In this document: piece after piece, positions 1-64,000 of the stretch | Layout: each line of letters opens with the position of its first letter | Numbering within the stretch: position 1 is the first letter of the stretch | Assembly: GCF_032027425.1 (NCBI RefSeq) | Contig: NZ_JAVSJA010000001.1 | Location: 1,364,001-1,428,000 of the forward strand | Direction of reading: 5' to 3' | Length of the DNA: 64,000 bases | Origin: Microcystis wesenbergii NRERC-220 | GTDB taxonomy: Bacteria; Cyanobacteriota; Cyanobacteriia; Cyanobacteriales; Microcystaceae | Translations under genes and position numbers: made by a program | The notes under the pieces: generated by a model | The model's input: the letters and a program-made list of their open reading frames with translations, nothing else | What the model was told of the DNA's origin: nothing | Databases searched by the model: none

Positions 1-117
1 ACTGATTATTTATTCCCCCTTTTGCATGAGTGCCTTTTGCCTTTTGCCTGTCCTGATATATAGCCTATACTCAACGGATTTAGTATTAGTTATCTCCTGG
101 AGCAAGCCAGATTACAA

Positions 118-247
118 TAAGCTGCCCGCGCATTTAAATTGCTTGTTGAGACGAGGCAAGAGGCACTCTTGCAAGAGGCAACAGTAAAGGGATTGGGGGA
201 GATTCGGCTAATCTTAAGAATAAGCGCTTTAAATGCGTCTTAGCTTA
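118..247. repeat. MITE family I, copy 1 (130 bp)
   Basis: Begins TAAGCTGCCCGCGCATTTAA and ends with AAATGCGTCTTAGCTTA, so the two ends form an imperfect terminal inverted repeat (TAAGCT...CGCATTTAAA). The interior carries a short GAGGCA-type repeat. The reverse complement is present almost base for base at 45272-45401, and a third copy with a different core lies at 49181-49311. No coding capacity. The TA at each end suggests a TA target duplication. Confidence 0.75.
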
Positions 248-248
248 T

Positions 249-725
249 CATCGCACGGGAGAAAAAGCCCGATTATTTGATGATGTTTATTATGGGGCGG
301 GGACTTGGAAATAGCCACGACGAGTGGTAATGAAGGCAGAATGGTTAGAAAAAGGGGCTAACCCTAGATTTATCGTTACCAATTTACTCACAGACGCCCA
401 AGAACTCTAGGATGATTTTTATGTCCAAAGAGGAGCTAGTTCGGAGCATAGAATTAAAGAATTAAAACTAGGAATCAAAGCTGACAGACTCAGTTGTCAA
501 AAATTTATTGTCAATCAGTTTCGTCTGTTTTTGTCCCAAGCTGCTTATATTTTGCTGCTGGGGATTCGGCAAGCAGCACCGGGGACAAGATTGGCAAAGG
601 CGACAGTTTCTCGTTTAAAAGAAACTCTTATTAAAACTGCGGCAAAAGTTAGTTTTTCGGTCAGAAAAGTATTAGTTGAGTTAGCAGATAATTGTCCATT
701 TGCCTATGAAATTAGTCTAATTTAA
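249..725 (+). pseudogene. IS1380-type DDE transposase, C-terminal remnant
   Basis: Reading one frame across the interval gives a typical IS1380-family C-terminal half: a YYGAGTW...PRRVVMKAEW block, then NPRFIVTNL, then HRIKELKLGIKADRLSCQKF followed by NQFRLFLSQAAYILL. It is interrupted by two in-frame stop codons (TAG near 312 and near 408). Only the last 64 codons, from a TTG at 531, remain open. The N-terminal half with the first catalytic residues is missing; the remnant starts right at the inner edge of the MITE at 118-247. The family assignment rests on motif recognition. It is not expected to make a functional transposase. Confidence 0.7.
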
Positions 726-931
726 CAGCGAATTTACAGTGGAGTTCAATTGATTTTTTCTTCAAGCCAAGCCTTCCTAGTATTATTGTATCTAAATGAC
801 AATTTAAGTTGCTTTTTTAGGCTTTAATTGTTAATTTTGTGCGGTTGATTAAGGATTTTTACTTACTTATTTAACCCCCCAAAAAAAACTGGATGTAAAT
901 CCAGTTTGTCTGGTTCCTTGTTTTTTGGTTC
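726..931. other. Intergenic, with a short hairpin
   Basis: No gene seen. A perfect 9-bp inverted repeat (AAACTGGAT / ATCCAGTTT, 4-nt loop) lies at 886-907, preceded by an A-run. Read on the minus strand it would be a hairpin followed by T residues, so it could terminate transcription, but no minus-strand gene lies upstream to use it. Confidence 0.4.
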
Positions 932-1917
932 ATGAATAATGCCGGTTTAGGCAATCCCCCGATTTTAAAGAATTATGATTATGACTCGATTGATTTATTA
1001 CGTCGCACTTTTCACGAGAGGGAACAAATTGACAAAAACAAAAACTCTTTGATTAATCAGCTTAGACAGCGATTATGTTGTGAATACCCAGAAATCGCCC
1101 AAAGAGACTTTGATTATATTGGAGTTAATGGGTTTAATCCCAGTTTAGGACATATTGCCGGATTAAGAAATAACTCGCGCATTAAAAACACGGTTGGCAC
1201 TGGAATTAGTGAGTTTAGTCAGCTATTAGCTAAGGATATTGTCGCCTATCAGGATAGAATTGTAGACAAAGAACAGCAGTTAAGCGAGATTCTAGAACTG
1301 GAACAATTTAAGCTTTATTGCCAAGTATTTGACCAGTTTCTTTTTGGTACGGTGACTAAAAGCTTGTTGCTTTTACACTGCTATCCTATCGAGAGATTTT
1401 TGGTCAAAGGTAAACCCTACTTTAGAGGTGATCATGACATTAGCTTGAGAAAATTTCAGGCTTATCTAGGCTTAGGATATTCCTAAGTACCTAAGCAAAA
1501 TTAATTACACATATCTAAACACCTCTTGCCTCTTGCAAGAGTGCCTCTTGCCTATCTTCACTAGGAAATTAATTTTGCACGACTACTTATCAGATTTCTG
1601 GTGATACCTCAGCAAAACAAGACAAGGTGAAAAAGTCCAGGAAAGGTTCCGACTTAATGCGCTCTCACTTGTATGCTCACGCACTGGTGACTATTTGCCC
1701 GAATAAACCCGCTAAAACCGACATTATTGGCAAGCTTAAGCATTCTTGGCTCAATCCCCGCATTCATATCTATTACGACCACGAAAATGGTCAAAGAATC
1801 GAGAAAAGGAAAGAGTTACCCAGTTTTAAGGCATTGGGTAAGGATGGGCTATGTCGCTTGCTGTTTTACGAGACTAGGCTTTTGTATCAGCTTTTAACCC
1901 GCAATTTGGTAAAGTGA
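932..1917 (+). pseudogene. IS110-like transposase split by a MITE
   Basis: Two open segments (932-1486, 184 codons; and 1591-1917, reading on from CAG at 1591) are halves of one protein separated by the MITE at 1484-1589. Removing the MITE and one copy of TA rejoins them in frame as ...LGLGYSYQISGDTS.... The fused product of about 293 residues resembles the C-terminal part of IS110/IS116-type transposases: an HEREQIDKNKNSLINQLRQR helix, then a KFQAYLGL...SGDT...KKSRKGSDLMRSHLYAHAL block like the C-terminal Transposase_20 region. The N-terminal DEDD catalytic part is not seen upstream, so the gene was probably already truncated. Family assignment is moderate; splitting by the MITE is clear. 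Confidence 0.5.
1484..1589. repeat. MITE family II, copy 1 (106 bp)
   Basis: Starts TAAGTACCTAAGCAAAATTA and ends TTTTGCACGACTACTTA; the ends are imperfect inverted repeats (TAAGTA..CT..GCAAAATTAATT). The core holds a GAGGCA-like short repeat. The element interrupts the transposase fragment 932-1917, and excision between the flanking TA dinucleotides restores that reading frame. Other copies are at 10615-10719, 49390-49616 and 54906-55095. Confidence 0.85.
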
Positions 1918-2051
1918 TGTGTGATCCGGAATGGAAAATTAAATTATACCAATTTTCAATAATCGTGACTAACATCTGAGAGCGCAATTCCCTTCTCAGA
2001 GAGCAATTGCGCTTTGAAATGATCAACTAAGTCTGTCATTACTTTTGAAAA

Positions 2052-2240
2052 ATGATATTAGGTTCAGAAATCCTGATTTTTATCCATCGTCCGGGGGAAG
2101 ATTTTTCTGATTTGTTGAAACGCTGGCGCGAAACCCAAATATGTTTAGATAAAGAATATGAATGGTTAATGCCACCCAGAGAACAACAGATGTTTATAGC
2201 GTTTTTCAGTCTGCTGAGGTACAAAAGTTATGGGTTTTAG
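2052..2240 (+). CDS. Short hypothetical ORF (62 aa), possibly a gene remnant
   Basis: Not recognised. The product is rich in aromatic and charged residues (KRWRETQICLDKEYEWLMPP) and has no signal peptide or membrane segment. It sits among transposase debris and ends next to a short GGCAAAAG-type repeat. There is no convincing ribosome-binding site. It may be the tail of a destroyed gene or not be expressed. Confidence 0.2.
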   Translation: MILGSEILIFIHRPGEDFSDLLKRWRETQICLDKEYEWLMPPREQQMFIAFFSLLRYKSYGF

Positions 2241-2345
2241 GCAAAAGGCAAGAGGCAAAAGTCAAAAGGGAAGAAAAATATGTGTACCTCACTAGCTTAT
2301 AGCGGTGTGCAGTCGTATTAGGTACAGTGTCACAAGCTATAAACC

Positions 2346-2552
2346 ATGCTAGGCAAAGCTTGGTCTGTATCTCACTCAAGCGCTTACCGCTATAGTGAAG
2401 GTGCTGAAACAATTCACCCTTTATTTGTGGTTTTTGATCAAACACCTGAGAGGATTAAAAAGGGTTTAAAAGGGGCTTGTTTACCCATGGTTGTTCAAAG
2501 TTATCGGCCAGCTTTGATTGATGATTGCTTAGAATTAGTCGATCAAGATTAG
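2346..2552 (+). CDS. Short hypothetical ORF (68 aa)
   Basis: Not recognised. The protein contains HPLFVVFDQTPERIKKGLKG and ends in an acidic LELVDQD. Its 3' end lies about 40 bp from the 3' end of the convergent radical SAM gene. The composition is protein-like, but no family could be named and the start is uncertain. Possible remnant. Confidence 0.25.
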   Translation: MLGKAWSVSHSSAYRYSEGAETIHPLFVVFDQTPERIKKGLKGACLPMVVQSYRPALIDDCLELVDQD

Positions 2553-2594
2553 TTGACTCTCTGGGGTTAGTATAAAGGGAACAGTTGACAATGG

Positions 2595-5165
2595 TTAAGT
2601 CCCTAAAATCAAGCGCTGACGATGGCAATTAAGCAGCGAAATTTCCTGTCCAGAGACCCGTTCTAACATCTCGACGATATGATCGGGCTGTAGTAAAGTG
2701 CCATCATTGCGACAACTGCCCACATAGCACAAAACGGCTTGTTTGTCAACAGTTTTTAACTCTAATTCATATAATTGTTCTCGCAGATTAATCGTGACTT
2801 TTTTGCCGGATTTGGTGGTTTTTTCCCGTTCCATCACCGTTGCTTGCTTAATCGCCTCGATCCAATTTTGCCATTGTTGGCAGTCAATTCCCTCACTGTT
2901 AAAAGTGAGCAAATACGCAGCTTTTTCTAACAAACGGGTGGCAGCGGGGGCATTTAAGGGAATTTCTTCCACCTGATAAACCGGCAAATCTGCGGGTAAT
3001 TGCCCGCTTAACTGCCGTTTAAAAGTCTCTAAATCGATTACTTTTGTCAATTCAAAATCGACAATCTCACCGCTACTGGTTGCTCCCAAGGATAAAGCAT
3101 TAGCGATCGAAATGCGCGGACCGGGGTGAAATCCACCGGTAAAGGAAATAGGAATAGCAGCCCGACGGACGACGCGATCAAATAAACGCACCAGATCCAA
3201 GTGGCTAACTAGGGCCATTTCGCCAATTTTGCCAAACCAAACCCGAATTCTTTGGGCGCGTTCTTGATTGGGTTGAAAATGTCCGGCAAAAGCGGGAATC
3301 GGAGGCGCTTCAATGACGATATTATGGCCAAAATCGACGCTACAAACGCCACAATGGGAACAACCCTCAAAAGAACAATCGGGAACCGTTGCCGCGTCTA
3401 GGGCGCGTTTTAAGTCCTCCTCTAGCCATTTTTTATCGATACCGGTATCCAGATGATCCCAGGGCAAAGGACGCTCTAAAACATCTTTGTCTGCATCGGC
3501 AAAAATATTCCATTCTCCCTGTTCTATCTGACGATATTTCCAGGTTAAACCGGATTCTTCGATCGCCTGTGACCATGCTTGATAGGCTTTTTCTGTATTA
3601 TCCCACCAAGCATCCATCCCGGCTCCCAATTGCCAAGCGCGCAGCACCACTTTCCCTAAACTTCTGTCACCGCGACCGATAAAATCTTCCATAGCCGAGA
3701 TGCGGACATCGGTATAATTGACTTTTACCCCTCTCATGCCTTGGAATTCCTGTCTTAATAACTCCTGTTTGCGGATAAATTCGGCCGTGGAGACGGAATG
3801 CCACTGGAAGGGGGTATGGGGTTTAGGGGTAAAATTCGAGATAGTTAGGGTAAAATCGAGGGGTTTCCGCTTCGGTAAACGACATTCCCGACGCAACCAG
3901 CGCACCGTTTCCACGATACCGATGACATCCACATCGGTTTCCCCTGGCAAACCGATCATAAAATAGAGTTTGACCTTATCCCAACCCTGTTCGACGGCAG
4001 TTTTTATGCCTCTGAGTAATTCTTCGTTGGTTAACCCTTTGTTAATTACATCGCGCATTCGTTGGGTTCCCGCTTCCGGTGCAAAGGTTAAACCCGATTG
4101 ACGATTGCCCCCAATTATGTTAGCAATATTTTCGTCAAAGCGATCGACTCTTTGACTGGGTAAGGATAGAGATATATTCTCATTCTGGAGACGGTTTTTA
4201 ATCTCCATACCCACGGCAGGTAAAGCTAGATAATCGGAGCAACTGAGAGATAATAGAGAAAATTCGTTATATCCCGTCGCTCGCATTCCTTTTTCAATCG
4301 ATTCGATTACTGCTTCCGGTTGCACATCCCGCGCAGGACGGGTTAACATCCCCGGTTGACAAAAACGACATCCCCTAGTGCAACCGCGACGAATTTCCAC
4401 CACTAGGCGATCGTGAACCGTTTCCACGAAGGGAACTAAACCGATAGAATAGGCTGGGATAGGAGTAGCTACCCGGCGTAAAATTCTTTTCGGTACATCG
4501 TCACGATTGGGGATAACTGCACCGATTGGGGTGACATCGTAGAAACGCGGGACATATACCCCCGGAATTTGGGCTAAATCTAGTAATAGTTCTTCTTTGC
4601 TTAGATTAGCTAGTTTACCTTCTTCTAAAATTAAACCGATTTCTGGCAATAATTCTTCGCCATCACCGAGGGCGATAAAATCAAAAAAGTCGGCGTAGGG
4701 TTCGGGGTTAGAGGTGGCAGTTTGTCCCCCGGCAAAAATTAGCGGATAGTTACCCGCATCTCTTTCTCTCCAAGTCAAGGGAATTGTCGCTAGGTCGAGC
4801 ATTTCTAAAATATTGGTGGCTCCTAGCTCATAACTGAGACTAAAACCCAGAATATCAAAATCGGTGAGGTAACGACGGGATTCTAGGGCAAATAGGGGGG
4901 TTTTTGTCTGTTTGAGTTTTTGGGCTAAATCCGGTGCGGGTAGATAAGTGCGATCGCAGAGTTGGCGGGGTTGAGCATTGAGGATATTGTAGAGGATAAT
5001 ATGGCCGAGGTTAGATGCCCCCACTTCGTACACTTCTGGATAGGTTAACACCCAACGAACCACAGCACTTGCCCATTCTTTATGTTTAGCACCTAACTCG
5101 TTGCCCAAATAACGCGCTGGTCGAAAAATGTCGGGGGTGAGCAGTTGGTCTAAAGCAATAGTCAC
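2595..5165 (-). CDS. B12-binding radical SAM protein fused to a DUF2344 domain
   Basis: An 856-residue protein of the TIGR03960 type. Residues about 40-190 form the B12-binding-like part, including LGFSLSYELGATNIL and FAGGQTATSNPEP. The radical SAM cluster motif is C262-x3-C266-x2-C269 (RRGCTRGCRFCQPG), followed by the usual SAM-binding segments such as KLYFMIGLPGET. A Cys-rich segment (CSFEGCSHCGVC) precedes a C-terminal DUF2344 domain (KIGEMALVSHLDLVRLFDR, FTGGFHPGPRI). In many bacteria the two parts are separate neighbouring genes; here they are one chain. The substrate is not established; a role in RNA modification is sometimes suggested but is inference. The gene is monocistronic, with no close same-strand neighbour. 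Confidence 0.9.
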   Translation of the reverse strand: MTIALDQLLTPDIFRPARYLGNELGAKHKEWASAVVRWVLTYPEVYEVGASNLGHIILYNILNAQPRQLCDRTYLPAPDLAQKLKQTKTPLFALESRRYLTDFDILGFSLSYELGATNILEMLDLATIPLTWRERDAGNYPLIFAGGQTATSNPEPYADFFDFIALGDGEELLPEIGLILEEGKLANLSKEELLLDLAQIPGVYVPRFYDVTPIGAVIPNRDDVPKRILRRVATPIPAYSIGLVPFVETVHDRLVVEIRRGCTRGCRFCQPGMLTRPARDVQPEAVIESIEKGMRATGYNEFSLLSLSCSDYLALPAVGMEIKNRLQNENISLSLPSQRVDRFDENIANIIGGNRQSGLTFAPEAGTQRMRDVINKGLTNEELLRGIKTAVEQGWDKVKLYFMIGLPGETDVDVIGIVETVRWLRRECRLPKRKPLDFTLTISNFTPKPHTPFQWHSVSTAEFIRKQELLRQEFQGMRGVKVNYTDVRISAMEDFIGRGDRSLGKVVLRAWQLGAGMDAWWDNTEKAYQAWSQAIEESGLTWKYRQIEQGEWNIFADADKDVLERPLPWDHLDTGIDKKWLEEDLKRALDAATVPDCSFEGCSHCGVCSVDFGHNIVIEAPPIPAFAGHFQPNQERAQRIRVWFGKIGEMALVSHLDLVRLFDRVVRRAAIPISFTGGFHPGPRISIANALSLGATSSGEIVDFELTKVIDLETFKRQLSGQLPADLPVYQVEEIPLNAPAATRLLEKAAYLLTFNSEGIDCQQWQNWIEAIKQATVMEREKTTKSGKKVTINLREQLYELELKTVDKQAVLCYVGSCRNDGTLLQPDHIVEMLERVSGQEISLLNCHRQRLILGT

Positions 5166-5228
5166 GGCAATCTACCTCAGATAGCGTCAGCAATGGGTGC
5201 TTTTCTACTATAGCAGCCAGAATCGAGT

Positions 5229-5266
5229 CAGTTATCAGTTATCAGTTATCAGTTATCAGTTATCAG
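5229..5266. repeat. Heptamer tandem repeat (CAGTTAT)n
   Basis: About five tandem copies of CAGTTAT between the divergent radical SAM and MlaF genes, followed by related CAGTTCACTGATTACTG-type repeats up to about 5300. The same heptamer recurs at 12803-12842 and, in variant form, near 7561-7610 and 34473-34528. Confidence 0.8.
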
Positions 5267-5363
5267 AGTTCAGTTCACTGATTACTGTTTACTGTTCACT
5301 GAAAATACTTCCCACTTCCCCATCTCCCTAAAATTCCAGAGGTTATAAGATAATTAAGCGACG

Positions 5364-6146
5364 ATGAAAGAACCGTTAATTGAATTGAGAGGAGTATCGA
5401 AAAGATTCGGGGATAATGTTATTCTCGACGGATTAGATTTAACCATTTATCGAGGGGAGGCCCTGGTAATTATCGGGCCGTCAGGAACGGGAAAATCGAC
5501 GGTTTTACGAGTAATTGCGGGATTAACGGGGATAAATGCGGGAGAAATTCGTATTAAAGGCCAATTGCGTCAGGGATTGCTAGAAGATGGTCGAGAAGCG
5601 ATGCGAACTTCCTTAGTTTTTCAACAAACGGCCCTGTTTGATTCTCTCACCGTCGGGGAAAATGTCGGTTTTTATCTTTATGAACAAACTAATTTAAAAA
5701 AAGCCAGAATTAGGGAATTAGTGGAAGAAAGCCTGGAAATGGTCGGTTTACAGGGAATTAGTGACCTTTATCCCTCGGAACTATCGGGGGGAATGCGTAA
5801 ACGGGTGGCTTTTGCCCGCGCTATTATCACTAATCCCGATAATCCGGCCGATAATCCTGAATTACTGCTGTATGATGAACCTACCGCCGGATTAGACCCG
5901 ATAGCTTCCACAATTATCGAGGATCTAGTGCGGACTCTCCATGAAAAATCGGGGTCTGCGAATAGTTATGTGATGGTTTCTCACCAACAAAGTACCATCC
6001 GACGCACCGCCGATCGAGTAGTATTTCTCTATCAGGGAAAAGTGCAATGGCAGGGATTAGTGGCAGATATCGATCGTACCGATCATCCCATGATTCGGCA
6101 ATTTTTTAGTGCCAGCATTGAAGGCCCGATTAGGACAATCGTTTAA
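5364..6146 (+). CDS. MlaF-type ABC transporter ATPase
   Basis: A 260-residue ATPase of an MCE/Mla-type lipid transporter. Walker A is GPSGTGKST (residues 38-46), the signature is LSGGMRKR (about 140-147), Walker B is LLLYDEPTAGLDP (167-179), and the H-loop is MVSHQQ. The signature followed by RVAFARAI is typical of the Mla/TGD3 subfamily. It would energise movement of phospholipid or related lipid between the envelope membranes, at the cytoplasmic face of the inner membrane. The MCE protein starts 46 bp downstream, so the pair is probably one transcription unit. The cognate permease (MlaE/TGD1-like) is not in this window. GeneID symbols for this family vary in cyanobacteria, so none is given. 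Confidence 0.9.
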   Translation: MKEPLIELRGVSKRFGDNVILDGLDLTIYRGEALVIIGPSGTGKSTVLRVIAGLTGINAGEIRIKGQLRQGLLEDGREAMRTSLVFQQTALFDSLTVGENVGFYLYEQTNLKKARIRELVEESLEMVGLQGISDLYPSELSGGMRKRVAFARAIITNPDNPADNPELLLYDEPTAGLDPIASTIIEDLVRTLHEKSGSANSYVMVSHQQSTIRRTADRVVFLYQGKVQWQGLVADIDRTDHPMIRQFFSASIEGPIRTIV

Positions 6147-6192
6147 GCTAGATTAAGCTAAATTAAGAACTATCGAGAATGAGAGAAAAATC

Positions 6193-7527
6193 ATGCAGAG
6201 TTCGCGAGCTTTACGGGAAGGAAGACTAGGTTTGTTTGCCCTAGGCGGATTATTAGTCTTTGGGGCGCTCGCTATCTGGGTTCGCGGGGGGGGATTTGGT
6301 CAAAGAACTTATCAATTAATCTTCGAGTTTGCCGATGTGGAAGGGTTACAAGTCGGGGCGCCGGTGCGTTTTCGCGGGGTGAGAGTGGGAAGAATTACGA
6401 GTTTTATCCCGGGAAGCAATCAAGTGGAAGTTATTGCCGAAATCGCTTCTGCTAATTTAGTTATGCCTAGGAAGGTAACTGTTACTACCAATCTTTCCGG
6501 ATTAATTGGGGAGGCAGCCATCGATATCACTCCCTTAGTTTCTTTAAGTGCTGAGGCCAAAAATCTCGACCCTCTGAGTCCCGACTGTGATCAACAGTTA
6601 ATTCTCTGTAATAATACTCGTTTACAGGGGACAACAGGAACACAATTAATGTCTAGTGTTGGTCGTTTAGTGGATACTTTTACCAGTCCTGAATTTGTGG
6701 GTAATCTCAATGATGTCACCAAAAATACCGCTATAGCGGCCAAAAAAATCGCCCGTTTATCCGATGATACCTCCCAGACTATCCGTAATGCCCAAAGAGA
6801 ACTCTCTCGTCTATCTTTGGAATTAGCTGCCACCAGTCGCTCAGTCAGTAATACGGCTAATAATGCCTCCCGTTTTGTCAATACTTTAGATAGTACCGTT
6901 CAGGAAAATCGCAGTCAAATTAGCAGAACTTTTCAACAATCTTCCCAATTAGTCGCTAATCTCAATGGTGTTCTCAGCGAAAATCGCGGACAAATCGTTA
7001 ATACTCTCGATCATATTAATCAAGCTAGTTTAGGTATTGGTAGTCTCGCTAATAATCTCAATAATACCGCCTTGAGGTTGAATGCCAGTTTAGATGAAAT
7101 TGATACTAAACAAGTCATGCAAAATATCGAGACTATTTTGAATAATGCGGTGGAAACATCGAATAATTTACGAGAAATTACTAAAACTATTAACGATCCT
7201 GCTACAATTGTCCTATTGCAAAAAACTCTCGAATCCGCTAGGGTGACTTTTGAAAATACTCAAAAAATCACCTCGGATATCGATGAGTTAATCGGTGATC
7301 CCCAATTTCGCGAGAATTTAAGACGTTTAATTGATGGCTTAAGTAATCTGCTTTCTTCCGGGGAACAATTAGAATATAATTTGCGTATCGCTCAAACTTT
7401 AGATACCATGACTCAAGAGTTAGCTAAACAAAAAGTTTTGACCATCTCTCGACCTCCTTTAAATCCGAAGCAAATGCAACTCTATCCCCAATTTATCGTT
7501 CAACAACCCCCCACGAGTGAAAAATGA
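6193..7527 (+). CDS. MCE-domain (MlaD/TGD2/Ycf22-like) lipid-binding protein
   Basis: A 444-residue protein with one N-terminal membrane segment (about residues 13-30, GLFALGGLLVFGALAIWV). An MCE domain follows (about 37-115; FEFADVEGLQVGAPVRFRGV is characteristic). A long Asn/Ser/Thr-rich, probably coiled or helical region runs to the C-terminus. This architecture fits the substrate-binding subunit of an MCE lipid transporter: anchored in the plasma membrane, with the MCE domain in the periplasm. It directly follows its ATPase gene. The coding region ends 86 bp before the IS4-type element. Confidence 0.9.
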   Translation: MQSSRALREGRLGLFALGGLLVFGALAIWVRGGGFGQRTYQLIFEFADVEGLQVGAPVRFRGVRVGRITSFIPGSNQVEVIAEIASANLVMPRKVTVTTNLSGLIGEAAIDITPLVSLSAEAKNLDPLSPDCDQQLILCNNTRLQGTTGTQLMSSVGRLVDTFTSPEFVGNLNDVTKNTAIAAKKIARLSDDTSQTIRNAQRELSRLSLELAATSRSVSNTANNASRFVNTLDSTVQENRSQISRTFQQSSQLVANLNGVLSENRGQIVNTLDHINQASLGIGSLANNLNNTALRLNASLDEIDTKQVMQNIETILNNAVETSNNLREITKTINDPATIVLLQKTLESARVTFENTQKITSDIDELIGDPQFRENLRRLIDGLSNLLSSGEQLEYNLRIAQTLDTMTQELAKQKVLTISRPPLNPKQMQLYPQFIVQQPPTSEK

Positions 7528-7613
7528 CAAAACAGCACAATTCAAGCGATTTTGGGTAATCAGTAAACAGTAATCGGTGAACTGATAACTAATAAATGAT
7601 AACTGATAATAAT

Positions 7614-8711
7614 CTAAGTACAGGACAAAAAATGTAAGGACTGGAGAAAAAGAGAAAAGTTAGGTAATGAAGGATTGAGAATAAGATGACGAAGGTGGTC
7701 TAAACCTAGCCGAAAGAGGCTTTTTGCTCGGCGACCATGTTTCTTGATAGGAATTGGATTAAGATGATGTATCTCCAATCCTGTCTTGAGAGACCAGACC
7801 AAAGCTAAAGTCAGTAAGGCTAAAAGCTTACGCAGACGTTTTGGGTCAGTAAAGTGAGTAGATTCTAGACAAAACCCACGGGTCTTAAAGATGCCAAAAA
7901 GAGTTTCAATACCCCAACGTTGGGCATAATCCTGAATCAGACCCAGACAATCGGGCTGTCCAATGACGATGAGCAAAGAATTATCGGGTAAGCGAAGAGC
8001 CTCTACAGAAACGGGATAACCCCAAATTAGACAACTCCCCTGCAGACGTTGAGATTCACCAATGGCAAGATGGGCAAAAATAACCTTGGCGGCCAACCGC
8101 TTGCCATTGTACTCAATCTTGTCTGTCGCCCGAATTCTTAAACAGAAAGCCAGCATCGGTTCAAGCAAAAGATACCTCAGCCACGCCAGCCCAATAAACT
8201 CACGGTCTCCACACAAGCAACGAATCTCCGCAGAAGGAAAAATCTTCAGCATCTCCTCAATAAAACGCATCCGTTCATCGCTGTTTGAGTTGCCTTTTTT
8301 CTTCTTGAGCATCCACCAGAGAATGGGAATAGCTACCCCTTCATGGACAATGCCGACTGTGAGGATGTTGTAGTGATGACTACCAAATGACCAATTGGTG
8401 CGGTCAATACTCAATACCCAGGGTTGAGGGATATTGAGCCACTGGACTACAATGCGAGCTATTTCAGGGTAATCTATCTCGAAGTCCCCAAAAAAGCGTT
8501 GTAATCGTTTGTAATGGGACTCTACCAATACCCGACCTTCAAAACCTAGGGCTAATTCCTTGAGGTTGACGGTTTTTACTTTCAACAGAGCCAGTAAGAA
8601 TAGAGCGAGGAAAGAGAGTCTTGCTCCGTGCCATCGCAAATGAGGTTTGAGAGCTTGTTTCAACGCATTATACTGGTTCATAGGGGTTTCGAGATTAGTG
8701 CTATTTCTCAT
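7614..8711 (-). CDS. IS4-family transposase
   Basis: DDE transposase of about 365 residues. The catalytic motifs are visible: the first Asp in LSIDRTNWSFG, the second in CLCGDREFIG, and a Y-x2-R-x3-E-x6-K signature in YAQRWGIETLFGIFKTRGF, diagnostic of IS4-type enzymes. The reading frame is open further upstream to 8780, but that start lies outside the element, so the Met at 8711 (MRNSTNLETP) or 8684 (MNQYNALKQ) is preferred. The stop codon lies inside the terminal inverted repeat. The gene looks intact. Confidence 0.9.
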   Translation of the reverse strand: MRNSTNLETPMNQYNALKQALKPHLRWHGARLSFLALFLLALLKVKTVNLKELALGFEGRVLVESHYKRLQRFFGDFEIDYPEIARIVVQWLNIPQPWVLSIDRTNWSFGSHHYNILTVGIVHEGVAIPILWWMLKKKKGNSNSDERMRFIEEMLKIFPSAEIRCLCGDREFIGLAWLRYLLLEPMLAFCLRIRATDKIEYNGKRLAAKVIFAHLAIGESQRLQGSCLIWGYPVSVEALRLPDNSLLIVIGQPDCLGLIQDYAQRWGIETLFGIFKTRGFCLESTHFTDPKRLRKLLALLTLALVWSLKTGLEIHHLNPIPIKKHGRRAKSLFRLGLDHLRHLILNPSLPNFSLFLQSLHFLSCT

Positions 8712-8758
8712 AAAACCCCACTCCCGCCTACTTTTCAAGCTTTTTGTCCTGTACTTAG
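7614..8758 (-). mobile_element. IS4-family insertion sequence with 18-bp ends and 9-bp target duplication
   Basis: Complete element of 1145 bp. The ends are perfect 18-bp inverted repeats (CTAAGTACAGGACAAAAA at 7614-7631 and its complement at 8741-8758). The flanking sequence GATAATAAT occurs at 7605-7613 and again at 8759-8767, a 9-bp target duplication. It encodes one transposase. It is inserted immediately before the wecB start codon. Confidence 0.95.
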
Positions 8759-8767
8759 GATAATAAT

Positions 8768-9871
8768 ATGTCGAAATCAATTTGTATTACTCTTGGAACT
8801 CGTCCCGAAGCGATTAAATTAGCTCCCGTTATTCGTGCTTTTCAAGAATCGGAACAGTTTAAAACCCATGTTATTCTGACGGGACAGCATAAAGAAATGG
8901 TAGCGCAGGTGATGGAATTATTTGCTTTAAAAGCAGACGAAAATCTTGATATTATGCAAACTCGTCAAACTTTAACTGATATTACTTGCCGCAGTTTACG
9001 GGGTTTAGAAACAGTTTTTGAGCGCATAAAACCAGATTTAATTATTGTGCAAGGTGATACTACTACTGCTTTTGCTGCTGCTTTAGCGGCTTTTTATCAA
9101 CAAATTCCTATCGCCCATGTGGAAGCAGGATTAAGAACTAATGATATCTATAATCCCTATCCCGAAGAAGCTAATCGTCGCCTAATTTCTCAACTGACTA
9201 ACCTACATTTTGCTCCCACTACTTTAGCCGTGGAAAATTTACAAAAATCTGGGGTGACAGGAAATATTCACCACACCGGCAACACGGTTATTGATGCTTT
9301 ATTAACCGTAGCCAAAACCGCACCAGAATGTCAAATTGCTGGCTTAAATTGGTCAGATTATCGGGTTTTATTAGCCACGGTTCACCGCCGGGAAAATTGG
9401 GGCGAACCCTTACAGTATATTATCAAAGGATTCACTTTGTTGTTAGAAAAATATGCCGATACAGCCCTATTATTACCCCTGCATCGCAATCCCACCGTCC
9501 GAGAACCAATACAGTCCGCTTTGGGCAATCATCCCAGGGTATTTTTAACCGAACCTCTCGATTATGCCGAGTTAGTGGGGGCGATTCAACGCTGTTATTT
9601 ATTATTAACTGATTCCGGGGGCATTCAAGAAGAAGCCCCCAGTTTAGGAAAACCAGTTTTAGTATTGCGAGAAACCACAGAAAGACCGGAAGCAGTACAA
9701 GCGGGAACAGCGAAATTAATTGGTACTAATCCAGAGCAAATTTTAGCCGCAGCGGGAGAATTATTAAGGGATAAAATCGCCTATGATCGTATGGCTAATG
9801 CAATTAATCCTTTTGGAGATGGACAAGCATCCCAAAGAATCCTCCAAATCGTCCAAGATTTTTTGGCTTAA
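8768..9871 (+). CDS. wecB: UDP-N-acetylglucosamine 2-epimerase (non-hydrolysing)
   Basis: A 367-residue enzyme interconverting UDP-GlcNAc and UDP-ManNAc, a precursor step for envelope or exopolysaccharide. Family motifs are GTRPEAIKLAPV at the N-terminus, VQGDTTTAFAAALAAFY, HVEAGLRT, HTGNTVIDAL, and LTDSGGIQEEAPSLGKPVLV followed by RETTERPEA. Length and motifs are complete. The start ATG directly abuts the 9-bp duplication left by the IS4-type element, so no native ribosome-binding site or promoter remains next to it; any expression must come from within or across the IS. ruvC starts 3 bp after the stop, suggesting co-transcription. Confidence 0.95.
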   Translation: MSKSICITLGTRPEAIKLAPVIRAFQESEQFKTHVILTGQHKEMVAQVMELFALKADENLDIMQTRQTLTDITCRSLRGLETVFERIKPDLIIVQGDTTTAFAAALAAFYQQIPIAHVEAGLRTNDIYNPYPEEANRRLISQLTNLHFAPTTLAVENLQKSGVTGNIHHTGNTVIDALLTVAKTAPECQIAGLNWSDYRVLLATVHRRENWGEPLQYIIKGFTLLLEKYADTALLLPLHRNPTVREPIQSALGNHPRVFLTEPLDYAELVGAIQRCYLLLTDSGGIQEEAPSLGKPVLVLRETTERPEAVQAGTAKLIGTNPEQILAAAGELLRDKIAYDRMANAINPFGDGQASQRILQIVQDFLA

Positions 9872-9874
9872 TCT

Positions 9875-10360
9875 ATGACTACTTGGTTGGGTATCGACCC
9901 CGGATTAGCGATTGTCGGTTGGGCTATTCTCCGGGATAATAGTGAGTTAATGCCGGTTTTAGTCGATTACGGCACGATCGAAACTTCTAAAAATCTTTCT
10001 ACTGCCCAGCGTTTGATCGAAATTGAACGGGATTTAAAGGAGTTAATCGCAGAATATAAACCGGGGGAAATTGCCGTGGAAATGCCCTTTTTTAACCGGC
10101 AAATCAAGGCAGCCGGTGGAGTCCTGCAAGCATTGGGAATTATCAATCTAGTTAGCTGTCGCGATGGGGGAATTGAACCGATTTTCCTCCATCAAGCTAG
10201 TTGGAAATGTCATCTGGGCCATGGTAGGGCCACTAAAGCTGAGGTGGCCGAACAAATTAAGTATTTATTCGGATTGACAAAAATGCCTATTAATGATGCT
10301 GTAGATGCTATAGCGATCGCATACGCTGCTTTCAGTGGCGTTCGCAATCAAATCTCTTGA
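9875..10360 (+). CDS. ruvC: Holliday junction resolvase RuvC
   Basis: A 161-residue crossover-junction endonuclease. The acidic catalytic set is visible: D8 (WLGIDPGLAIVGWAIL), E69 (IAVEMPFF), D142 and D145 (NDAVDAIAIAYAAF). Length is normal for RuvC. It acts on four-way junctions with RuvAB during recombination and repair. It lies 3 bp downstream of wecB, so its expression is probably tied to that gene and may have been affected by the upstream IS insertion. Confidence 0.92.
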   Translation: MTTWLGIDPGLAIVGWAILRDNSELMPVLVDYGTIETSKNLSTAQRLIEIERDLKELIAEYKPGEIAVEMPFFNRQIKAAGGVLQALGIINLVSCRDGGIEPIFLHQASWKCHLGHGRATKAEVAEQIKYLFGLTKMPINDAVDAIAIAYAAFSGVRNQIS

Positions 10361-10759
10361 AGCAATTTGACGAAATTGGCGCAAAAATTTAGCTGACAAC
10401 TAAAAGCCATCTTTAAGCTTGCACTATCTTAGTTCGATGGGACGGTTGAAGATAATAAGGCTTTCAAATATCTTTGATTAGCGTTGGGTTTCCTTCCTCA
10501 ACCGTTCGGCAAAAGCTCACGGCCGAAGCCCAACCTACCATATTAGCGATTGCAGCAAAGGGTTTAAGTGTGGAATTGTGATAATTGTCATCGTCAATGC
10601 TAACAAAAATATGGTAAGTAGTCGTGCAAAATAAATTTCCTAGTGAAGATAGGCAAGAGGCAAAAGGCAAAAGGCAAAAGCTTTATCGAAATGTGTAATT
10701 AATTTTGCTTAGGTACTTATAGTTCTTAAATGAGTATAAGTTTAAAATAATGAAAATAG
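10361..10759. other. Intergenic region holding a MITE
   Basis: No gene recognised. A stretch near 10485-10530 (GTTCGGCAAAAGCTCACGGC) resembles repeat material also found near 46500 and 52400-52520. The family II MITE at 10615-10719 fills much of the rest. Confidence 0.5.
10615..10719. repeat. MITE family II, copy 2 (105 bp)
   Basis: Ends are TAAGTAGTCGTGCAAAATAA and TTAATTTTGCTTAGGTACTTA, as in the copy at 1484-1589 but in the opposite orientation. The core is a GGCAAAAG tandem (about three units), different from the cores of the other copies. Confidence 0.8.
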
Positions 10760-11011
10760 ATGAAAATAAAAGTTTCCCAAAAAAAGGCATCATCAAACGG
10801 AGTTAACCCTCAGTTAAAGGATATTGCCTATTCGATGGACGCACTGATTCCGGGCTTTTATATTTGGTTGGGTTCTTTTTGTTGGCGATTGGGGGGTAGT
10901 GATGCAGAAGAAAGTTATCCAGGAACAATACATAGTTTTGCGGGTATCAGCTTAGTTTTACCCGGTTATCAAATTTTTACAACCTATAAAGGGAGTTATG
11001 ACCCTCGATAA
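10760..11011 (+). CDS. Hypothetical protein (83 aa)
   Basis: Not recognised. It has a basic N-terminus (MKIKVSQKKASSNG) and a hydrophobic, aromatic middle (IPGFYIWLGSFCWRLGG) that is too short and polar to call a clear membrane helix. It ends 27 bp before the open frame of the toxin gene and is on the same strand. It could belong to the toxin-antitoxin cluster or be a truncated gene; nothing decides this. Confidence 0.35.
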   Translation: MKIKVSQKKASSNGVNPQLKDIAYSMDALIPGFYIWLGSFCWRLGGSDAEESYPGTIHSFAGISLVLPGYQIFTTYKGSYDPR

Positions 11012-11080
11012 GCATCAAATTGATGGTCTTTAGGTATAATGGGGCTTGACCGGTGGTATCAGTTATATCACCATAAGCGA

Positions 11081-11425
11081 ATGCGTAATACCCGTCCTAT
11101 ATCTTGGATTAAAGCGGCACGGAAAGATTTTCAAAAGTTTCCCAAGGAAGCCCAAGAAATTGTACTTGACGCTTTAACTATTGCAGCAGAAGGGGCAAAA
11201 TCATCCCTAACCAAGCCTTTTAAGGGGATGGGTTCTGGTGTGTTCGAGATTGCTCTACCTTTCAAGGGGGATGCCTATCGAACTATCTATGCTGTCCAGT
11301 TAGGTGAGGCTATCTGGGTGATTCATGCCTTCCAGAAAAAATCCCCAAAAGGGATCAAAACACCACAGCAAGAAGTCGAAGTTATCAAAGCACGGCTCAA
11401 GCGATTGAAGGAGGAACTCTCATGA
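11081..11425 (+). CDS. RelE/ParE-type toxin (Gp49/DUF891-like)
   Basis: About 114 residues from the Met at 11081 (MRNTRPISWI); the frame is open from 11039 but the extra 14 residues do not look like the family. The body fits phage Gp49-like/HigB toxins: ISWIKAARKDFQKFPKEAQE, KPFKGMGSGVFEIALPF, AYRTIYAVQLGEAIWVIHAF, QKKSPKGIKTPQQE. Such toxins cleave mRNA at the ribosome. Its stop overlaps the start of the antitoxin gene by 4 bp (ATGA), giving toxin-first order as in HigBA-type modules. Confidence 0.8.
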   Translation: MRNTRPISWIKAARKDFQKFPKEAQEIVLDALTIAAEGAKSSLTKPFKGMGSGVFEIALPFKGDAYRTIYAVQLGEAIWVIHAFQKKSPKGIKTPQQEVEVIKARLKRLKEELS

Positions 11426-11745
11426 GTGAAGAACAATTTGAACTGGTACAAGGTAGCGGGAATGTGTACCGCGATTTTGGCGATGTAGATGCGGACGTGC
11501 GACAAGCGAAAGCACTGCTTGCTGCTGAAATTATCAAGGTTCTGGAGAAGGAAGACTTATCAACCCGCGATGCTCAAGTGCGAACTGGAATTAATCACAG
11601 TGAATTTGTCCAGATTCGCCGTGCTAATTTGGGACGCTTTACTATTGACCGTTTGATCTCAATTTTGGGTCGTCTCAATCAACAGGTTGAAATTACTATT
11701 ACGACCCATCCAAGAACCACTGATTCTTCACCAATGGCATCCTAA
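11422..11745 (+). CDS. XRE-type antitoxin
   Basis: A 107-residue protein with a helix-turn-helix in the middle ([20 protein letters not shown], then [20 protein letters not shown]), typical of XRE antitoxins paired with Gp49/HigB toxins. Translation is coupled to the toxin through the ATGA overlap. It is expected to neutralise the toxin and repress the shared promoter. The 3' end overlaps the 3' end of the convergent secF by 4 bp. Confidence 0.8.
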
Positions 11746-12674
11746 CTGTAATTGAGTGTGGGTCGATGGGAACGACCGCGCCACCAAGCTAGTAGGGTAC
11801 TAGCGATAAAAATACTCGAATAGGCCCCGGCTACGAAACCAATAATTAAAGCTAGGGCAAAATATTTTAAAGTCGTGCCACCAAAGAGAAAAATCGCCAC
11901 CAGAGGCAATAAAGTAGTCAGGGTGGTATTAATTGAACGAGTTAGGGTTTGACTCACCGCATTATCGACAATTTCATCCACGGATAATTCGGGGGTATTA
12001 GCAAAATTTTCCCGCACGCGATCATAAATTACCACTGTGTCATTAACAGAAAAGCCCACAATTGTCAAGAGGGAAACCAAAAATAAACTATCCACTTCTA
12101 CCCCCGCAATTAAGCCTAAAACCGCAAAGACCCCTAAAGTGATCAAAACGTCGTGCAGCAGGGCGACAATGGCAAAAAAAGCGTAATCCCGTTGAAAACG
12201 GAAGCTTAGATAGACAGCAATGCCAAAAAATGACACTAATAAAGCTAAAAATCCCGACCGAAATAATTCTTGACCGATGGTGGGTCCGACCGTATCGATT
12301 TGACCGGTTTCGGGGTCAAAGGCCCCGATTTTCTGGTTTAAGGTGTCGAGTAATTTCGTTCTCTGTTCTTCTGCCAGGGTTTTCGTCCGCACCGATAAAG
12401 TATATTTATCCAACACCTGCACACTACTGTTACCCAATCCCTCCTCGTCTAAAATCCCTTGCACTTCGGCAGTAGTTAAGAGTTTCTCACAGGTATTCTT
12501 TTTGGCACAGGCTAATTCTATCTGAATTCTCGTACCACCAACAAAATCTAAACTCGGTCGCAAAGGTGCTTGAATAGTGAACCAAGAAATCACCATGGCC
12601 AAAATACTACCAATCGTCAGCAAGGCCGAGACTGTCCACCAAAAATTACGCTGTTTTGTAACGTTAAATGCCAT
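11742..12674 (-). CDS. secF: Protein translocase subunit SecF
   Basis: A 310-residue membrane protein with an N-terminal transmembrane helix ([20 protein letters not shown]), a periplasmic domain, and five further helices. Family motifs include [13 protein letters not shown] near the N-terminus and [18 protein letters not shown] in the membrane part. It works with SecD and SecYEG to use the proton motive force in late protein export. It lies downstream of secD on the same strand, separated by 167 bp of mostly repeat sequence. Confidence 0.95.
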
Positions 12675-12841
12675 ATCGATTAAGTAAAAAGGAAAAAAGG
12701 AGACAGGAGTAGGGATATTTTTCAGTTATCAGTAAGCAGTAATCAGTGGGGGAATAACTGGTAACTGATAACCGATTAACACTGTTAACTTAAAACTCAA
12801 ATCTGATAACTGATAACTGATAACTGATAACTGATAACTGA
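12675..12841. repeat. secD-secF spacer filled with heptamer repeats
   Basis: Contains a run of CTGATAA heptamers (12803-12842, about six units) plus scattered CAGTTATCAGTAAGCAGTAA-like units. These are the reverse-complement type of the repeat at 5229-5266. No gene or terminator recognised, so secD-secF read-through remains possible. Confidence 0.7.
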
Positions 12842-14248
12842 TTATTGGTTTACCGGTAAATTAGGGCAGAAAAGTTGCGGTTTTTGACGGACGCTGGGAA
12901 CGTTTAACACGGTGATTAACAGGAGAGTGCGACTACAGGTTAAAGCGGTAAACATACTCACAGCTACCCCAATGGCTAAAGTTAAAGCAAAACCCTTGAC
13001 TAATCCTGAACCCAACCAAAATAAGGCAGCACAGGCGATTAAAGTAGTGACATTACTATCAAGAATACTGGAAAAAGCCCGATAAAATCCCGACTCTACT
13101 GCCCGAAATAGGGATTTTCCGGCCCTTAATTCCTCCCGGGTACGCTCAAAAATCAGTACATTTGCATCAACTGCCATGCCGATACTGAGGATAAATCCAG
13201 CAATACCGGGTAAAGTCATGGTGACTCCCACTAGGGCAAAAGCTCCCAGAGAGAGAATAGTATAGATAATCAGGGAAATATCGGCAATAATACCGGGTAA
13301 ACGGTAATAAACCGCCATGAAGATTAAAACTAACAGTAAACCCACTAAACCAGCGTAGATACTGCGACGGATGCTATCCTGGCCTAAAGTTGCCCCGACA
13401 GTGCGAATTTCTTCCACTTTAACGGGGAAAGGTAGAGAACCACCGCGCAATTGAATCGCTAGATCGTTGGCAGTTTCGGCGGTAAAATTACCGGTAATCA
13501 CGGCCCGGCCTCCTGTAATTCCCGTTTGGGCAAACTGCACATCAACCACAGGGGCGCTAATTAATTCATTATCGAGGAAAATCCCAATACTGCGACCAGT
13601 ACCCGCGATCGCTTTAGTCAGTTCGGCAAATTTATTGCCCCCTTCCGAATCGAAAGTAATGGCCACTTCCCAGTTAGTGCCTTGGGTGGAACTAATAGTG
13701 GCATTTTGCAGATTTTTTCCAGTTAAGTCCACCGACTCAAATAAATTTAAAATTGCCTCTTTAGATTTTTGCAGAGATTGTTCTAGTTCGGCAATTTTAG
13801 CGGCATTTTCGGGTTTATTCTCGGCTTTGAGGTCGGCTAATTCCGCTTTTTTTTGTTGAAAAATCGAGTATTCAGCCCGAAATTCTCCTTCTGTACCTTG
13901 TTTTTGCTGACGAAATTCTAATTGGGCCTGAACATTTAGGTTTCTCTCAGCTTCTTTGGGATCTGTGACCCCCGGTAGTTGCACGATTACCTGATTTTTA
14001 CTGTCCACAGTCTGCACTAATGATTCAGAAACACCGAGGGCATTAACGCGATTTTCAATCACATTTTGTACGGCTTTTAAATCATTAGGTTGAATGGTTG
14101 TGACGGTTTCAGTGGGTTTAACCTGAATGGTTAATTGACTACCACCGCGCAGGTCTAAACCTAATTGTAGGGGTAACTTAATCAGGACGATGATCGAGGC
14201 AACAACCAGGCCGATGATCAGTAACAATAACCAATTTTGTCTCTGCAT
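12842..14248 (-). CDS. secD: Protein translocase subunit SecD
   Basis: A 468-residue protein with an N-terminal helix (LLLLIIGLVVASIIVLI), the GLDLRGGSQLTIQV motif, a large periplasmic domain containing a charged helical insertion (about residues 120-165, rich in E/K/A), and a C-terminal six-helix bundle with IGMAVDANVLIFERTREE. It partners SecF in Sec-dependent translocation. Its start is 26 bp downstream of pdhB, so the two may be co-transcribed; linkage of secD to pdhB reflects position, not shared function. Confidence 0.95.
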   Translation of the reverse strand: MQRQNWLLLLIIGLVVASIIVLIKLPLQLGLDLRGGSQLTIQVKPTETVTTIQPNDLKAVQNVIENRVNALGVSESLVQTVDSKNQVIVQLPGVTDPKEAERNLNVQAQLEFRQQKQGTEGEFRAEYSIFQQKKAELADLKAENKPENAAKIAELEQSLQKSKEAILNLFESVDLTGKNLQNATISSTQGTNWEVAITFDSEGGNKFAELTKAIAGTGRSIGIFLDNELISAPVVDVQFAQTGITGGRAVITGNFTAETANDLAIQLRGGSLPFPVKVEEIRTVGATLGQDSIRRSIYAGLVGLLLVLIFMAVYYRLPGIIADISLIIYTILSLGAFALVGVTMTLPGIAGFILSIGMAVDANVLIFERTREELRAGKSLFRAVESGFYRAFSSILDSNVTTLIACAALFWLGSGLVKGFALTLAIGVAVSMFTALTCSRTLLLITVLNVPSVRQKPQLFCPNLPVNQ

Positions 14249-14274
14249 AACTTCAGTATCAAAAGGAGAATTTT

Positions 14275-15258
14275 TTAAATGCGATCGCCGACCATTTTTT
14301 GGACAGCTTCGACAATTTGATTAGGTTGAATAATCGTCAATCTTTCTAGATTACCGTTATAAGGTGTGGGTATATCTTGGGAAGATAATCTTAACACGGG
14401 GGCATCTAATTCATCGAATAACTGCTCGTTAATTAAAGCAATTAACTCGGAAGCAATTCCTGCCGTTTTCATACATTCTTCCACGATAATCACCCTGTGA
14501 GTCTTGCGAATCGAAGCGGCAATCGTCTCCATATCAAAGGGTTTCAGGGAAATTAAATCGATAATTTCTGGATCATAGCCATCTTTTTCTAACTGTTTTA
14601 ATGCCTGTAAACAGTGATGACGCATCCGCGAATAGGTGAGAATGGTGATATCTTCTCCCTTGCGAACGATTTCCGCTTTATCGAGGGGTAAAAGATACTC
14701 GGTATCAGGTAAATTTTCCTTGAGATTATAGAGAAGAACGTGTTCAAAGAAAAGCACGGGGTTATTATCTCTAATCGCCGATTTTAATAAACCTTTGGCG
14801 TTGTAGGGAGTGGAACAAGCGACAATTTTTAGGCCGGGTACCGCATGAAAATAGGCCTCTAAACGTTGGGAATGTTCCGCCCCTAATTGTCTGCCCACAC
14901 CCCCCGGACCGCGGATAACCATGGGGATTTTAAAATTACCGCCGGAAGTATAACGTAACATCCCAGCATTGTTGGCAATTTGGTTAAAGGCAAGCAGAAG
15001 AAAACCCATATTCATGCCTTCAATAATCGGACGTAATCCCGTCATGGCTGCCCCCACTGCCATGCCCGTAAAACTATTTTCAGCGATGGGAGTATCTAAA
15101 ACCCTTAAATCGCCATATTTTTTGTAGAGATCTTTGGTAACTTTGTAGGAACCACCGTAATGACCCACATCTTCACCCAAAACAAATACTGTCTGGTCGC
15201 GGCCCATTTCCTCATCGATCGCCTGTCGCAAAGCATTAAATAATAGGGTTTCTGCCAT
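14275..15258 (-). CDS. pdhB: Pyruvate dehydrogenase E1 component, beta subunit
   Basis: A 327-residue E1-beta protein. Recognisable stretches are [75 protein letters not shown], and [20 protein letters not shown] followed by [11 protein letters not shown]. It pairs with an alpha subunit encoded elsewhere to form the thiamine-diphosphate-dependent E1 that feeds acetyl-CoA synthesis. Full length. First gene of the minus-strand run pdhB-secD-secF. Confidence 0.95.
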
Positions 15259-15376
15259 ATCAAGTCCCCGCTTACAATTCGGTCATCTTATCACTAAACT
15301 TATTATCTTACCCCTTTTCTGGCCCGAAGGAAGTGGGGAAGTGGGGAAGTGGGGAGCAGGGAGATGGGGAGAGGGC

Positions 15377-15612
15377 AGGGCTGTTTCATTTTCCGAATCT
15401 AATTCTTTTTTTTGCTACCCTTAATCGCTTATGAGGTAGGCTAACGAGCAGGGAAGTACAGGTTTTTGCTCTCATTGTAGGTTGATTCATGAATCAACCT
15501 ACAAAGCACGACGTTTTTAAAGATTTTCAGATATATATTTCCGAAAAATCGACTAAAAACGTTGCCAGATAAGGATTTGAGGGAATGACATTTGAGAGAA
15601 TGAAACAGCCCT
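15377..15612. repeat. MITE with ISAs1-like ends (236 bp)
   Basis: The left end AGGGCTGTTTCATTTTC and the complement of the right end AGGGCTGTTTCATTCTC form inverted repeats. They match the end of the ISAs1 element at 52935-54885 (AGGGCTGATTCATTCTC) except for one base. No coding potential. It contains the 30-bp palindrome at 15475-15504. Confidence 0.6.
15475..15504. repeat. 30-bp perfect palindrome, variant
   Basis: Each half reads TTGTAGGTTGATTCA and its complement, meeting at the centre TCATGA. It is a variant of the palindrome at 15638-15667 and 20226-20255. There is no T-tract, so it is not a typical intrinsic terminator. Confidence 0.9.
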
Positions 15613-15637
15613 ACCCCAACGGGTAGGGTTGATTCAA

Positions 15638-15667
15638 GGTAGGGTTGATTCATGAATCAACCCTACC
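15638..15667. repeat. 30-bp perfect palindrome
   Basis: Half-site GGTAGGGTTGATTCA followed by its exact complement. A directly repeated half-site precedes it at 15622-15637. The identical palindrome occurs at 20226-20255. Confidence 0.9.
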
Positions 15668-15905
15668 CCAACGGGGGATTTGGGGGGTTCTACCCCCCAA
15701 AAGCTGGGATTGAGCGATAAAATCGCAAGTAACGCCCAATTTGAGCAGAGAGTTTCCCTTTAAAAATCCCAACTTAGTAGATTTACAGAAATTGGCTGAT
15801 GAATAAAAACAATTATGACTATAGATAATAGTCTATTCTAGTTCCCGACAATCGGCCGGCAAAGAACTAAGATCAAGATCAAGCAATCCCCTACCGTTAA
15901 AGCTG

Positions 15906-17474
15906 ATGAAATTACCCCGTCTTGCCACTTTAATCATTGGTCTGAGCTTTATTTTCGGATTAATGTTGTGGTTAGTCAACTCTATCTATCGTCTTTACAT
16001 CCAGATCGCCTTTACCGCTCCTATCTTAGCTAATATTCTGCTTTTGCTGATTATCGGACTGCTGGGCTTGCTGATATACGTTCTTTTATACTACTTTTAT
16101 CTGCTGCCCCAGCGCCCAAAAAGTCGCCGCGGGTTGCATTCTTCCTCCCGTCCACCCCTAAAATTACCGGTAGAAAAAACCGAGGCTGCCGGGGAAACCT
16201 TAAAAGCTGTCCGGCAACAAGTGGAGCAAATTCAAGATAAAGTAACTCAACAGGTTTTTATTAAGCGTTCCCAAGAAATTGAGCGAAGTTTAGCCAGAAA
16301 AGAAGTTAAAATCATTGTTTTCGGCACGGGATCGGCGGGAAAAACCTCCCTAATTAACGCCCTCATCGGTCAAATGGTGGGCAATGTGGAGGCAACCATG
16401 GGAACCACGGAAAAAGGGGAAACCTATAGTTTAAAAATGAAAGGTGTGAATCGGGAAATTCAAATTACCGATACCCCCGGCATTCTCGAAATTGGTGCGG
16501 CCGGAGGTCAAAGGGAACAGTTAGCGCGACAATTAGCCACGGAAGCAGATTTACTTTTATTTGTCATCGATAACGATATTCGCCAATCGGAATATGGCCC
16601 TTTATTGCGTTTAATTGATATTGGTAAACGCTCTCTCTTAGTCTTTAATAAAATCGATCTCTATAGCGACGAAGATCGAGAAATGATTTTAAAACAATTA
16701 CGAGAACGGCTAAAAGGAGTGATCCTTTCCGCCGATATTATTGCTGTTACCGCTAATCCCCAACCAGTACAGTTAACCGGTGGACAAATCATCACACCGG
16801 AACCGGATATTTTAGCTTTAATTAAACGTTTAGCTTCAGTTTTACGGGCCGAAGGGGAGGATTTAGTGGCGGATAATATCCTCTTACAATCCCAAAGATT
16901 AGGAGAAGAAGCTAGGAAAATTATCGATCGCCAACGTCGTCGCCAAGCTGATAAAATTATCGATCGCTATCAGTGGATCGGTGCGGGAGTGATTGCGGTG
17001 ACTCCCTTACCAGTGTTCGATCTGTTAGCAACGGCGGCGGTTAATGCTCAAATGGTCAGGGAAATTGGTCAAGTTTATGGCTGTGAAATTAACAGCGATC
17101 GAGGTAAAGAATTGGCTGTATCTTTAGGCAAAACTCTAGTTAGTTTGGGAGTGGTGAAAGGAGCAGTAGAATTATTAGCCAGAATCCTACAGTTAAATTT
17201 TACTACCTATATAGTCGGTAAGGCAATTCAAGGGGTCAGTGCCGCCTATTTAACTCGCATTGCTGGCAAAAGTTTTATTGAATATTTCCGTCAGGATCAA
17301 GACTGGGGTGACGGTGGTATGACGGAAGTGGTACAAAGACAATTTCAACTTAGTCGCAAGGAAGAATTTATTAAGTCTTTTGTGGCCGATGCGATCGGTA
17401 AAGTGGTACAACCTTTTCAGGATGATTGGCAGCAAGAAGAAGTTTTAGAAGCTAGTCGCGAGGATGATTGGTAA
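15906..17474 (+). CDS. Membrane-anchored Era-like GTPase with DUF697 domain
   Basis: A 522-residue protein. Two transmembrane helices lie near the N-terminus (about 8-30 and 42-64), then a basic linker, then a GTPase domain: P-loop GTGSAGKT at 140-147, switch T in MGTTEKGE, DTPG in QITDTPGILE, and NKID in LLVFNKIDL. The C-terminal half (about 330-480) matches the DUF697 domain found in such proteins (QWIGAGVIAVTPLPVFDLLA). Probably a plasma- or thylakoid-membrane GTPase; its cellular role is unknown. It heads a plus-strand series of closely spaced genes up to the asparaginase. Confidence 0.85.
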   Translation: MKLPRLATLIIGLSFIFGLMLWLVNSIYRLYIQIAFTAPILANILLLLIIGLLGLLIYVLLYYFYLLPQRPKSRRGLHSSSRPPLKLPVEKTEAAGETLKAVRQQVEQIQDKVTQQVFIKRSQEIERSLARKEVKIIVFGTGSAGKTSLINALIGQMVGNVEATMGTTEKGETYSLKMKGVNREIQITDTPGILEIGAAGGQREQLARQLATEADLLLFVIDNDIRQSEYGPLLRLIDIGKRSLLVFNKIDLYSDEDREMILKQLRERLKGVILSADIIAVTANPQPVQLTGGQIITPEPDILALIKRLASVLRAEGEDLVADNILLQSQRLGEEARKIIDRQRRRQADKIIDRYQWIGAGVIAVTPLPVFDLLATAAVNAQMVREIGQVYGCEINSDRGKELAVSLGKTLVSLGVVKGAVELLARILQLNFTTYIVGKAIQGVSAAYLTRIAGKSFIEYFRQDQDWGDGGMTEVVQRQFQLSRKEEFIKSFVADAIGKVVQPFQDDWQQEEVLEASREDDW

Positions 17475-17554
17475 AGATCGAAACTGGGAGCGATAGGCAA
17501 AATTGTATAGTAATTGTTACAATCGTTTTGGGGTTCCACAAGGGCAAAAAAAAG

Positions 17555-18151
17555 ATGCGACAGCAAGTTATCGACTGGTTAAAAGAAAACGTCAACGAAC
17601 ACCGTCTGCGCCATATTCTTGGTGTGGAGACCATGTGTATTGATTTAGCTCGTCATCACGATCTCGATACCGTCCAAGCTGGGCAAGCCGGGTTAATGCA
17701 CGATCTAGCCAAATTTTTCAAGCCCAAAAAACTGCTAAAAATGGCGGAATCGGCGGGAATAGACGTGGATAATATCTGTGCATCCCATCCCCACTTACTC
17801 CACGCCGATGTCAGTGCAGTTGTCGCCCAAAAAGAATTTAACGTTACCGACGAGGAAATTCTCGAAGCAATTCGCAATCATACCCTCGGTAAACCCAATA
17901 TGAGTGATCTTAGCTGTATAGTCTTTATTGCCGATGCCTTGGAACCCAATCGCGGCGATACACCCGAATTAAACGCCCTACGACAACTCAGCTATCAAAA
18001 TCTCCATAAAAGCGTTCAACAAACCTGCGATTATTCCCTAAAATATCTTTTAAGTAGCCATTGTCCCATTCATCCCCGCACCGTGCTAACGCGCAACTGG
18101 GCGTTACAAATTGTTAAAGAACAACCAACGGAAACTAAAACCATTGATTAA
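17555..18151 (+). CDS. yqeK: HD-domain nucleotide hydrolase, YqeK family
   Basis: 198 residues from the ATG at 17555 (MRQQVIDWLKENVNEHRLRH); the open frame begins at 17468, but the additional residues are unlike the family. HD-domain metal ligands are visible: H20 in RLRHILGVE, the HD pair at 49-50 (LMHDLAKFF), then CASHPHLLHADVSA and IRNHTLG. YqeK proteins hydrolyse diadenosine tetraphosphate symmetrically. In many bacteria yqeK sits next to rsfS, as here (56 bp downstream), which supports the identification. Confidence 0.88.
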   Translation: MRQQVIDWLKENVNEHRLRHILGVETMCIDLARHHDLDTVQAGQAGLMHDLAKFFKPKKLLKMAESAGIDVDNICASHPHLLHADVSAVVAQKEFNVTDEEILEAIRNHTLGKPNMSDLSCIVFIADALEPNRGDTPELNALRQLSYQNLHKSVQQTCDYSLKYLLSSHCPIHPRTVLTRNWALQIVKEQPTETKTID

Positions 18152-18206
18152 CATAATCTCAAGACTCCCTTACAACCACCTTAGCCAAAGGATAACCGCA
18201 ACCTGA

Positions 18207-18611
18207 ATGACCAATCCCACTGGAATTATTACCCCCATCGCCGAAAATCTCAAGACCGAAAAATTTCTGGAGACAATTGTTACCGCTGCCGAGGACAAGA
18301 AAGCAGGGGACATCGCCATCCTGAAAGTCGCCGATATCTGTTATTTAACCGATTATTTTCTGATTATTACCGGCTATTCTACCACTCAAGTGCGAGCGAT
18401 CGAGGATGCGATCGAAGCCGCTATGGAACTAGAATGGCAACAATCCCCCCGACAAGTGGAAGGAAAAAGCGAAGGTAGCTGGATCCTGATGGATTATGGC
18501 GATATCATTGTCCATATCTTTTTACCAAAAGAGCGAGAATTTTATAATTTAGAAGCATTTTGGGGTCATGCTCAACGGATTCCTCTACCTAGCGACCATT
18601 TGGAGGAGTAG
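18207..18611 (+). CDS. rsfS: Ribosome silencing factor RsfS
   Basis: A 134-residue protein of the RsfS/Iojap family. Typical stretches are KAGDIAILKVADICYLTDYF, ITGYSTTQVRAIEDAIE, QVEGKSEGSWILMDYGDIIV, and a C-terminal HIFLPKEREFYNLEAFWG. It binds ribosomal protein L14 (uL14) and blocks subunit joining in nutrient-poor conditions. It follows yqeK and precedes the CGLD27 gene by 5 bp. Confidence 0.93.
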   Translation: MTNPTGIITPIAENLKTEKFLETIVTAAEDKKAGDIAILKVADICYLTDYFLIITGYSTTQVRAIEDAIEAAMELEWQQSPRQVEGKSEGSWILMDYGDIIVHIFLPKEREFYNLEAFWGHAQRIPLPSDHLEE

Positions 18612-18616
18612 AATCC

Positions 18617-19120
18617 ATGAAATCCTCCCTTGATTTCTGTCCCGTCCCGGAAGAACAGCAACCGGTTAACGAGTACGAACAATTAAAAGAATCTTGGTTT
18701 TTCCGTTGGGCGACGCTAGATGTAGCCTCTTATACAAAAAAAATTGTCTGGTTATGGTTATGGACATGGTTAATTGTCGGACCGATTGCCGCCGCTAGTT
18801 TTCCCCTCAAAAAAGCCCCTTTTCTCTTCTCCTGTGCGGGGATTTTTGGCTCGACAATTTTGGTAGGATTGGTGTTATTGCGCTTGTATTTAGGCTGGAT
18901 CTACGTCTATGACCGCTTGCAATCGGAGAAAGTATTTTATGAGGAGTCGGGTTGGTACGATGGCCAAATCTGGACAAAAACCGCCGCCATTTTAACCCGC
19001 GATCGTTTAATCGTCTCTTATCAAATCCAGCCCATTCTCCGGCGTTTACAAAAAACCGCCCTGATTCTAGGGGCAATTGTCGCTATCAGTGGTCTTTTCT
19101 GGCTATTTTTCACTCACTAA
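18617..19120 (+). CDS. CGLD27/Ycf36 family membrane protein (DUF1230)
   Basis: A 167-residue protein starting MKSSLDFCPVPEEQQPVNEY, the hallmark CPVPxEQxPxNEY of the Ycf36/CGLD27 family found in cyanobacteria and plastids. Transmembrane helices lie at about 45-63, 70-92 and 145-164. The conserved middle (WIYVYDRLQSEKVFYEESGW followed by YDGQIWTK) is present. Its function is not established; conservation only in photosynthetic lineages suggests a thylakoid or chloroplast-related role. It lies 5 bp after rsfS. Confidence 0.88.
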   Translation: MKSSLDFCPVPEEQQPVNEYEQLKESWFFRWATLDVASYTKKIVWLWLWTWLIVGPIAAASFPLKKAPFLFSCAGIFGSTILVGLVLLRLYLGWIYVYDRLQSEKVFYEESGWYDGQIWTKTAAILTRDRLIVSYQIQPILRRLQKTALILGAIVAISGLFWLFFTH

Positions 19121-19135
19121 CCGCAACCAATCTGA

Positions 19136-20089
19136 ATGAATAGGGTAAAACGTTCACCAACCCACCGCTTAGAAATTCATCTCCTCCGGGAAGGTATTAT
19201 TGAATCGGTCCATCATGTCGAGGCCGCTATTTGCGATGACCGCGGCCGGGTATTATCCACCGCCGGCAGCGCCGAAACTAGCGCCTTTATTCGTTCGGCC
19301 CTGAAACCTTTTCAAGCACTGGCTGTCATCAGTACCGGCACCCTCGAACGCTACGATCTCAACGATAAGGATCTAGCCATTATCTGTAGTTCTCACCAAG
19401 GCACGGTGGAACACGCCCGTCAAGTCTTTAATATTCTCTGGCGTGCCGATATCGATCCCAACGCTCTGCAATGTCCCCTCCCCGAAGGTAAACCCAGTCG
19501 CCTCCAGTACAATTGTTCTGGTAAACACGCCGGGATGTTAGCAGTGTGTCAACAGCGCGGCTGGCCGTTAAATAGCTATCTCCGGCGCTCTAGTCAGATA
19601 CAGAAGCTAATTCTCAGCAAAATTGCCGAACTATTGGGGATGCCGGGGGATGAATTAATCAGCGCCCACGATGACTGCGGTGCGCCCACCTATTCAATGC
19701 AGTTGGGGCAAATGGCCCATCTCTACGCCCAGTTAGCCTCTGGCAACCGTTTAGACTTAGAAAGAATCGTCCGGGCGATGACCTATCATCCCCGCATGGT
19801 AGCAGGGGAAGGGGCTTTTGATACGGAATTAATGCGGGTTAGCCAAGGGGAAATCGTCAGTAAAGCCGGGGCCGAAGGGATTCAATGTATTGGGCGCGTC
19901 GGTGAGGGTTTAGGATTAGCAATTAAAGCCCTAGATGGTTCCAAACGGGCTAAATATGCCGCCGCTTTGCAAATTCTCAAACAGTTAGGCTGGATTACTC
20001 CCAATGTGGCCGAATCTCTCTCGGAAAAATTCCTCAAAATCGGCAGTTATACCCGCTTGGAAGTGGTGGGGGAAATGGCTTTGTTATAA
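19136..20089 (+). CDS. Asparaginase (asparaginase II family)
   Basis: A 317-residue protein of the PF06089 asparaginase family, distinct from the E. coli AnsA/AnsB fold. Motifs are HLLREGIIESVHHVEAAICD, RSALKPFQALAVI, SSHQGTVEHARQV, LQYNCSGKHAGMLAVCQQRG, SAHDDCGAPTYSMQLGQMA, MTYHPRMVAGEGAFDTELM and SKAGAEGIQCIG. It would hydrolyse L-asparagine to aspartate and ammonia. It starts 15 bp after the CGLD27 gene, so it is probably in the same transcript. Confidence 0.88.
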   Translation: MNRVKRSPTHRLEIHLLREGIIESVHHVEAAICDDRGRVLSTAGSAETSAFIRSALKPFQALAVISTGTLERYDLNDKDLAIICSSHQGTVEHARQVFNILWRADIDPNALQCPLPEGKPSRLQYNCSGKHAGMLAVCQQRGWPLNSYLRRSSQIQKLILSKIAELLGMPGDELISAHDDCGAPTYSMQLGQMAHLYAQLASGNRLDLERIVRAMTYHPRMVAGEGAFDTELMRVSQGEIVSKAGAEGIQCIGRVGEGLGLAIKALDGSKRAKYAAALQILKQLGWITPNVAESLSEKFLKIGSYTRLEVVGEMALL

Positions 20090-20155
20090 ATAGTCGGTTA
20101 ACAAAAGCGTAACACATCAAAAACTTTTCTTTTTGGTGTGTTAGGGCAGTATTTA

Positions 20156-20300
20156 TAAGTAGCTGGTTATAATTAAATTAAAAATGGATTTTGCCTTTAA
20201 TCCCCCCTTGATCCCCCCTTGATAAGGTAGGGTTGATTCATGAATCAACCCTACCCTTGATAACGGGGGTGTCTGATAATTTTTAACGCCTACCTACTTA
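20156..20300. repeat. MITE family IV, copy 1 (145 bp) with nested palindrome
   Basis: Left end TAAGTAGCTGGTTATAATTA; right end TTTTTAACGCCTACCTACTTA. A second, oppositely oriented copy lies at 35858-35961 with matching ends (TAAGTAGGTAGGCG and CCAGCTACTTA). This copy carries the 30-bp palindrome at 20226-20255 in its core; the other does not. Confidence 0.75.
20226..20255. repeat. 30-bp perfect palindrome nested in a MITE
   Basis: Identical to 15638-15667 (half-site GGTAGGGTTGATTCA). It lies in the middle of the family IV MITE, next to a CTTGATCCCCCCTTGATAA stretch, as if inserted there. Confidence 0.9.
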
Positions 20301-20346
20301 TCTTGATTTTTTTTCCTCAAAAACTGAACTTCGGAGTACAATACAG

Positions 20347-20607
20347 ATGACTAAATTAATTCAAGAAACTTTCGAGCAAATTGCACCGCTTTCTGAAGAA
20401 CAACAAGATAGCCTGGCAACCTATCTAAAAAAACACCTAGCTGAATTTTTAGAAGAAGCGGAAAAAGAACGACGAATTGCAGAAGGGACTTATACCATAA
20501 GTGATTTTAACGAAAAAACTCAACAAGTCATTCAGAATATTGAAGAGCAAAAAAACTTAACTGTTGTCAAAGATCAAGTTGAACTGTATCAGCAGCTAGG
20601 AATTTAA
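20347..20607 (+). CDS. Antitoxin-like protein paired with a broken YafQ toxin
   Basis: An 86-residue acidic, helical protein (LSEEQQDSLATYLKKHLAEF followed by LEEAEKERRIAEG). Proteins of this type are found upstream of RelE/YafQ toxins in cyanobacteria and serve as antitoxins. It overlaps the downstream toxin remnant by one base (TAATG), the usual coupled layout. No DNA-binding fold is obvious. The antitoxin frame is intact although the toxin is not. Confidence 0.6.
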   Translation: MTKLIQETFEQIAPLSEEQQDSLATYLKKHLAEFLEEAEKERRIAEGTYTISDFNEKTQQVIQNIEEQKNLTVVKDQVELYQQLGI

Positions 20608-20909
20608 TGTTATTACCCATTTTTGAAAATCGCTTTAAAAAAGATATTAAACGACTGCAAAAACGGTGAAAAGATATGACCAAACTGAAAAATGTCATTG
20701 ATAAATTACTTCAAAAGCAAGAACTAGAACCTAAATACAAAGATCACGCTTTGATGGGAAACTGGAATGGATATAGGGATTGTCACCTAGAACCAGACTG
20801 GCTTTTAATTTATAAAATCACAGACACCCATCTTTTTTTAGTGCGCTCTGGTTCCCATATTGAAGGCGGTTCGCGGAGGGGAAGCGTGGCAATCTTGCTT
20901 AACCGATAG
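20607..20909 (+). pseudogene. YafQ/RelE-type toxin pseudogene
   Basis: The frame starting at the ATG at 20607 reads MLLPIFENRFKKDIKRLQKR, then a TGA stop at 20667-20669, then KDMTKLKNVIDKLL... to the end. YafQ proteins normally read through here with a Gly (KRGKDM), so a single GGA-to-TGA change explains the break. The conserved GNWNGYRDCHLEPDWLLIYK and LFLVRSGSH are present. The normal short C-terminus after GSH is replaced by IEGGSRRGSVAILLNR, encoded by a GC-rich repeat-like stretch (about 20864-20893). An ATG at 20676 could yield a 77-residue product lacking the N-terminus. Confidence 0.75.
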
Positions 20910-21238
20910 TAATCTGTCAATTTTAAAAGGATCAGTGGAGACAAGCAGGGAGAGCAGAAGGGGCAGGGGAAGCACCGGGAGATTTATCTCTCAATTCGAT
21001 CTTGACAGATCAATAGGCCTATGGTAGAGTAATAACCGAATTATCACACAAAGTCGAGGAGAGCCAAAAGCCTTCGAGTGATAGAATACGAGGGGTTGCT
21101 GAATCAAGGTATGAATGCCAATTGTGCGGGTTCCCGTGCAAAAGTTAGTTTGGGTCTAGGTTTTAAAAATCCCAGAAAAGAAGATTCATATCTCAAATCA
21201 GCAACCCCGAATACGATTGTCTGATGGTGAGAATTTAG
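20910..21238. other. Intergenic region with an IS1-type MITE
   Basis: No gene seen. A purine-rich AGGGGCAGGGGAAGCACC stretch lies near 20955-20980, then the element at 21092-21208. Confidence 0.5.
21092..21208. repeat. IS1-derived MITE (117 bp) with 8-bp target duplication
   Basis: Left end GGGGTTGCTGAATCAAGG continuing TATGAAT; right end is the imperfect complement (GGGGTTGCTGATTTGAGA then TATGAAT). GAATACGA occurs directly before (21084-21091) and directly after (21209-21216) the element. The ends closely match the IS1-family element at 53116-53872 (GGCGTTGCTGAATTAAGC then TATGAAT). Confidence 0.9.
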
Positions 21239-22918
21239 ATGCATTATATTCCCTCATTCAAAAAATTCCAGATCGCAGTTCCAGATCTACTGGTAGTGGC
21301 GGTGTGTATTGTAAGCTTTATTTTTAGCGTTATCGAATCAAAACTTAATACGGACGCTCACCATTGGGGGCTTATGTACGCGAATGCCATAGACTTGGTT
21401 CGCGGATCGATACCTTTTAAAGAAATATTTATTCAATACGGAATTCTAACGACGATAATTCAGGGTTTCTCTTTAGTTATCTTCGGCAATAAAGCGATCT
21501 CAGTCGGTATTATTACTGGATTATTTTACTCTTGTAGCTTGTACATATCGTATTTACTCTGGCAGAAAATCATCAGTAAGAACCGCGCCAGTTTTTCTAC
21601 AATTTTGATGTTTTTATTGCAGGGGTATATTGTTTATCCGTGGTCTAATTACTTTTCTTATACTTTTTTGTTAATCTGTTTACTACTTTTGTCTAATGGT
21701 CGCTCAAAAAATTCACGGATTCTCGTATATTGTGTAGCGGGTATTTTTTTCGCCCTAAATGTGCTATCTAGACAAACCGCTTTTGGTCCAACAATAGTAC
21801 CGATTTACTTGTATTTCTTGCTAGAACTTGTCGAGTCTTCAAAGGAAGAAAGGAAAACATTTATCAAAAAAATAGTATTATTTCATTTAGGAGTTATGGC
21901 GATCTTTGCAATATTTTTTGTTTATCTTTATCACACTTCATCTTTGCAAGATTGGTATCTTCAAAACTTTACTATTTTAAATCTTTACGAAGATTCTTCG
22001 GGAGGAGTAAAAAACCTAATTTTTGGATTCTTAAAAAAAATGTTTATTTCACCAATACTAACATTCGATATTAGAGGAATAATCTATATATTAAATTTAT
22101 GCAACTCGATATTTTGGATACAGGCAATACTGGCGAAAGTTTTTAGAAAGAATCTGCCGGTTACAAATCGGGAAAAAGTTATTTTTTTACTTGCCAGTAT
22201 TTCTCTATTCGGGTACGCGCAAGCTCTATATAAACTCAGCGTTTTTCGCTTACAGAATTCCTCCTCGATCGGTTTGGGATTGCTAACCCTTTCTGGCTTT
22301 GAAATGACCTCAAAATTACTCAAATGGCAACGGTATATTATCTTAGGTATTATCTGCGCTATGAGCGTATATCTTAGCGGCACCCTAGGTGGGTTAAAAT
22401 TTTCTAGTGTTTACTACAACTGGCCGAAATATCTATTCAGTGGCAGACTTCAGCAACCCGAAAACATAGATATATTTCAAGGAAAACTTTTTAATACTAG
22501 AGTTAAAAGTTATTATGAATCCTTGGTAAAAGAGATCGATTCCTATAAATCAAGTGTTCCGTACATTATCAACCTAACCCGTGACTCGTATATTCTTTAC
22601 CTATCGAATAATTTTAGAAAAGTTCAGTCTTCTCCTTTCTACGATATATACGATCGGAGACTCAATGATATGATCCTACTAGACGAGCAACAAAAAATCG
22701 ATAATCTCATCGCCAGAGAAAACGCTATTTATATAGCTCACTTACGGAAAATCGAAGACTTTCGATCGATTCCAAGTAACTACTGTATTGTTTATCAGGC
22801 TCAAAAACCGAGAGAAGTTCCATTTATGCCCAAAGATATTTTTCTCGTAGTTCCCCGAAAAATCGCCAAGGATTGCTTGACAATTAATATCAAATCGTCA
22901 AAAGATAAGGGAGTATAA
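21239..22918 (+). CDS. Large polytopic membrane protein, probable GT-C-type glycosyltransferase
   Basis: A 559-residue protein with roughly ten hydrophobic helices in the first 380 residues. A short loop with DAHHWG (39-44) after the first helix recalls the acidic first-loop motif of GT-C glycosyltransferases, and a soluble C-terminal region (about 400-559) follows. These features suggest a lipid-linked sugar transferase or a related surface-polysaccharide protein, but no signature proves it. It stands alone, between MITE sequence and a kinase pseudogene. Codon use looks AT-rich relative to the neighbouring dapB, consistent with accessory origin (visual impression only). Confidence 0.55.
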   Translation: MHYIPSFKKFQIAVPDLLVVAVCIVSFIFSVIESKLNTDAHHWGLMYANAIDLVRGSIPFKEIFIQYGILTTIIQGFSLVIFGNKAISVGIITGLFYSCSLYISYLLWQKIISKNRASFSTILMFLLQGYIVYPWSNYFSYTFLLICLLLLSNGRSKNSRILVYCVAGIFFALNVLSRQTAFGPTIVPIYLYFLLELVESSKEERKTFIKKIVLFHLGVMAIFAIFFVYLYHTSSLQDWYLQNFTILNLYEDSSGGVKNLIFGFLKKMFISPILTFDIRGIIYILNLCNSIFWIQAILAKVFRKNLPVTNREKVIFLLASISLFGYAQALYKLSVFRLQNSSSIGLGLLTLSGFEMTSKLLKWQRYIILGIICAMSVYLSGTLGGLKFSSVYYNWPKYLFSGRLQQPENIDIFQGKLFNTRVKSYYESLVKEIDSYKSSVPYIINLTRDSYILYLSNNFRKVQSSPFYDIYDRRLNDMILLDEQQKIDNLIARENAIYIAHLRKIEDFRSIPSNYCIVYQAQKPREVPFMPKDIFLVVPRKIAKDCLTINIKSSKDKGV

Positions 22919-22981
22919 TTGAACTTATATTAAAAGCTCACTTTTGATTTTTTCTATGAAATACCTAATAACCTACGCGAA

Positions 22982-23519
22982 TCAAAAGTATCGATACAAA
23001 ACCCTCGGATTTTTTAGTTCTACCGAACCTACCATGCAAGGAATTGCTGAAAGCCTTTCCATTAATCGAGCATACCAAAAGTTGCTCAAATGATCGATCA
23101 AAACTACTTTATCCTCGCCAGAGATTACAATATTTTCTGGTTTAATATCAAGAGGATAAATTCCTTGCTCGTGAACTGTTTCTAATGCGTCCACCAATTG
23201 ACTGATTAATTTCTCGATTCTTTGCGGAGGTAAACGAGAGCTGCCCGGCAGCAAAGAAGCAAAGGTTTTATCCCAGCGCCTATTCTTGGGGATAAAATTC
23301 CTTAATCGCTATAGCAGTGGCTAATTGACGATGACAGGCCCGATAGGTGATGCCAAAACTGCCCCGACCGAGGGGATAATCGATAGCATCAGTTCCATCT
23401 CTCAGTAAGGTTCCCTTTGCTAAGAAGTCTTTTAGTAGTGCTGGCAGGTAAACACCACAACGGAGACATTTATCCATTGATGGCTCAATTCCCTGAAAAC
23501 GACAGTTTAAGCATGGCAT
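22982..23519 (-). pseudogene. Serine/threonine protein kinase pseudogene
   Basis: Two fragments of one kinase. The N-terminal piece (23280-23519) has a Cys4 zinc-ribbon-like start (CLNCRFQG...KCLRCGVYLP) and the glycine loop YPLGRGSFGITY with the VAIK-type lysine (AIAIKEFY). The second piece (22982-23254) has the catalytic loop degraded to YPLDIKPENI and the DFG replaced by DHL. The helix C to hinge region between them is missing and a stop separates them. The C-lobe ends early. Not expected to be active. Confidence 0.8.
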
Positions 23520-23720
23520 GGAGGGTTAAGGACCCATATTCTCCCTAAATAATCACGATTTTCTCATAACTACCCCTCGATCGTTGTGCGTGAGAAAACG
23601 GATAATTAATTCAGTGATTAGGCAAAAGGCGGTTAGGTGTTGAGGTTTTTTCCTTTGTCCCTGAAATACCCCTCCACCCCAACAATCTATAATCGCCATA
23701 TATAAGGAGAATAATTAACC

Positions 23721-24551
23721 ATGACCGAAAATAGAGGCCCGATTCCCGTAGTTGTCAACGGTGCAGCCGGCAAAATGGGACGGGAAGTCATTAAAGCCGT
23801 TGCTCGTGCCGACGATATGATCTTAGTGGGTGCAGTGGATCGAAATCCAGCTTTTCGAGGTCAGGATGTGGGAGAAGTGGCTGGTTGTGAACCCCTAGAA
23901 GTGCCGATTCTCGACGATTTGCAGAGTGTTTTAGTCCTGGCAACTCAGGAAAAAGTGCAGGGGGTGATGGTGGATTTTACCCATCCCGACGGTGTTTATG
24001 ACAATACCCGCAGTGCGATCGCCTATGGAGTGCGTCCCGTGGTGGGAACTACGGGATTATCGGCGGCACAACTGCAAGATTTAGCCGAATTTGCCGAAAA
24101 AGCCAGCACCGGCTGTTTAGTTATCCCCAATTTTTCCATTGGCATGGTTTTACTACAACAGGCTGCTATGCAAGCATCTCGCTACTTTGATCATGTAGAA
24201 ATTATCGAACTGCATCACAATCAAAAAGCAGACGCACCCAGTGGCACAGCGATTAAAACCGCCGAATTACTGGCCGAATTAGGTAAAACCTTTAATCCTG
24301 CCCAAGTTTCCGAAAAAGAAACCATCCCCGGCGCTAGAGGCGGTTTAACTGCTGAGAACATCCGTATTCATAGCGTGCGTCTACCCGGTTTAATTGCCCA
24401 CCAGGAAGTCATTTTCGGTTCCCCCGGGGAAATCTATACCCTTCGTCATGATACCAGCGATCGCTCCTGTTATATGCCGGGGGTTCTCCTCTCTATCCGC
24501 AAAGTTACTCAGCTGCAATCCCTCGTTTACGGTTTAGAAAAAATCCTCTAA
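23721..24551 (+). CDS. dapB: 4-hydroxy-tetrahydrodipicolinate reductase
   Basis: A 276-residue NAD(P)H-dependent enzyme of lysine/diaminopimelate biosynthesis. It has the N-terminal nucleotide-binding motif [36 protein letters not shown], the catalytic [20 protein letters not shown] and the C-terminal [15 protein letters not shown]. Full length. A GGAG-type site precedes the ATG (AAGGAGAATAATTAACC). Its stop codon at 24549-24551 directly abuts nuclease-derived remnant sequence, leaving no spacer or terminator. Confidence 0.95.
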
Positions 24552-24702
24552 ATCGAGATATTTTAGAGAAAGGAGAGGAAAAGGGCAAAGAAGAGAAATC
24601 TCGACAAATTGCCCTAAAAATGCTATCTGCTGGCTTTCCTATCCCCAAGCCCTAGATTTAGATATTGAACAAGTACAACAAGTCATTGAGGGACAAAATT
24701 GA
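24552..24702 (+). pseudogene. Chimeric remnant of Rpn nuclease tails
   Basis: Immediately after the dapB stop the sequence reads ILEKGEEKGKEEKSRQIALK then MLSAGFPIP, a C-terminal tail as in the nuclease ORFs at 27488 and 28269. It then breaks and jumps into the other tail type, QALDLDIEQVQQVIEGQN, ending at the TGA at 24700-24702. It records a deletion or recombination that fused two unlike tails. No start codon is apparent. Confidence 0.75.
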
Positions 24703-24762
24703 GGGAAAACGGACAGTATTTTCTATCGTCTCTTTGAGACTTTTCCTGAAAGTTTCTTTGAT

Positions 24763-25512
24763 TTGCTCAATCTTCCCCCAGAAACCGTCAATCATTATCA
24801 ATTTTCCTCCCTAGAAGTTAAACAACTCGCTTTTCGTTTAGATGGGGTCTTTCTTCCCGATAACCTGAATGACCCGATTTACTTTGTTGAGGTACAATTT
24901 CAAAAAGATGAACGGTTTTACTCACGCTTTTTTAGTGAAATATTTCTCTATTTTCATCAAAGCGAGTTAAGCCAGAATTGGCAAGGGGTGATCATTTATC
25001 CTCATCGGGAAATTGAAAACAGTCCCAAATCTCGTTATCAAGAATTCTTTGAGTCAGGCCGAGTTAACTGTTATTATCTGAATCAGTTAGATGAGGGGGA
25101 TTCTCTGGGGGTAAAAGTGTTACAATTAATTGTGGAATCGGAACCAAACACCTTAGCCCAAGGAAAAGAACTGATTCAACAGGTTAGACAACAATTCCAG
25201 GAGTCTTTAAAAAGACAAGACATTCTCGAATTAATTGAGACAATTCTCATTTATAAATTGCCCAAATTAAACCGTAAGGAGATAGAAAAAATGTTTAGTT
25301 TAAGTGATTTAAGAGAAACTAAAGTCTATCAGGAAGCTTTAGAGGAAGGCAGAGAGGAAGGTAGAGAGGAAGGCAGAGAGGAAGGAGAATTATCCGCTAA
25401 ATTAAACTCTATTCCCCGTTTATCAGCCTTAGGATTAACTATAGAACAAATTGCCCAAGCCCTAGATTTAGATATTGAACAAGTACAACAAGTCATTGAG
25501 GTACAAAATTGA
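24763..25512 (+). CDS. Rpn/PD-(D/E)XK nuclease (DUF2887-like), family A copy 1
   Basis: 249 residues from a TTG. The nuclease core is visible: QFSSLEVKQLAFRLDGVFLP, with D27, followed by IYFVEVQFQKDERFYSRFF with the E43-x-Q45 motif. Next come ELIETILIYKLPKLNRKEIE, an internal Met (residue 177), an acidic REEGREEGREEGE hinge and a 40-residue tail beginning LSAKLNSIPRLSALGL. Homologous frame continues upstream to 24703 (KTDSIFYRLFETFPESFFDL), where family members normally start with Met-Lys-Thr-Asp, but the codon here is GGG. Full-length initiation is therefore doubtful. Members of this family are annotated as recombination-promoting nucleases or putative transposases. Confidence 0.75.
   Translation: MLNLPPETVNHYQFSSLEVKQLAFRLDGVFLPDNLNDPIYFVEVQFQKDERFYSRFFSEIFLYFHQSELSQNWQGVIIYPHREIENSPKSRYQEFFESGRVNCYYLNQLDEGDSLGVKVLQLIVESEPNTLAQGKELIQQVRQQFQESLKRQDILELIETILIYKLPKLNRKEIEKMFSLSDLRETKVYQEALEEGREEGREEGREEGELSAKLNSIPRLSALGLTIEQIAQALDLDIEQVQQVIEVQN
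25276..25512 (+). CDS. Nested short ORF within family A copy 1 (RpnS-like), with its ribosome-binding site
   Basis: An in-frame ATG at 25291 is preceded by AAGGAG (25276-25281) with a 9-nt spacer, a better initiation signal than that of the full-length ORF. The product would be 73 residues: MFSLSDLRETKVYQEALEEG, the acidic hinge and the tail. In E. coli, Rpn genes are reported to make a short C-terminal protein from such an internal start that inhibits the nuclease. The caveat is that the AAGGAG also encodes conserved residues (K-E), so protein constraint may explain it. Confidence 0.45.
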   Translation, partial: KEIEKMFSLSDLRETKVYQEALEEGREEGREEGREEGELSAKLNSIPRLSALGLTIEQIAQALDLDIEQVQQVIEVQN

Positions 25513-25572
25513 GGGAAAACGGACAGTATTTTCTATCGTCTCTTTGAGACTTTTCCTGAAAGTTTCTTTGAT

Positions 25573-26322
25573 TTGCTCAATCTTCCCCCAGAAACCGTCA
25601 ATCATTATCAATTTTCCTCCCTAGAAGTTAAACAACTCGCTTTTCGTTTAGATGGGGTCTTTCTTCCCGATAACCTGAATGACCCGATTTACTTTGTTGA
25701 GGTACAATTTCAAAAAGATGAACGGTTTTACTCACGCTTTTTTAGTGAAATATTTCTCTATTTTCATCAAAGCGAGTTAAGCCAGAATTGGCAAGGGGTG
25801 ATCATTTATCCTCATCGGGAAATTGAAAACAGTCCCAAATCTCGTTATCAAGAATTCTTTGAGTCAGGCCGAGTTAACTGTTATTATCTGAATCAGTTAG
25901 ATGAGGGGGATTCTCTGGGGGTAAAAGTGTTACAATTAATTGTGGAATCGGAACCAAACACCTTAGCCCAAGGAAAAGAACTGATTCAACAGGTTAGACA
26001 ACAATTCCAGGAGTCTTTAAAAAGACAAGACATTCTCGAATTAATTGAGACAATTCTCATTTATAAATTGCCCAAATTAAACCGTAAGGAGATAGAAAAA
26101 ATGTTTAGTTTAAGTGATTTAAGAGAAACTAAAGTCTATCAGGAAGCTTTAGAGGAAGGCAGAGAGGAAGGTAGAGAGGAAGGCAGAGAGGAAGGAGAAT
26201 TATCCGCTAAATTAAACTCTATTCCCCGTTTATCAGCCTTAGGATTAACTATAGAACAAATTGCCCAAGCCCTAGATTTAGATATTGAACAAGTACAACA
26301 AGTCATTGAGGTACAAAATTGA
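25573..26322 (+). CDS. Rpn nuclease, family A copy 2 (identical to copy 1)
   Basis: The predicted protein is identical to copy 1 over all 249 residues, and the nucleotide unit repeats with a period of 810 bp with no difference noticed. The same GGG replaces the expected start codon at 25513. The nested start is at 26101, preceded by AAGGAG at 26086-26091. Such identity implies very recent duplication or gene conversion (or an assembly duplication). Confidence 0.75.
   Translation: MLNLPPETVNHYQFSSLEVKQLAFRLDGVFLPDNLNDPIYFVEVQFQKDERFYSRFFSEIFLYFHQSELSQNWQGVIIYPHREIENSPKSRYQEFFESGRVNCYYLNQLDEGDSLGVKVLQLIVESEPNTLAQGKELIQQVRQQFQESLKRQDILELIETILIYKLPKLNRKEIEKMFSLSDLRETKVYQEALEEGREEGREEGREEGELSAKLNSIPRLSALGLTIEQIAQALDLDIEQVQQVIEVQN
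26086..26322 (+). CDS. Nested short ORF within family A copy 2
   Basis: Same as the nested ORF of copy 1: ATG at 26101, AAGGAG 9 nt upstream, 73-residue product identical in sequence. Confidence 0.4.
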   Translation, partial: KEIEKMFSLSDLRETKVYQEALEEGREEGREEGREEGELSAKLNSIPRLSALGLTIEQIAQALDLDIEQVQQVIEVQN

Positions 26323-26382
26323 GGGAAAACGGACAGTATTTTCTATCGTCTCTTTGAGACTTTTCCTGAAAGTTTCTTTGAT

Positions 26383-27156
26383 TTGCTCAATCTTCCCCCA
26401 GAAACCGTCAATCATTATCAATTTTCCTCCCTAGAAGTTAAACAACTCGCTTTTCGTTTAGATGGGGTTTTTCTTCCCGATAACCTGAATGATCCGATTT
26501 ACTTTGTTGAGGTACAATTCCAAAAAGATGAACGGTTTTACTCGCGCTTTTTTAGTGAAATATTTCTCTATTTTCATCAGAGTGAGAGTAATAACAATTG
26601 GCAAGGGGTGATCATTTATCCTCATCGGGAAATTGAAAACAGTCCCAAATCTCATTATCAAGAATTCTTTGAGTCAGGCCGAGTTAACTGTTATTATCTG
26701 AATCAGTTAGATGAGGGGGATTCTCTGGGGGTAAAAGTGTTACAATTAATTGTGGAATCGGAACCAAACACCTTAGCCCAAGGAAAAGAACTGATTCAAC
26801 AGGTTAGACAACAATTCCAGGAGTCTTTAAAAAGACAAGACATTCTCGAATTAATTGAGACAATTCTCATTTATAAATTGCCCAAATTAAACCGTAAGGA
26901 GATAGAAAAAATGTTTAGTTTAAGTGATTTAAGAGAAACTAAGGTCTATCAAGAAGCTTTGGAGGAAGGCAGAGAAGAAGGAGAATTATCCGCTAAAAAA
27001 AGCCTAATTTTGCGTCAGCTAAACTTAAAACTAGGTTCTATTCCTTTAAAGTTAGAACAAAAAATTAAACAGTTAAATCCTAATCAATTGGATAATTTAG
27101 CCCTTGCTTTATTGAATTTTTCGGATTGGGAAGATTTGCACCAATGGTTAAATTAA
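26383..27156 (+). CDS. Rpn nuclease, family A copy 3, with DUF4351-like tail
   Basis: 257 residues. It shares the nuclease core (D27, E43-x-Q45) with copies 1 and 2. It differs at several sites in the first third (for example HQSESNNNW instead of HQSELSQNW, and SHYQ instead of SRYQ) and is again identical over the following region up to the hinge. After the hinge the tail is entirely different: KKSLILRQLNLKLGSIPLKL then EQKIKQLNPNQLDNLALALL and NFSDWEDLHQWL, a DUF4351-type end common in cyanobacterial Rpn proteins. The patchwork suggests gene conversion. The start problem (GGG at 26323) is the same. An alternative is that all copies are decaying pseudogenes. Confidence 0.75.
   Translation: MLNLPPETVNHYQFSSLEVKQLAFRLDGVFLPDNLNDPIYFVEVQFQKDERFYSRFFSEIFLYFHQSESNNNWQGVIIYPHREIENSPKSHYQEFFESGRVNCYYLNQLDEGDSLGVKVLQLIVESEPNTLAQGKELIQQVRQQFQESLKRQDILELIETILIYKLPKLNRKEIEKMFSLSDLRETKVYQEALEEGREEGELSAKKSLILRQLNLKLGSIPLKLEQKIKQLNPNQLDNLALALLNFSDWEDLHQWLN
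26896..27156 (+). CDS. Nested short ORF within family A copy 3
   Basis: ATG at 26911, with AAGGAG at 26896-26901. The 81-residue product carries the DUF4351-type tail instead of the LSAKLN tail. Confidence 0.4.
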   Translation, partial: KEIEKMFSLSDLRETKVYQEALEEGREEGELSAKKSLILRQLNLKLGSIPLKLEQKIKQLNPNQLDNLALALLNFSDWEDLHQWLN

Positions 27157-27288
27157 AGAAAAAAGCCTTAGATTCAACAATTTAAGCAACAATTCAGGAA
27201 TACCAGACAACAGGGAGAACTTTGAGAATTAATAGAGACGATTCTCATTTACAAATTACCGAAAATGAATGGTAAGGAGATTGAAAAA
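27157..27288 (+). pseudogene. Decayed family A nuclease 5' to a free-standing tail
   Basis: The DNA still aligns with the family A segment upstream of the internal start (AGATTCAACAATTTAAGCAA, ATTAATAGAGACGATTCTCA) but is frameshifted and carries stops. The nuclease core is gone. Only about 110 bp of former coding sequence remain before the intact tail ORF at 27289. Confidence 0.7.
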
Positions 27289-27495
27289 ATGTTTAGTTTA
27301 AGTGATTTGAGGGAAACTAAAGTCTATCAAGAAGCTTTAGAGGAAGGTAAAGAGGAGGGTAAAGAAGAAAAAGCTCGACAAATCGCCCTAAAAATGCTAT
27401 CTGCTGGTTTTTCTGTCCCAGAAATAGCCCGATTTACCGATTTATCCCCCGACGCGATCGAGCAATTACAAAGACGAAACACTCACGATGTTTGA
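27289..27495 (+). CDS. Free-standing Rpn tail ORF (68 aa)
   Basis: ATG preceded by AAGGAG with a 9-nt spacer, the same signal as the nested starts (an upstream in-frame ATG at 27265 would add eight residues). The product is MFSLSDLRETKVYQEALEEG, a KEEG hinge and the tail EKARQIALKMLSAGFSVPEI then ARFTDLSPDAIEQLQRRN. The nuclease part upstream is destroyed while this ORF stays open. Its last 8 bases (ATGTTTGA) overlap the start of the next nuclease gene, so the two are translationally coupled. It could act as an antitoxin-like partner of the nuclease downstream (inference). Confidence 0.55.
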   Translation: MFSLSDLRETKVYQEALEEGKEEGKEEKARQIALKMLSAGFSVPEIARFTDLSPDAIEQLQRRNTHDV

Positions 27496-28276
27496 TAATA
27501 TTTGTAAATTTATCGCCGAAAACTTCTCCGATGATCTAGCCACTTGGTTATTGGGTTCTCCCCTCTCCTTAACCGTCCTCGACCCGACGGAATTACAATT
27601 AGACCCCATTCGTGCCGATTCTCTGATTTTTTTGCAGTCAGAGCAACTAATTCTCCATACCGAATTTCAAACCGACCCCAACTCCAAAATTCCTTTCCGA
27701 ATGCTCGATTATCGCATTCGCGTCTATCGTCGTCATCCCCAAAAACAAATGCGTCAAGTGGTAATTTATCTGCGACGCAGCGACTCTCCCCTAGTACAAG
27801 AAAATACTTTCCGTCTGGGGGAAACCTTTCATTCCTTCCAAGTCATCCGTCTTTGGGAAGAAAATACACCACAATTTTTCCATCATCCCGGTTTATTACC
27901 CTTTGCCGTCCTCAGCAATACCGATGACCCCGAACAGGTGTTAAGTCAGGTGTCCCGTTCTTTAGAAACTATCTCTGAAAAACAGGTGCAAAGCAATCTC
28001 GCTGCCGCCACCAGTATTCTCGCTGGGTTAGTATTAAATCGAGAGACGATTAAAAAAATCCTTCGGAGTGACATTATGAGAGAATCCGTCATCTATCAAG
28101 ATATTTTAGAGGAAGGCGAGGAAAAGGGACTACAAAAAGGTAAAGAAGAAAAAGCTCGACAAATCGCCCTAAAAATGCTATCTGCTGGTTTTTCTGTCCC
28201 AGAAATAGCCCGATTTACCGATTTATCCCCCGACGCGATCGAGCAATTACAAAGACGAAACACTCACGATGTTTGA
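27488..28276 (+). CDS. Rpn/PD-(D/E)XK nuclease, family B copy 1
   Basis: 262 residues with a normal ATG. The core reads MFDNICKFIAENFSDDLATW, then IRADSLIFLQSEQLILHTEF with D44 and the E59-x-Q61 motif, then IPFRMLDYRIRVYRRH and QMRQVVIYLRR. These are hallmarks of cyanobacterial Rpn nucleases. An internal Met at residue 197 (MRESVIYQDILEEGEEKG) precedes the acidic hinge and the EKARQIALKMLSAGF tail. The start overlaps the previous tail ORF by 8 bp. The stop likewise overlaps the start of copy 2 by 8 bp (ATGTTTGA at 28269-28276), so the chain is set for coupled translation. Unlike family A, this copy has an intact start. Confidence 0.85.
   Translation: MFDNICKFIAENFSDDLATWLLGSPLSLTVLDPTELQLDPIRADSLIFLQSEQLILHTEFQTDPNSKIPFRMLDYRIRVYRRHPQKQMRQVVIYLRRSDSPLVQENTFRLGETFHSFQVIRLWEENTPQFFHHPGLLPFAVLSNTDDPEQVLSQVSRSLETISEKQVQSNLAAATSILAGLVLNRETIKKILRSDIMRESVIYQDILEEGEEKGLQKGKEEKARQIALKMLSAGFSVPEIARFTDLSPDAIEQLQRRNTHDV
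28065..28276 (+). CDS. Nested short ORF within family B copy 1, with its ribosome-binding site
   Basis: In-frame ATG at 28076 with GGAG at 28065-28068 and a 7-nt spacer. The 66-residue product is MRESVIYQDILEEGEEKGLQ plus the EKARQ tail. Here the GGAG is formed from Arg-Ser codons (CGG AGT) that need not contain it. Confidence 0.45.
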
Positions 28277-29072
28277 TAATATTTGTAAATTTATCGCCGA
28301 AAACTTCTCCGATGATCTAGCCACTTGGTTATTGGGTTCTCCCCTCTCCTTAACCGTACTCGACCCGACAGAATTACAATTAGACCCCATTCGTGCCGAT
28401 TCTCTGATTTTTTTGCAGTCAGAGCAACTAATTCTCCATACCGAATTTCAAACCGACCCCAACTCCAAAATTCCTTTCCGAATGCTCGATTATCGCATTC
28501 GCGTCTATCGTCGTCATCCCCAAAAACAAATGCGTCAAGTGGTAATTTATCTGCGACGCAGTGATTCCCCCCTAGTACAAGAAAATACTTTCCGTCTGGG
28601 GGAAACCTTTCATTCCTTCCAAGTTATCCGTCTTTGGGAAGAAAATACACCACAATTTTTTCATCATCCCGGTTTATTACCCTTTGCCGTCCTCAGCAAT
28701 ACCGATGACCCCGAACAGGTGTTAAGTCAGGTGTCCCGTTCTTTAGAAACTATCTCCCAAAAACAGGTGCAAAGCAATCTCGCTGCCGCTACCAGTATTC
28801 TCGCCGGGTTAGTATTAAATCGAGAGACGATCAAAAAAATCCTTCGGAGTGACATTATGAGAGAATCCGTTATCTATCAAGATATTTTAGAGGAAGGCGA
28901 GGAAAAGGGACTACAAAAAGGACGACAAGAAGGATTGCAAGAAGGCAAAGAGGAAAAAGCTCGACAAATTGCTCTAAAAATGCTATCTGCTGGTTTTTCT
29001 ATCTCAGAAATCGCTCGATTTACCGATTTGTCCCCTGCAACTATCGAGGAATTACAATCGAGAGACGACTAA
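28269..29072 (+). CDS. Rpn nuclease, family B copy 2
   Basis: 267 residues, nearly identical to copy 1 through residue 200, with a handful of mostly silent differences and ISQKQ for ISEKQ. It then has a longer hinge (QKGRQEGLQEGKEEKARQ) and a slightly different tail end (ISEIARFTDLSPATIEELQS). The catalytic D44, E59 and Q61 are kept. The repeat unit with copy 1 is 781 bp. Probably co-transcribed with the upstream array. Confidence 0.85.
   Translation: MFDNICKFIAENFSDDLATWLLGSPLSLTVLDPTELQLDPIRADSLIFLQSEQLILHTEFQTDPNSKIPFRMLDYRIRVYRRHPQKQMRQVVIYLRRSDSPLVQENTFRLGETFHSFQVIRLWEENTPQFFHHPGLLPFAVLSNTDDPEQVLSQVSRSLETISQKQVQSNLAAATSILAGLVLNRETIKKILRSDIMRESVIYQDILEEGEEKGLQKGRQEGLQEGKEEKARQIALKMLSAGFSISEIARFTDLSPATIEELQSRDD
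28846..29072 (+). CDS. Nested short ORF within family B copy 2
   Basis: In-frame ATG at 28857, GGAG at 28846-28849, 7-nt spacer; 71-residue product with the longer Gln/Glu-rich hinge. Confidence 0.4.
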
Positions 29073-29094
29073 AAAAATCCTTCGGAGTGACATC

Positions 29095-29235
29095 ATGAGA
29101 GAATCCGTCATCTATCAAGCTATTTTAGAGGAAGGAGAATTATCCGCTAAATTAAACTCTATTCCCCGTTTATCGGTCTTAGGATTAAGTGTAGAACAAA
29201 TTGCTCAAGCTTTAGACTTAGAGATTGGGCAATGA
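29095..29235 (+). CDS. Free-standing Rpn tail ORF (46 aa), hybrid of families B and A
   Basis: Starts like the family B nested ORF (MRESVIYQAILEEG, with GGAG 7 nt before the ATG) and ends with the family A tail (ELSAKLNSIPRLSVLGLSVE then QIAQALDLEIGQ). The upstream sequence copies the family B segment TCGAGAGACGA...CCTTCGGAGTGACAT but has no nuclease. It lies 22 bp after copy 2. As with 27289-27495, the short product and its ribosome-binding site survive where the nuclease is absent. Confidence 0.55.
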   Translation: MRESVIYQAILEEGELSAKLNSIPRLSVLGLSVEQIAQALDLEIGQ

Positions 29236-29415
29236 TTTGGTAGTAGTGCCGTAGCCCTCTTGCTTATCTGGTAAAAAGTGTATAAAATATTTACCAATAA
29301 AAATAATTTGCTCAAATCAGTCCTTAAAACTCTAACTTGATGACGACTTTTCTGATAAATATCTCTTGATGGCTTACTCAAAGCCACTGATTACTGATTA
29401 CTGATAATTGCCATG

Positions 29416-30030
29416 TTAAAGCAATTGAAATAAAACCGAGAGATTATTAGCTGGCATAGGAATTACTTCTAACAATTGTAAACCTCGATCGCTGGCTTCT
29501 TGCACCACATCTTCTAAATTCCTAACTCCCCAACTGGGGTTTTGAGAACGGAGAGAAAAATCAAAGCTTTCATTACTAGGAGAAGTATGTTTTCCCTGTC
29601 GTTTATAGGGACCATAAAGATAGAGGATTCCCCCTGGATTAAGAATTCGATTTGCTCCTGCCATTAAAGCTAAACAAGCTGACCAAGGAGCAATATGAAT
29701 CATGTTAATATTAACAATGGCATTAATGACGATATTTTCCCTCTCTACCGCCCAAACTGACTGATGAACATCGATAAATAGGGGGCGATCAAGATTAGAA
29801 CTAGGACAATAATCGCACCAACTGCGAATACTATCTAGAGCCAGAGGGTTACAATCGGAGGGAATCCAACGACAAGGAGCAAGACGAGGGGCAAAAAAAA
29901 CAGCGTGTTCACCCGTGCCGCTGGATATTTCTAGGATATTCCCAGTCTTCGGTAAAAATTGGCTGAGAACTTCTAAAATCGGCTGACGATTGCGTTCTGT
30001 TGCCGGAGCATATTGACGTAAATCAGACAT
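29416..30030 (-). CDS. DUF938-family SAM-dependent methyltransferase
   Basis: A 204-residue protein starting MSDLRQYAPATERNRQPILE, characteristic of the DUF938 family. The SAM-binding motif I is ILEISSGTGEHAVFFA; NINMIHIAPWSACLALM and GGILYLYGPYK follow. The substrate is unknown. Full length, with a TGATTACTGATTACTGATAA repeat just beyond its 3' end. It is a single gene between the Rpn array and a repeat-rich spacer. Confidence 0.85.
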   Translation of the reverse strand: MSDLRQYAPATERNRQPILEVLSQFLPKTGNILEISSGTGEHAVFFAPRLAPCRWIPSDCNPLALDSIRSWCDYCPSSNLDRPLFIDVHQSVWAVERENIVINAIVNINMIHIAPWSACLALMAGANRILNPGGILYLYGPYKRQGKHTSPSNESFDFSLRSQNPSWGVRNLEDVVQEASDRGLQLLEVIPMPANNLSVLFQLL

Positions 30031-30033
30031 AAC

Positions 30034-30240
30034 TAGGGTTGGCTGAAAAAGTTGGTTGGTGGGGTTAGGAGTCGGTCGTCAGGCGTCGGTCGTCAGGCGT
30101 CAGTCCTGATGAAAAAATTTTCACCACCACAGATGAAAGAGGTTTCCTTCCCTACACCCCACACCCCACACCCTACACCCTCTTTCCAGTCAGGAGGATT
30201 ATTTTTATTTATTCTCCCTTCTCCCCATCCTACTCTGCAA
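30034..30240. repeat. One-ended MITE family III relic with minisatellites
   Basis: A family III-type end (TAGGGTTGGCTGAAAAAGTT) begins at 30034, but no matching right end is found. Inside are a 14-bp tandem (GGTCGTCAGGCGTC, 30066-30100) and a CACACCC repeat (30157-30182). Confidence 0.5.
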
Positions 30241-30867
30241 TAACTACTGGCAGCCAGAAATACGTTGGTTTCATATCATACTTTGTGCTTTTTGTCAAAA
30301 AAACTTTTTTTTTGCAATAAAACTACACAAAAAAAAGATCATCGTTGTTGGTGAAATTGACTAATTTACCCGTCCTAATTAGGATAACCTTCTAGGTTTG
30401 GTGAGGGTTTCAACCATTGCTGCTTAAAAAAGCACAGAATAACCCATTATGAAATTCAGTAAAATCGCTGTTACCATTGTAACATCGTTGTTAAATAAAA
30501 ATCTTTCTCAATTAATTTTTAAGAATTTATAAATATTGCGGAATGTTAATTTAAATATTCTCAAGTTTTTGGCATCAATCAATAAATTTTGCTTATCTTT
30601 GGCGAACATTGGGTTAGGAGTCAGTATTCTCCGAGTCAGCTTTTTTCTCCCCTCTCCCTTCTCCCAACTCCGGCGCTCCAGAAAAATATTAAGTTTTGTT
30701 AAGAAGTTAGTGACAAAAGACCAGCTTTAATCTCTATTATCGTAGTAAGTGGCTTTTGACCGGAATCAAGCTGGTCAAGATAAATAGTAACTTTTGCCCA
30801 TCATCAAACAAAGATGGTCAGTCTAACTAAAACAGTCGCTGTGGCCATGCCCTCGTGATCAATTCCT
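30241..30867. other. AT-rich intergenic region upstream of topA
   Basis: No gene supported. Long T/A runs occur near 30300-30340. The topA promoter must lie in the last part, but no clear -10/-35 pair could be fixed. A short ORF at 30536-30730 shows no protein-like features. Confidence 0.5.
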
Positions 30868-33504
30868 ATGTCAACCCTGGTTATTGTCGAATCCCCCACC
30901 AAAGCTCGGACGATCAGCAATTATCTGCCTAGCGGCTATCGAGTCCAAGCCTCCATGGGCCACATCCGCGATCTGCCCGCCTCCGCCGAAGAAATTCCCC
31001 CCACCCACAAAGACAAATCCTGGGCCAATTTGGGCGTAGATGTGGAGAACGATTTCGACCCCCTCTACGTCGTCCCCAAAACCAAAAGTAAAGTCGTCAA
31101 AGAATTAAAAGAAGCTCTCAAAGGCGCGAGTGAATTGATCCTCGCCACCGACGAAGATCGGGAAGGAGAAAGCATCAGTTGGCATCTCCTACAGGTACTC
31201 AACCCGAAAGTTCCCACCAAAAGGATGGTATTTCACGAAATCACCAAAGAGGCAATCCAAGCGGCCTTAAAAAATTGTCGATCGATCGACGAAAATTTAG
31301 TTCACGCCCAAGAAACCCGCCGCATACTCGATCGCCTCTACGGTTATACCCTCTCCCCCCTACTCTGGAAAAAAATCTCCAAAGGGTTATCCGCCGGCCG
31401 CGTGCAATCCGTCGCGGTACGTCTGCTCGTGCAGCGCGAACGAGAACGAAGAGCCTTTAAAACCGCCAATTATTGGGACCTGAAAGCCACCCTCGAAAAA
31501 GACAAAAATCAATTCGAGTCGAAATTAGTCACCTTAAACGGTCAAAAAGTGGCAAATGGCAGCGATTTCGATGCCGACACCGGCAGACTGCTCCCCGGTC
31601 GCCAGGTGACACTTTTGGATCAAGCCACCGCCGCCGCCTTAAAAGAACGCATCCAAGACAAAATCTGGCGCGTTAGCAACACCGAAGAAAAACCCACCAC
31701 TCGCAAACCTTCCCCCCCCTTCACCACCTCCACCCTACAGCAAGAGGCTAACCGGAAACTGGGCATATCCGCCCGCGACACCATGCGAATCGCCCAAAAT
31801 CTCTACGAACAGGGCTACATCACCTATATGCGGACCGATTCCGTCCATCTTTCCGATCAGGCCATCACCGCCGCCCGCCATTGTGTAGAGCAAATGTACG
31901 GAAAAAATTACCTCAGTCCCCAACCCCGGCAGTACACCACCAAAAGCAAAGGCGCACAGGAAGCACACGAAGCCATCCGGCCCGCCGGTAGCAGCTTTCG
32001 CCTGCCCCGGGAAACCGGCCTGAGCGGACTAGAATTCGCCCTCTACGACCTAATCTGGAAACGTACCGTCGCCTCACAGATGGCCGATGCCCGTATTACC
32101 CAGATCGCCGTCAATATTCAGGTAGAAGATGCCGGATTTCGCTCCTCCGGCAAAAGAATCGACTTCCCCGGCTTTTTCCGCGCCTATGTGGAAGGTTCCG
32201 ACGATCCCGAAGCCGCCATCGACGACCAAGAAATAATCCTACCCCCCCTCAGCATCGGTGATACCCCCAATTGTCGCCAACTAGAAGCCATTAGCCACGA
32301 TACCCAACCCCCCGCCCGTTATAGCGAAGCCTCCCTCGTAAAAACCCTCGAAAGTGAAGGAATCGGGCGACCCAGCACCTACGCCACCATTCTCGGCACA
32401 ATTATCGATCGCGGTTATGCCCAAATGCGGAATAAAACCTTGATTCCCACCTTCACCGCCTTCGCCGTCGTCGGTTTGTTAGAAAATCATTTCCCCGACC
32501 TGGTAGATCCCAAATTTACCTCGAAAATGGAGGAAACCCTCGACGATATCGCCACCGGTTCCGCCCAATGGTTGCCCTATCTCGATCGCTTCTATCGCGG
32601 CGAAAAGGGGCTAGAAAGCCAAGTAAAAGAGCGTGAGAGTCAAATTAACTCTAGCACCGCCAAATCCGTAAATTTAGAGGATTTACAGGCAACTATCAAG
32701 ATCGGCAAATACGGTCCCTATTTGGAAGTCACCCGGGGGGATGAAATCCTCACCGCCTCCATCCCCGCCGATTTAACCCCCGCCGACCTCAACCCCGAAC
32801 AGGTAGAAACCCTGCTGCGACAAAAAACCGAGGGTCCCGATAAATTAGGTCTTCATCCCGACAGCGGAGAGCCAATTTATCTGCTGGTGGGTAGTTACGG
32901 CCCCTACGTCCAGTTAGGAGATGTCAGCGATGACAACCCCAAACCGAAACGCGCCTCCCTACCCAAAGGAGTCAAACCAGAGGATGTCACCCTCGAACAA
33001 GCGGTGGGTTTATTGGCACTGCCGCGACTGCTGGGAACCCATCCCCTCACCGGAGGCAAAATCAAAGCCAGTTTAGGTCGTTTCGGCCCATATATAGTTC
33101 AGGAAGAGGGCAAAGAAAAAGAATATCGTTCCTTGAAAGCCGGGGATGATATCTTAACCATAACCCTCGATCGAGCCTTGGCCTTATTAGCCGAACCGAA
33201 AAAAACTCGCAGCACCCGCAGTTCCACCAAACCACCCTTAAAAGAATTGGGTAAACATCCCGACGATGGGGAATTGGTGGGATTGTACGAAGGTCCCTAC
33301 GGAGTTTATATCAAGCACGGTAAGACCAACGCCAAGATTCCCGAGGGAGAAACCGCCGAAACCCTGACTCTAGAACAAGCTTTGGGGGCCTTAGCGGCCA
33401 AGACAACCACTGCCAAGAAAACCACTACCAAGAAAACTACTTCTAGCACCACCAAAAAAACTACTTCCCCGGGCAGTAAAACTGGCAAAAGTAAGACGGT
33501 TTAG
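30868..33504 (+). CDS. topA: DNA topoisomerase I
   Basis: An 878-residue type IA topoisomerase. The N-terminal Toprim domain ([20 protein letters not shown], with [11 protein letters not shown] carrying the acidic DxDxE-type set) is followed by the catalytic domain with the active-site Tyr in [13 protein letters not shown]. The C-terminal part lacks zinc-ribbon cysteines. Instead it has four Toprim_C-like repeats ([43 protein letters not shown]) and ends in a Lys/Thr-rich tail ([16 protein letters not shown]). It relaxes negative supercoils. Length and layout are usual for cyanobacteria. Confidence 0.95.
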
Positions 33505-33624
33505 CGGTTACTGGTGAGGCAATTTTCCCCATGGTTAATTCCTCACCTGATGCGGGGACAAATCTGGCTGGCTTTTTTGTCTTTTGCACCACTTTGACCG
33601 AGCTGCTCCCATACCCCAAATTCC

Positions 33625-34410
33625 CTAATGTAAAGCAATCGCCATCGCTTCTTGGGGAATTTGTCGGTAAATTGGTTTGAAAAATTGTTCTATGGCATCC
33701 GATTCGGGGGCAGCCAGGGGAAAATTGCCTAAAATGTCGAGAATGGTTTGATTTTCATTTCCCGGCGTGATGACAACTAGGGAGGGATCTAGGTCTTCAT
33801 CGTACTGCCAAAAGCGATCGATAGCGCTGTCGGGGGCAGTTTTTTCAACTACTGCGGGGGGTTCACTGACTGCTAAAGGTTGATTATCAGGGGAATAGGA
33901 GCGTTTTTCTCGTAAAGCTTCCAGAATTTGGCTTTTGGTTCGGCCGCGCAGTTGCAAAAGCAGCAAGGGATCGACACTAAAACGATCGCCCAATTGATAG
34001 TATACTGCTCCTATATGTTTGCAGGGGTTGGCTTGATCGGGACAGGTACAACGGGAGCGAATATCGGCTAGGGAAAAGGGAAATAAATTCACCCCACTAT
34101 CGATAAAAACACGCTCAATATTATCGGGCATTTGTCCGGTGAGTAATTGAGCGGAATAAATGGCTTTTTTGGAGAGAAGCTTAATAATATAATCCCATTC
34201 TTCATCACTAAAAGCCGCTAGGGATAAATCCACTATATAAGGCTCTGGTTCACTGCCTTGTACTCTAGCAATAACTTGCGAGTCTTCAAAGTCAATACTT
34301 AAAACATTGCCCTCTCTAGCGTACAGTCTAGCCCGTTCCAAACGTTTTTTAAAGCGATAGGAATCGAGTAGTTCTAGCCATTTTTGTACCCACCAAGCTT
34401 GTTCTGTCAT
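33625..34410 (-). CDS. SWIM zinc-finger protein
   Basis: A 261-residue protein with a SWIM-type zinc finger, C121-x-C123-x6-C130-x-H132 (RCTCPDQANPCKHIGAVYYQ). SWIM proteins often act with SNF2-family helicases, which may be encoded elsewhere. The N-terminal part (RARLYAREGNVLSIDFEDSQ) and the C-terminal part are typical of cyanobacterial homologues. It is convergent with topA. The function is inferred only from the domain. Confidence 0.85.
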   Translation of the reverse strand: MTEQAWWVQKWLELLDSYRFKKRLERARLYAREGNVLSIDFEDSQVIARVQGSEPEPYIVDLSLAAFSDEEWDYIIKLLSKKAIYSAQLLTGQMPDNIERVFIDSGVNLFPFSLADIRSRCTCPDQANPCKHIGAVYYQLGDRFSVDPLLLLQLRGRTKSQILEALREKRSYSPDNQPLAVSEPPAVVEKTAPDSAIDRFWQYDEDLDPSLVVITPGNENQTILDILGNFPLAAPESDAIEQFFKPIYRQIPQEAMAIALH

Positions 34411-34472
34411 TTTTTATTTACCCTACAGCTGATCAGCTTCATTACCAACCAAAAGATATATTTTGAGTTACC

Positions 34473-34528
34473 TATGATTACTGATTACTGATTACTGATT
34501 ACTGCTCACTGATTACTGATTACTGATT
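34473..34528. repeat. Tandem GATTACT heptamers
   Basis: About seven units of GATTACT (one variant GCTCACT) between the SWIM gene and the exported-protein gene. It ends at the stop codon region of the latter. Confidence 0.8.
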
Positions 34529-34979
34529 AAAATCCGCCGGGGCTTAAATAACTGGGATTTTCCTGTAGGGAAGTATCGAAGGGATTGGATAAATCTTGGG
34601 TGCGAATTAAGGGGCCAGACTGTTGCTGCTGCATGACATCATAGTATAAAGTTTCGGTCAATTTAGCATCCCTAGTAATCAGATTATCGAAATAGGAACC
34701 TTGGGGAAAAGTACGCCAACCAAAAAGAGAGTTTAACTGTCCTAAAATGTTGGTGGAGTCGTAGAAACGACCCGTATTGTTATTAACAGCGCGGTTAAAC
34801 AAACCGGGGATATTATTAAATCCTACCGCCGTATCGGGAGAGGGGACAATTTGCAATTGTTGGGTTTTTACCGGTGCGGGAGTGGTGGCGGGTGAATTTT
34901 GGGCGATCGCACTAGAGGAACTCCACCAGACTAAACCAGTTAAACAAAACAGGGAAGGAAGTAAAAATTTAGCGCGCAT
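34527..34979 (-). CDS. Hypothetical exported protein
   Basis: About 150 residues from the Met at 34979 (MRAKFLLPS); an ATG six codons upstream (34997) is also possible. A signal peptide is clear: a basic start, hydrophobic LLPSLFCLTGLVWW, and cleavage near AIAQNSPA. The mature part is Pro/Thr-rich, then contains NNIPGLFNRAVNNNTGRFYD and LFGWRTFPQGSYFDNLITRD. Not assigned to a family. Probably periplasmic or surface-exposed. Confidence 0.65.
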   Translation of the reverse strand: MRAKFLLPSLFCLTGLVWWSSSSAIAQNSPATTPAPVKTQQLQIVPSPDTAVGFNNIPGLFNRAVNNNTGRFYDSTNILGQLNSLFGWRTFPQGSYFDNLITRDAKLTETLYYDVMQQQQSGPLIRTQDLSNPFDTSLQENPSYLSPGGF

Positions 34980-35134
34980 GGGTAAAAATCTCCTCACAGG
35001 GATAGGGTTAATTAAAAAATCGCGTCAATGGGATGAGAAAGAAATCAATACTAGCGATCGAGTCAATATATAATGACTTTTGGCTTAATTGTAACCGAAA
35101 TTTTGGAGTCAGTCAGGCTCCCAATCCTGAAAAT

Positions 35135-35722
35135 ATGGCTAATTACTCGGTAGCGACTCTCGATACTGCTTCCCTGCGTCAATTTCTCCTCGATGCTCTT
35201 GTCCGTCTTGCCTATCGGGAAGGGGATTTCACCCTGTCCTCAGGACAAAAAAGCAGCTACTATATCAACGGTAAACAAGTTACCCTCACTGCTGAAGGAG
35301 CTTTAGCCGTGGGGCGTTTATTGCTGTCGCTACTGCCCCCAGATACCCAAGCGGTGGCAGGATTAACCCTAGGGGCGGATCCGATTGTCAGCGCGGTTAG
35401 TGTGGTATCTGCCTACGAAAATCGCCCGATTCCAGCTTTAATCGTCCGCAAAGAGGCAAAAGGTCACGGTACTATGGCTTATATCGAGGGGCCGACTTTA
35501 AACCCTGGTGCCGCGGTGGTTGTCCTCGAAGACGTGGTGACAACGGGCAAAAGTGCCATGGTAGCGGTAGAAAGATTACGCGATGCCGGTTATCAAGTAG
35601 ATTTAATCATTGCTTTGGTGGATAGAGAGCAAGGAGGGGCGGAATTTTACCAATCTCAGGGAATAAAGTTTCAAGCTTTGTTTTCGATTCGGGATCTACA
35701 GGCGGCTTATCAGACTAAATAG
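35135..35722 (+). CDS. pyrE: Orotate phosphoribosyltransferase
   Basis: 195 residues from the ATG at 35135 (MANYSVATLD). The frame is open from 35033, but that extension does not resemble the family. It contains FTLSSGQKSSYYINGKQVTL and RKEAKGHGTMAYIEGP, with the catalytic Lys and flexible loop, and the PRPP-binding motif VVVLEDVVTTGKSA. It makes orotidine 5'-monophosphate in pyrimidine synthesis. Monocistronic. Confidence 0.92.
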   Translation: MANYSVATLDTASLRQFLLDALVRLAYREGDFTLSSGQKSSYYINGKQVTLTAEGALAVGRLLLSLLPPDTQAVAGLTLGADPIVSAVSVVSAYENRPIPALIVRKEAKGHGTMAYIEGPTLNPGAAVVVLEDVVTTGKSAMVAVERLRDAGYQVDLIIALVDREQGGAEFYQSQGIKFQALFSIRDLQAAYQTK

Positions 35723-36237
35723 CGGGGAGTGGCGAAAAACGCTCGATAACTGGATTTTAACAGTCGGATTGGCTCTGGGGATCAACCACAAAGGCACAAA
35801 GAACACAAAGAGGAAGACAGATTCGAGCGGGCTGCTTTCATTGCCTAAACGATAAGTTAAGTAGGTAGGCGTTAAAAATTATCAGAAACCCCCCTTATCA
35901 AGGGGGGCAGGGGGGATCGAACCTAAAATCCATTTTAAATTTAATTATAACCAGCTACTTAACTAGATTTTTTTCCTGTGAATAATTGGTCACTAGCTGA
36001 GGTTGTCGGCGCTAAGAAACAGCTGGGAACATTGATAGATTCAGAGTCTAACTATTGACTAATAGCTATTCTCGGCGGGGGAATCAAGATTGCTTGACTC
36101 TGTTGGCTGCTAATGAGTTGAAGCCTTTGTCACTTTACTGATAACCCTCAGACCGACTAACTGTATACTAGGCTATAAGATTTGCTTAAAAATCTTCAAA
36201 CCATGCCGAACTATCGAAAGTACAGCGATCGCCAAAT
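35723..36237. other. 515-bp intergenic region before ndhA, with a MITE
   Basis: No gene seen. It contains the family IV MITE at 35858-35961. The segment just upstream of ndhA (about 36150-36237) should hold the ndh operon promoter; GTATACTAGGCTATAAGA near 36162-36180 is -10-like, but no firm call is possible. Confidence 0.5.
35858..35961. repeat. MITE family IV, copy 2 (104 bp)
   Basis: Inverse of the copy at 20156-20300: it begins TAAGTAGGTAGGCGTTAAAA and ends AATTATAACCAGCTACTTA. The core is CCCCCCTTATCAAGGGGGG and lacks the 30-bp palindrome. Confidence 0.8.
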
Positions 36238-37356
36238 ATGAATCAAGGCATAGATTTACAAGAAAGTTTCATTAAATCCCTAACAGACCTGGGATTAAGT
36301 GGAGGACTGGCTAAAGCGATTTGGATGCCTTTACCCATGTTCCTGATGATTATAGCCGCCACGGTGGGGGTTTTAGTCTGCGTCTGGTTAGAAAGAAAAA
36401 TTTCCGCCGCCGTCCAACAGCGTATCGGGCCGGAATACGCAGGACCCTTAGGCGTTTTACAACCGGTCGCCGACGGTCTGAAATTAGTTTTTAAAGAAGA
36501 TGTCGTCCCCGCTAAGGCCGACCCTTGGTTATTCCTCTTCGGACCAATTTTGGTGGTGATGCCGGTGTTTGTCTCCTATCTCATCGTCCCCTTCGGCCAA
36601 AATCTGCTGATTACTGACCTAAACGTGGGAATCTTTTTATGGATTTCCTTGTCCAGTATTGCCCCCATTGGCTTATTAATGGCGGGTTATGCCTCAAATA
36701 ATAAGTATTCCTTGCTGGGAGGCCTGCGGGCGGCGGCGCAATCGATTAGTTATGAAATTCCCTTGGCTTTATCGGTATTAGCGATCGCGATGATGTCTAA
36801 TAGTCTCAGTACCATTGATATTGTCGAACAACAATCCGGTTATGGCATTTTAGGCTGGAATATCTGGCGCCAACCGGTGGGGTTTCTGATTTTCTGGATT
36901 GCCGCTTTAGCTGAGTGTGAACGTCTGCCTTTCGATTTACCTGAAGCGGAGGAGGAATTAGTCGCCGGTTATCAAACCGAATACGCGGGGATGAAATTCG
37001 CTCTCTTTTATGTGGGTTCCTACGTTAACCTCGTGCTGTCGGCCCTAGTTTTCGCCGTCCTCTATCTTGGCGGTTGGGAATTTCCTATCCCCGTCAATGC
37101 TTTGGCCGGCTGGTTGGGAGTTAGTGAAACCAATCCCTGGCTACAAATTATCACCGCTTCCCTAGGGATTACGATGACAGTATTAAAAGCCTATTTTCTC
37201 ATCTTCATCGCTATTCTCTTGCGTTGGACCGTACCCCGGGTTCGCATTGACCAATTACTCGATTTAGGCTGGAAATTCCTCCTACCGGTATCTTTAGTTA
37301 ACCTACTACTTACCGCCGCCCTAAAACTAGCTTTTCCCTTTGCTTTTGGCGGTTAA
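36238..37356 (+). CDS. ndhA: NAD(P)H-quinone oxidoreductase subunit 1 (NdhA)
   Basis: A 372-residue polytopic membrane protein, the NuoH homologue at the membrane/peripheral arm junction of NDH-1. Family motifs are [51 protein letters not shown], and [20 protein letters not shown] followed by GYQTEYAG. First gene of the ndhA-ndhI-ndhG-ndhE operon, the usual cyanobacterial order. Confidence 0.97.
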
Positions 37357-37398
37357 TTCCCGTTTTTGCCCTGTTAACCTACTATACCTCTGACCATC

Positions 37399-37971
37399 AT
37401 GTTTAACATTCTCAAACAAGTCAGCGATTACGCCAAAGGTAGCATTCAAGCGGCGAAATACATCGGCGAAGGTTTATCCGTTACCTTCGACCATATGCGT
37501 CGTCGTCCGATTACCGTTCAGTATCCCTACGAAAAGTTAATTCCCTCGGAACGTTATCGGGGTAGAATTCACTTTGAGTTCGATAAATGTATCGCTTGTG
37601 AAGTCTGTGTGCGAGTTTGTCCGATTAATTTACCAGTAGTGGATTGGACTTTTAACAAGGAAATTAAAAAGAAAGAACTCAAACACTACAGTATCGATTT
37701 TGGGGTCTGTATTTTCTGCGGCAATTGTGTGGAATACTGTCCGACTAATTGTTTGTCGATGACCGAAGAATACGAACTAGCGACCTATGATCGTCATGAA
37801 TTAAACTATGATAACGTCGCCCTAGGCCGTTTACCCTACAAAGTCACCCAAGATCCGATGGTAACACCTCTGAGGGAATTAGGTTATCTGCCTAAAGGTG
37901 TCATCGAACCCCACGATTTACCCGCCGGTAGTCAACGCGCTGGTAAACGTCCGGAAGAAATTACCGATTAA
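37399..37971 (+). CDS. ndhI: NAD(P)H-quinone oxidoreductase subunit I (NdhI)
   Basis: A 190-residue iron-sulphur subunit. Two 4Fe-4S motifs are visible: [16 protein letters not shown] and [16 protein letters not shown]. It carries electrons in the peripheral arm of NDH-1. It starts 42 bp after ndhA. The 145-bp spacer to ndhG contains short GCCTCTTGCC-type repeats. Confidence 0.97.
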
Positions 37972-38116
37972 TTAGCAGTTAGCTATCAGCCGTCACGGTT
38001 TTTAGGTAGGAGAATTGCCAGATTCTGTCTTTTGCCTCTTGCCTGTTGCCTCTTGCCTTCAGAAGCTGATAACTAATAATTAATAACTCTCAAGCATAAA
38101 AGGAGATGAAACTACT

Positions 38117-38713
38117 GTGAATTTAGCCGAGGGCGTTCAAATAGTATCTTTTGGCATTTTAGCAGCCCTAGTAATCGGGACAGCTTTAGGCGTGGTACTA
38201 TTATCTAATATCGTTTATTCCGCCTTTTTATTGGGCGGTGTTTTTATCAGCATTTCAGGTTTATATCTCTTACTAAATGCTGATTTTGTAGCGGCGGCAC
38301 AAATTCTAATTTATGTGGGCGCAATTAACGTTTTAATTCTCTTTGCCATTATGCTTGTTAATAAGCAAGAGGACTTTTCTGATATTCCTAAACGTTGGAT
38401 TCGTCAGGCATCTACTGCTTTAGTTTGTGTGGGTTTATTTGTACTGTTATCGACCATGGTTTTAATCACGCCTTGGTCAATTTCTAGCACTTCTCCCGCA
38501 GTAGTGACTAATACTTTAGTAGAAATCGGTAAGCATTTCTTTAGTGATTTCCTGCTACCCTTTGAATTAGCTTCCGTGCTATTATTAATGGCCATGGTCG
38601 GAGCAATTATTTTAGCTCGTCGCGACCTTATCCCTACCCTAAAAGCTGAAGAACCTACGGCCACAGCTTTAACATTACCCGAACGACCTAGAGAATTAAC
38701 CGCCCCTAAATAG
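38117..38713 (+). CDS. ndhG: NAD(P)H-quinone oxidoreductase subunit 6 (NdhG)
   Basis: A 198-residue membrane subunit (NuoJ homologue) with five helices; the typical [20 protein letters not shown] then [10 protein letters not shown] is present. The start is a GTG at 38117, with AAGGAGATG about 13 nt upstream. A hydrophilic C-terminal tail ([20 protein letters not shown]) follows the last helix. Confidence 0.95.
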
Positions 38714-38732
38714 GAGAAAAGAAAGAGGTATC

Positions 38733-39044
38733 ATGCAGATTCAGTTAGAGTATTATTTGTTATTAGCGGCGGCTTTATTTTGTATCGGAATTTACGGTTT
38801 AGTCACCAGTCGCAATGCTGTCCGGGTTTTAATGTCGATCGAATTGATGCTCAATTCTGTTAACATTAACTTAATGGGTTTTTCCAACTATCTTGACCCC
38901 GCTAATATCAGAGGCCAAATTTTTACTATTTTCGTGATTACCGTAGCGGCAGCCGAGGCAGCCGTGGGTTTAGCGATTATCCTGACTATCTATCGTAACC
39001 GCGACACGATCGATATGGAACAGTTTAATCTGCTCAAATGGTAA
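38733..39044 (+). CDS. ndhE: NAD(P)H-quinone oxidoreductase subunit 4L (NdhE)
   Basis: A 103-residue membrane subunit (NuoK homologue) with three helices. It contains [20 protein letters not shown] and [20 protein letters not shown], including the conserved membrane glutamates. Last gene of the ndhAIGE operon. A MITE supplying a possible terminator begins 10 bp after its stop. Confidence 0.97.
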
Positions 39045-39053
39045 GCTTTTAAA

Positions 39054-39204
39054 TAGGGTTTGCTGAATAAATCTAAAAACCTTGTTGGATAAGGTTTTTA
39101 AACTTTTTTTCCCTCAAAAAGTGCCGACCATTGGGGTGAACCCCACACCCCACACCCCACACCCCACACCCTGTCCCCACGAAAAACTTTTTCAGCAAAC
39201 CCTA
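39054..39204. repeat. MITE family III, copy 1 (151 bp)
   Basis: Begins TAGGGTTTGCTGAATAAATC and ends with CAGCAAACCCTA, giving inverted ends of about 14 bp. The core contains four CCCCACAC units (39140-39172). A longer copy lies at 52336-52729, and end fragments occur at 30034 and 56149. Confidence 0.85.
39075..39099 (+). terminator. Probable intrinsic terminator of the ndh operon, inside a MITE
   Basis: Stem AAAAACCTT / AAGGTTTTT with a 7-nt loop, followed closely by AAACTTTTTTT. It is part of the inserted MITE end and lies 31 bp past the ndhE stop. Confidence 0.5.
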
Positions 39205-39263
39205 AATATTTACCCCCCCCTCTCCCTTTTTTGGGGAGAGTTTTTTTTTGCCAATTTTCCCTG

Positions 39264-40412
39264 TTAACGGGGATAAATCTCGGTGACAACTCGATCGGGC
39301 GAGCTACTGGTAACAACAATGTTATTATCTTCTAACGTGCCGATCGCTTTATCGCCAGTGAGATTAAATTTTGGTTCCTGTTGTTCATAGATAATATTCC
39401 CCTCGGCCTCGACAATTTTTTCCGACATTTTCCAAGTTAAGATCTGACTATACAATTGCGCCCCAGTTTTCTGATTAATTCCCTTAACCCCATCCTTGAG
39501 ATAAGCGATACGATTGCCTAATTCCACCACCACACGATTACCGGTAATAGTGATTTGATCTTGATATTGAAAAATTTCCGTGGGGCGATCGGAAGTTAGG
39601 CTACGATTTTGATAGTTCCAAATTGCCTGAGAACCAGAAATCTGTAAAGGTGGTTCTAAAGAGCGATATTCGAGGTTTTCTTGTAGGATAACCTGATTAT
39701 TTTTTCTTTCCCAACGACCGCCGATAGCAGTCAGGCGATCGATAATAGTTTTATTAATATAGCGATCAAAAGCGACTTTTTGATCGGTACTAATGACCTG
39801 TTGCGGAATTTCCCAGTACAGGCGCTCGGTTTGCAGGACGACACGGGATTCCTTGGCGGTAGCCACCACTTGACCTTGTAATTCTAGTTTTTCTTGGCGC
39901 GTGTCGTACCGTCCTTGGCGCGCCTTAGCTTCTAGTTGTAGATGACTACCTTTGATCCCTTTGGGGGAGATTAAAATACCCTCCTTGGGTAGCCAACGCA
40001 ATTCAGGCGCGTTAATAATGGCCTTATTGCGGGGATCTACAGCCACAATATTATCTTTGAGGAGAATTTCCTGGCCTTCCTTATAAACTTCACCGCGGTC
40101 AGCACTAACCTGTAAAACTACTTTCCCATCTTGATAGATATTACCCTTGATATTTTCCAGACGGGCAATTTTTTGGTCTTGGGTGTAGGTAGCTTTTTTG
40201 ACTTGAATTTTCCAGAGGGGTTGTCCCGAGGGGTTAGCCTGTTCTAAGGTGGCATTATTGAGAATTAAGCGGCCAGTTTCTTCAATTTTAGGCGATTCTG
40301 TCGGCGAAATTTTCGGCGGATCGGGAGGTTGACAGGCCGTTAATCCCAGCAAACCGATTAGGAGGGCAGCCTCGCGCCCAATTGATAGTTTTAATTGTAA
40401 CCGCTGCCTCAA
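39264..40412 (-). CDS. LptC-like lipoprotein (LPS export, periplasmic)
   Basis: A 382-residue protein with a lipoprotein signal (LIGLLGLTACQPP, lipobox Cys27) and a long beta-rich domain with repeated short strands, as in LptC/LptA-type OstA-like folds (LQVSADRGEVYKEGQEILLK, KARQGRYDTRQEKLELQGQV). Cyanobacterial LptC proteins are longer than the E. coli protein, consistent with this size. It would bridge the inner-membrane ABC transporter and LptA in LPS export. It lies 74 bp downstream of the protease gene on the same strand. Confidence 0.8.
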   Translation of the reverse strand: MRQRLQLKLSIGREAALLIGLLGLTACQPPDPPKISPTESPKIEETGRLILNNATLEQANPSGQPLWKIQVKKATYTQDQKIARLENIKGNIYQDGKVVLQVSADRGEVYKEGQEILLKDNIVAVDPRNKAIINAPELRWLPKEGILISPKGIKGSHLQLEAKARQGRYDTRQEKLELQGQVVATAKESRVVLQTERLYWEIPQQVISTDQKVAFDRYINKTIIDRLTAIGGRWERKNNQVILQENLEYRSLEPPLQISGSQAIWNYQNRSLTSDRPTEIFQYQDQITITGNRVVVELGNRIAYLKDGVKGINQKTGAQLYSQILTWKMSEKIVEAEGNIIYEQQEPKFNLTGDKAIGTLEDNNIVVTSSSPDRVVTEIYPR

Positions 40413-40486
40413 TTTCGATCGCTCCGCTGCTATTTTCTCTCCTCCCAGTGTAGGGTAAGGGGTCGCCCCTTGACCGAGCGGTATTG

Positions 40487-41677
40487 TTAATCGCTAGTTT
40501 TGCTGGGAAAAACCCCTGGTTGAACGGTGAGAGTTTGTTGTTTACCCCTGCGGTTAATCTCGATTTCCAGATTACCACCGATCGCACTGGTTTCTACACC
40601 TTGCTGCACATCGGCGGCGGTTTTAACGGGGTTTCCTGCCACAGTTTCGATGATATCACCCGCTTGCATCCCGGCTTTTTGGGCGGGGGAATTTTCCACC
40701 ACTCGCAGGACGATTACCCCTTCATTTTGGTCAATATTAAAGTTTAATTCTTTAGTTTCGTTCAATTGCTGCCGTAATTCTGGGGTTAGCGTCACCATGT
40801 GGATACCGATGTAGGGATGTTCCGCTTTACCCTTGCTAGATAGCTGTCCCGCCACTTTTTGGGCGGTTTCGATGGGAATGGCAAACCCTAAACCCTGGGC
40901 ATCGGCCCGAATTGCCGTATTAATGCCGATAACTTCCCCCTTGGCGTTTAGCAACGGGCCGCCGGAATTGCCGGGGTTAATAGCGGCATCGGTTTGGATA
41001 AAACGAACCCGTTTATCGGGAACCCCCACTTCGCTGCTAGTGCGTCCTAGGGCGCTAATAATGCCCACCGTAACAGTATTATCTAAGCCTAGGGGATTGC
41101 CAATTGCGATCGCCCACTCTCCGGGGGTTAAAGTTTCGGCCTTGCCAAAAGTCACCGTCGGTAAATTTTCCGCCTCGATTTTCACCAGGGCCACATCGGT
41201 CATATTGTCAACCCCCAGGACTTTACCCTGATGAGTTTGACCGTTTTTCAGAGTCACTTTTACTTGGGTTGTCCCTTCCACCACATGGGCATTAGTTAAA
41301 AGTAGTCCATCTGTACTAACAATAAATCCAGAACCGGTTCCCCGTTCCAAATGCTCCCTGGGAATCGGCACTTCATTACCAAAAAAGCGCCGAAAAAAGG
41401 GCTGTTTAAATTCTTCGGGAATTTGGTCGGCCACTTCCCGGGCCGAGTCAATCCGCACCACCGCCGGCCCGACTTTCTGCACGGCCTGGGCGATAAAATT
41501 AACATTGCCGTCGTTTTGGGGAATAACAGGGAGAGAGAGGGAAGCGGGGAGGATTGCCGGCGGTTTATTTACCTCTAGGGGTGCTTTTCTGCTTAAATAC
41601 TGATTTCCTAGCACTCCTACAGTACCGCCTAGGGCGAGTAATCCCAGTGAAATCCCCAATCTTGTCAATAAACCCAT
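40487..41677 (-). CDS. HtrA/Deg-type serine protease (HhoA/HhoB/HtrA group)
   Basis: A 396-residue protein with an N-terminal membrane/signal segment (GISLGLLALGGTVGVLG). The trypsin-like domain has His in LLTNAHVVEG, Asp in NMTDVALVKIE and Ser in AINPGNSGGPLLN. A single C-terminal PDZ domain contains VVENSPAQKAGMQAGDIIET. It acts in envelope protein quality control. Which of the three cyanobacterial paralogues this is cannot be settled from sequence reading alone. Confidence 0.92.
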   Translation of the reverse strand: MGLLTRLGISLGLLALGGTVGVLGNQYLSRKAPLEVNKPPAILPASLSLPVIPQNDGNVNFIAQAVQKVGPAVVRIDSAREVADQIPEEFKQPFFRRFFGNEVPIPREHLERGTGSGFIVSTDGLLLTNAHVVEGTTQVKVTLKNGQTHQGKVLGVDNMTDVALVKIEAENLPTVTFGKAETLTPGEWAIAIGNPLGLDNTVTVGIISALGRTSSEVGVPDKRVRFIQTDAAINPGNSGGPLLNAKGEVIGINTAIRADAQGLGFAIPIETAQKVAGQLSSKGKAEHPYIGIHMVTLTPELRQQLNETKELNFNIDQNEGVIVLRVVENSPAQKAGMQAGDIIETVAGNPVKTAADVQQGVETSAIGGNLEIEINRRGKQQTLTVQPGVFPSKTSD

Positions 41678-41840
41678 AAGCTCTAGCCCTAAAATGTCGT
41701 GTGCGGTAGAATCGGCCCCAAACTTACCTATATTATAGGCTGTCTTTTTTGTCGGTAGGAAAGAATCAATGGGAACTTACCCCGTTTACGGGTCTTCTTT
41801 TAGGGGTAAAATCACGAAACAGCTATGAGAATCTCACTTC

Positions 41841-43178
41841 ATGCAATTGTTTGATCGCATCCGTTTAGGGATAGCCGTAGCGGTGGCTAAAACCGTTACT
41901 GCTGTGGTTAAAGGACTCCGTTTAGGGGCTGCCAGCGTCTTGCCGGGGGAAATTGCCCGTCGTCTCCATCCCCGTTTGTTGCCGCTACTTTGTGGGCAAG
42001 TCCGACGGGGGGTAATCTTGGTGGTTGGCACGAATGGAAAAACTACCACTTCCCTACTGCTAAGAACTATTCTAGAGCGTCAAGGGGCAAAAGTCACCCA
42101 TAATACCACCGGGGCAAATTTAATTAATGGTTTAATCACTGCTTTATTAGCCGATGCCAATTTATTCGGCACTTTAAAGGCTGATTATGCCATTTTAGAA
42201 GTGGATGAAAATATTCTCCCTTTGGTTTTAAAAGATTGTCGTCCTCGCGCTATTTTAGCTCTAAATTTGTTTCGCGATCAACTCGATCGCTATGGGGAAG
42301 TGGATACGATTAGTCGCCGTTGGCAAGGGGCTATATCTCCCCTGCCCACCGATACTTTAGTGATTCTCAATGCTGATGATCCGACCCTTTCTCATTTGGG
42401 TCAACAACTGCGCCAAAGAGTTTTATATTTTGGCTTAAGTGAGCCGGAATTATATCTGGAAGAAATTCCCCACGCTGTGGATTCTATTTACTGTCCTAAA
42501 TGTGGTGCTTCTTTGGATTATCGCGGGGTTTATCTCTCCCATTTAGGGGATTTTAGTTGTCCTAGTTGTGGCTTTAAAAAGAGTAATCCTGCTTTTCATA
42601 GTCACGATTGGCCGCAGATTTTAATCGGTGTTTATAATAAATATAATACTTTAGCGGCGGGTTTAGTAGCCCAGGAATTGGGGATTAAAGATCGAGAAAT
42701 TTTTGAGACAGTTCAGGGTTTTAAAGCGGCCTTTGGTCGAGCGGAAGAATTAGAAATTGAGGGTAAAAAAGTTAGAATTTTACTGTCTAAAAATCCCGTG
42801 GGGATGAATGAAACAATTCGCGCAGTGGCTGATATTTTACAGAAAGAAAAGTCTTCGACTACTCTCTTAGTTCTCAATGATCGCATCCCCGATGGTACGG
42901 ATGTTTCTTGGATTTGGGATGTGGATACGGAAAAATTAACCCGTTTGGGAACAACTTTAGTAGTAACGGGCGATCGACTTTATGATATGGCTTTACGCTT
43001 ACAATATAGTCAGGATAGTCTCGCTTATCCCGTTAATTTAATTGTTGAATCCGATCTAAAAAAAGCGCTCCAAATTGCCCTTAATAACACCAAAAATGAT
43101 GAAACTTTACATATTTTACCCACCTATTCTGCTATGTTAGAAGTACGAGAGATTCTCACGGGTCGAAAGATTTTGTAG
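41841..43178 (+). CDS. murT: Mur-ligase-like amidotransferase subunit MurT
   Basis: A 445-residue Mur ligase homologue with the ATP loop VVGTNGKTTTSLLLRTIL, TGANLINGL, EVDENILPLVL and LFRDQLDRYGE. A Cys4 zinc-ribbon insertion (YCPKCGASLDYRG...FSCPSCGFK), a hallmark of MurT, is present, as is the DUF1727 C-terminal part (LLVLNDRIPDGTDVSWIWDV). With GatD it amidates the alpha-carboxyl of D-glutamate in lipid II. The gatD gene follows on the same strand after a repeat-rich gap of 174 bp. Best known from Gram-positive bacteria. Confidence 0.88.
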   Translation: MQLFDRIRLGIAVAVAKTVTAVVKGLRLGAASVLPGEIARRLHPRLLPLLCGQVRRGVILVVGTNGKTTTSLLLRTILERQGAKVTHNTTGANLINGLITALLADANLFGTLKADYAILEVDENILPLVLKDCRPRAILALNLFRDQLDRYGEVDTISRRWQGAISPLPTDTLVILNADDPTLSHLGQQLRQRVLYFGLSEPELYLEEIPHAVDSIYCPKCGASLDYRGVYLSHLGDFSCPSCGFKKSNPAFHSHDWPQILIGVYNKYNTLAAGLVAQELGIKDREIFETVQGFKAAFGRAEELEIEGKKVRILLSKNPVGMNETIRAVADILQKEKSSTTLLVLNDRIPDGTDVSWIWDVDTEKLTRLGTTLVVTGDRLYDMALRLQYSQDSLAYPVNLIVESDLKKALQIALNNTKNDETLHILPTYSAMLEVREILTGRKIL

Positions 43179-43296
43179 AAATTAGAAAAGAGTAAAGATT
43201 AGTGTTGGGGGGTTAAGTTTTGGGGTGTTGGGGTTTTAGGTTTTTAGGGTTTTGGGGTATTAGTTGAATTTCTCCATTCCCCACCCCCCCATTCCC

Positions 43297-43342
<46 letters not shown>

Positions 43343-43352
43343 ATTAAAAATT

Positions 43353-44156
43353 ATGCAAGAACTAGAACTAAAAATCGGCTGGTTATATCCGACCTTAATG
43401 AGTACCTACGGCGATCGAGGTAATGTTATTACTATCCAAAGAAGATGTCAATGGCGTGATATTGCCGTGACAATTATTCCCCTAGATGCTCAAACAGAAG
43501 CCGAGACATTTTATCAAGTAGATATAATTGTTGGGGGTGGAGCGCAGGATCGGCAACAGGAGATCGTTATGCGCGATTTACAGGGTAAAAAAGCGGCAGC
43601 GATGAAAGAACAATTATCGGCAGGAATACCGGGGGTTTTTACCTGTGGTTCCCCACAATTATTAGGGCATTATTACGAACCAGCTTTCGGTCAAAGAATC
43701 GAAGGATTAGGATTATTAGACCTAGTAAGTAAACATCCCGGCCCCAATGCAAAACGCTGTATCGGTAACGTGGTTTTTGAAATTACTGCCTCTCCCTTAG
43801 CGGAGGAAATTAAAGCTATGACTGGGGAAAAACCGCTAGTAATTGGCTTTGAAAATCACGGGGGTCGTACCTATTTACAGACCGTTTCTCCTTTAGGAAA
43901 GGTGATTACTGGCTACGGAAATAACGGAGAGGACGGTTATGAAGGGGCATTTTACCACAATGCGATCGCTACCTATGCCCACGGTCCCTTACTACCCAAA
44001 AATCCCTTTTTAGCTGATTGGTTAATCCAAAAAGCTTTAGAACAAAAGTATCAAAAACCGATTTTTTTAACAAAACTTGATGATTCTCTGGCTCTGAAAG
44101 CAAGATTTGCCATGTTTGAACGACTAGAACTAACCGGCGTGACCAATAAAGCCTAA
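43353..44156 (+). CDS. gatD: Glutamine amidotransferase subunit GatD
   Basis: A 267-residue CobQ/CobB-like class I amidotransferase. The catalytic Cys is in GVFTCGSPQLLGHYY, the His in ATYAHGPLLPKNP, and the N-terminal WLYPTLMSTYGDRGNV is typical of GatD. It supplies ammonia to MurT. The heptamer tandem almost abuts its start, so the ribosome-binding site is unclear. Confidence 0.88.
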   Translation: MQELELKIGWLYPTLMSTYGDRGNVITIQRRCQWRDIAVTIIPLDAQTEAETFYQVDIIVGGGAQDRQQEIVMRDLQGKKAAAMKEQLSAGIPGVFTCGSPQLLGHYYEPAFGQRIEGLGLLDLVSKHPGPNAKRCIGNVVFEITASPLAEEIKAMTGEKPLVIGFENHGGRTYLQTVSPLGKVITGYGNNGEDGYEGAFYHNAIATYAHGPLLPKNPFLADWLIQKALEQKYQKPIFLTKLDDSLALKARFAMFERLELTGVTNKA

Positions 44157-44232
44157 ACTGGTCATATACACTTATGGCAGGAGATAGTCAAACTAGCCAT
44201 TAAGAATTTTAATTCTGGCAGCTTATGAAATT

Positions 44233-45153
44233 ATGACTGGAAAAATTATCGATCGTCAAACGGCGGGGTTTCTCGTCCTCATCATCCCCCTAGCGGTGCT
44301 AATCATCCTTGTTTTTACCGCTTGGCCATTGATCCTACTGGTCTTCTTCTTAACTCTTGCAGTCAAGGTGTGGCAAGACTATCGCTGGTCAAAATTATCG
44401 ACGGTGATTAACCCCTATTTCAATCAACTTTTACAGGACAATCAAGGTTGTCTCACCCCGATTGACCTATCGGCAAAAGCCAATCTCACGGCCAAATTAG
44501 CTAGACAATTTTTAGACAAAAAAGCTGAGGAATTTGGGGCGCAAAAAAAAGCTGTAGGCGATCAGGGTATGGCCTATTACTTTATCACCGCCAGTACCTT
44601 GGGTAGTATTTTTGATGAGAGTGACCCCTCTTTAGAAGAAATAGAGGAAAAACAAATTCCTGCGATTACGGCATCGAGATATCCCCTGACCAATTTAGAG
44701 CAATCCCAGGAGGCTAAATCCCCCCTGATTGTCGCCGAAAAAAGCGAAAATTCTGTCCCAGAAGTTCCTGTTATTTCCTCCTCCCAACCTCTGACCAATT
44801 TAGGTAAATTATTTGAGGAAAAAGAGGAAGAAAATACCGCAGCAATCGCTGTTCAAGAAACGGTAATTCAAGAACCGGAGGAGATAATTAATCCTAGTTT
44901 AAACAGTTCTGCCAGTTCTTTATCCCAATCAGAATCAGAAGTTAAGGAAGAATCTCTAACCACTGTATCTGAAACCATCTCATCAATGAGTTTGGCGGAT
45001 TTGGCTAAACGTTTAGGAGTTACCCCGGCCGTTTTGGGTAGAAACAAGAAAAATAAATCCGAAACAGAATTTGCCGATTGGAGTCGCATCAGAGATCCCG
45101 ACGGTATTGCTTGGAAATTTGACGCAAAAAACTCCCTATTTGTGGCCAACTGA
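44233..45153 (+). CDS. Membrane-anchored protein of unknown function with C-terminal HTH-like segment
   Basis: 306 residues, not recognised. Two closely spaced hydrophobic helices lie at the N-terminus (about 11-45, FLVLIIPLAVLIILVFTAWP). A folded-looking segment follows (about 60-120, CLTPIDLSAKANLTAKLARQ, a winged-helix-like pattern), then a long acidic Glu/Ser-rich linker containing a duplicated ...PLTNL... motif (YPLTNLEQ and QPLTNLGK). The last part (SMSLADLAKRLGVTPAVLGR) again resembles a helix-turn-helix. An intrinsic terminator follows. Confidence 0.7.
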   Translation: MTGKIIDRQTAGFLVLIIPLAVLIILVFTAWPLILLVFFLTLAVKVWQDYRWSKLSTVINPYFNQLLQDNQGCLTPIDLSAKANLTAKLARQFLDKKAEEFGAQKKAVGDQGMAYYFITASTLGSIFDESDPSLEEIEEKQIPAITASRYPLTNLEQSQEAKSPLIVAEKSENSVPEVPVISSSQPLTNLGKLFEEKEEENTAAIAVQETVIQEPEEIINPSLNSSASSLSQSESEVKEESLTTVSETISSMSLADLAKRLGVTPAVLGRNKKNKSETEFADWSRIRDPDGIAWKFDAKNSLFVAN

Positions 45154-45175
45154 TAGGTAATTTGTTTTGTTTTCT

Positions 45176-45201
45176 AGACAGGCTCAATGCCTGTCTTTTT
45201 T
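45176..45201 (+). terminator. Intrinsic terminator
   Basis: Perfect 8-bp stem AGACAGGC / GCCTGTCT with a 5-nt loop, followed by TTTTT; 23 bp after the stop of the 306-residue ORF. Confidence 0.85.
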
Positions 45202-45741
45202 GGCTCTAGGATTTGGGGAGATGTCAGCAATTATTGTCGGTTGGGTTGACGCAAGGAAACCCAACCAAGAGTAAGCTAAGACGCATTTAAAGCGCTTATT
45301 CTTAAGATTAGCCGAATCTCCCCCAATCCCTTTACTGTTGCCTCTTGCAAGAGTGCCTCTTGCCTCGTCTCAACAAGCAATTTAAATGCGCGGGCAGCTT
45401 AACCTTTGGGTTTGTTGGGTTTCGCTTAAACAAGCGAATTGAGCTATTTTCGACCCAGTATTGTTGCGCTCAACCCAACCACTACAAGGCGATGGGCTCT
45501 AGAAATCTTGTTATTGACTGCTGAATATCTCCACTTTGGTATTAGGGACTTCCAGCTGGCTTGTCCCCCTCTCAGGGAGTTATCCTAGTTCTATTTTAAA
45601 GATTGATGGTTAATTTTTCAGCCCCCCTTTTTTTATATTGCCAGTATCGGGGATTGAGGGCAAAATAAAGGTATGCTTCCTCAAAGCTGCTCCCAAGAAT
45701 ATCGCCAGGGAACTCTCTAATTTTTCAACTTTTTAGGCAAT
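45202..45741. other. 540-bp intergenic region with a MITE
   Basis: No gene seen. A hairpin-like inverted repeat (GGTTGGGTT / AACCCAACC, 45239-45266) precedes the MITE at 45272-45401, and more CAACCCAACC-type sequence follows near 45470, as though the MITE inserted into another repeat. Confidence 0.5.
45272..45401. repeat. MITE family I, copy 2 (130 bp)
   Basis: Reverse complement of the copy at 118-247, including its core repeat, with ends TAAGCTAAGACGCATTTAAA and GCGCGGGCAGCTTA. The near identity points to recent spread. Confidence 0.85.
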
Positions 45742-46065
45742 ATGTCTTATCCGCAAAAGCGATTTGTCATGGTCTGTCAGCATTCTTCCTGTTTGGTAGA
45801 GGGTGCGTCCGAGCTTCTTTTAGCTTGGCAAACGGCAGCTCTCCCAGAAGATGTCATCGTTATGACCAGTGGTTGTCAAGGACAGTGTAGCACTAGCCCC
45901 ACGGTGAGAATTATTCCTGAAGAAACTTGGTACTGTCGTGTTAAACCAGAGGATGTCAATCAGATTGTCGAAGAACATTTAAAAAACGGTCAACCAGTTG
46001 AGCGTTTACTCCATCCACGCATTCACCCTCAAGAGACCTCTGGTAAGGGTCAAAAATTGTCCTGA
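45742..46065 (+). CDS. Thioredoxin-like 2Fe-2S ferredoxin domain protein
   Basis: A 107-residue protein with the four cysteines of thioredoxin-like 2Fe-2S ferredoxins, C12-x4-C17 (VCQHSSC) and C45-x3-C49 (GCQGQC). The fold is also supported by TSPTVRIIPEETWYCRVKPE and QIVEEHLKNGQPVERLLHP. Likely a small cytosolic redox or cluster-carrying protein; partner unknown. Confidence 0.85.
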   Translation: MSYPQKRFVMVCQHSSCLVEGASELLLAWQTAALPEDVIVMTSGCQGQCSTSPTVRIIPEETWYCRVKPEDVNQIVEEHLKNGQPVERLLHPRIHPQETSGKGQKLS

Positions 46066-46424
46066 TAGGTTAGGAGTCAGTAGTCAGTAGTCAGGAGAAT
46101 TAAGAATGAATAATAATCAATAAATGGTTACGGAAGAACCCTATCGGCTCTCCCTTACTTATGGTTATCAGAAAAAGTTATCGGAGGGAGGGCTTATGGC
46201 CTGGCCCCCACATAACAACTAATATGGGGTAATTTAGGGGCGCAATGCTTGCACCCAATATGTGACATTAACAAAAAGCTTACACAATGATGTAGAGAGA
46301 GAGCATTTTTTTCTCCTTTGTCTTTTTTTCAAGTCTAACTTTCGGCTCTTCTCTACTTTGTGTGATAAGCACTGATTATCATTCGTAGGAGTCTTGCTAG
46401 GCAAGGCTTTGAAGACTATATTTC
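46066..46424. other. Intergenic with a dispersed 32-bp repeat
   Basis: No gene seen. The segment 46078-46109 (CAGTAGTCAGTAGTCAGGAG then AATTAAGAATGA) is repeated exactly at 50887-50918. The rest is unexplained. Confidence 0.6.
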
Positions 46425-46478
46425 TTTGACATCCTCACCGCCGGGGCCGGACGGTGATTCCCGGCAGATCAAACAAAC

Positions 46479-47702
46479 TTAATTGAACGATCTTCGGTTG
46501 GGCTTCGGCCGTGAGCTCAGCCGAACGGTTGACGCTTCACGGGATGATGCTTCTTTAACAGAAGTCTTACACTTTCCTCCACGCCCGTTTAAAGTCTCCG
46601 ATTGTCCACCGGCGACCTTGATATTAATTGCGGCGTTTACATCCCTATCATGAAAAGTCCCACAAAAAAGACATTCCCACTCACGGATATTTAATGCTTT
46701 CTTACCGCCGATATTCCCACAACAGGAACACCTTTGAGACGTTGGCTCCCATCGGGAAATTATCCGAAAATTACGCCCATATTTATCAGATTTTGCCGAT
46801 AGCATATCTCGGAAAGAACGCCATCCTAAATCTGATATGGCACGAGATAACTTGCGATTTTTAACCATTCCCGATGTGTTTAAATCCTCTAAAATTATCG
46901 TTTGATTTTCACGAACAACTCTAGTGGATAGTTTCTGCAAGAAATCAGTGCGAGTGTCTTTAATCTTTGCATGGATTTTAGCTACTCGTTTCCTAGCTTT
47001 TTCCCGTCGGTTACTTCCTTTCTGTTTTCTAGAAAGGTTTTTCTGTGCTTTTCTTAGTCGTTTTAATCGTTTCTTTAGCGGTTTCGGTGCGTCTATCTTT
47101 TCCCCTGTTGAGAGGGTAGCAAAGGTAGCAATCCCTAGATCAATTCCCACTGACTCCCCATTATCAGGAAGTATTTCGGGCTGAACCTCGACGACAAAAC
47201 TAAGAAAATAGCGATCTGATGCGTCTTTAATCACGGTGACACTAGAAGGTTTAGAAGGTAATGGACGACTCCAAACGATTCTTAAATCACCGATTTTTGC
47301 TAAAGTAACGCAGTGTTGGTTAACGGTAAAACCATTATCGGTAAATCTTGCTGATTGTTTAGATTTACGTTTTTTAAACTTGGGAGGTTTGACTTTCTTT
47401 CCTTTTCTCTCGCCCTTACAAGATGTAAAGAAGTTAGAGTAAGCAGTCTCTAAGTCTCTCAAAGACTGTTGTAAAGGAATAGAAGAAACCTCGGTTAACC
47501 ACCGTCTTTCTTCTGTTTTTTTGACTTGAGTTAGTCTTTTAGATAACTCAGTATATTTTGGCTTTTTCTCCCCTTGTCGATAGAGTTCTTGGCAGTAAGC
47601 TAAAGTATCGTTCCAGACAACACGCACACACCCAAACAACTGAGACAAAAGCCTCTTTTGTTGGTCTGTTGGGTAAATACGGTATTGATACCTCGCTTTC
47701 AT
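46479..47702 (-). CDS. tnpB: TnpB, RNA-guided nuclease of the IS605 element
   Basis: 407 residues from the Met at 47702 (MKARYQYRIYPTDQQKRLLS); the frame is open to 47822 but overlaps tnpA. RuvC residues are visible: Asp in GIDLGIATFATLS, Glu in ILEDLNTSGM, Asp in RDVNAAINI. A Cys4 zinc finger (CSCCGNIGG...CLFCGTFHDRD) sits between the last two. TnpB proteins cut DNA guided by an RNA from the element's right end, which here would lie around the 3' end of the gene. All motifs seem present, so the gene is probably functional. Confidence 0.9.
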   Translation of the reverse strand: MKARYQYRIYPTDQQKRLLSQLFGCVRVVWNDTLAYCQELYRQGEKKPKYTELSKRLTQVKKTEERRWLTEVSSIPLQQSLRDLETAYSNFFTSCKGERKGKKVKPPKFKKRKSKQSARFTDNGFTVNQHCVTLAKIGDLRIVWSRPLPSKPSSVTVIKDASDRYFLSFVVEVQPEILPDNGESVGIDLGIATFATLSTGEKIDAPKPLKKRLKRLRKAQKNLSRKQKGSNRREKARKRVAKIHAKIKDTRTDFLQKLSTRVVRENQTIILEDLNTSGMVKNRKLSRAISDLGWRSFRDMLSAKSDKYGRNFRIISRWEPTSQRCSCCGNIGGKKALNIREWECLFCGTFHDRDVNAAINIKVAGGQSETLNGRGGKCKTSVKEASSREASTVRLSSRPKPNRRSFN

Positions 47703-47752
47703 TGGGTTAAGATGTGTGTGTCTGTAGTCTATTCTAACTAGGTCTGTTGATA

Positions 47753-48154
47753 ATGTCAAGTCAGTTGCGAAGAGAAAGAAACTCTGTTTCCGATCTAAAG
47801 ATACACTTGGTCTGTGTGACAAAATACAGAAGAAAGGTTTTTACTGGTAAAAGCCTGACTTTGGTTGAAAACTCTTTTAGGGAAGTTGCGGAAAAAATGA
47901 ATTTTCAGATATTGGAATTTAACGGGGAGTCTGATCACATACACGCATTAATTGAATACCCGCCGAAACTATCTATTTCTGTAATGGTCAATTCTTTAAA
48001 AGGAGTCTCTAGTCGTAGGTATGGACAAGCTGGATATCCTAAGCCATACGGGAAAGACGCTCTTTGGTCGCCCAGTTATTTCGTCTCTTCTGTAGGAGGT
48101 GCGCCTCTGGAAGTTCTTAAGTGCTACATCAAAAATCAGGAAAAGCCGTCGTAA
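47753..48154 (+). CDS. tnpA: IS200/IS605 TnpA Y1 transposase
   Basis: About 133 residues from the ATG at 47753 (MSSQLRRERNSVSDLKIHLV). The HUH motif is SDHIHALIEYPP and the catalytic Tyr is in LKCYIKNQ. It moves single-stranded element DNA by recognising subterminal hairpins. Its 5' end lies 50 bp from the tnpB start. The gene looks complete and ends in PS next to the terminal hairpin. Confidence 0.88.
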   Translation: MSSQLRRERNSVSDLKIHLVCVTKYRRKVFTGKSLTLVENSFREVAEKMNFQILEFNGESDHIHALIEYPPKLSISVMVNSLKGVSSRRYGQAGYPKPYGKDALWSPSYFVSSVGGAPLEVLKCYIKNQEKPS

Positions 48155-48314
48155 AACGACGGGGTTTTAACCCAAATTTTCGATAAAATTATCCCTATTC
48201 TTCTTCCCTCCACACAGAAACCAGAAGAGCCGAACTTTCTTCTGGACTATTACCTTTGGGGAAAAAGTTCAAGTTGTGAAAGTGCAAAGTATATAAACCT
48301 AGATTTTTAACAGC

Positions 48315-49091
48315 TTAGAACGGTTTTTGACCGCAGACGACGATATTCCAAGCGATTTTGCTCATAATACCACTTAGATACTTCTCCAATACTTGATCGA
48401 CCAAACAAGCGGCCTGACTGATTGGATTCATCAACCATTGTGGAGAAAGCATGACTTCTGCAAAGGGAGTAGAGAAAAATCCTTGCGGATAAGACAGAGT
48501 TTTGACAAAACCAGAAGAGCGGAATAGTTTTAACAATTGTGCTTCATCAAGCTGCTCCTGTTCTGCGGAGTAGGATTTGTCCATCTTAGTCCGAACTTGT
48601 CTAAGATATTGAAAGAGAGGATTGGCATCTTGGGGTTCATTGACGACAAGAAAACCACCTGGTTTTAACAAGTATAGACATTTTTCCAGAGCGGCGGGCA
48701 AATCTGACATATGATGGAGAACACCGATCATGAAAATGACATCGTAGAGATGATCTGTTTGGTAATCAAAAAAATCTGCTGTTTGGAAGCTGGCATTGGA
48801 GAATCGATTTCGTTGTTGGGCACTCAAGATTAATTCTTGAGAATAATCAAGTCCCGTATAGGTTCCGTAGCGTCCACGCAGATACTCAGCAGTAAAGCCA
48901 GCACCGCACCCCACTTCCAAAATGTCAGACTGATTGTTGAGGTGTATTTTGTTAAGGGTTTGGACAAATCTTAAAGCCCGCGCTCTCCTTGAAGGTGGAT
49001 AAATATCCTTTTTTGCGTATTTGAGGGCAATAGCATCGAATAACTCTCGGTCTCTCCGCGCTCTGTCCTGGTCTAGATTATATTTCACCAT
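48315..49091 (-). CDS. Class I SAM-dependent methyltransferase
   Basis: 258 residues from the Met at 49091 (MVKYNLDQDRARRDRELFDA), preceded by GGGAG six nt upstream; the frame extends to 49136 without a better signal. Motif I is DILEVGCGAGFTAEYLRGRY, then TGLDYSQELI, DVIFMIGVLHHMSDLPAALE and LKPGGFLVVNEP. The substrate is unknown. It stands alone between an IS605 element and two MITEs, so it could be a cargo or accessory gene. Confidence 0.85.
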   Translation of the reverse strand: MVKYNLDQDRARRDRELFDAIALKYAKKDIYPPSRRARALRFVQTLNKIHLNNQSDILEVGCGAGFTAEYLRGRYGTYTGLDYSQELILSAQQRNRFSNASFQTADFFDYQTDHLYDVIFMIGVLHHMSDLPAALEKCLYLLKPGGFLVVNEPQDANPLFQYLRQVRTKMDKSYSAEQEQLDEAQLLKLFRSSGFVKTLSYPQGFFSTPFAEVMLSPQWLMNPISQAACLVDQVLEKYLSGIMSKIAWNIVVCGQKPF

Positions 49092-49180
49092 CAAATCTCC
49101 CAAATTGTAGTTATTAATACAGATTTTCTGACACACCTATGGGTCATAGTAGTCCATCTTGAAGCCATTTGGATTAGGAT

Positions 49181-49311
49181 TAAGCTAAGACGCATTTAAA
49201 CTGGGTATTGTATAAGTTAGCTAAAAAGGCAGATAAACCTTACTCTTCCAGTGTTCTGGCGTTCTCTGTTTCCTTATCGACCTAGACCAATTTAGATGCG
49301 GGGGCGGCTTA
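49181..49311. repeat. MITE family I, copy 3 (131 bp)
   Basis: Ends TAAGCTAAGACGCATTTAAA and TTTAGATGCGGGGGCGGCTTA match the other copies; the core is unrelated to theirs and lacks the GAGGCA repeat. Confidence 0.75.
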
Positions 49312-49389
49312 TTATGTCTAAATCCAGAGTCATTGACCTAATAATGGAGCTATTTTAATACTCTTTTGCTACTAGGTCAACCCATTTGA

Positions 49390-49616
49390 TAAGTAGTCGT
49401 GCAAAATTAATTTCCTAGTCGAGACAGGAGATAGGAGTCAGGAGATAGGAGACGGTCGTCGGGAGACGGGAGACGGGAGACGGGAGACGGGAGACGGGAT
49501 ACAGCTATTAGGGATCGGATTTGAGTTTTCAGTTCACTGTTTCCTCACATCAGAAGTCTGACGGAGTAGTGGCTTAGATGTGTAATTAATTGTGCTTAGA
49601 TACTTACTAAATCCTG
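49390..49616. repeat. MITE family II, copy 3 (227 bp), with a GGGAGAC tandem
   Basis: Ends TAAGTAGTCGTGCAAAATTA and TTAATTGTGCTTAGATACTTA. The core begins with GAGACAGGAGATAGGAGTCA and then has about five GGGAGAC units (49461-49499), followed by sequence shared with the copy at 54906-55095 (ATCGGATTTGAGTTTTCAGT). Confidence 0.85.
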
Positions 49617-49832
49617 TTTAAAAGGCATAGGAGATCAGGGAGCAGGGAGAGGGGCGCGCCAGAGATGCGGAGAAACAATCCATAACTGGGTTTTTAAAGT
49701 TCGATTGGGAGTTAATCATACTATTAAAAACGGATTTGGTTTGAGTGCCTGTGATTTCAATCTAGAGACTTAATTCGCAGATAATACATTTGTTTTAAAT
49801 TATTGGTTTCTTTTGGGGATTTCTGAAGAACA

Positions 49833-49856
49833 AAAAAGGGGTTTTAGCCCCTTTTT
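49833..49856 (-). terminator. Intrinsic terminator of infC
   Basis: On the minus strand: stem AAAAAGGGG / CCCCTTTTT with a short loop and trailing T residues, 14 bp beyond the infC stop. Confidence 0.85.
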
Positions 49857-49869
49857 CTGGATTAGTTAG

Positions 49870-50400
49870 TTATTTTTTCGGCGATAACATCATCATCATG
49901 TTACGACCTTCTTTTTTTGGCGCTTGCTGTACCTCAGCTACATCCTCTAAATCTTTGGCCATGCGCGCCAGTAATTCTTCCGCTAGGTTAGAGTGTTGAA
50001 TTTCCCGGCCTCGGAAGGTAATCGTCGCTTTTACCTTATCTCCCGCTTTTAAAAAACGTTGCGCTTGGTTGACTCGCACGTTGTAGTCATGCTCATCAAT
50101 TTTATAGCGCATTTTAACTTCTTTTATATCGGCTGTATGCTGTTTTTTCTTGGCCTCACGGGCTTTTTTCTCCTGTTCAAACTTGTATTTACCATAGTCC
50201 ATAATCCGGCAAACGGGAGGATTTGCCGTTTCACTGACGAGGACGAGATCAAGTTCCTTTTCTTCGGCCACGCGTAAAGCTTCGGCAGGAGTAATAATGC
50301 CTAGTTGAGAGCCGTCGCTATCGATAACGCGGATTTCAGGAAAGCGGATTCTTTCGTTAATTTGGGGGAGATCGCGAGTAGTGCGTCTTTTATCTATCAC
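49870..50400 (-). CDS. infC: Translation initiation factor IF-3
   Basis: A 176-residue IF-3. The N-terminal domain is [20 protein letters not shown] and [20 protein letters not shown]; the linker [20 protein letters not shown] and the C-terminal domain [20 protein letters not shown] follow. It ends in an Arg/Met-rich tail ([12 protein letters not shown]). The start given is a GTG. Two codons upstream the in-frame sequence is ACG-CCT-GTG, where related cyanobacterial proteins begin Met-Pro/Ser-Val, so the true start may be the GTG or an unusual ACG. IF-3 genes are known for atypical starts. Confidence 0.93.
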
Positions 50401-51007
50401 AGGCGTTCTGGGTTATCTCTATTCTGGTTAATTAATCGGTTGGAGTTTACAAAATGATTTACTTGCTATTCTACCTACTCGATCGAGTTTCTTGGCCAAT
50501 TGTTAAGTTTTCTTGCAATGTTAATTTTTAGTCGCCGGCCGTCAGCCGGCGGCCGTCAGCTAGATAAGCTGTTGTGCTTGGGCTTTGTTAGACTAAGATT
50601 CCCTACTCTCAGGAATTGATTCGGTAAGGTGCGTTCCCCCTGGTCGATTAGTTGCTTAGTCAGAGTTGCAGCAGGGAACGCATCCTATTAGTAGGAAAGT
50701 ATCAGGCGAAAGTTGAGAAGATTGTCCAGTATGGTGGAATTCGCCATGAAACTTCCATTCCCCTTTGAGAATTTGTTGAATGCCGTGCTGATGTTTTAAT
50801 ATTACTTATTGCCTAAAACTAGGATTACTTATATTAGACCTCTGGCAAAAATCAAAAATCTGACCTTAGCTGAGGAGTCTCCGAGCCAGTAGTCAGTAGT
50901 CAGGAGAATTAAGAATGAGCATTAATCAATTAAATGCTCTATTTAGGGATTTTAGGCAATTTTATGCCTATTTTTCTCATTTTTGAACTATCAAAAATTA
51001 ATTATGC
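50401..51007. other. 607-bp intergenic region upstream of infC
   Basis: No gene seen. It contains a GC-rich duplicated GGCCGTCAGC (50536-50565), an imperfect inverted repeat GGTGCGTTCCC / GGGAACGCATCC (50629-50685), and the 32-bp repeat at 50887-50918 shared with 46078-46109. Confidence 0.5.
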
Positions 51008-51330
51008 AAGAACTCTATTAAAGTTCATGGCTTTAAATCCTTTGATAATTTTGAAATGGAATTTACGCCGTTTACTGTAGTTGCTGGGGTTAATGCGGAT
51101 GGTAAGAGTAATTTATGTGATGCTTGGCAATTGTTGGTGCGGCTGGCACAAGTCGATCTGAAGAAGGCTTTGAGCGAGTAACGAGGACATCCTAGCCAAC
51201 TTTTTACCCAATATGACGAGGACGACTACGCCACGGAAAGGGAATTTATAGTTGAGATGTTAGTCAATCGCCAGGTAAAAGATCCTTGGGGTGGAGAAGT
51301 CGATCTTACAGCTTTTATCAAAAATATGAA
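51008..51330 (+). pseudogene. AAA-family ATPase, N-terminal remnant
   Basis: In one frame: KNSIKVHGFKSFDNFEMEF, then a Walker A-like GVNADGKSNLCDAWQLLVRL, a stop (TAA near 51178), then GHPSQLFTQYDEDDYATERE continuing to DLTAFIKNMKYN, where the IS630 element begins. The layout is that of RecF/SMC/OLD-like ATPases with N-terminal P-loops (normally GxNxxGKSN). The initiating ATG is out of frame by an indel. Probably a former defence- or repair-type ATPase; that role is inference. Confidence 0.65.
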
Positions 51331-51331
51331 G

Positions 51332-52315
51332 TATAATGTTGTGGATAGCTAAATTGTCCAAAATATGAAATCCTATCCAGTAGAGTTCCGTCAGAAAATC
51401 CTAGACTGTTATTATAACGAACCCATTTCTCAAAGGCAATTAGCGAAAAGATTCTGCGTAGCCTTAAGTTTCGTACAAAAGCTTTTGAAGCAATCTCGAG
51501 AAACGGGAGATATTCGACTGAAAACTTATCGATGTGGCCGTCATTTAAAACTCCACGCAAGAACAGATGATCGCCCTAGGTGAGTTAATTGAAGAAAATA
51601 ATGACGCAACTCTAACCGAACTATCAGAACTGTTCCTAGAAAGAACCGGTATAGTGCTAAGTGTTGCCCCAGGGGCAAGAATAGCCGAACGATTGAGAAT
51701 GACTCGCCACAAAAAACTCTACACCCCCCGGAAAAAGAGACAGAAAGAGTACAAAAACTTAGACAAGAATACAAAGGATAAAATTATGGACGTAGACGAG
51801 GAAAATCTTATCTCGCTTGACGAAGCTGGTTCAAATCTATCTATGACCAGAACCCACGATCGCTCACTTAAAGGAACTAGAGCGCAGGGGACTCGACCCC
51901 TTAAAAAAGGACAAAATGTTTCTACTATTACAGCAATTACTAAAAAAGAAGTTCTGGGTACAGCCAATTTTTTAGGAGCGATAACTGGGATTTTATTTGA
52001 AGCGTTTATTATCCGAATATTAGTTCCTAAGCTCTGGGAAGGTGCGGTAATCAATATCGATAACTGTAAAATTAATTTCAGGGAAGAGGTCAATAAAGCG
52101 GTTGCAGAAAAAGGAGCTAAACTAATTTATTTACCTCCTTACTCTCCCGATTTTGCCCCGATTGAAAATTTTTGGTCAAAAATCAAGTCAATCTTGAGAA
52201 AATTAAAACCGAGAACTTATCGAGAGCTAGATGAAGCTTTAGAAGAGGCTTTTAAGCAAGTCTCGGAACAAGACCTTCGTAATTGGTTCACACACTGTTG
52301 CTATTGTACCTAATA
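51332..52315 (+). mobile_element. IS630-family element, apparently decayed
   Basis: Bounded roughly by TA dinucleotides, with weakly similar inverted ends (TGTTGTGGATAGC versus GTACAATAGCAAC on the complement). It carries the two transposase ORFs 51365-51583 and 51567-52313 and cuts off the ATPase remnant on its left. Exact ends are uncertain. Confidence 0.6.
51365..52313 (+). pseudogene. IS630-family transposase in two overlapping frames
   Basis: The first ORF (72 aa) holds the N-terminal helix-turn-helix (MKSYPVEFRQKILDCYYNEP, RFCVALSFVQKLLKQ). The second (248 aa, +1 frame, overlapping by 17 bp) holds the DDE domain: ISLDEAGSN, INIDNCKINF and LPPYSPDFAPIENFWSKIKS. In residues about 55-72 of the second ORF the alternative frame encodes a more family-like linker (EKETERVQKLRQEYK), suggesting two compensating frameshifts. 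Two-ORF frameshifting is known in IS630, but the extra shifts point to decay. Confidence 0.7.
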
Positions 52316-52335
52316 TATCTGAGAAAGGCTGTAAA

Positions 52336-52729
52336 TAGGGTTTGCTGAAAAAGTTTTTCGTGGGGGCAGGCTTCGGCCGTGAGATCAGCGTTCGACCGAG
52401 CGTTCGACAAAAGCTCACGCGGCGGTTCGGCGGTTCGGCGGTTCGGCGGTTCGGCGGTTCGGCGGTTCGGCGGTTCGGCTGATCTCACCGTCGAAGCCTG
52501 AGCGTTCGACAAAAGCTCACGCCGAAGTCTCACCGAACGTCCGAAGTCTCACGCCGAGGTCCGAACGGGTGTAGGGTTTTAGCGATTTTGAGGGGGTCAA
52601 TTACCTAATTTTCAGGGAAAAAGTCCCTGAATTTTCCCCCCGATCACTCCGGGATCTGGTACTTTTTGATTGACCAAAGGTCTAAAAGTCTTACCCAACA
52701 AGGTTTTTAGATTTATTCAGCCAGCCCTA
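52336..52729. repeat. MITE family III, copy 2 (394 bp), with a GGCGGTTC octamer array
   Basis: Left end TAGGGTTTGCTGAAAAAGTT and right end TTTATTCAGCCAGCCCTA form the family III inverted repeat. Inside, seven tandem GGCGGTTC units (52421-52476) are flanked by inverted AGCTCACGGC/GAGATCAGC-type segments. The right half (about 52560-52729, including GGGTGTAGGGTTTTAGCGAT) appears to be unique core. No ORF with protein-like features. Confidence 0.75.
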
Positions 52730-52934
52730 AATATACCTGGACTTCCCCGTTGACAAAAGGCCATAACATCTGCTGTAGGAGGAGAATTTTGTCCATTAAG
52801 AAATGTTACAAATTACCTGGGTACATTAAGAAAAGTTAACGGGTGCATCCATTGATGGATAAGGGTTTTCGGCTCTTGTAGTAGATATGTATGGGGGAAG
52901 TTCAGGTATACAATTTTTCAAAAGTAATGGCAGA
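52730..52934. other. Unassigned sequence between a MITE and ISAs1
   Basis: About 200 bp with no gene or repeat recognised; direct motifs ACATTAAGAAA and TCCATTAAGAAA recur at 52795 and 52830. Confidence 0.4.
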
Positions 52935-53115
52935 GGCTGATTCATTCTAACAAATCGCAAAGCCTGAACCACTTGTTATCAAGCCATCTTTGCCCCTTTG
53001 TAATGGATAAAAAGCCTAAACCTCTGAAAAGATTTAGAGCTATAGTTTGGAGAATTGACAAATTACTAACAGCTTGAAAGTCAGTTAAAGGTAAAGTATC
53101 TTCCTTAAAAATTAC

Positions 53116-53872
53116 GGCGTTGCTGAATTAAGCTATGAATCAGTAAGGAATAGGCACTTCTTGAAACTTCAGATAATGAATTAATAAACGAATAGAGTAT
53201 CCTAACACTTCTCTAGACTTAGAATAGCAGAGTGTTTGGCGATGCAATCGGACTAGATAATGTCTTAAACCTGTGTTCTCACCCTCTACTCTGGTCATAT
53301 AAGTCTTACTAACTATATGGTCGCCCTCTGCTATAAAACATGGATAAACTGACCATCCATCGCTCACATAAAAATAGCATCCCCAAGACTTAACTAATTC
53401 CCATAAGGGGCGAAACGTTTCGCTACTATGGTCTGGGGATTACCCAACCTAAAATTCCTTTTTTAAAGTGGTCAACGGCTGTCCACACCCAGATTTTGTT
53501 TTTTTTGAGCCAACAAAGGTTTCCAATTCATCCAGTTCCCCTACTTCAGGAATTGTTTCTGGGTCATAGGCGACTGGCAAAATTCAAGCACAGATTTTAC
53601 CCAATTAATTACGGTCATATAATCAACTCCCTTTAGCCTTTCTATCCCTCTAAATCCCATCCCATTAACATAGGCGGTTAGGCCTTCTCGCTTCGTTTTT
53701 TCGTCATAGCCTTTCTGTTTTTCATAGTTATCAATAAATTGACGGCCACCGGTTACACAAATAGGATTTTGTTTACCTTGTTTATTGATGCCATTTTTAC
53801 GGATATGGGTAGATTTACACCCAGGTCATTGCATTTTGATTTCCTCCATTCATATCTCTATTATGCAACGCC
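53116..53872 (-). mobile_element. IS1-family element (757 bp) with 8-bp target duplication
   Basis: Inverted ends GGCGTTGCTGAATTAAGC (left) and the complement of the right end GGCGTTGCATAATAGAGA, both followed by TATGAAT. AAAATTAC occurs directly outside both ends (53108-53115 and 53873-53880). It is inserted inside the ISAs1 transposase gene. Confidence 0.9.
53140..53850 (-). pseudogene. IS1 transposase (InsA/InsB) pseudogene
   Basis: InsA reads PGCKSTHIRKNGINKQGKQN, RQFIDNYEKQ and GFRGIERLKGVDYMTVINWV. A TGA stands where the first zinc-finger Cys (normally MxCPxC) should be. InsB continues in another frame with VGELDELETFVGSKK, is shifted twice more (IWVWTAVDHFKKGILGW, then DHSSETFRPLWELVKSWG), and ends in the intact ORF VSDGWSVYPCFIAEGDHIVS... 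with LRHYLVRLHRQTLCYSKS. It cannot make active transposase without several corrections. Confidence 0.85.
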
Positions 53873-54905
53873 AAAATTACGTCTTTTACCCAGTGCAACT
53901 GATTTTCTATGTTCCAATGACCTCGGATTTTTCGAGCAAAAGTCTGATCACTTTCTACCAAACTACTAATGTAATAGGCACAATTATAATACTCTTCTCC
54001 CCCTCTTTCACCATACCTTTCCACCTTAATATAACTTTTAATGTGTTCCCAAACACTATTAAAAGGATGAGTTACATTAAAGACTGATGTTAGTCTGATT
54101 AGGTCTCGTCCATGACTTTTGTCGTCTTCACAATCAATGCTCACCGGCTGAGAATTTTTTTTCACTTCCTCCACGGGTTTATATAAATTTAATTGATTAA
54201 CTTTGAGAGTTATCAAATCGTCATTATTAGAATCAATAATCTCTTGGTGAGTAACTCGATTATAGTGTAAAGCATCTAGAGTAAAAATTATGTCTGTTAG
54301 CTCTGTATTTCTTACCATATATTGAACTTGATGAACTTATGAGCTTTCTTTATTCTCCCATTGCTCTAGGTGTAATACTATACCTGTTTCCTGACTAAAG
54401 AAAGAAGCAAACATGACAAAATTCTGGGTTGCATCATCGTGATTGATAACGGTACTTCTCAGGCTTTTGCCATCAATAGCGATCCAATCTAATCCCTCTT
54501 TATTCTGATACTATTCCCGGTCTCATTCGTTAAAACTATATAAGAGATCTGACCAATTTAATCCCATTAAAACCCTTCTAATGGTTGAATAAGAGGGAAC
54601 TTTTTTCCTAGGTAGTTTAAAGTATTTTGTTAATAATGATTGGTTGTATTTAGCCAAGTCACCGATAGCCCTATAGCTAGTATAGGACTGCATAATTGCC
54701 GGGATAATGATTAAAAGTACGAGCCATAGCTGGTGTCTTTTTCCAGAACTTTTCCGAAAATATTTGACTTTCTTTAATTTTTAGATTAGCCTCTGCATAG
54801 TATAAAAAGATAAGGTAAACATTACTCATTTTACATGAGTTTTTTCACCTTACTTTTTTTTTAGTCTTCGAGAATGAATCAGCCCTACCCGACTTCGGGG
54901 GGATA

Positions 54906-55095
54906 TAAGTAGTCGTGCCAAATTAATTTCCTAGTCGAGACAGCGAGACTCCGAGACAGCGAGACTCCGAGACAGCGAGACTCCGAGACAGCTATCAGGG
55001 ATCGGATTTGAGTTTTCAGTTCACTGTTTACTGATCACAGCAAAAGGCTGACGGCTGAGAGCTTAGATGTGTAATTAATTTTGCTTAGGTACTTA
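54906..55095. repeat. MITE family II, copy 4 (190 bp), with a 16-bp tandem
   Basis: Ends TAAGTAGTCGTGCCAAATTA and TTAATTTTGCTTAGGTACTTA. The core has three and a half units of GAGACAGCGAGACTCC (54937-54992), then the ATCGGATTTGAGTTTTCAGT segment shared with the copy at 49390-49616. Confidence 0.85.
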
Positions 55096-55217
55096 TGGAT
55101 ATTCTCCACAAAATGTTACATTAAATGTTACATTAAAGGTTGAAACTTGATTGTTAACTGGTTTAAAGGCCAAAATTAGCAGTGAATGGCCATATATAGC
55201 CAGATTTAAACCCAAAC

Positions 55218-55952
55218 GTGCATACCATGATGAGTGCAGAACCAAATAACTCAGCAATTTTCGACGAAAACCAAGAATATTCTCGTAATTCCCCCGAATT
55301 CCTGGCAACCGAATCAGAAGCGAGTGTCACCGATGAGGCCGAAACGGTGACGGACGAAACCGCTGACAGCGAGGAATTTCCTCTTCTGGGCGCCATGACT
55401 ATCGATTTTCTACAAGAGGAAATCGACACTCTCAAGCAGCAGTTAGAGGAGCAAACCCAACAGGTTGATGCCTATAAGAAACGCTATATCAGTCTAGCGG
55501 CCGAGTTCGACAATTTTCGCAAACGCACAGGCAAAGAAAAAGAGGAACTGGAAACCAAAATCAAGGGCAAAACCCTGATGGAAATTCTTGGGGTGGTGGA
55601 TAATTTTGAGCGCGCCCGTACTCAAATTAAACCAGCTAACGATGGCGAGATGGGTATTCACAAGAGTTACCAAGGGGTCTATAAAACCTTAGTAGAGAGT
55701 CTCAAGCGTTTAGGTGTTTCCCCCATGCGTCCGGAAGGTCAATCCTTTGACCCCACCTACCACGAAGCGATGATGCGGGAGTACACCGATGAACATCCCG
55801 AAGGCACGGTGATCGAGCAGTTAGTGCGAGGATACACTCTCGGAGAACAGGTTTTGCGTCATGCTTTGGTAAAAGTGGCTGCCCCCAAAGAGGCGGATCC
55901 TAACGCCGAACAGTCAGAAGCGGCTGCCATTTCATTAGAGGAATCGGTCTAA
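55218..55952 (+). CDS. grpE: Nucleotide exchange factor GrpE
   Basis: Up to 244 residues (start at 55218; Met codons at 55227 and 55230 are alternatives). There is an acidic N-terminal extension, a long coiled coil ([20 protein letters not shown]), then [30 protein letters not shown]-type sequence and the C-terminal beta domain ([40 protein letters not shown]). It releases ADP from DnaK. No dnaK or dnaJ is in the window. Another MITE ends 122 bp upstream. Confidence 0.93.
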
Positions 55953-56019
55953 TATCTCGATCTTAAAAAGTGGTTAGTTATTTGGGTTTTGGGGGGTATG
56001 TGTTCCCTTGCTATCCCCT

Positions 56020-56149
56020 ATTCCCACTGAAAGACTTTTTCTCTCTTGACCTATTTATTCGTGGGGGCAGGGTGTGGGGTGGGGGGTTTTACCCAGAAGA
56101 GCCAAAGATCTTATCCCACAAGGTTTTTAGATTTATTCAGCCAACCCTA
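56020..56149. repeat. MITE family III, one-ended fragment
   Basis: The right end (ACAAGGTTTTTAGATTTATT then CAGCCAACCCTA) matches the other copies, and an internal GTGGGGGCAGGGTGTGGGGT stretch is shared, but the left inverted end is missing. It supplies the stop codon of the HAD gene. Confidence 0.6.
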
Positions 56150-56813
56150 TGGATCTTTTAATTAAAAATGCTTCTATACCCAAGGCTTTTGCCCCTTGGT
56201 AGTCCTCTTTTTTACTATCGCCAATATGCCAAGCTTGTGCGGGGGGACAATCATGTTTTTCTAGGGCGATTTGAAAAATTTCCGGATCGGGTTTAGCGAC
56301 TCCTGCCTGGGAAGAAATTGTGATCGATCGAAAAAAATATTCTAAGCCTAATTCGGCCAAAACTTGATAGATACGACTATCAAAATTAGAAATAATGCCC
56401 AACTCGATCCCCTGAATCTGCCAGAGTCTTAAAGCGGGAATGACATCCTCGTACAGCAACCAAGGCTCGGCCGTGGCAAAATGATGATAAAGTTCGCCAA
56501 AAAAAGCCTCAAAATCGGGAAATCTTTCCAGATAACCTAAATTATTAAAAACTGCCCCAGTCAGCGATCGCCACCAGCGATACTCTAACTCGGGAATTTG
56601 TGCCGGTTCAACCTTAGGAAAAGCCAGGGGGGGAGAAGTGGGGAAAATAGCGGAGAAAGATTGTTCTAGTCTCTCGGCCGCCACTTCTACCCCAAAATCC
56701 GCCGCTATTTGACTATAAATTGCTCCGACACTGCCTTTTACTCCAAAAATGGTCCCCACAGCATCGAGAAAAATAACTTGCGGTTTCTGCATGAGAGTTT
56801 TGTCTATAACCAT
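56133..56813 (-). CDS. HAD-superfamily hydrolase (DREG-2/HDHD3-like)
   Basis: Up to 226 residues; the Met at 56792 (MQKPQVIFLDAVGTIFG) is a likely start. The nucleophile motif is DAVGT, with Gly where many HADs have the second Asp, as in the DREG-2 subgroup. Motif II is IISNFDSR; motif III Lys is in AGVAKPDPEIFQIALE and the acidic motif IV in WHIGDSKKEDYQGAKALGIE. Substrate unknown. The last residues after FLIKR (SIGLAE) and the stop are encoded by the MITE fragment, so the C-terminus has been altered. Confidence 0.85.
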   Translation of the reverse strand: MVIDKTLMQKPQVIFLDAVGTIFGVKGSVGAIYSQIAADFGVEVAAERLEQSFSAIFPTSPPLAFPKVEPAQIPELEYRWWRSLTGAVFNNLGYLERFPDFEAFFGELYHHFATAEPWLLYEDVIPALRLWQIQGIELGIISNFDSRIYQVLAELGLEYFFRSITISSQAGVAKPDPEIFQIALEKHDCPPAQAWHIGDSKKEDYQGAKALGIEAFLIKRSIGLAE

Positions 56814-56882
56814 CGAACTGAGGTTTTTAGGGTCGGCCCTTTAGCTGGCCTAACACACCTAACAATTGCTCATTTTAAAGGA

Positions 56883-58847
56883 TTATGGCCGAAATTCTCG
56901 GATCGCTTGCCAAACTCTTAATACCTCTGCCACCGTCCATGCTTGGGCAAAAGCGCCCCTAGGGGTAAAAGGGGCATTACCATCGAAAATTTCACTTAAA
57001 CTACCGATACAGCTATCCCGAAGATGGTCGATCATCGGTGTTAAAAAACTCTCCGCTAGGATAGGATCGCGATAGACTTTCAGATGGGCTTCGATAAATG
57101 CCCCTAATAACCATCCCCAGACTGTCCCCTGATGGTAAGCACTATCTCTTTTTAGGCGATCGCCACTGTAAACGCCACGGTAATCGGGATGATCGGTAGT
57201 TAGCGATCGCAAACCGCGAGAAGTCAACAGTTTGACAGTACAAATATCGACAATGGCCTTTTTCTGTGGGAAATTTAATAACTCCTCCACCGACAAGGAC
57301 ACGGCAAAAAGTTGATTCGGTCGTAAACTGGCATCATTGCCCTTGTCCGTATCTAAAACATCGTAACAATACCCCAGAGAATCATCCCAGAAGCGAGAAA
57401 ACCCTTTTAAGGTCATTTTTCTCATTTTTTCGTAATCAGTGGCATCCATGCCCAAATAATGGGCAAATTGAACCATAATTTTTAGGGCATTGAACCAAAG
57501 GGCATTAATTTCTACGGGTTTGCCGATGCGGGGAGTAATCACCCGATCATCAACTTTGGCATCCATCCAAGTTAACTGTACTCCCGCTTCGCCGGCATAG
57601 ATCAAACCATCGTCATCTAGGTGAATATTGTAGCGAGTACCGCGACGAAACCAAGCGATCACTTCCGTTAAAGCGGGATAAATAGTTCTGAGAAACTCAA
57701 AATCTTGGGTTTGGTTAAAATAGGAACGAATGGCTTCAAAATACCAAAGAATAGCATCGACAGCGTTATATTCGGGCATTTCTCCCCCATCGGGCAGTAA
57801 ATTGGGCAATAAACCCCGGTCTAGATAACGGGAAAAAGTTAGTAAAATCTGACGGGCGATCGCCGGTCGGCCTGTAGTCAAAGTTAATCCTCTTAGGGAG
57901 ATCATCGTATCGCGACCCCAATCACCAAACCAAGGATAACCTGCGATTATCGTTTTGCCCTCTGGTTGATCCCGGAGAGGACGACTAACGATAAACTGGT
58001 CAGCTGCCAGGGTAAGTTGTTGAATCCATGGGGGCTGCTGGGGATTAATCAGACTATTTTCGTAGCGATAGCGAGACTCTAGAGAAGATTGACCGTCTAA
58101 ATTAGGATCGGGACGGGTACTAGCGGCAATTGTCACCGATTCTCCTACTTTGAGAGTAGCCGAAAAACTAGCCCCATGGAGATGATTTTCCCGATCGATT
58201 AAACCACGATAACGTTCCACGGCCAAATCAAAGCGATAATACCAGATATGAGCGGGAAAAACCTCTCCTTGACTGATTAATAGATAAAAAGGTACAGCAT
58301 GGTTATAGGCAATCACTCTGACTCCTTTTTCTAGGGGACTAATAGCCATTTGCCAGTTAAAACCCTGGGTATTGCCGTGAAAATCACGATAATTGACAAA
58401 AGCAGTCAGATTGAGAGTTAGGGGAGAATTGCCGCGAAGGTAGGTATAGTGAGTATAGGTGGTATTTTCTCCCTGTTCCATCCAGATACGCTTTTCTAGT
58501 AAGGCATCCCCACAGGTAAAAGTCCAGACGGGAATTGTGCCTTCCAGATGAAAACTTTCGATGTTAATATAGCCTTGCGGTTCGATCGTAGCACCTAACC
58601 AGCGATTGCTGGCCAGATGATAAAGTTTCTGGTTATATTGTACCGATTCATCGATTTTAGTCACAAGAAGCGTTCTTTGCGTCGGTGGAGCCAAGGCAGC
58701 GATCAAGAGGCCATGATAACAGCGAGTTAGCAATCCGGCCACAGTTCCCGCAGCAAAACCCCCAATACCATTAGTGACTAACCATTCCCGCTTTTCAGCC
58801 ACCGGGAGACAATTACAGATATCTCGACCGAAACGGAGCTTGACCAT
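56883..58847 (-). CDS. Amylo-alpha-1,6-glucosidase (glycogen debranching enzyme)
   Basis: A 654-residue protein of the bacterial GDE type. The N-terminal domain starts VKLRFGRDICNCLPVAEKRE, WLVTNGIGGFAAGTVAGLLT, RCYHGLLIAAL. The C-terminal (alpha/alpha)6 catalytic domain contains IIAGYPWFGDWGRDTMISLR, EYNAVDAILWYFEAIRSYF, GVQLTWMDAKVDDRVITPRI and YHQGTVWGWLLGAFIEA. It removes alpha-1,6 branches in glycogen. It is distinct from GlgX-type enzymes. Divergent from rpmH. Confidence 0.92.
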   Translation of the reverse strand: MVKLRFGRDICNCLPVAEKREWLVTNGIGGFAAGTVAGLLTRCYHGLLIAALAPPTQRTLLVTKIDESVQYNQKLYHLASNRWLGATIEPQGYINIESFHLEGTIPVWTFTCGDALLEKRIWMEQGENTTYTHYTYLRGNSPLTLNLTAFVNYRDFHGNTQGFNWQMAISPLEKGVRVIAYNHAVPFYLLISQGEVFPAHIWYYRFDLAVERYRGLIDRENHLHGASFSATLKVGESVTIAASTRPDPNLDGQSSLESRYRYENSLINPQQPPWIQQLTLAADQFIVSRPLRDQPEGKTIIAGYPWFGDWGRDTMISLRGLTLTTGRPAIARQILLTFSRYLDRGLLPNLLPDGGEMPEYNAVDAILWYFEAIRSYFNQTQDFEFLRTIYPALTEVIAWFRRGTRYNIHLDDDGLIYAGEAGVQLTWMDAKVDDRVITPRIGKPVEINALWFNALKIMVQFAHYLGMDATDYEKMRKMTLKGFSRFWDDSLGYCYDVLDTDKGNDASLRPNQLFAVSLSVEELLNFPQKKAIVDICTVKLLTSRGLRSLTTDHPDYRGVYSGDRLKRDSAYHQGTVWGWLLGAFIEAHLKVYRDPILAESFLTPMIDHLRDSCIGSLSEIFDGNAPFTPRGAFAQAWTVAEVLRVWQAIREFRP

Positions 58848-58874
58848 GGGCTTCCCAATTCCTAGTAATTTTGT

Positions 58875-58880
58875 TATAAT
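58875..58880 (+). promoter_or_regulatory. Possible -10 element for rpmH
   Basis: TATAAT 57 bp upstream of the rpmH start, in the 90-bp gap to the divergent debranching gene. No good -35 is obvious. A strong ribosome-binding site AAGGAGG follows at 58921-58927. Confidence 0.45.
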
Positions 58881-58937
58881 TGAAAATTGTGTCTTTATAT
58901 CTATAGACTAACTATATCTTAAGGAGGAAAATCAGCA

Positions 58938-59075
58938 GTGAGTAAACGTACTTTAGAAGGAACCACGCGCAAACAGAAGCGCACTTCTGGATTTAGAGCG
59001 AGAATGCGTAGCGTCAACGGACGTAAAGTAATTAAAGCTCGTCGGAAAAGAGGGCGCTATCGTTTAAGTGTTTAG
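58938..59075 (+). CDS. rpmH: 50S ribosomal protein L34
   Basis: A 45-residue basic protein, [20 protein letters not shown] then [20 protein letters not shown], the conserved L34 sequence. It starts with GTG at 58938, with AAGGAGG 10 nt upstream. It heads the conserved rpmH-rnpA-(PH)-yidC-R3H cluster. Confidence 0.97.
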
Positions 59076-59101
59076 GTTATTCTGGGAACCGACTAATTTT
59101 C

Positions 59102-59464
59102 GTGGGACTACCCCAAATTCATCGCTTAAAACATCGACAGGATTTTCAAGCTGTCTATGGAACAGGGAAGCGTTATCACGGTTCCCACTTAACCTTAATT
59201 AGTTTAGAGGATTCTTGCCCAGATGCCCCCGGCCCCAGTCGTTTTGGCATCTCGATTAGCAAGAAAGTTAGTAAAAAAGCGGTGGTTCGTAATCGACTAA
59301 AAAGACAAATAAGAGCAGTAATTCGGGAGTTATTGCCAGAAATAGCAGCAGGATGGCGAGGGATAATCATTATCCGTCCTGGGGCGATCGAGTGCAATTA
59401 TGAACATTTTTTGCGAGAATTAAAGCAGTTGTTAGTGAAGGCCAATATAATTCATGGGCATTAA
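59102..59464 (+). CDS. rnpA: Ribonuclease P protein component
   Basis: A 120-residue protein from a GTG at 59102: [20 protein letters not shown], then [20 protein letters not shown] then [11 protein letters not shown], the RNR signature. It assists the catalytic RNA in tRNA 5' maturation. Starts 26 bp after rpmH; its 3' end overlaps the next gene by 11 bp. Confidence 0.95.
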
Positions 59465-59849
59465 AGAAGAAACTTTTTATGAAGGGGGTCCGCACATCGG
59501 CGACCTAATCATCAATATACTGCTAGGATTTACGGTGATTTGTTTACCTTTGACCGTTGGGGCAGTAGTACGCGCAATCTGGTTAAGATATAAGATAACC
59601 GATCGGCGGATTTCAATCACCGGGGGTTGGATGGGACGTGATCGCACGGATATTATCTATTCAGAAGTGGCAAAAGTGGCAAAAATGCCGAGAGGAATTG
59701 GTGTTTGGGGGGATATTGTGGTAACTCTCAAGGATAGAAGTCGTTTAGAAATGCGTGCGATGCCGAAATTCCGGGAAATTCATGACTACATTGCCGAAAG
59801 AGTCGCCGATAAAACCGGTCGTCCCCTAGAATCGATCATAAGTCAATAA
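59454..59849 (+). CDS. PH-domain membrane protein
   Basis: A 131-residue protein with one or two N-terminal helices ([27 protein letters not shown]) and a bacterial PH domain ([40 protein letters not shown]). It is found between rnpA and yidC in cyanobacteria, suggesting a role near membrane protein insertion, but its function is unknown. Confidence 0.85.
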
Positions 59850-59933
59850 AACAAAATAATCGATCGCCGCGATTCGATAAATTAGATTTGTCAAAGTGAA
59901 CCCCCATTAAACGAGAAGGCATAGATTAAACCC

Positions 59934-61082
59934 ATGGATTTTGGAGTCGGATTTATTTCCACAAATATCATGTTGCCAATCCTAGATTTTTTCTTTCGGA
60001 TTGTGCATAGTTACGGTTTCGCCATCATTGCTTTAACGCTAGTGGTGAGATTTGCCGTCTTTCCCCTCAGTGCCGGCCAGATTCGCAATATGAGAAAAAT
60101 GCGAATCACTCAACCCTTGATGAAGGAAAGACAGGCAGAAATTCAACAACGCTACAAAAACGACCCGCAAAAACAACAGGAGGAAATGGGCAAATTAATG
60201 CAGGAGTTGGGCAATCCCCTAGCCGGTTGTTTACCCCTGTTATTACAAATGCCGATTCTTTTGGCTTTATTTGCGACGCTGCGGGGTTCCCCTTTCTCGG
60301 ATATTAACTATACCGTCGATTTACAAGTGCTGCCAAGCGAACAAATCGCCCTCGTCCAGCGCCAACCCTATGGCACCAAACCCCAAAACGTCTATATTGA
60401 CGAGTCTCTCCACTATCCCATCACCGCTTTTTTACCCCAAGGCAATAAAATCGCCCCGGGAGAACAGGTAAAAATCGACCTGCAAAACGACCAGGGCAAG
60501 TCTTTGGGCCAATTAGCCACGGAAGCGCCCGAAAATAACCTAAAACCCACCTACGAGGTAGTTAAAGGGCAAGAACTGGTGCAAGTTAATGAAGACGGTT
60601 CCATCGTCGCTTTGGCCCCCGGAGATGCCAGTATTAAAGTTATCGTGCCGGGGATTGCCGCTAATACGGGTTTTCTCTTTATTGAGGCCCTGGGAAGAAT
60701 TGGGGCCACCGGTGCGAATGGTGAAATTCACTGGGATATCTTGGCGATGGTGATCGCTTTTGGTATTAGTATCTATGTTAACCAAGAGTTATCCGGTGCC
60801 GGCGCGCCTTCGGGAGGGGCAGCCCAACAACAGCAAACGGTGAATAAAATCACCCCGATAATTTTTAGTATGATGTTCCTGTTTTTCCCCTTACCGGCGG
60901 GGGTATTGATGTATATCTTAACTGCGAACATCTTCCAAACTATTCAAACGGTGATTTTGATGCGGGAACCTTTACCGGAAAACCTGCAAAAATTGGTAGC
61001 GGAACAGGAAAAAACGGAAAAATCCCGCGATGCTCTCCCCTTTGAAAAACGTTCTAGCAAGAAAAAGGAAAAAACATCGTAA
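59934..61082 (+). CDS. yidC: Membrane protein insertase YidC/Oxa1/Alb3
   Basis: A 382-residue insertase. Conserved region: [20 protein letters not shown], with the groove Arg, and [21 protein letters not shown] hydrophilic insertion of about 140 residues (about 130-265, including a Big-2-like [16 protein letters not shown]) sits between helices, as usual in cyanobacteria. Then come [18 protein letters not shown] and [21 protein letters not shown] basic C-terminal tail ([11 protein letters not shown]) follows. The stop overlaps the next start by one base. Confidence 0.95.
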
Positions 61083-61576
61083 TGAGTATATGGGAGCAAA
61101 ATAGCGAGAAAGCTAAACAATGGCTGGAAAAACTGCTAAAGTTAATGGCCATGCCCACAGATGTCCAGATTGGTGTGCAGGAATTGGGAACTGGACCTTC
61201 CTCCTGTTGGTTAATTATTGATAGCAGTCAATTGAGTCCCCAACAAGTGGAACTTCTCCTCGCTAACAAGGGTGAGGGACTGGATGCGATTCAATCCCTA
61301 GCTAATACGATTCTGAATATTGGTGTCGAGTCGGCAGAACATCAGTTCTATATTGTCGAAATCAATGGCTATCGTCAACAAAGACAGGCAGAAATTTTCG
61401 ACTGGGTGAATCAAGCGGCGACGCAAGTGCGGCAAACAGGGCAGGAAATAGAATTAAAAGCCCTATCTTCGGCAGAACGTCGCCAAATTCATGCCTTTTT
61501 TCAGGAAGAAAACGATTTAACCACGGAAAGTCGCGGCGTGGAACCCGATCGCCGGTTAGTAATTCGTTTAAAATAA
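61082..61576 (+). CDS. R3H-domain (Jag/KhpB-like) RNA-binding protein
   Basis: A 164-residue protein with a KH-like part (LEKLLKLMAMPTDVQIGVQE, LLANKGEGLDAIQSLANTIL) and a C-terminal R3H motif (LKALSSAERRQIHAFFQEEN, ESRGVEPDRRLVIRLK). Jag/KhpB genes commonly follow yidC, supporting the call. It binds RNA; cyanobacterial targets are unknown. Overlaps the yidC stop (TAATG). Confidence 0.9.
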   Translation: MSIWEQNSEKAKQWLEKLLKLMAMPTDVQIGVQELGTGPSSCWLIIDSSQLSPQQVELLLANKGEGLDAIQSLANTILNIGVESAEHQFYIVEINGYRQQRQAEIFDWVNQAATQVRQTGQEIELKALSSAERRQIHAFFQEENDLTTESRGVEPDRRLVIRLK

Positions 61577-61582
61577 GACCAA

Positions 61583-61612
61583 AGGGTGGGGTAAAACCTG
61601 CCCTCTTTTTTA
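61583..61612 (+). terminator. Likely terminator of the rpmH-yidC-R3H operon
   Basis: Hairpin AGGGTGGGGT / ACCTGCCCT (one mismatch) with a short A loop, followed by CTTTTTTATTTT; 7 bp after the R3H gene. Confidence 0.6.
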
Positions 61613-61681
61613 TTTTAGCCAGATATCTCCTGTCTCGGAGTTTCTTCACCTAACGGAAGATTTTTGATTTTTGCAGGAGAT

Positions 61682-61891
61682 TTAATAACTTAACTTCAGG
61701 GCATTTACAGGTACATCATCCCAAGATTCTACGGTTCTTAAAACTGCTACCCACCCCGCTTCTTTTTGTTCGTCCGTAAGATTGGTTAACCAACTTTGAT
61801 GACAATCTTTTGCTGCTTGTTCATCTTGACAGGCAATACAAGCTTGTACTAAACCGCAGGGGTCAATCTGTTCATTTACCCAAATAATCAT
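61682..61891 (-). CDS. Hypothetical protein (69 aa)
   Basis: Not recognised. A small acidic protein, MIIWVNEQIDPCGLVQACIA, with Cys residues at 12, 18 and 21 and 30 that could bind a metal, and a conserved-looking C-terminus (GWVAVLRTVESWDDVPVNAL). It starts 11 bp after the glycosyltransferase stop on the same strand and may be co-transcribed with it. Confidence 0.55.
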   Translation of the reverse strand: MIIWVNEQIDPCGLVQACIACQDEQAAKDCHQSWLTNLTDEQKEAGWVAVLRTVESWDDVPVNALKLSY

Positions 61892-61902
61892 AGTTAATAG
61901 CC

Positions 61903-63600
61903 CTACTTAACTTTATTATTATAATCCATCGATCGCCCACAGAGAAACTTTTGATATTGATAACCTGTTACATAATTGGAGGATAACTCTGAGAGTTGAC
62001 AGTCCGATAAATCTATTGAAGAATGGAAATTAATTAACCATAATTCAAAAGGGGGAGAAGATGGCAGATTAAAATTTGGCTTTTGTTCTGGTTTAACTAA
62101 GAGAAACTTAGGGTTTTTGTTGGGAAATTTTTGGTTAAATTCCCAAGCAATTCCCATCATTTCTCCCACCTGCACTAAACTCCTATAGCTAGTGGCAATT
62201 ACTAACGGATAACGGCTATTATTTTCGATAGTGGTAACTAATTTATCTGGGCGATAATACTTGCGATAGCCTAAATTAAAAGTAACACTTAGGGAACTAA
62301 TTAAAGCCATGATAATTACAATAATTACGATTTTTTGCTGCTGCCTTTGCCAACAATTGTCTAATAAAATTGCTAGAATTAAAATTACCGAGGGAAAGTA
62401 AACAAAACTATATCTAGCTCCCCGGGTAATATCGACCGAGAGCAGATAGGTGATGACAAAGAAAATAGCAATTGAACTGAGAAAAAATGCCGAGAGAATG
62501 CCTAATTCTGGTTTATAGGAGTCTAGCCACGCTGTTTTTAATTGTGGGATAATCCAGAGAAAAAACCCGATCATTATTGCGCCAGAAATCAAGATAATTA
62601 TTAAAGATTCTGATTCAACGGGGAGCAGAGAAAGCATAGTAATTAATGTTCCCAGCAATTGAAAAAAGGGGCTAATTACTGCTAAAAAACTATCATTGTC
62701 TCTCTGAATCCAACCGGTCATCTGATTGCCATAATCTTTGGGTACAACCGTGATCAACCAAATAACAATAAAGCTCAAGTTACCTAAAAAAACTAAACTT
62801 AAACGCCACCAATTAGTTATCCAAAAGTTTTTTTGTTTGATTTGATTGGATAAAATCAATAATAAAGTTATTGCTTCCGCTAGGATAGTTAAACTAAAAA
62901 AATAGTGGACTAATAACCCTAGACAGTTGACAATTAACCAGAAAAAAACCAAAGTATGGGATATTCTTTGATGGTGGATAATTTGGCCGCTTGCCCTCAG
63001 AAAACAGCCTAAAGATATGAGGACAAATACAACCGCTAAAGTATAATGGCGCGCTTCTTGGGAGATAAAAACCGCGTAGGGAGAAACCGCCATTAAAATC
63101 GCCGCAAGAAAAGCGATCGAGCCTGATTTAAAGACCAATTTACTGATAAAATAAATTAGAGGAATCGAAATAACTCCCCAAAATACTGCCAGCGATCGCA
63201 TTCCTTCTAAAGATACATATTCTCCCCGATCAAAGAATAATTTATTCCAGAGATAGGCGAGAATAAAATATAAAGGTGGATGATTGTCCTCCTGAATAAC
63301 TAATTTAATTACATCGGCAATAGTTGCCTGATGGTTGCTCTGGAGAGGTGCTAATAAAGTAGCCAGGGAAATTATCTGATTTAACGGCACTATCTGGTAA
63401 TTATTGCCAATACTAAAAACCATAGTGGCAAATTCATCCGTCCAGGGAGGTTTGCTAGTTAATTGTGTTAACCTAATAACCAGTCCCAAAATTATTACTA
63501 ATCCTAACCAGCAAAAATCAGACCAAGCTAACCGATCCTTGCTTCTTTGTTGTAGATCAGAAATGACTGTAGATAAATTCAATTTAATTGTTATCTCCAA
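61903..63600 (-). CDS. GT39-type (PMT-like) membrane glycosyltransferase
   Basis: A 565-residue protein with about ten to twelve helices. The first periplasmic loop carries the acidic motif PPWTDEFATM (D55, E56), and a later loop has the QEDNHPPLYFIL motif, both typical of the ArnT/PMT-like GT-C families. SQEARHYTLAVVFV follows. It would transfer a sugar from a polyprenyl-phosphate donor; the acceptor is unknown. A soluble C-terminal domain (about 440-565) follows. Confidence 0.82.
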   Translation of the reverse strand: MEITIKLNLSTVISDLQQRSKDRLAWSDFCWLGLVIILGLVIRLTQLTSKPPWTDEFATMVFSIGNNYQIVPLNQIISLATLLAPLQSNHQATIADVIKLVIQEDNHPPLYFILAYLWNKLFFDRGEYVSLEGMRSLAVFWGVISIPLIYFISKLVFKSGSIAFLAAILMAVSPYAVFISQEARHYTLAVVFVLISLGCFLRASGQIIHHQRISHTLVFFWLIVNCLGLLVHYFFSLTILAEAITLLLILSNQIKQKNFWITNWWRLSLVFLGNLSFIVIWLITVVPKDYGNQMTGWIQRDNDSFLAVISPFFQLLGTLITMLSLLPVESESLIIILISGAIMIGFFLWIIPQLKTAWLDSYKPELGILSAFFLSSIAIFFVITYLLSVDITRGARYSFVYFPSVILILAILLDNCWQRQQQKIVIIVIIMALISSLSVTFNLGYRKYYRPDKLVTTIENNSRYPLVIATSYRSLVQVGEMMGIAWEFNQKFPNKNPKFLLVKPEQKPNFNLPSSPPFELWLINFHSSIDLSDCQLSELSSNYVTGYQYQKFLCGRSMDYNNKVK

Positions 63601-63913
63601 AAGATTCGATTATTTTAACTGCTTCCGATGGGGAAATATCTTGACGGCAATTAGGATAATCATACTCCTCCTGGGCAATTAATGCCCCACTGAGACGATC
63701 AAAATATTCTCCCATTTTCATCCAATCGGAATACAAATCTGGTTCGGGGAATTGTTGCCTTAATTCCGGGTCTTTGGGTGTACCATAATTGAGCCAGTAT
63801 CCTTCTCCAAATAGTGGGGAATTGAGCGCCAGGGTTCCCTCTAATTCTAAACCATCATCGCCCCTGGCGTTTTCGATTCCTTCCCAAAAAACAGCTATTC
63901 TCGGCATTTTCAA
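63584..63913 (-). CDS. Hypothetical protein (109 aa)
   Basis: Not recognised. Soluble, acidic, with MPRIAVFWEGIENARGDDGL near the start and a Pro/Tyr-rich middle (ALNSPLFGEGYWLNYGTPKD, PEPDLYSDWMKMGEYFDRLS). Its last 17 bp overlap the start of the glycosyltransferase gene, so the two are probably translated from one message. Confidence 0.6.
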   Translation of the reverse strand: MKMPRIAVFWEGIENARGDDGLELEGTLALNSPLFGEGYWLNYGTPKDPELRQQFPEPDLYSDWMKMGEYFDRLSGALIAQEEYDYPNCRQDISPSEAVKIIESFGDNN

Positions 63914-64000
63914 AGAGGATTGCGTAGTAAATTCTCAAAAAGTGCTGGTAGAAAAGCCATAGCCAAGCTACTAGGCTGTGGGAGCAGCCTAAGTAACAGC
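63914..64000. other. Window edge, no feature seen
   Basis: The last 87 bp contain a short near-palindrome AGGCTGTGGGAGCAGCCT (63973-63990); nothing else recognised. Confidence 0.4.

Follow-up and report, generated by a model that had tools for sequence, protein, structure and literature searches.

The stretch of 64,000 nucleotides of Microcystis wesenbergii NRERC-220 analysed here, referred to below as the window, very probably carries a tandem array of Rpn toxin/intragenic-antitoxin genes, and codon choice at the internal Shine-Dalgarno (SD) site and start codon that precede the tail of each nuclease is kept by purifying selection, in both nuclease families of the array and across the cyanobacteria. 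By its sequence the array is of a known kind, because an Rpn toxin with an intragenic antitoxin was shown in Escherichia coli by Zhong et al. (2023 preprint, PMC10327210). As described in that preprint, the short tail of an E. coli Rpn protein is made from an internal start and blocks the long nuclease, the tails vary by four-residue repeats and can be separate genes, tandem duplication appears to be the origin of Rpn arrays, and one plasmid Rpn system protects against phage (PMC10327210). Production of the short protein was reported for five genes of E. coli and one of C. difficile (PMC10327210), and these are the genes on which the claim of a self-antitoxin in Rpn previously rested; no other title or abstract found by our literature searches treats Rpn antitoxins. 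To the known system the present analysis adds a codon-choice test across the phylum and the selection that it revealed, array copies of the nuclease that have lost their start, free-standing tails of hybrid origin, and a third protein family, termed C.

Organization of the array

Three family A frames, a free-standing tail, two family B genes and a second free-standing tail follow one another in this order, all on the + strand, between a gene ending at 24551 that we take, by eye, to be dapB-like and one on the opposite strand (29416-30030) that is presumably methyltransferase-like. The array opens with a 5' remnant (24552-24702, + strand), in which a family-B-type tail fragment (match at window positions 24539-24649) leads into a family-A-type tail end (..QVIEGQN, stop at 24700-24702). 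The DUF2887/Rpn nuclease frames A1 (24703-25512; family assigned via its identical copy), A2 (25513-26322; 810 nt identical to A1) and A3 (26323-27156; ending in a DUF4351 tail) all read GGG at the canonical start position. Each contains an ATG in frame with the nuclease ORF (25291, 26101 and 26911) and preceded at 9 nt by AAGGAG (25276-25281, 26086-26091 and 26896-26901), from which tail ORFs extend over 25291-25512 (RpnS-like, with four-residue REEG repeats), 26101-26322 and 26911-27156.

The Rpn nuclease genes B1 (27488-28276; D64 and E79-x-Q81 present) and B2 (28269-29072) have their in-frame internal ATGs at 28076 and 28857, with GGAG 7 nt upstream (28065-28068 and 28846-28849) and tail ORFs at 28076-28276 and 28857-29072. 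The long start of B1 is an ATG without an SD site (match 3, dG -0.2) that is overlapped by the stop of the first free-standing tail, and the stop of B1 is in turn overlapped by the ATG of B2. The nuclease parts are nearly identical within the array, B1 and B2 differing at 12 of 588 nt and at 1 of 196 residues before the tail, and A1 and A3 by 14 nucleotide changes and four amino-acid changes (4 of 196 residues before the tail), whereas the tails of A3 and B2 diverge much more; the B2 tail has two more four-residue units than that of B1 (RQEGLQEG) plus other changes.

Five ORFs with an in-frame internal ATG and an SD-like site had been claimed in the preliminary description, and the sites can be read directly at all of these places. 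Two further sites had been overlooked there, both in free-standing tail ORFs that have no nuclease and are hybrids of the two families: the first (27289-27495; 68 aa) fuses a family A hinge and SD site (AAGGAG at 27274-27279, 9 nt before the ATG at 27289) to a family B tail, and the second (29095-29235; 46 aa) fuses a family B hinge and SD site (GGAG at 29084-29087, 7 nt before the ATG at 29095) to a family A tail. That the five nuclease ORFs are full-length, as was also claimed, holds for B1 and B2, which have an ATG, and fails for A1-A3, with GGG at the start position. Within the window alone a single gene with an SD-preceded internal ATG is hardly more than chance, as 20 of 144 internal in-frame ATGs in the 32 other ORFs of at least 200 aa have an SD match of at least 4 and 13 of these 32 ORFs contain at least one. 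The five copies moreover amount to only two independent families, A1 being identical to A2 and B1 nearly identical to B2.

Family assignment of nucleases and tails

Family A is a member of DUF2887 (PF11103; E 1.8e-77), a domain named by no paper in the literature searched, and also matches TIGR01784, the model matched by family B, for which no nuclease-type Pfam match was obtained. Against TIGR01784/COG5464, with its curated cut-off of 52.1 bits, A2 (and with it the identical A1) scores 127.4, A3 82.8, B1 114.5 and B2 115.6, most of the protein being covered in each case, which places these proteins in the Rpn family with its PD-(D/E)XK fold and conserved acidic residues. The long proteins of the array are predicted to be PD-(D/E)XK nucleases with a helical tail that would cleave DNA. 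A profile comparison of the N-terminal parts of A and B gave P 0.041 and a probability of 1.3%, and placed the D and E-x-Q motifs of the two families opposite each other.

The family B tail is homologous to the RpnA small protein (7TH0, E 0.0019; positions 251-286 of the 292 of the RpnA model, E 2e-4). For family A the likeness of the tail to that protein is indirect, through TIGR01784 coverage up to position 273 and through the predicted structure, in which the tail forms one long and two short helices; by sequence family A did not match 7TH0, a PDB sequence search gave no Rpn entry, and Foldseek returned nothing below E 0.001. The structure of family B predicted from a single sequence was unusable (pLDDT 41). 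Variable four-residue repeats, seen as 12-nt repeats in the DNA, follow the internal start, and in every one of four tail groups the linkers belong to a single length class modulo 4, which holds for 54 of the 54 distinct peptides that match the group patterns. PADLOC gave no match for families A and B, a search of phage records with the B2 tail found no match, and a search of viral contigs with B1 or A2 found no relative.

As far as the preprint describes them, E. coli RpnA-RpnE and the plasmid RpnP2 have in common with the array a PD-(D/E)XK nuclease, an internal start before a helical tail, varying four-residue repeats, tandem arrays and free-standing tail genes, and the DUF4351 tail of A3 has its like in E. 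coli DUF4351 genes (PMC10327210). The array differs from these systems in its two cyanobacterial N-terminal families, its start-less toxin copies and its hinge/tail hybrids between families. The E. coli gene ypaA, a second RpnES copy downstream of rpnE, is likewise a lone tail beside a full gene (PMC10327210), while in each free tail of the window hinge and tail come from different families.

Selection on the internal start across cyanobacteria

Homologues gathered across the cyanobacteria comprised 186 distinct full-length frames of family A and 100 sequences of family B, with 185 and 99, respectively, free of N. The internal Met is encoded by ATG in 181 of the 185 family A sequences, the four exceptions, with ATC at the Met column, being family C proteins caught via their tails and therefore dropped; in family B there are 96 ATG and 3 GTG, also a start codon, and the three GTG rows were left out of the upstream-context count. 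Of the 116 distinct contexts upstream of the internal start in family A, 114 contain an SD match of at least 4, as do 69 of 73 in family B, compared with 28/200 and 27/264 at other Mets of the same genes and 73/344 and 58/219 at sampled Glu positions, neither of which exceeds its own null.

The possibility that Lys-Glu or Arg-Ser beside a Met yields an SD-like site through amino-acid constraint or codon bias could draw on the single-gene background in the window, where the chance of such a site is not low. Synonymous resampling of the same residues with each family's codon usage (1000 draws; phylogeny lies outside this null) reached a maximum of 17 of 31 family A representatives at ≤60% identity (mean 9.2), where all 31 have the site, and of 12 of 25 in family B (mean 5.8), where 22 have it. 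At 50% identity the counts were 15/15 in A (null mean 4.4, maximum 11) and 8/11 in B (3.1 and 7), with a mild excess at one control, Glu +2 of family B (6/11, p 0.03). Together with the codon scans described below, the homologue counts and the resampling lead us to reject chance or amino-acid constraint as the source of the SD sites, and to an artefact of this sort we assign next to no probability.

Codon choice around the site follows the needs of the SD sequence. Residue -5 of family A varies among K, R, Q and E, yet its codon mostly ends in the G that the SD site needs: among representatives at ≤80% identity it is AAG in 15/15, CGG or AGG in 7/7, CAG in 19/21 and GAG in 30/36, against backgrounds of 0.22-0.28, whereas GAG is used at the control position Glu -2 in only 10/71. 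In the six of 36 with GAA at Glu -5, a GAG codon follows and position -3 holds Val (6/6), which gives GAGGT. In family B, 50 of 53 Arg codons at -4 are AGG or CGG, against a background of 0.27, and AGY encodes 25 of 26 Ser residues at -3, against one of 0.36. When all well-filled columns were scanned for codon choice, the SD codons ranked first and fourth of 269 in family A, where the toxin start codon came second, and took the top two places among 264 in family B, a scan in which serine columns are inflated because AGY and TCN lie two steps apart.

The refuting pattern named in the preliminary description, homologues in which codons without GGAG encode these residues as often as neutrality predicts, was looked for and not seen; the SD codons exceed synonymous expectation. 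The earlier caution that the evidence is weaker in family A than in family B does not stand, since the -5 residue of A varies while its codon keeps the G, and A is as telling as B. The reading of these genes as toxin and antitoxin in one, proposed in the preliminary description, thus gains support from codon choice at the internal start of homologues.

Relative strength of the two starts

After rows without a canonical toxin start codon had been dropped (A from 156 to 153, B from 90 to 80), an SD site was found at the toxin start in 31/153 (A) and 16/80 (B) genes across the phylum and at the internal start in 151/153 and 78/80, the internal site being the stronger of the two by SD in 152/153 and 78/80. 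The family A toxin start is GTG in 72 of the 153. An exception is the A lineage of the window, in which GAGG(T) precedes the toxin start position too. In this lineage, within the genus, the toxin start directly follows an in-frame tail stop codon in 21 of 21 distinct contexts that have a start codon, and toxin translation may therefore be coupled to termination of the tail before it.

Start-less copies and free-standing tails

A search for the start-position pattern in 12 genomes of the genus, that of NRERC-220 included, gave 28 sites in 8 of the 12; the position reads GGG in 3/3 sites here and a start codon in 25/25 sites of the seven other genomes, one of which is of the same species. The TTG codons at 24763, 25573 and 26383 were considered as normal starts and rejected, as they are codon 21, while the DUF2887 match begins at codon 3; a product begun there would lose the first two predicted helices together with D4, P15 and F19, which are invariant in an alignment of 35 sequences. 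Other in-frame TTG and GTG codons exist, that at codon 21 coming first, and the next ATG in frame is already that of the internal start. Because of the GGG, the truncation from TTG and the internal position of the next ATG, A1-A3 could probably make the tail, and a normal toxin from them is improbable. Their nuclease frames are still open, and the loss of the start is therefore recent or tolerated.

Only in A1-A3 is a normal start for the long protein missing. B1 and B2 start with ATG and can therefore be claimed, as to sequence, as members of the RpnL/RpnS class; A1-A3, which lack a start, can be claimed only as relatives of members that are intact in other genomes. We infer a bias of the array towards the antitoxin in this strain.

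Among the collected loci, 91 orphan tails have fewer than 150 codons of open frame upstream, a count that is not a census because 20 of the loci had been chosen beforehand as fragments or tail-bearing regions. An ATG or GTG lies no more than two codons from the expected position in all 91, the SD site is retained in 82, and the tail is at least 35 residues long in 73, the ten that run off the end of their locus being counted as short; 11 of 388 hinge matches, classed as neither full nor orphan, were left out. Hybrids make up 16 of 34 typeable free tails and 2 of 31 full genes (Fisher 2.6e-4, a value that is too small because the rows are related). The peptide of the free tail at 29095 occurs also in another genome of the genus, with 149 of 150 nt the same from the ATG on.

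A third family with the same kind of tail

Family C, for which no Pfam domain was found above cut-off, lies elsewhere in the genome (C1:4063919-4067113), with three complete copies in tandem plus one partial match. Its N-terminal part has no TIGR01784 match, and profile comparison of that part with A or B gave no alignment and nothing significant; the tail alone matches TIGR01784 at 51.2 bits, against the cut-off of 52.1. Protein matches to family C occur in 91 of 292 cyanobacterial genomes, some via the tail only, and PADLOC gave a weak match to one small model.

From 79 frames gathered, three without the aligned Met were dropped, and in the remaining 76 the internal Met is ATG throughout. 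An SD match is present in 74/76 (null mean 27.5, maximum 41), as against 43/192 at other Mets, and in 22/23 after clustering at 60% (null mean 7.9, maximum 14). The SD codons hold the top two places among 310 columns, and the nearest upstream start has an SD site in 4/67. Family C is a third, unnamed family, with a tail of the type seen in A and B and an internal start that is under selection, and this common cyanobacterial family can be flagged as a probable toxin with a built-in inhibitor.

Proposed function and alternatives

In the proposed mechanism, RpnL would be a nuclease with a helical tail, and a strong internal ribosome site ahead of that tail would yield RpnS in excess; RpnS would pair with the tail of RpnL and hold the nuclease inactive, and a signal, probably phage infection, would then release the nuclease. 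We infer that RpnS is made in this strain, that it neutralises the nuclease and that phage is the trigger. The selection on synonymous codons across cyanobacteria indicates that the internal product matters in the wild.

The internal start could be real and the short protein nonetheless a working partner in assembly of the nuclease, a reading that we consider improbable. The codon-choice evidence shows selected initiation and is silent on the role of the product; purified RpnA is a complex of two long and two short proteins, and in the type I-D system of Synechocystis an internal start of cas10d gives the helical subunit Cas11d, as cited in the preprint (PMC10327210). That cyanobacterial gene has a functional internal start and a second product, as proposed here, although its short product is a working subunit and not an inhibitor. 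Against such a role for the array stand the inhibition of the long protein by the short one where tested, in E. coli (PMC10327210), and the homology of the tail to the RpnA small protein. It is somewhat more credible, though still unlikely, that the array here is mostly recombination debris, with start-less A copies and orphan tails decaying after unequal crossing-over and having no present role. The GGG of all three A copies, set against intact starts in the seven other genomes, the defects of a TTG-started product, the location of orphan tails at repeat junctions and the many truncated or stop-bearing copies in the genus, among the matches listed, fit this picture; the open A nuclease frames, with only four amino-acid changes for 14 nucleotide changes between A1 and A3, the SD site kept in most orphans and the near-identity of the 29095 orphan in a second genome argue against it. 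Such decay can go together with the preferred reading of the array as toxin/intragenic-antitoxin genes, as the family may be functional while these copies decay.

A more speculative extension, which we offer tentatively, is that the tail and its internal start form a portable 'built-in brake' cassette, which in cyanobacteria has been joined to several toxin domains (A, B and C) that are very distant from one another or unrelated, and which also occurs alone. The array here would then have moved towards an antitoxin store, with three toxin copies that lack a usable start and two free hybrid tails that may cross-neutralise between families. The third family deserves following, as does the state peculiar to this strain, in which toxin starts are lost and brakes retained, and the codon-selection approach offers a simple and general route to other genes within genes. 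The Synechocystis PCC 6803 plasmids pSYSM and pSYSX carry two family B homologues with AAGGAG before the internal ATG, that of Met197, and no SD site at the long start, which makes a direct test in a model organism feasible.

Tail boundaries and free tails in the genus

Each of the three family A (DUF2887) nuclease frames of the window begins directly behind a tail, the C-terminal helical part that follows the hinge, whose stop codon lies immediately 5' of the nuclease frame and in phase with it (junctions at 24700-24703, 25510-25513, and 26320-26323). Across the genus, the toxin start, the canonical start of the long nuclease frame, is abutted by a tail stop in all 21 distinct contexts (21/21). 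Tails also occur as free ORFs without a nuclease part and, in two genus genomes (loci L336 and L344), free A tails carry TAG in place of the GAG codon of the internal Shine-Dalgarno (SD) site, which terminates the upstream frame shortly before the internal ATG. Two free tails of the window (27289-27495 and 29095-29235) are hybrids that join the hinge of one family to the tail of the other, an arrangement found in 16 of 34 free tails versus 2 of 31 full genes, the rows counted being related to one another.

Family C and Synechocystis homologues

Tails of the same kind as those of families A and B are borne by a third family, C, found as tandem copies elsewhere in the source genome (G000:C1:4063919-4067113) and at loci L029-L031 and L352-L421. 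Its internal SD-ATG is under strong selection. A Pfam search with its N-terminal domain returned no match above the cut-off, and the family is unnamed. Two family B homologues of Synechocystis PCC 6803, located on pSYSM (L350, 4001-4783) and pSYSX (L351, 4001-4771), contain AAGGAG and an ATG at Met197, and their linkers are unequal in length.

Other genes upstream of the array

A YafQ-family toxin match (E 3.4e-25) and a small upstream ORF with a weak, below-cut-off Phd/YefM match likely constitute a type II toxin-antitoxin pair (20347-20909). On the minus strand at 22982-23519, one short ORF matches positions 94-169 of the 263-position Pkinase model and a second beside it has no Pfam match; together they are probably a broken Ser/Thr kinase gene.
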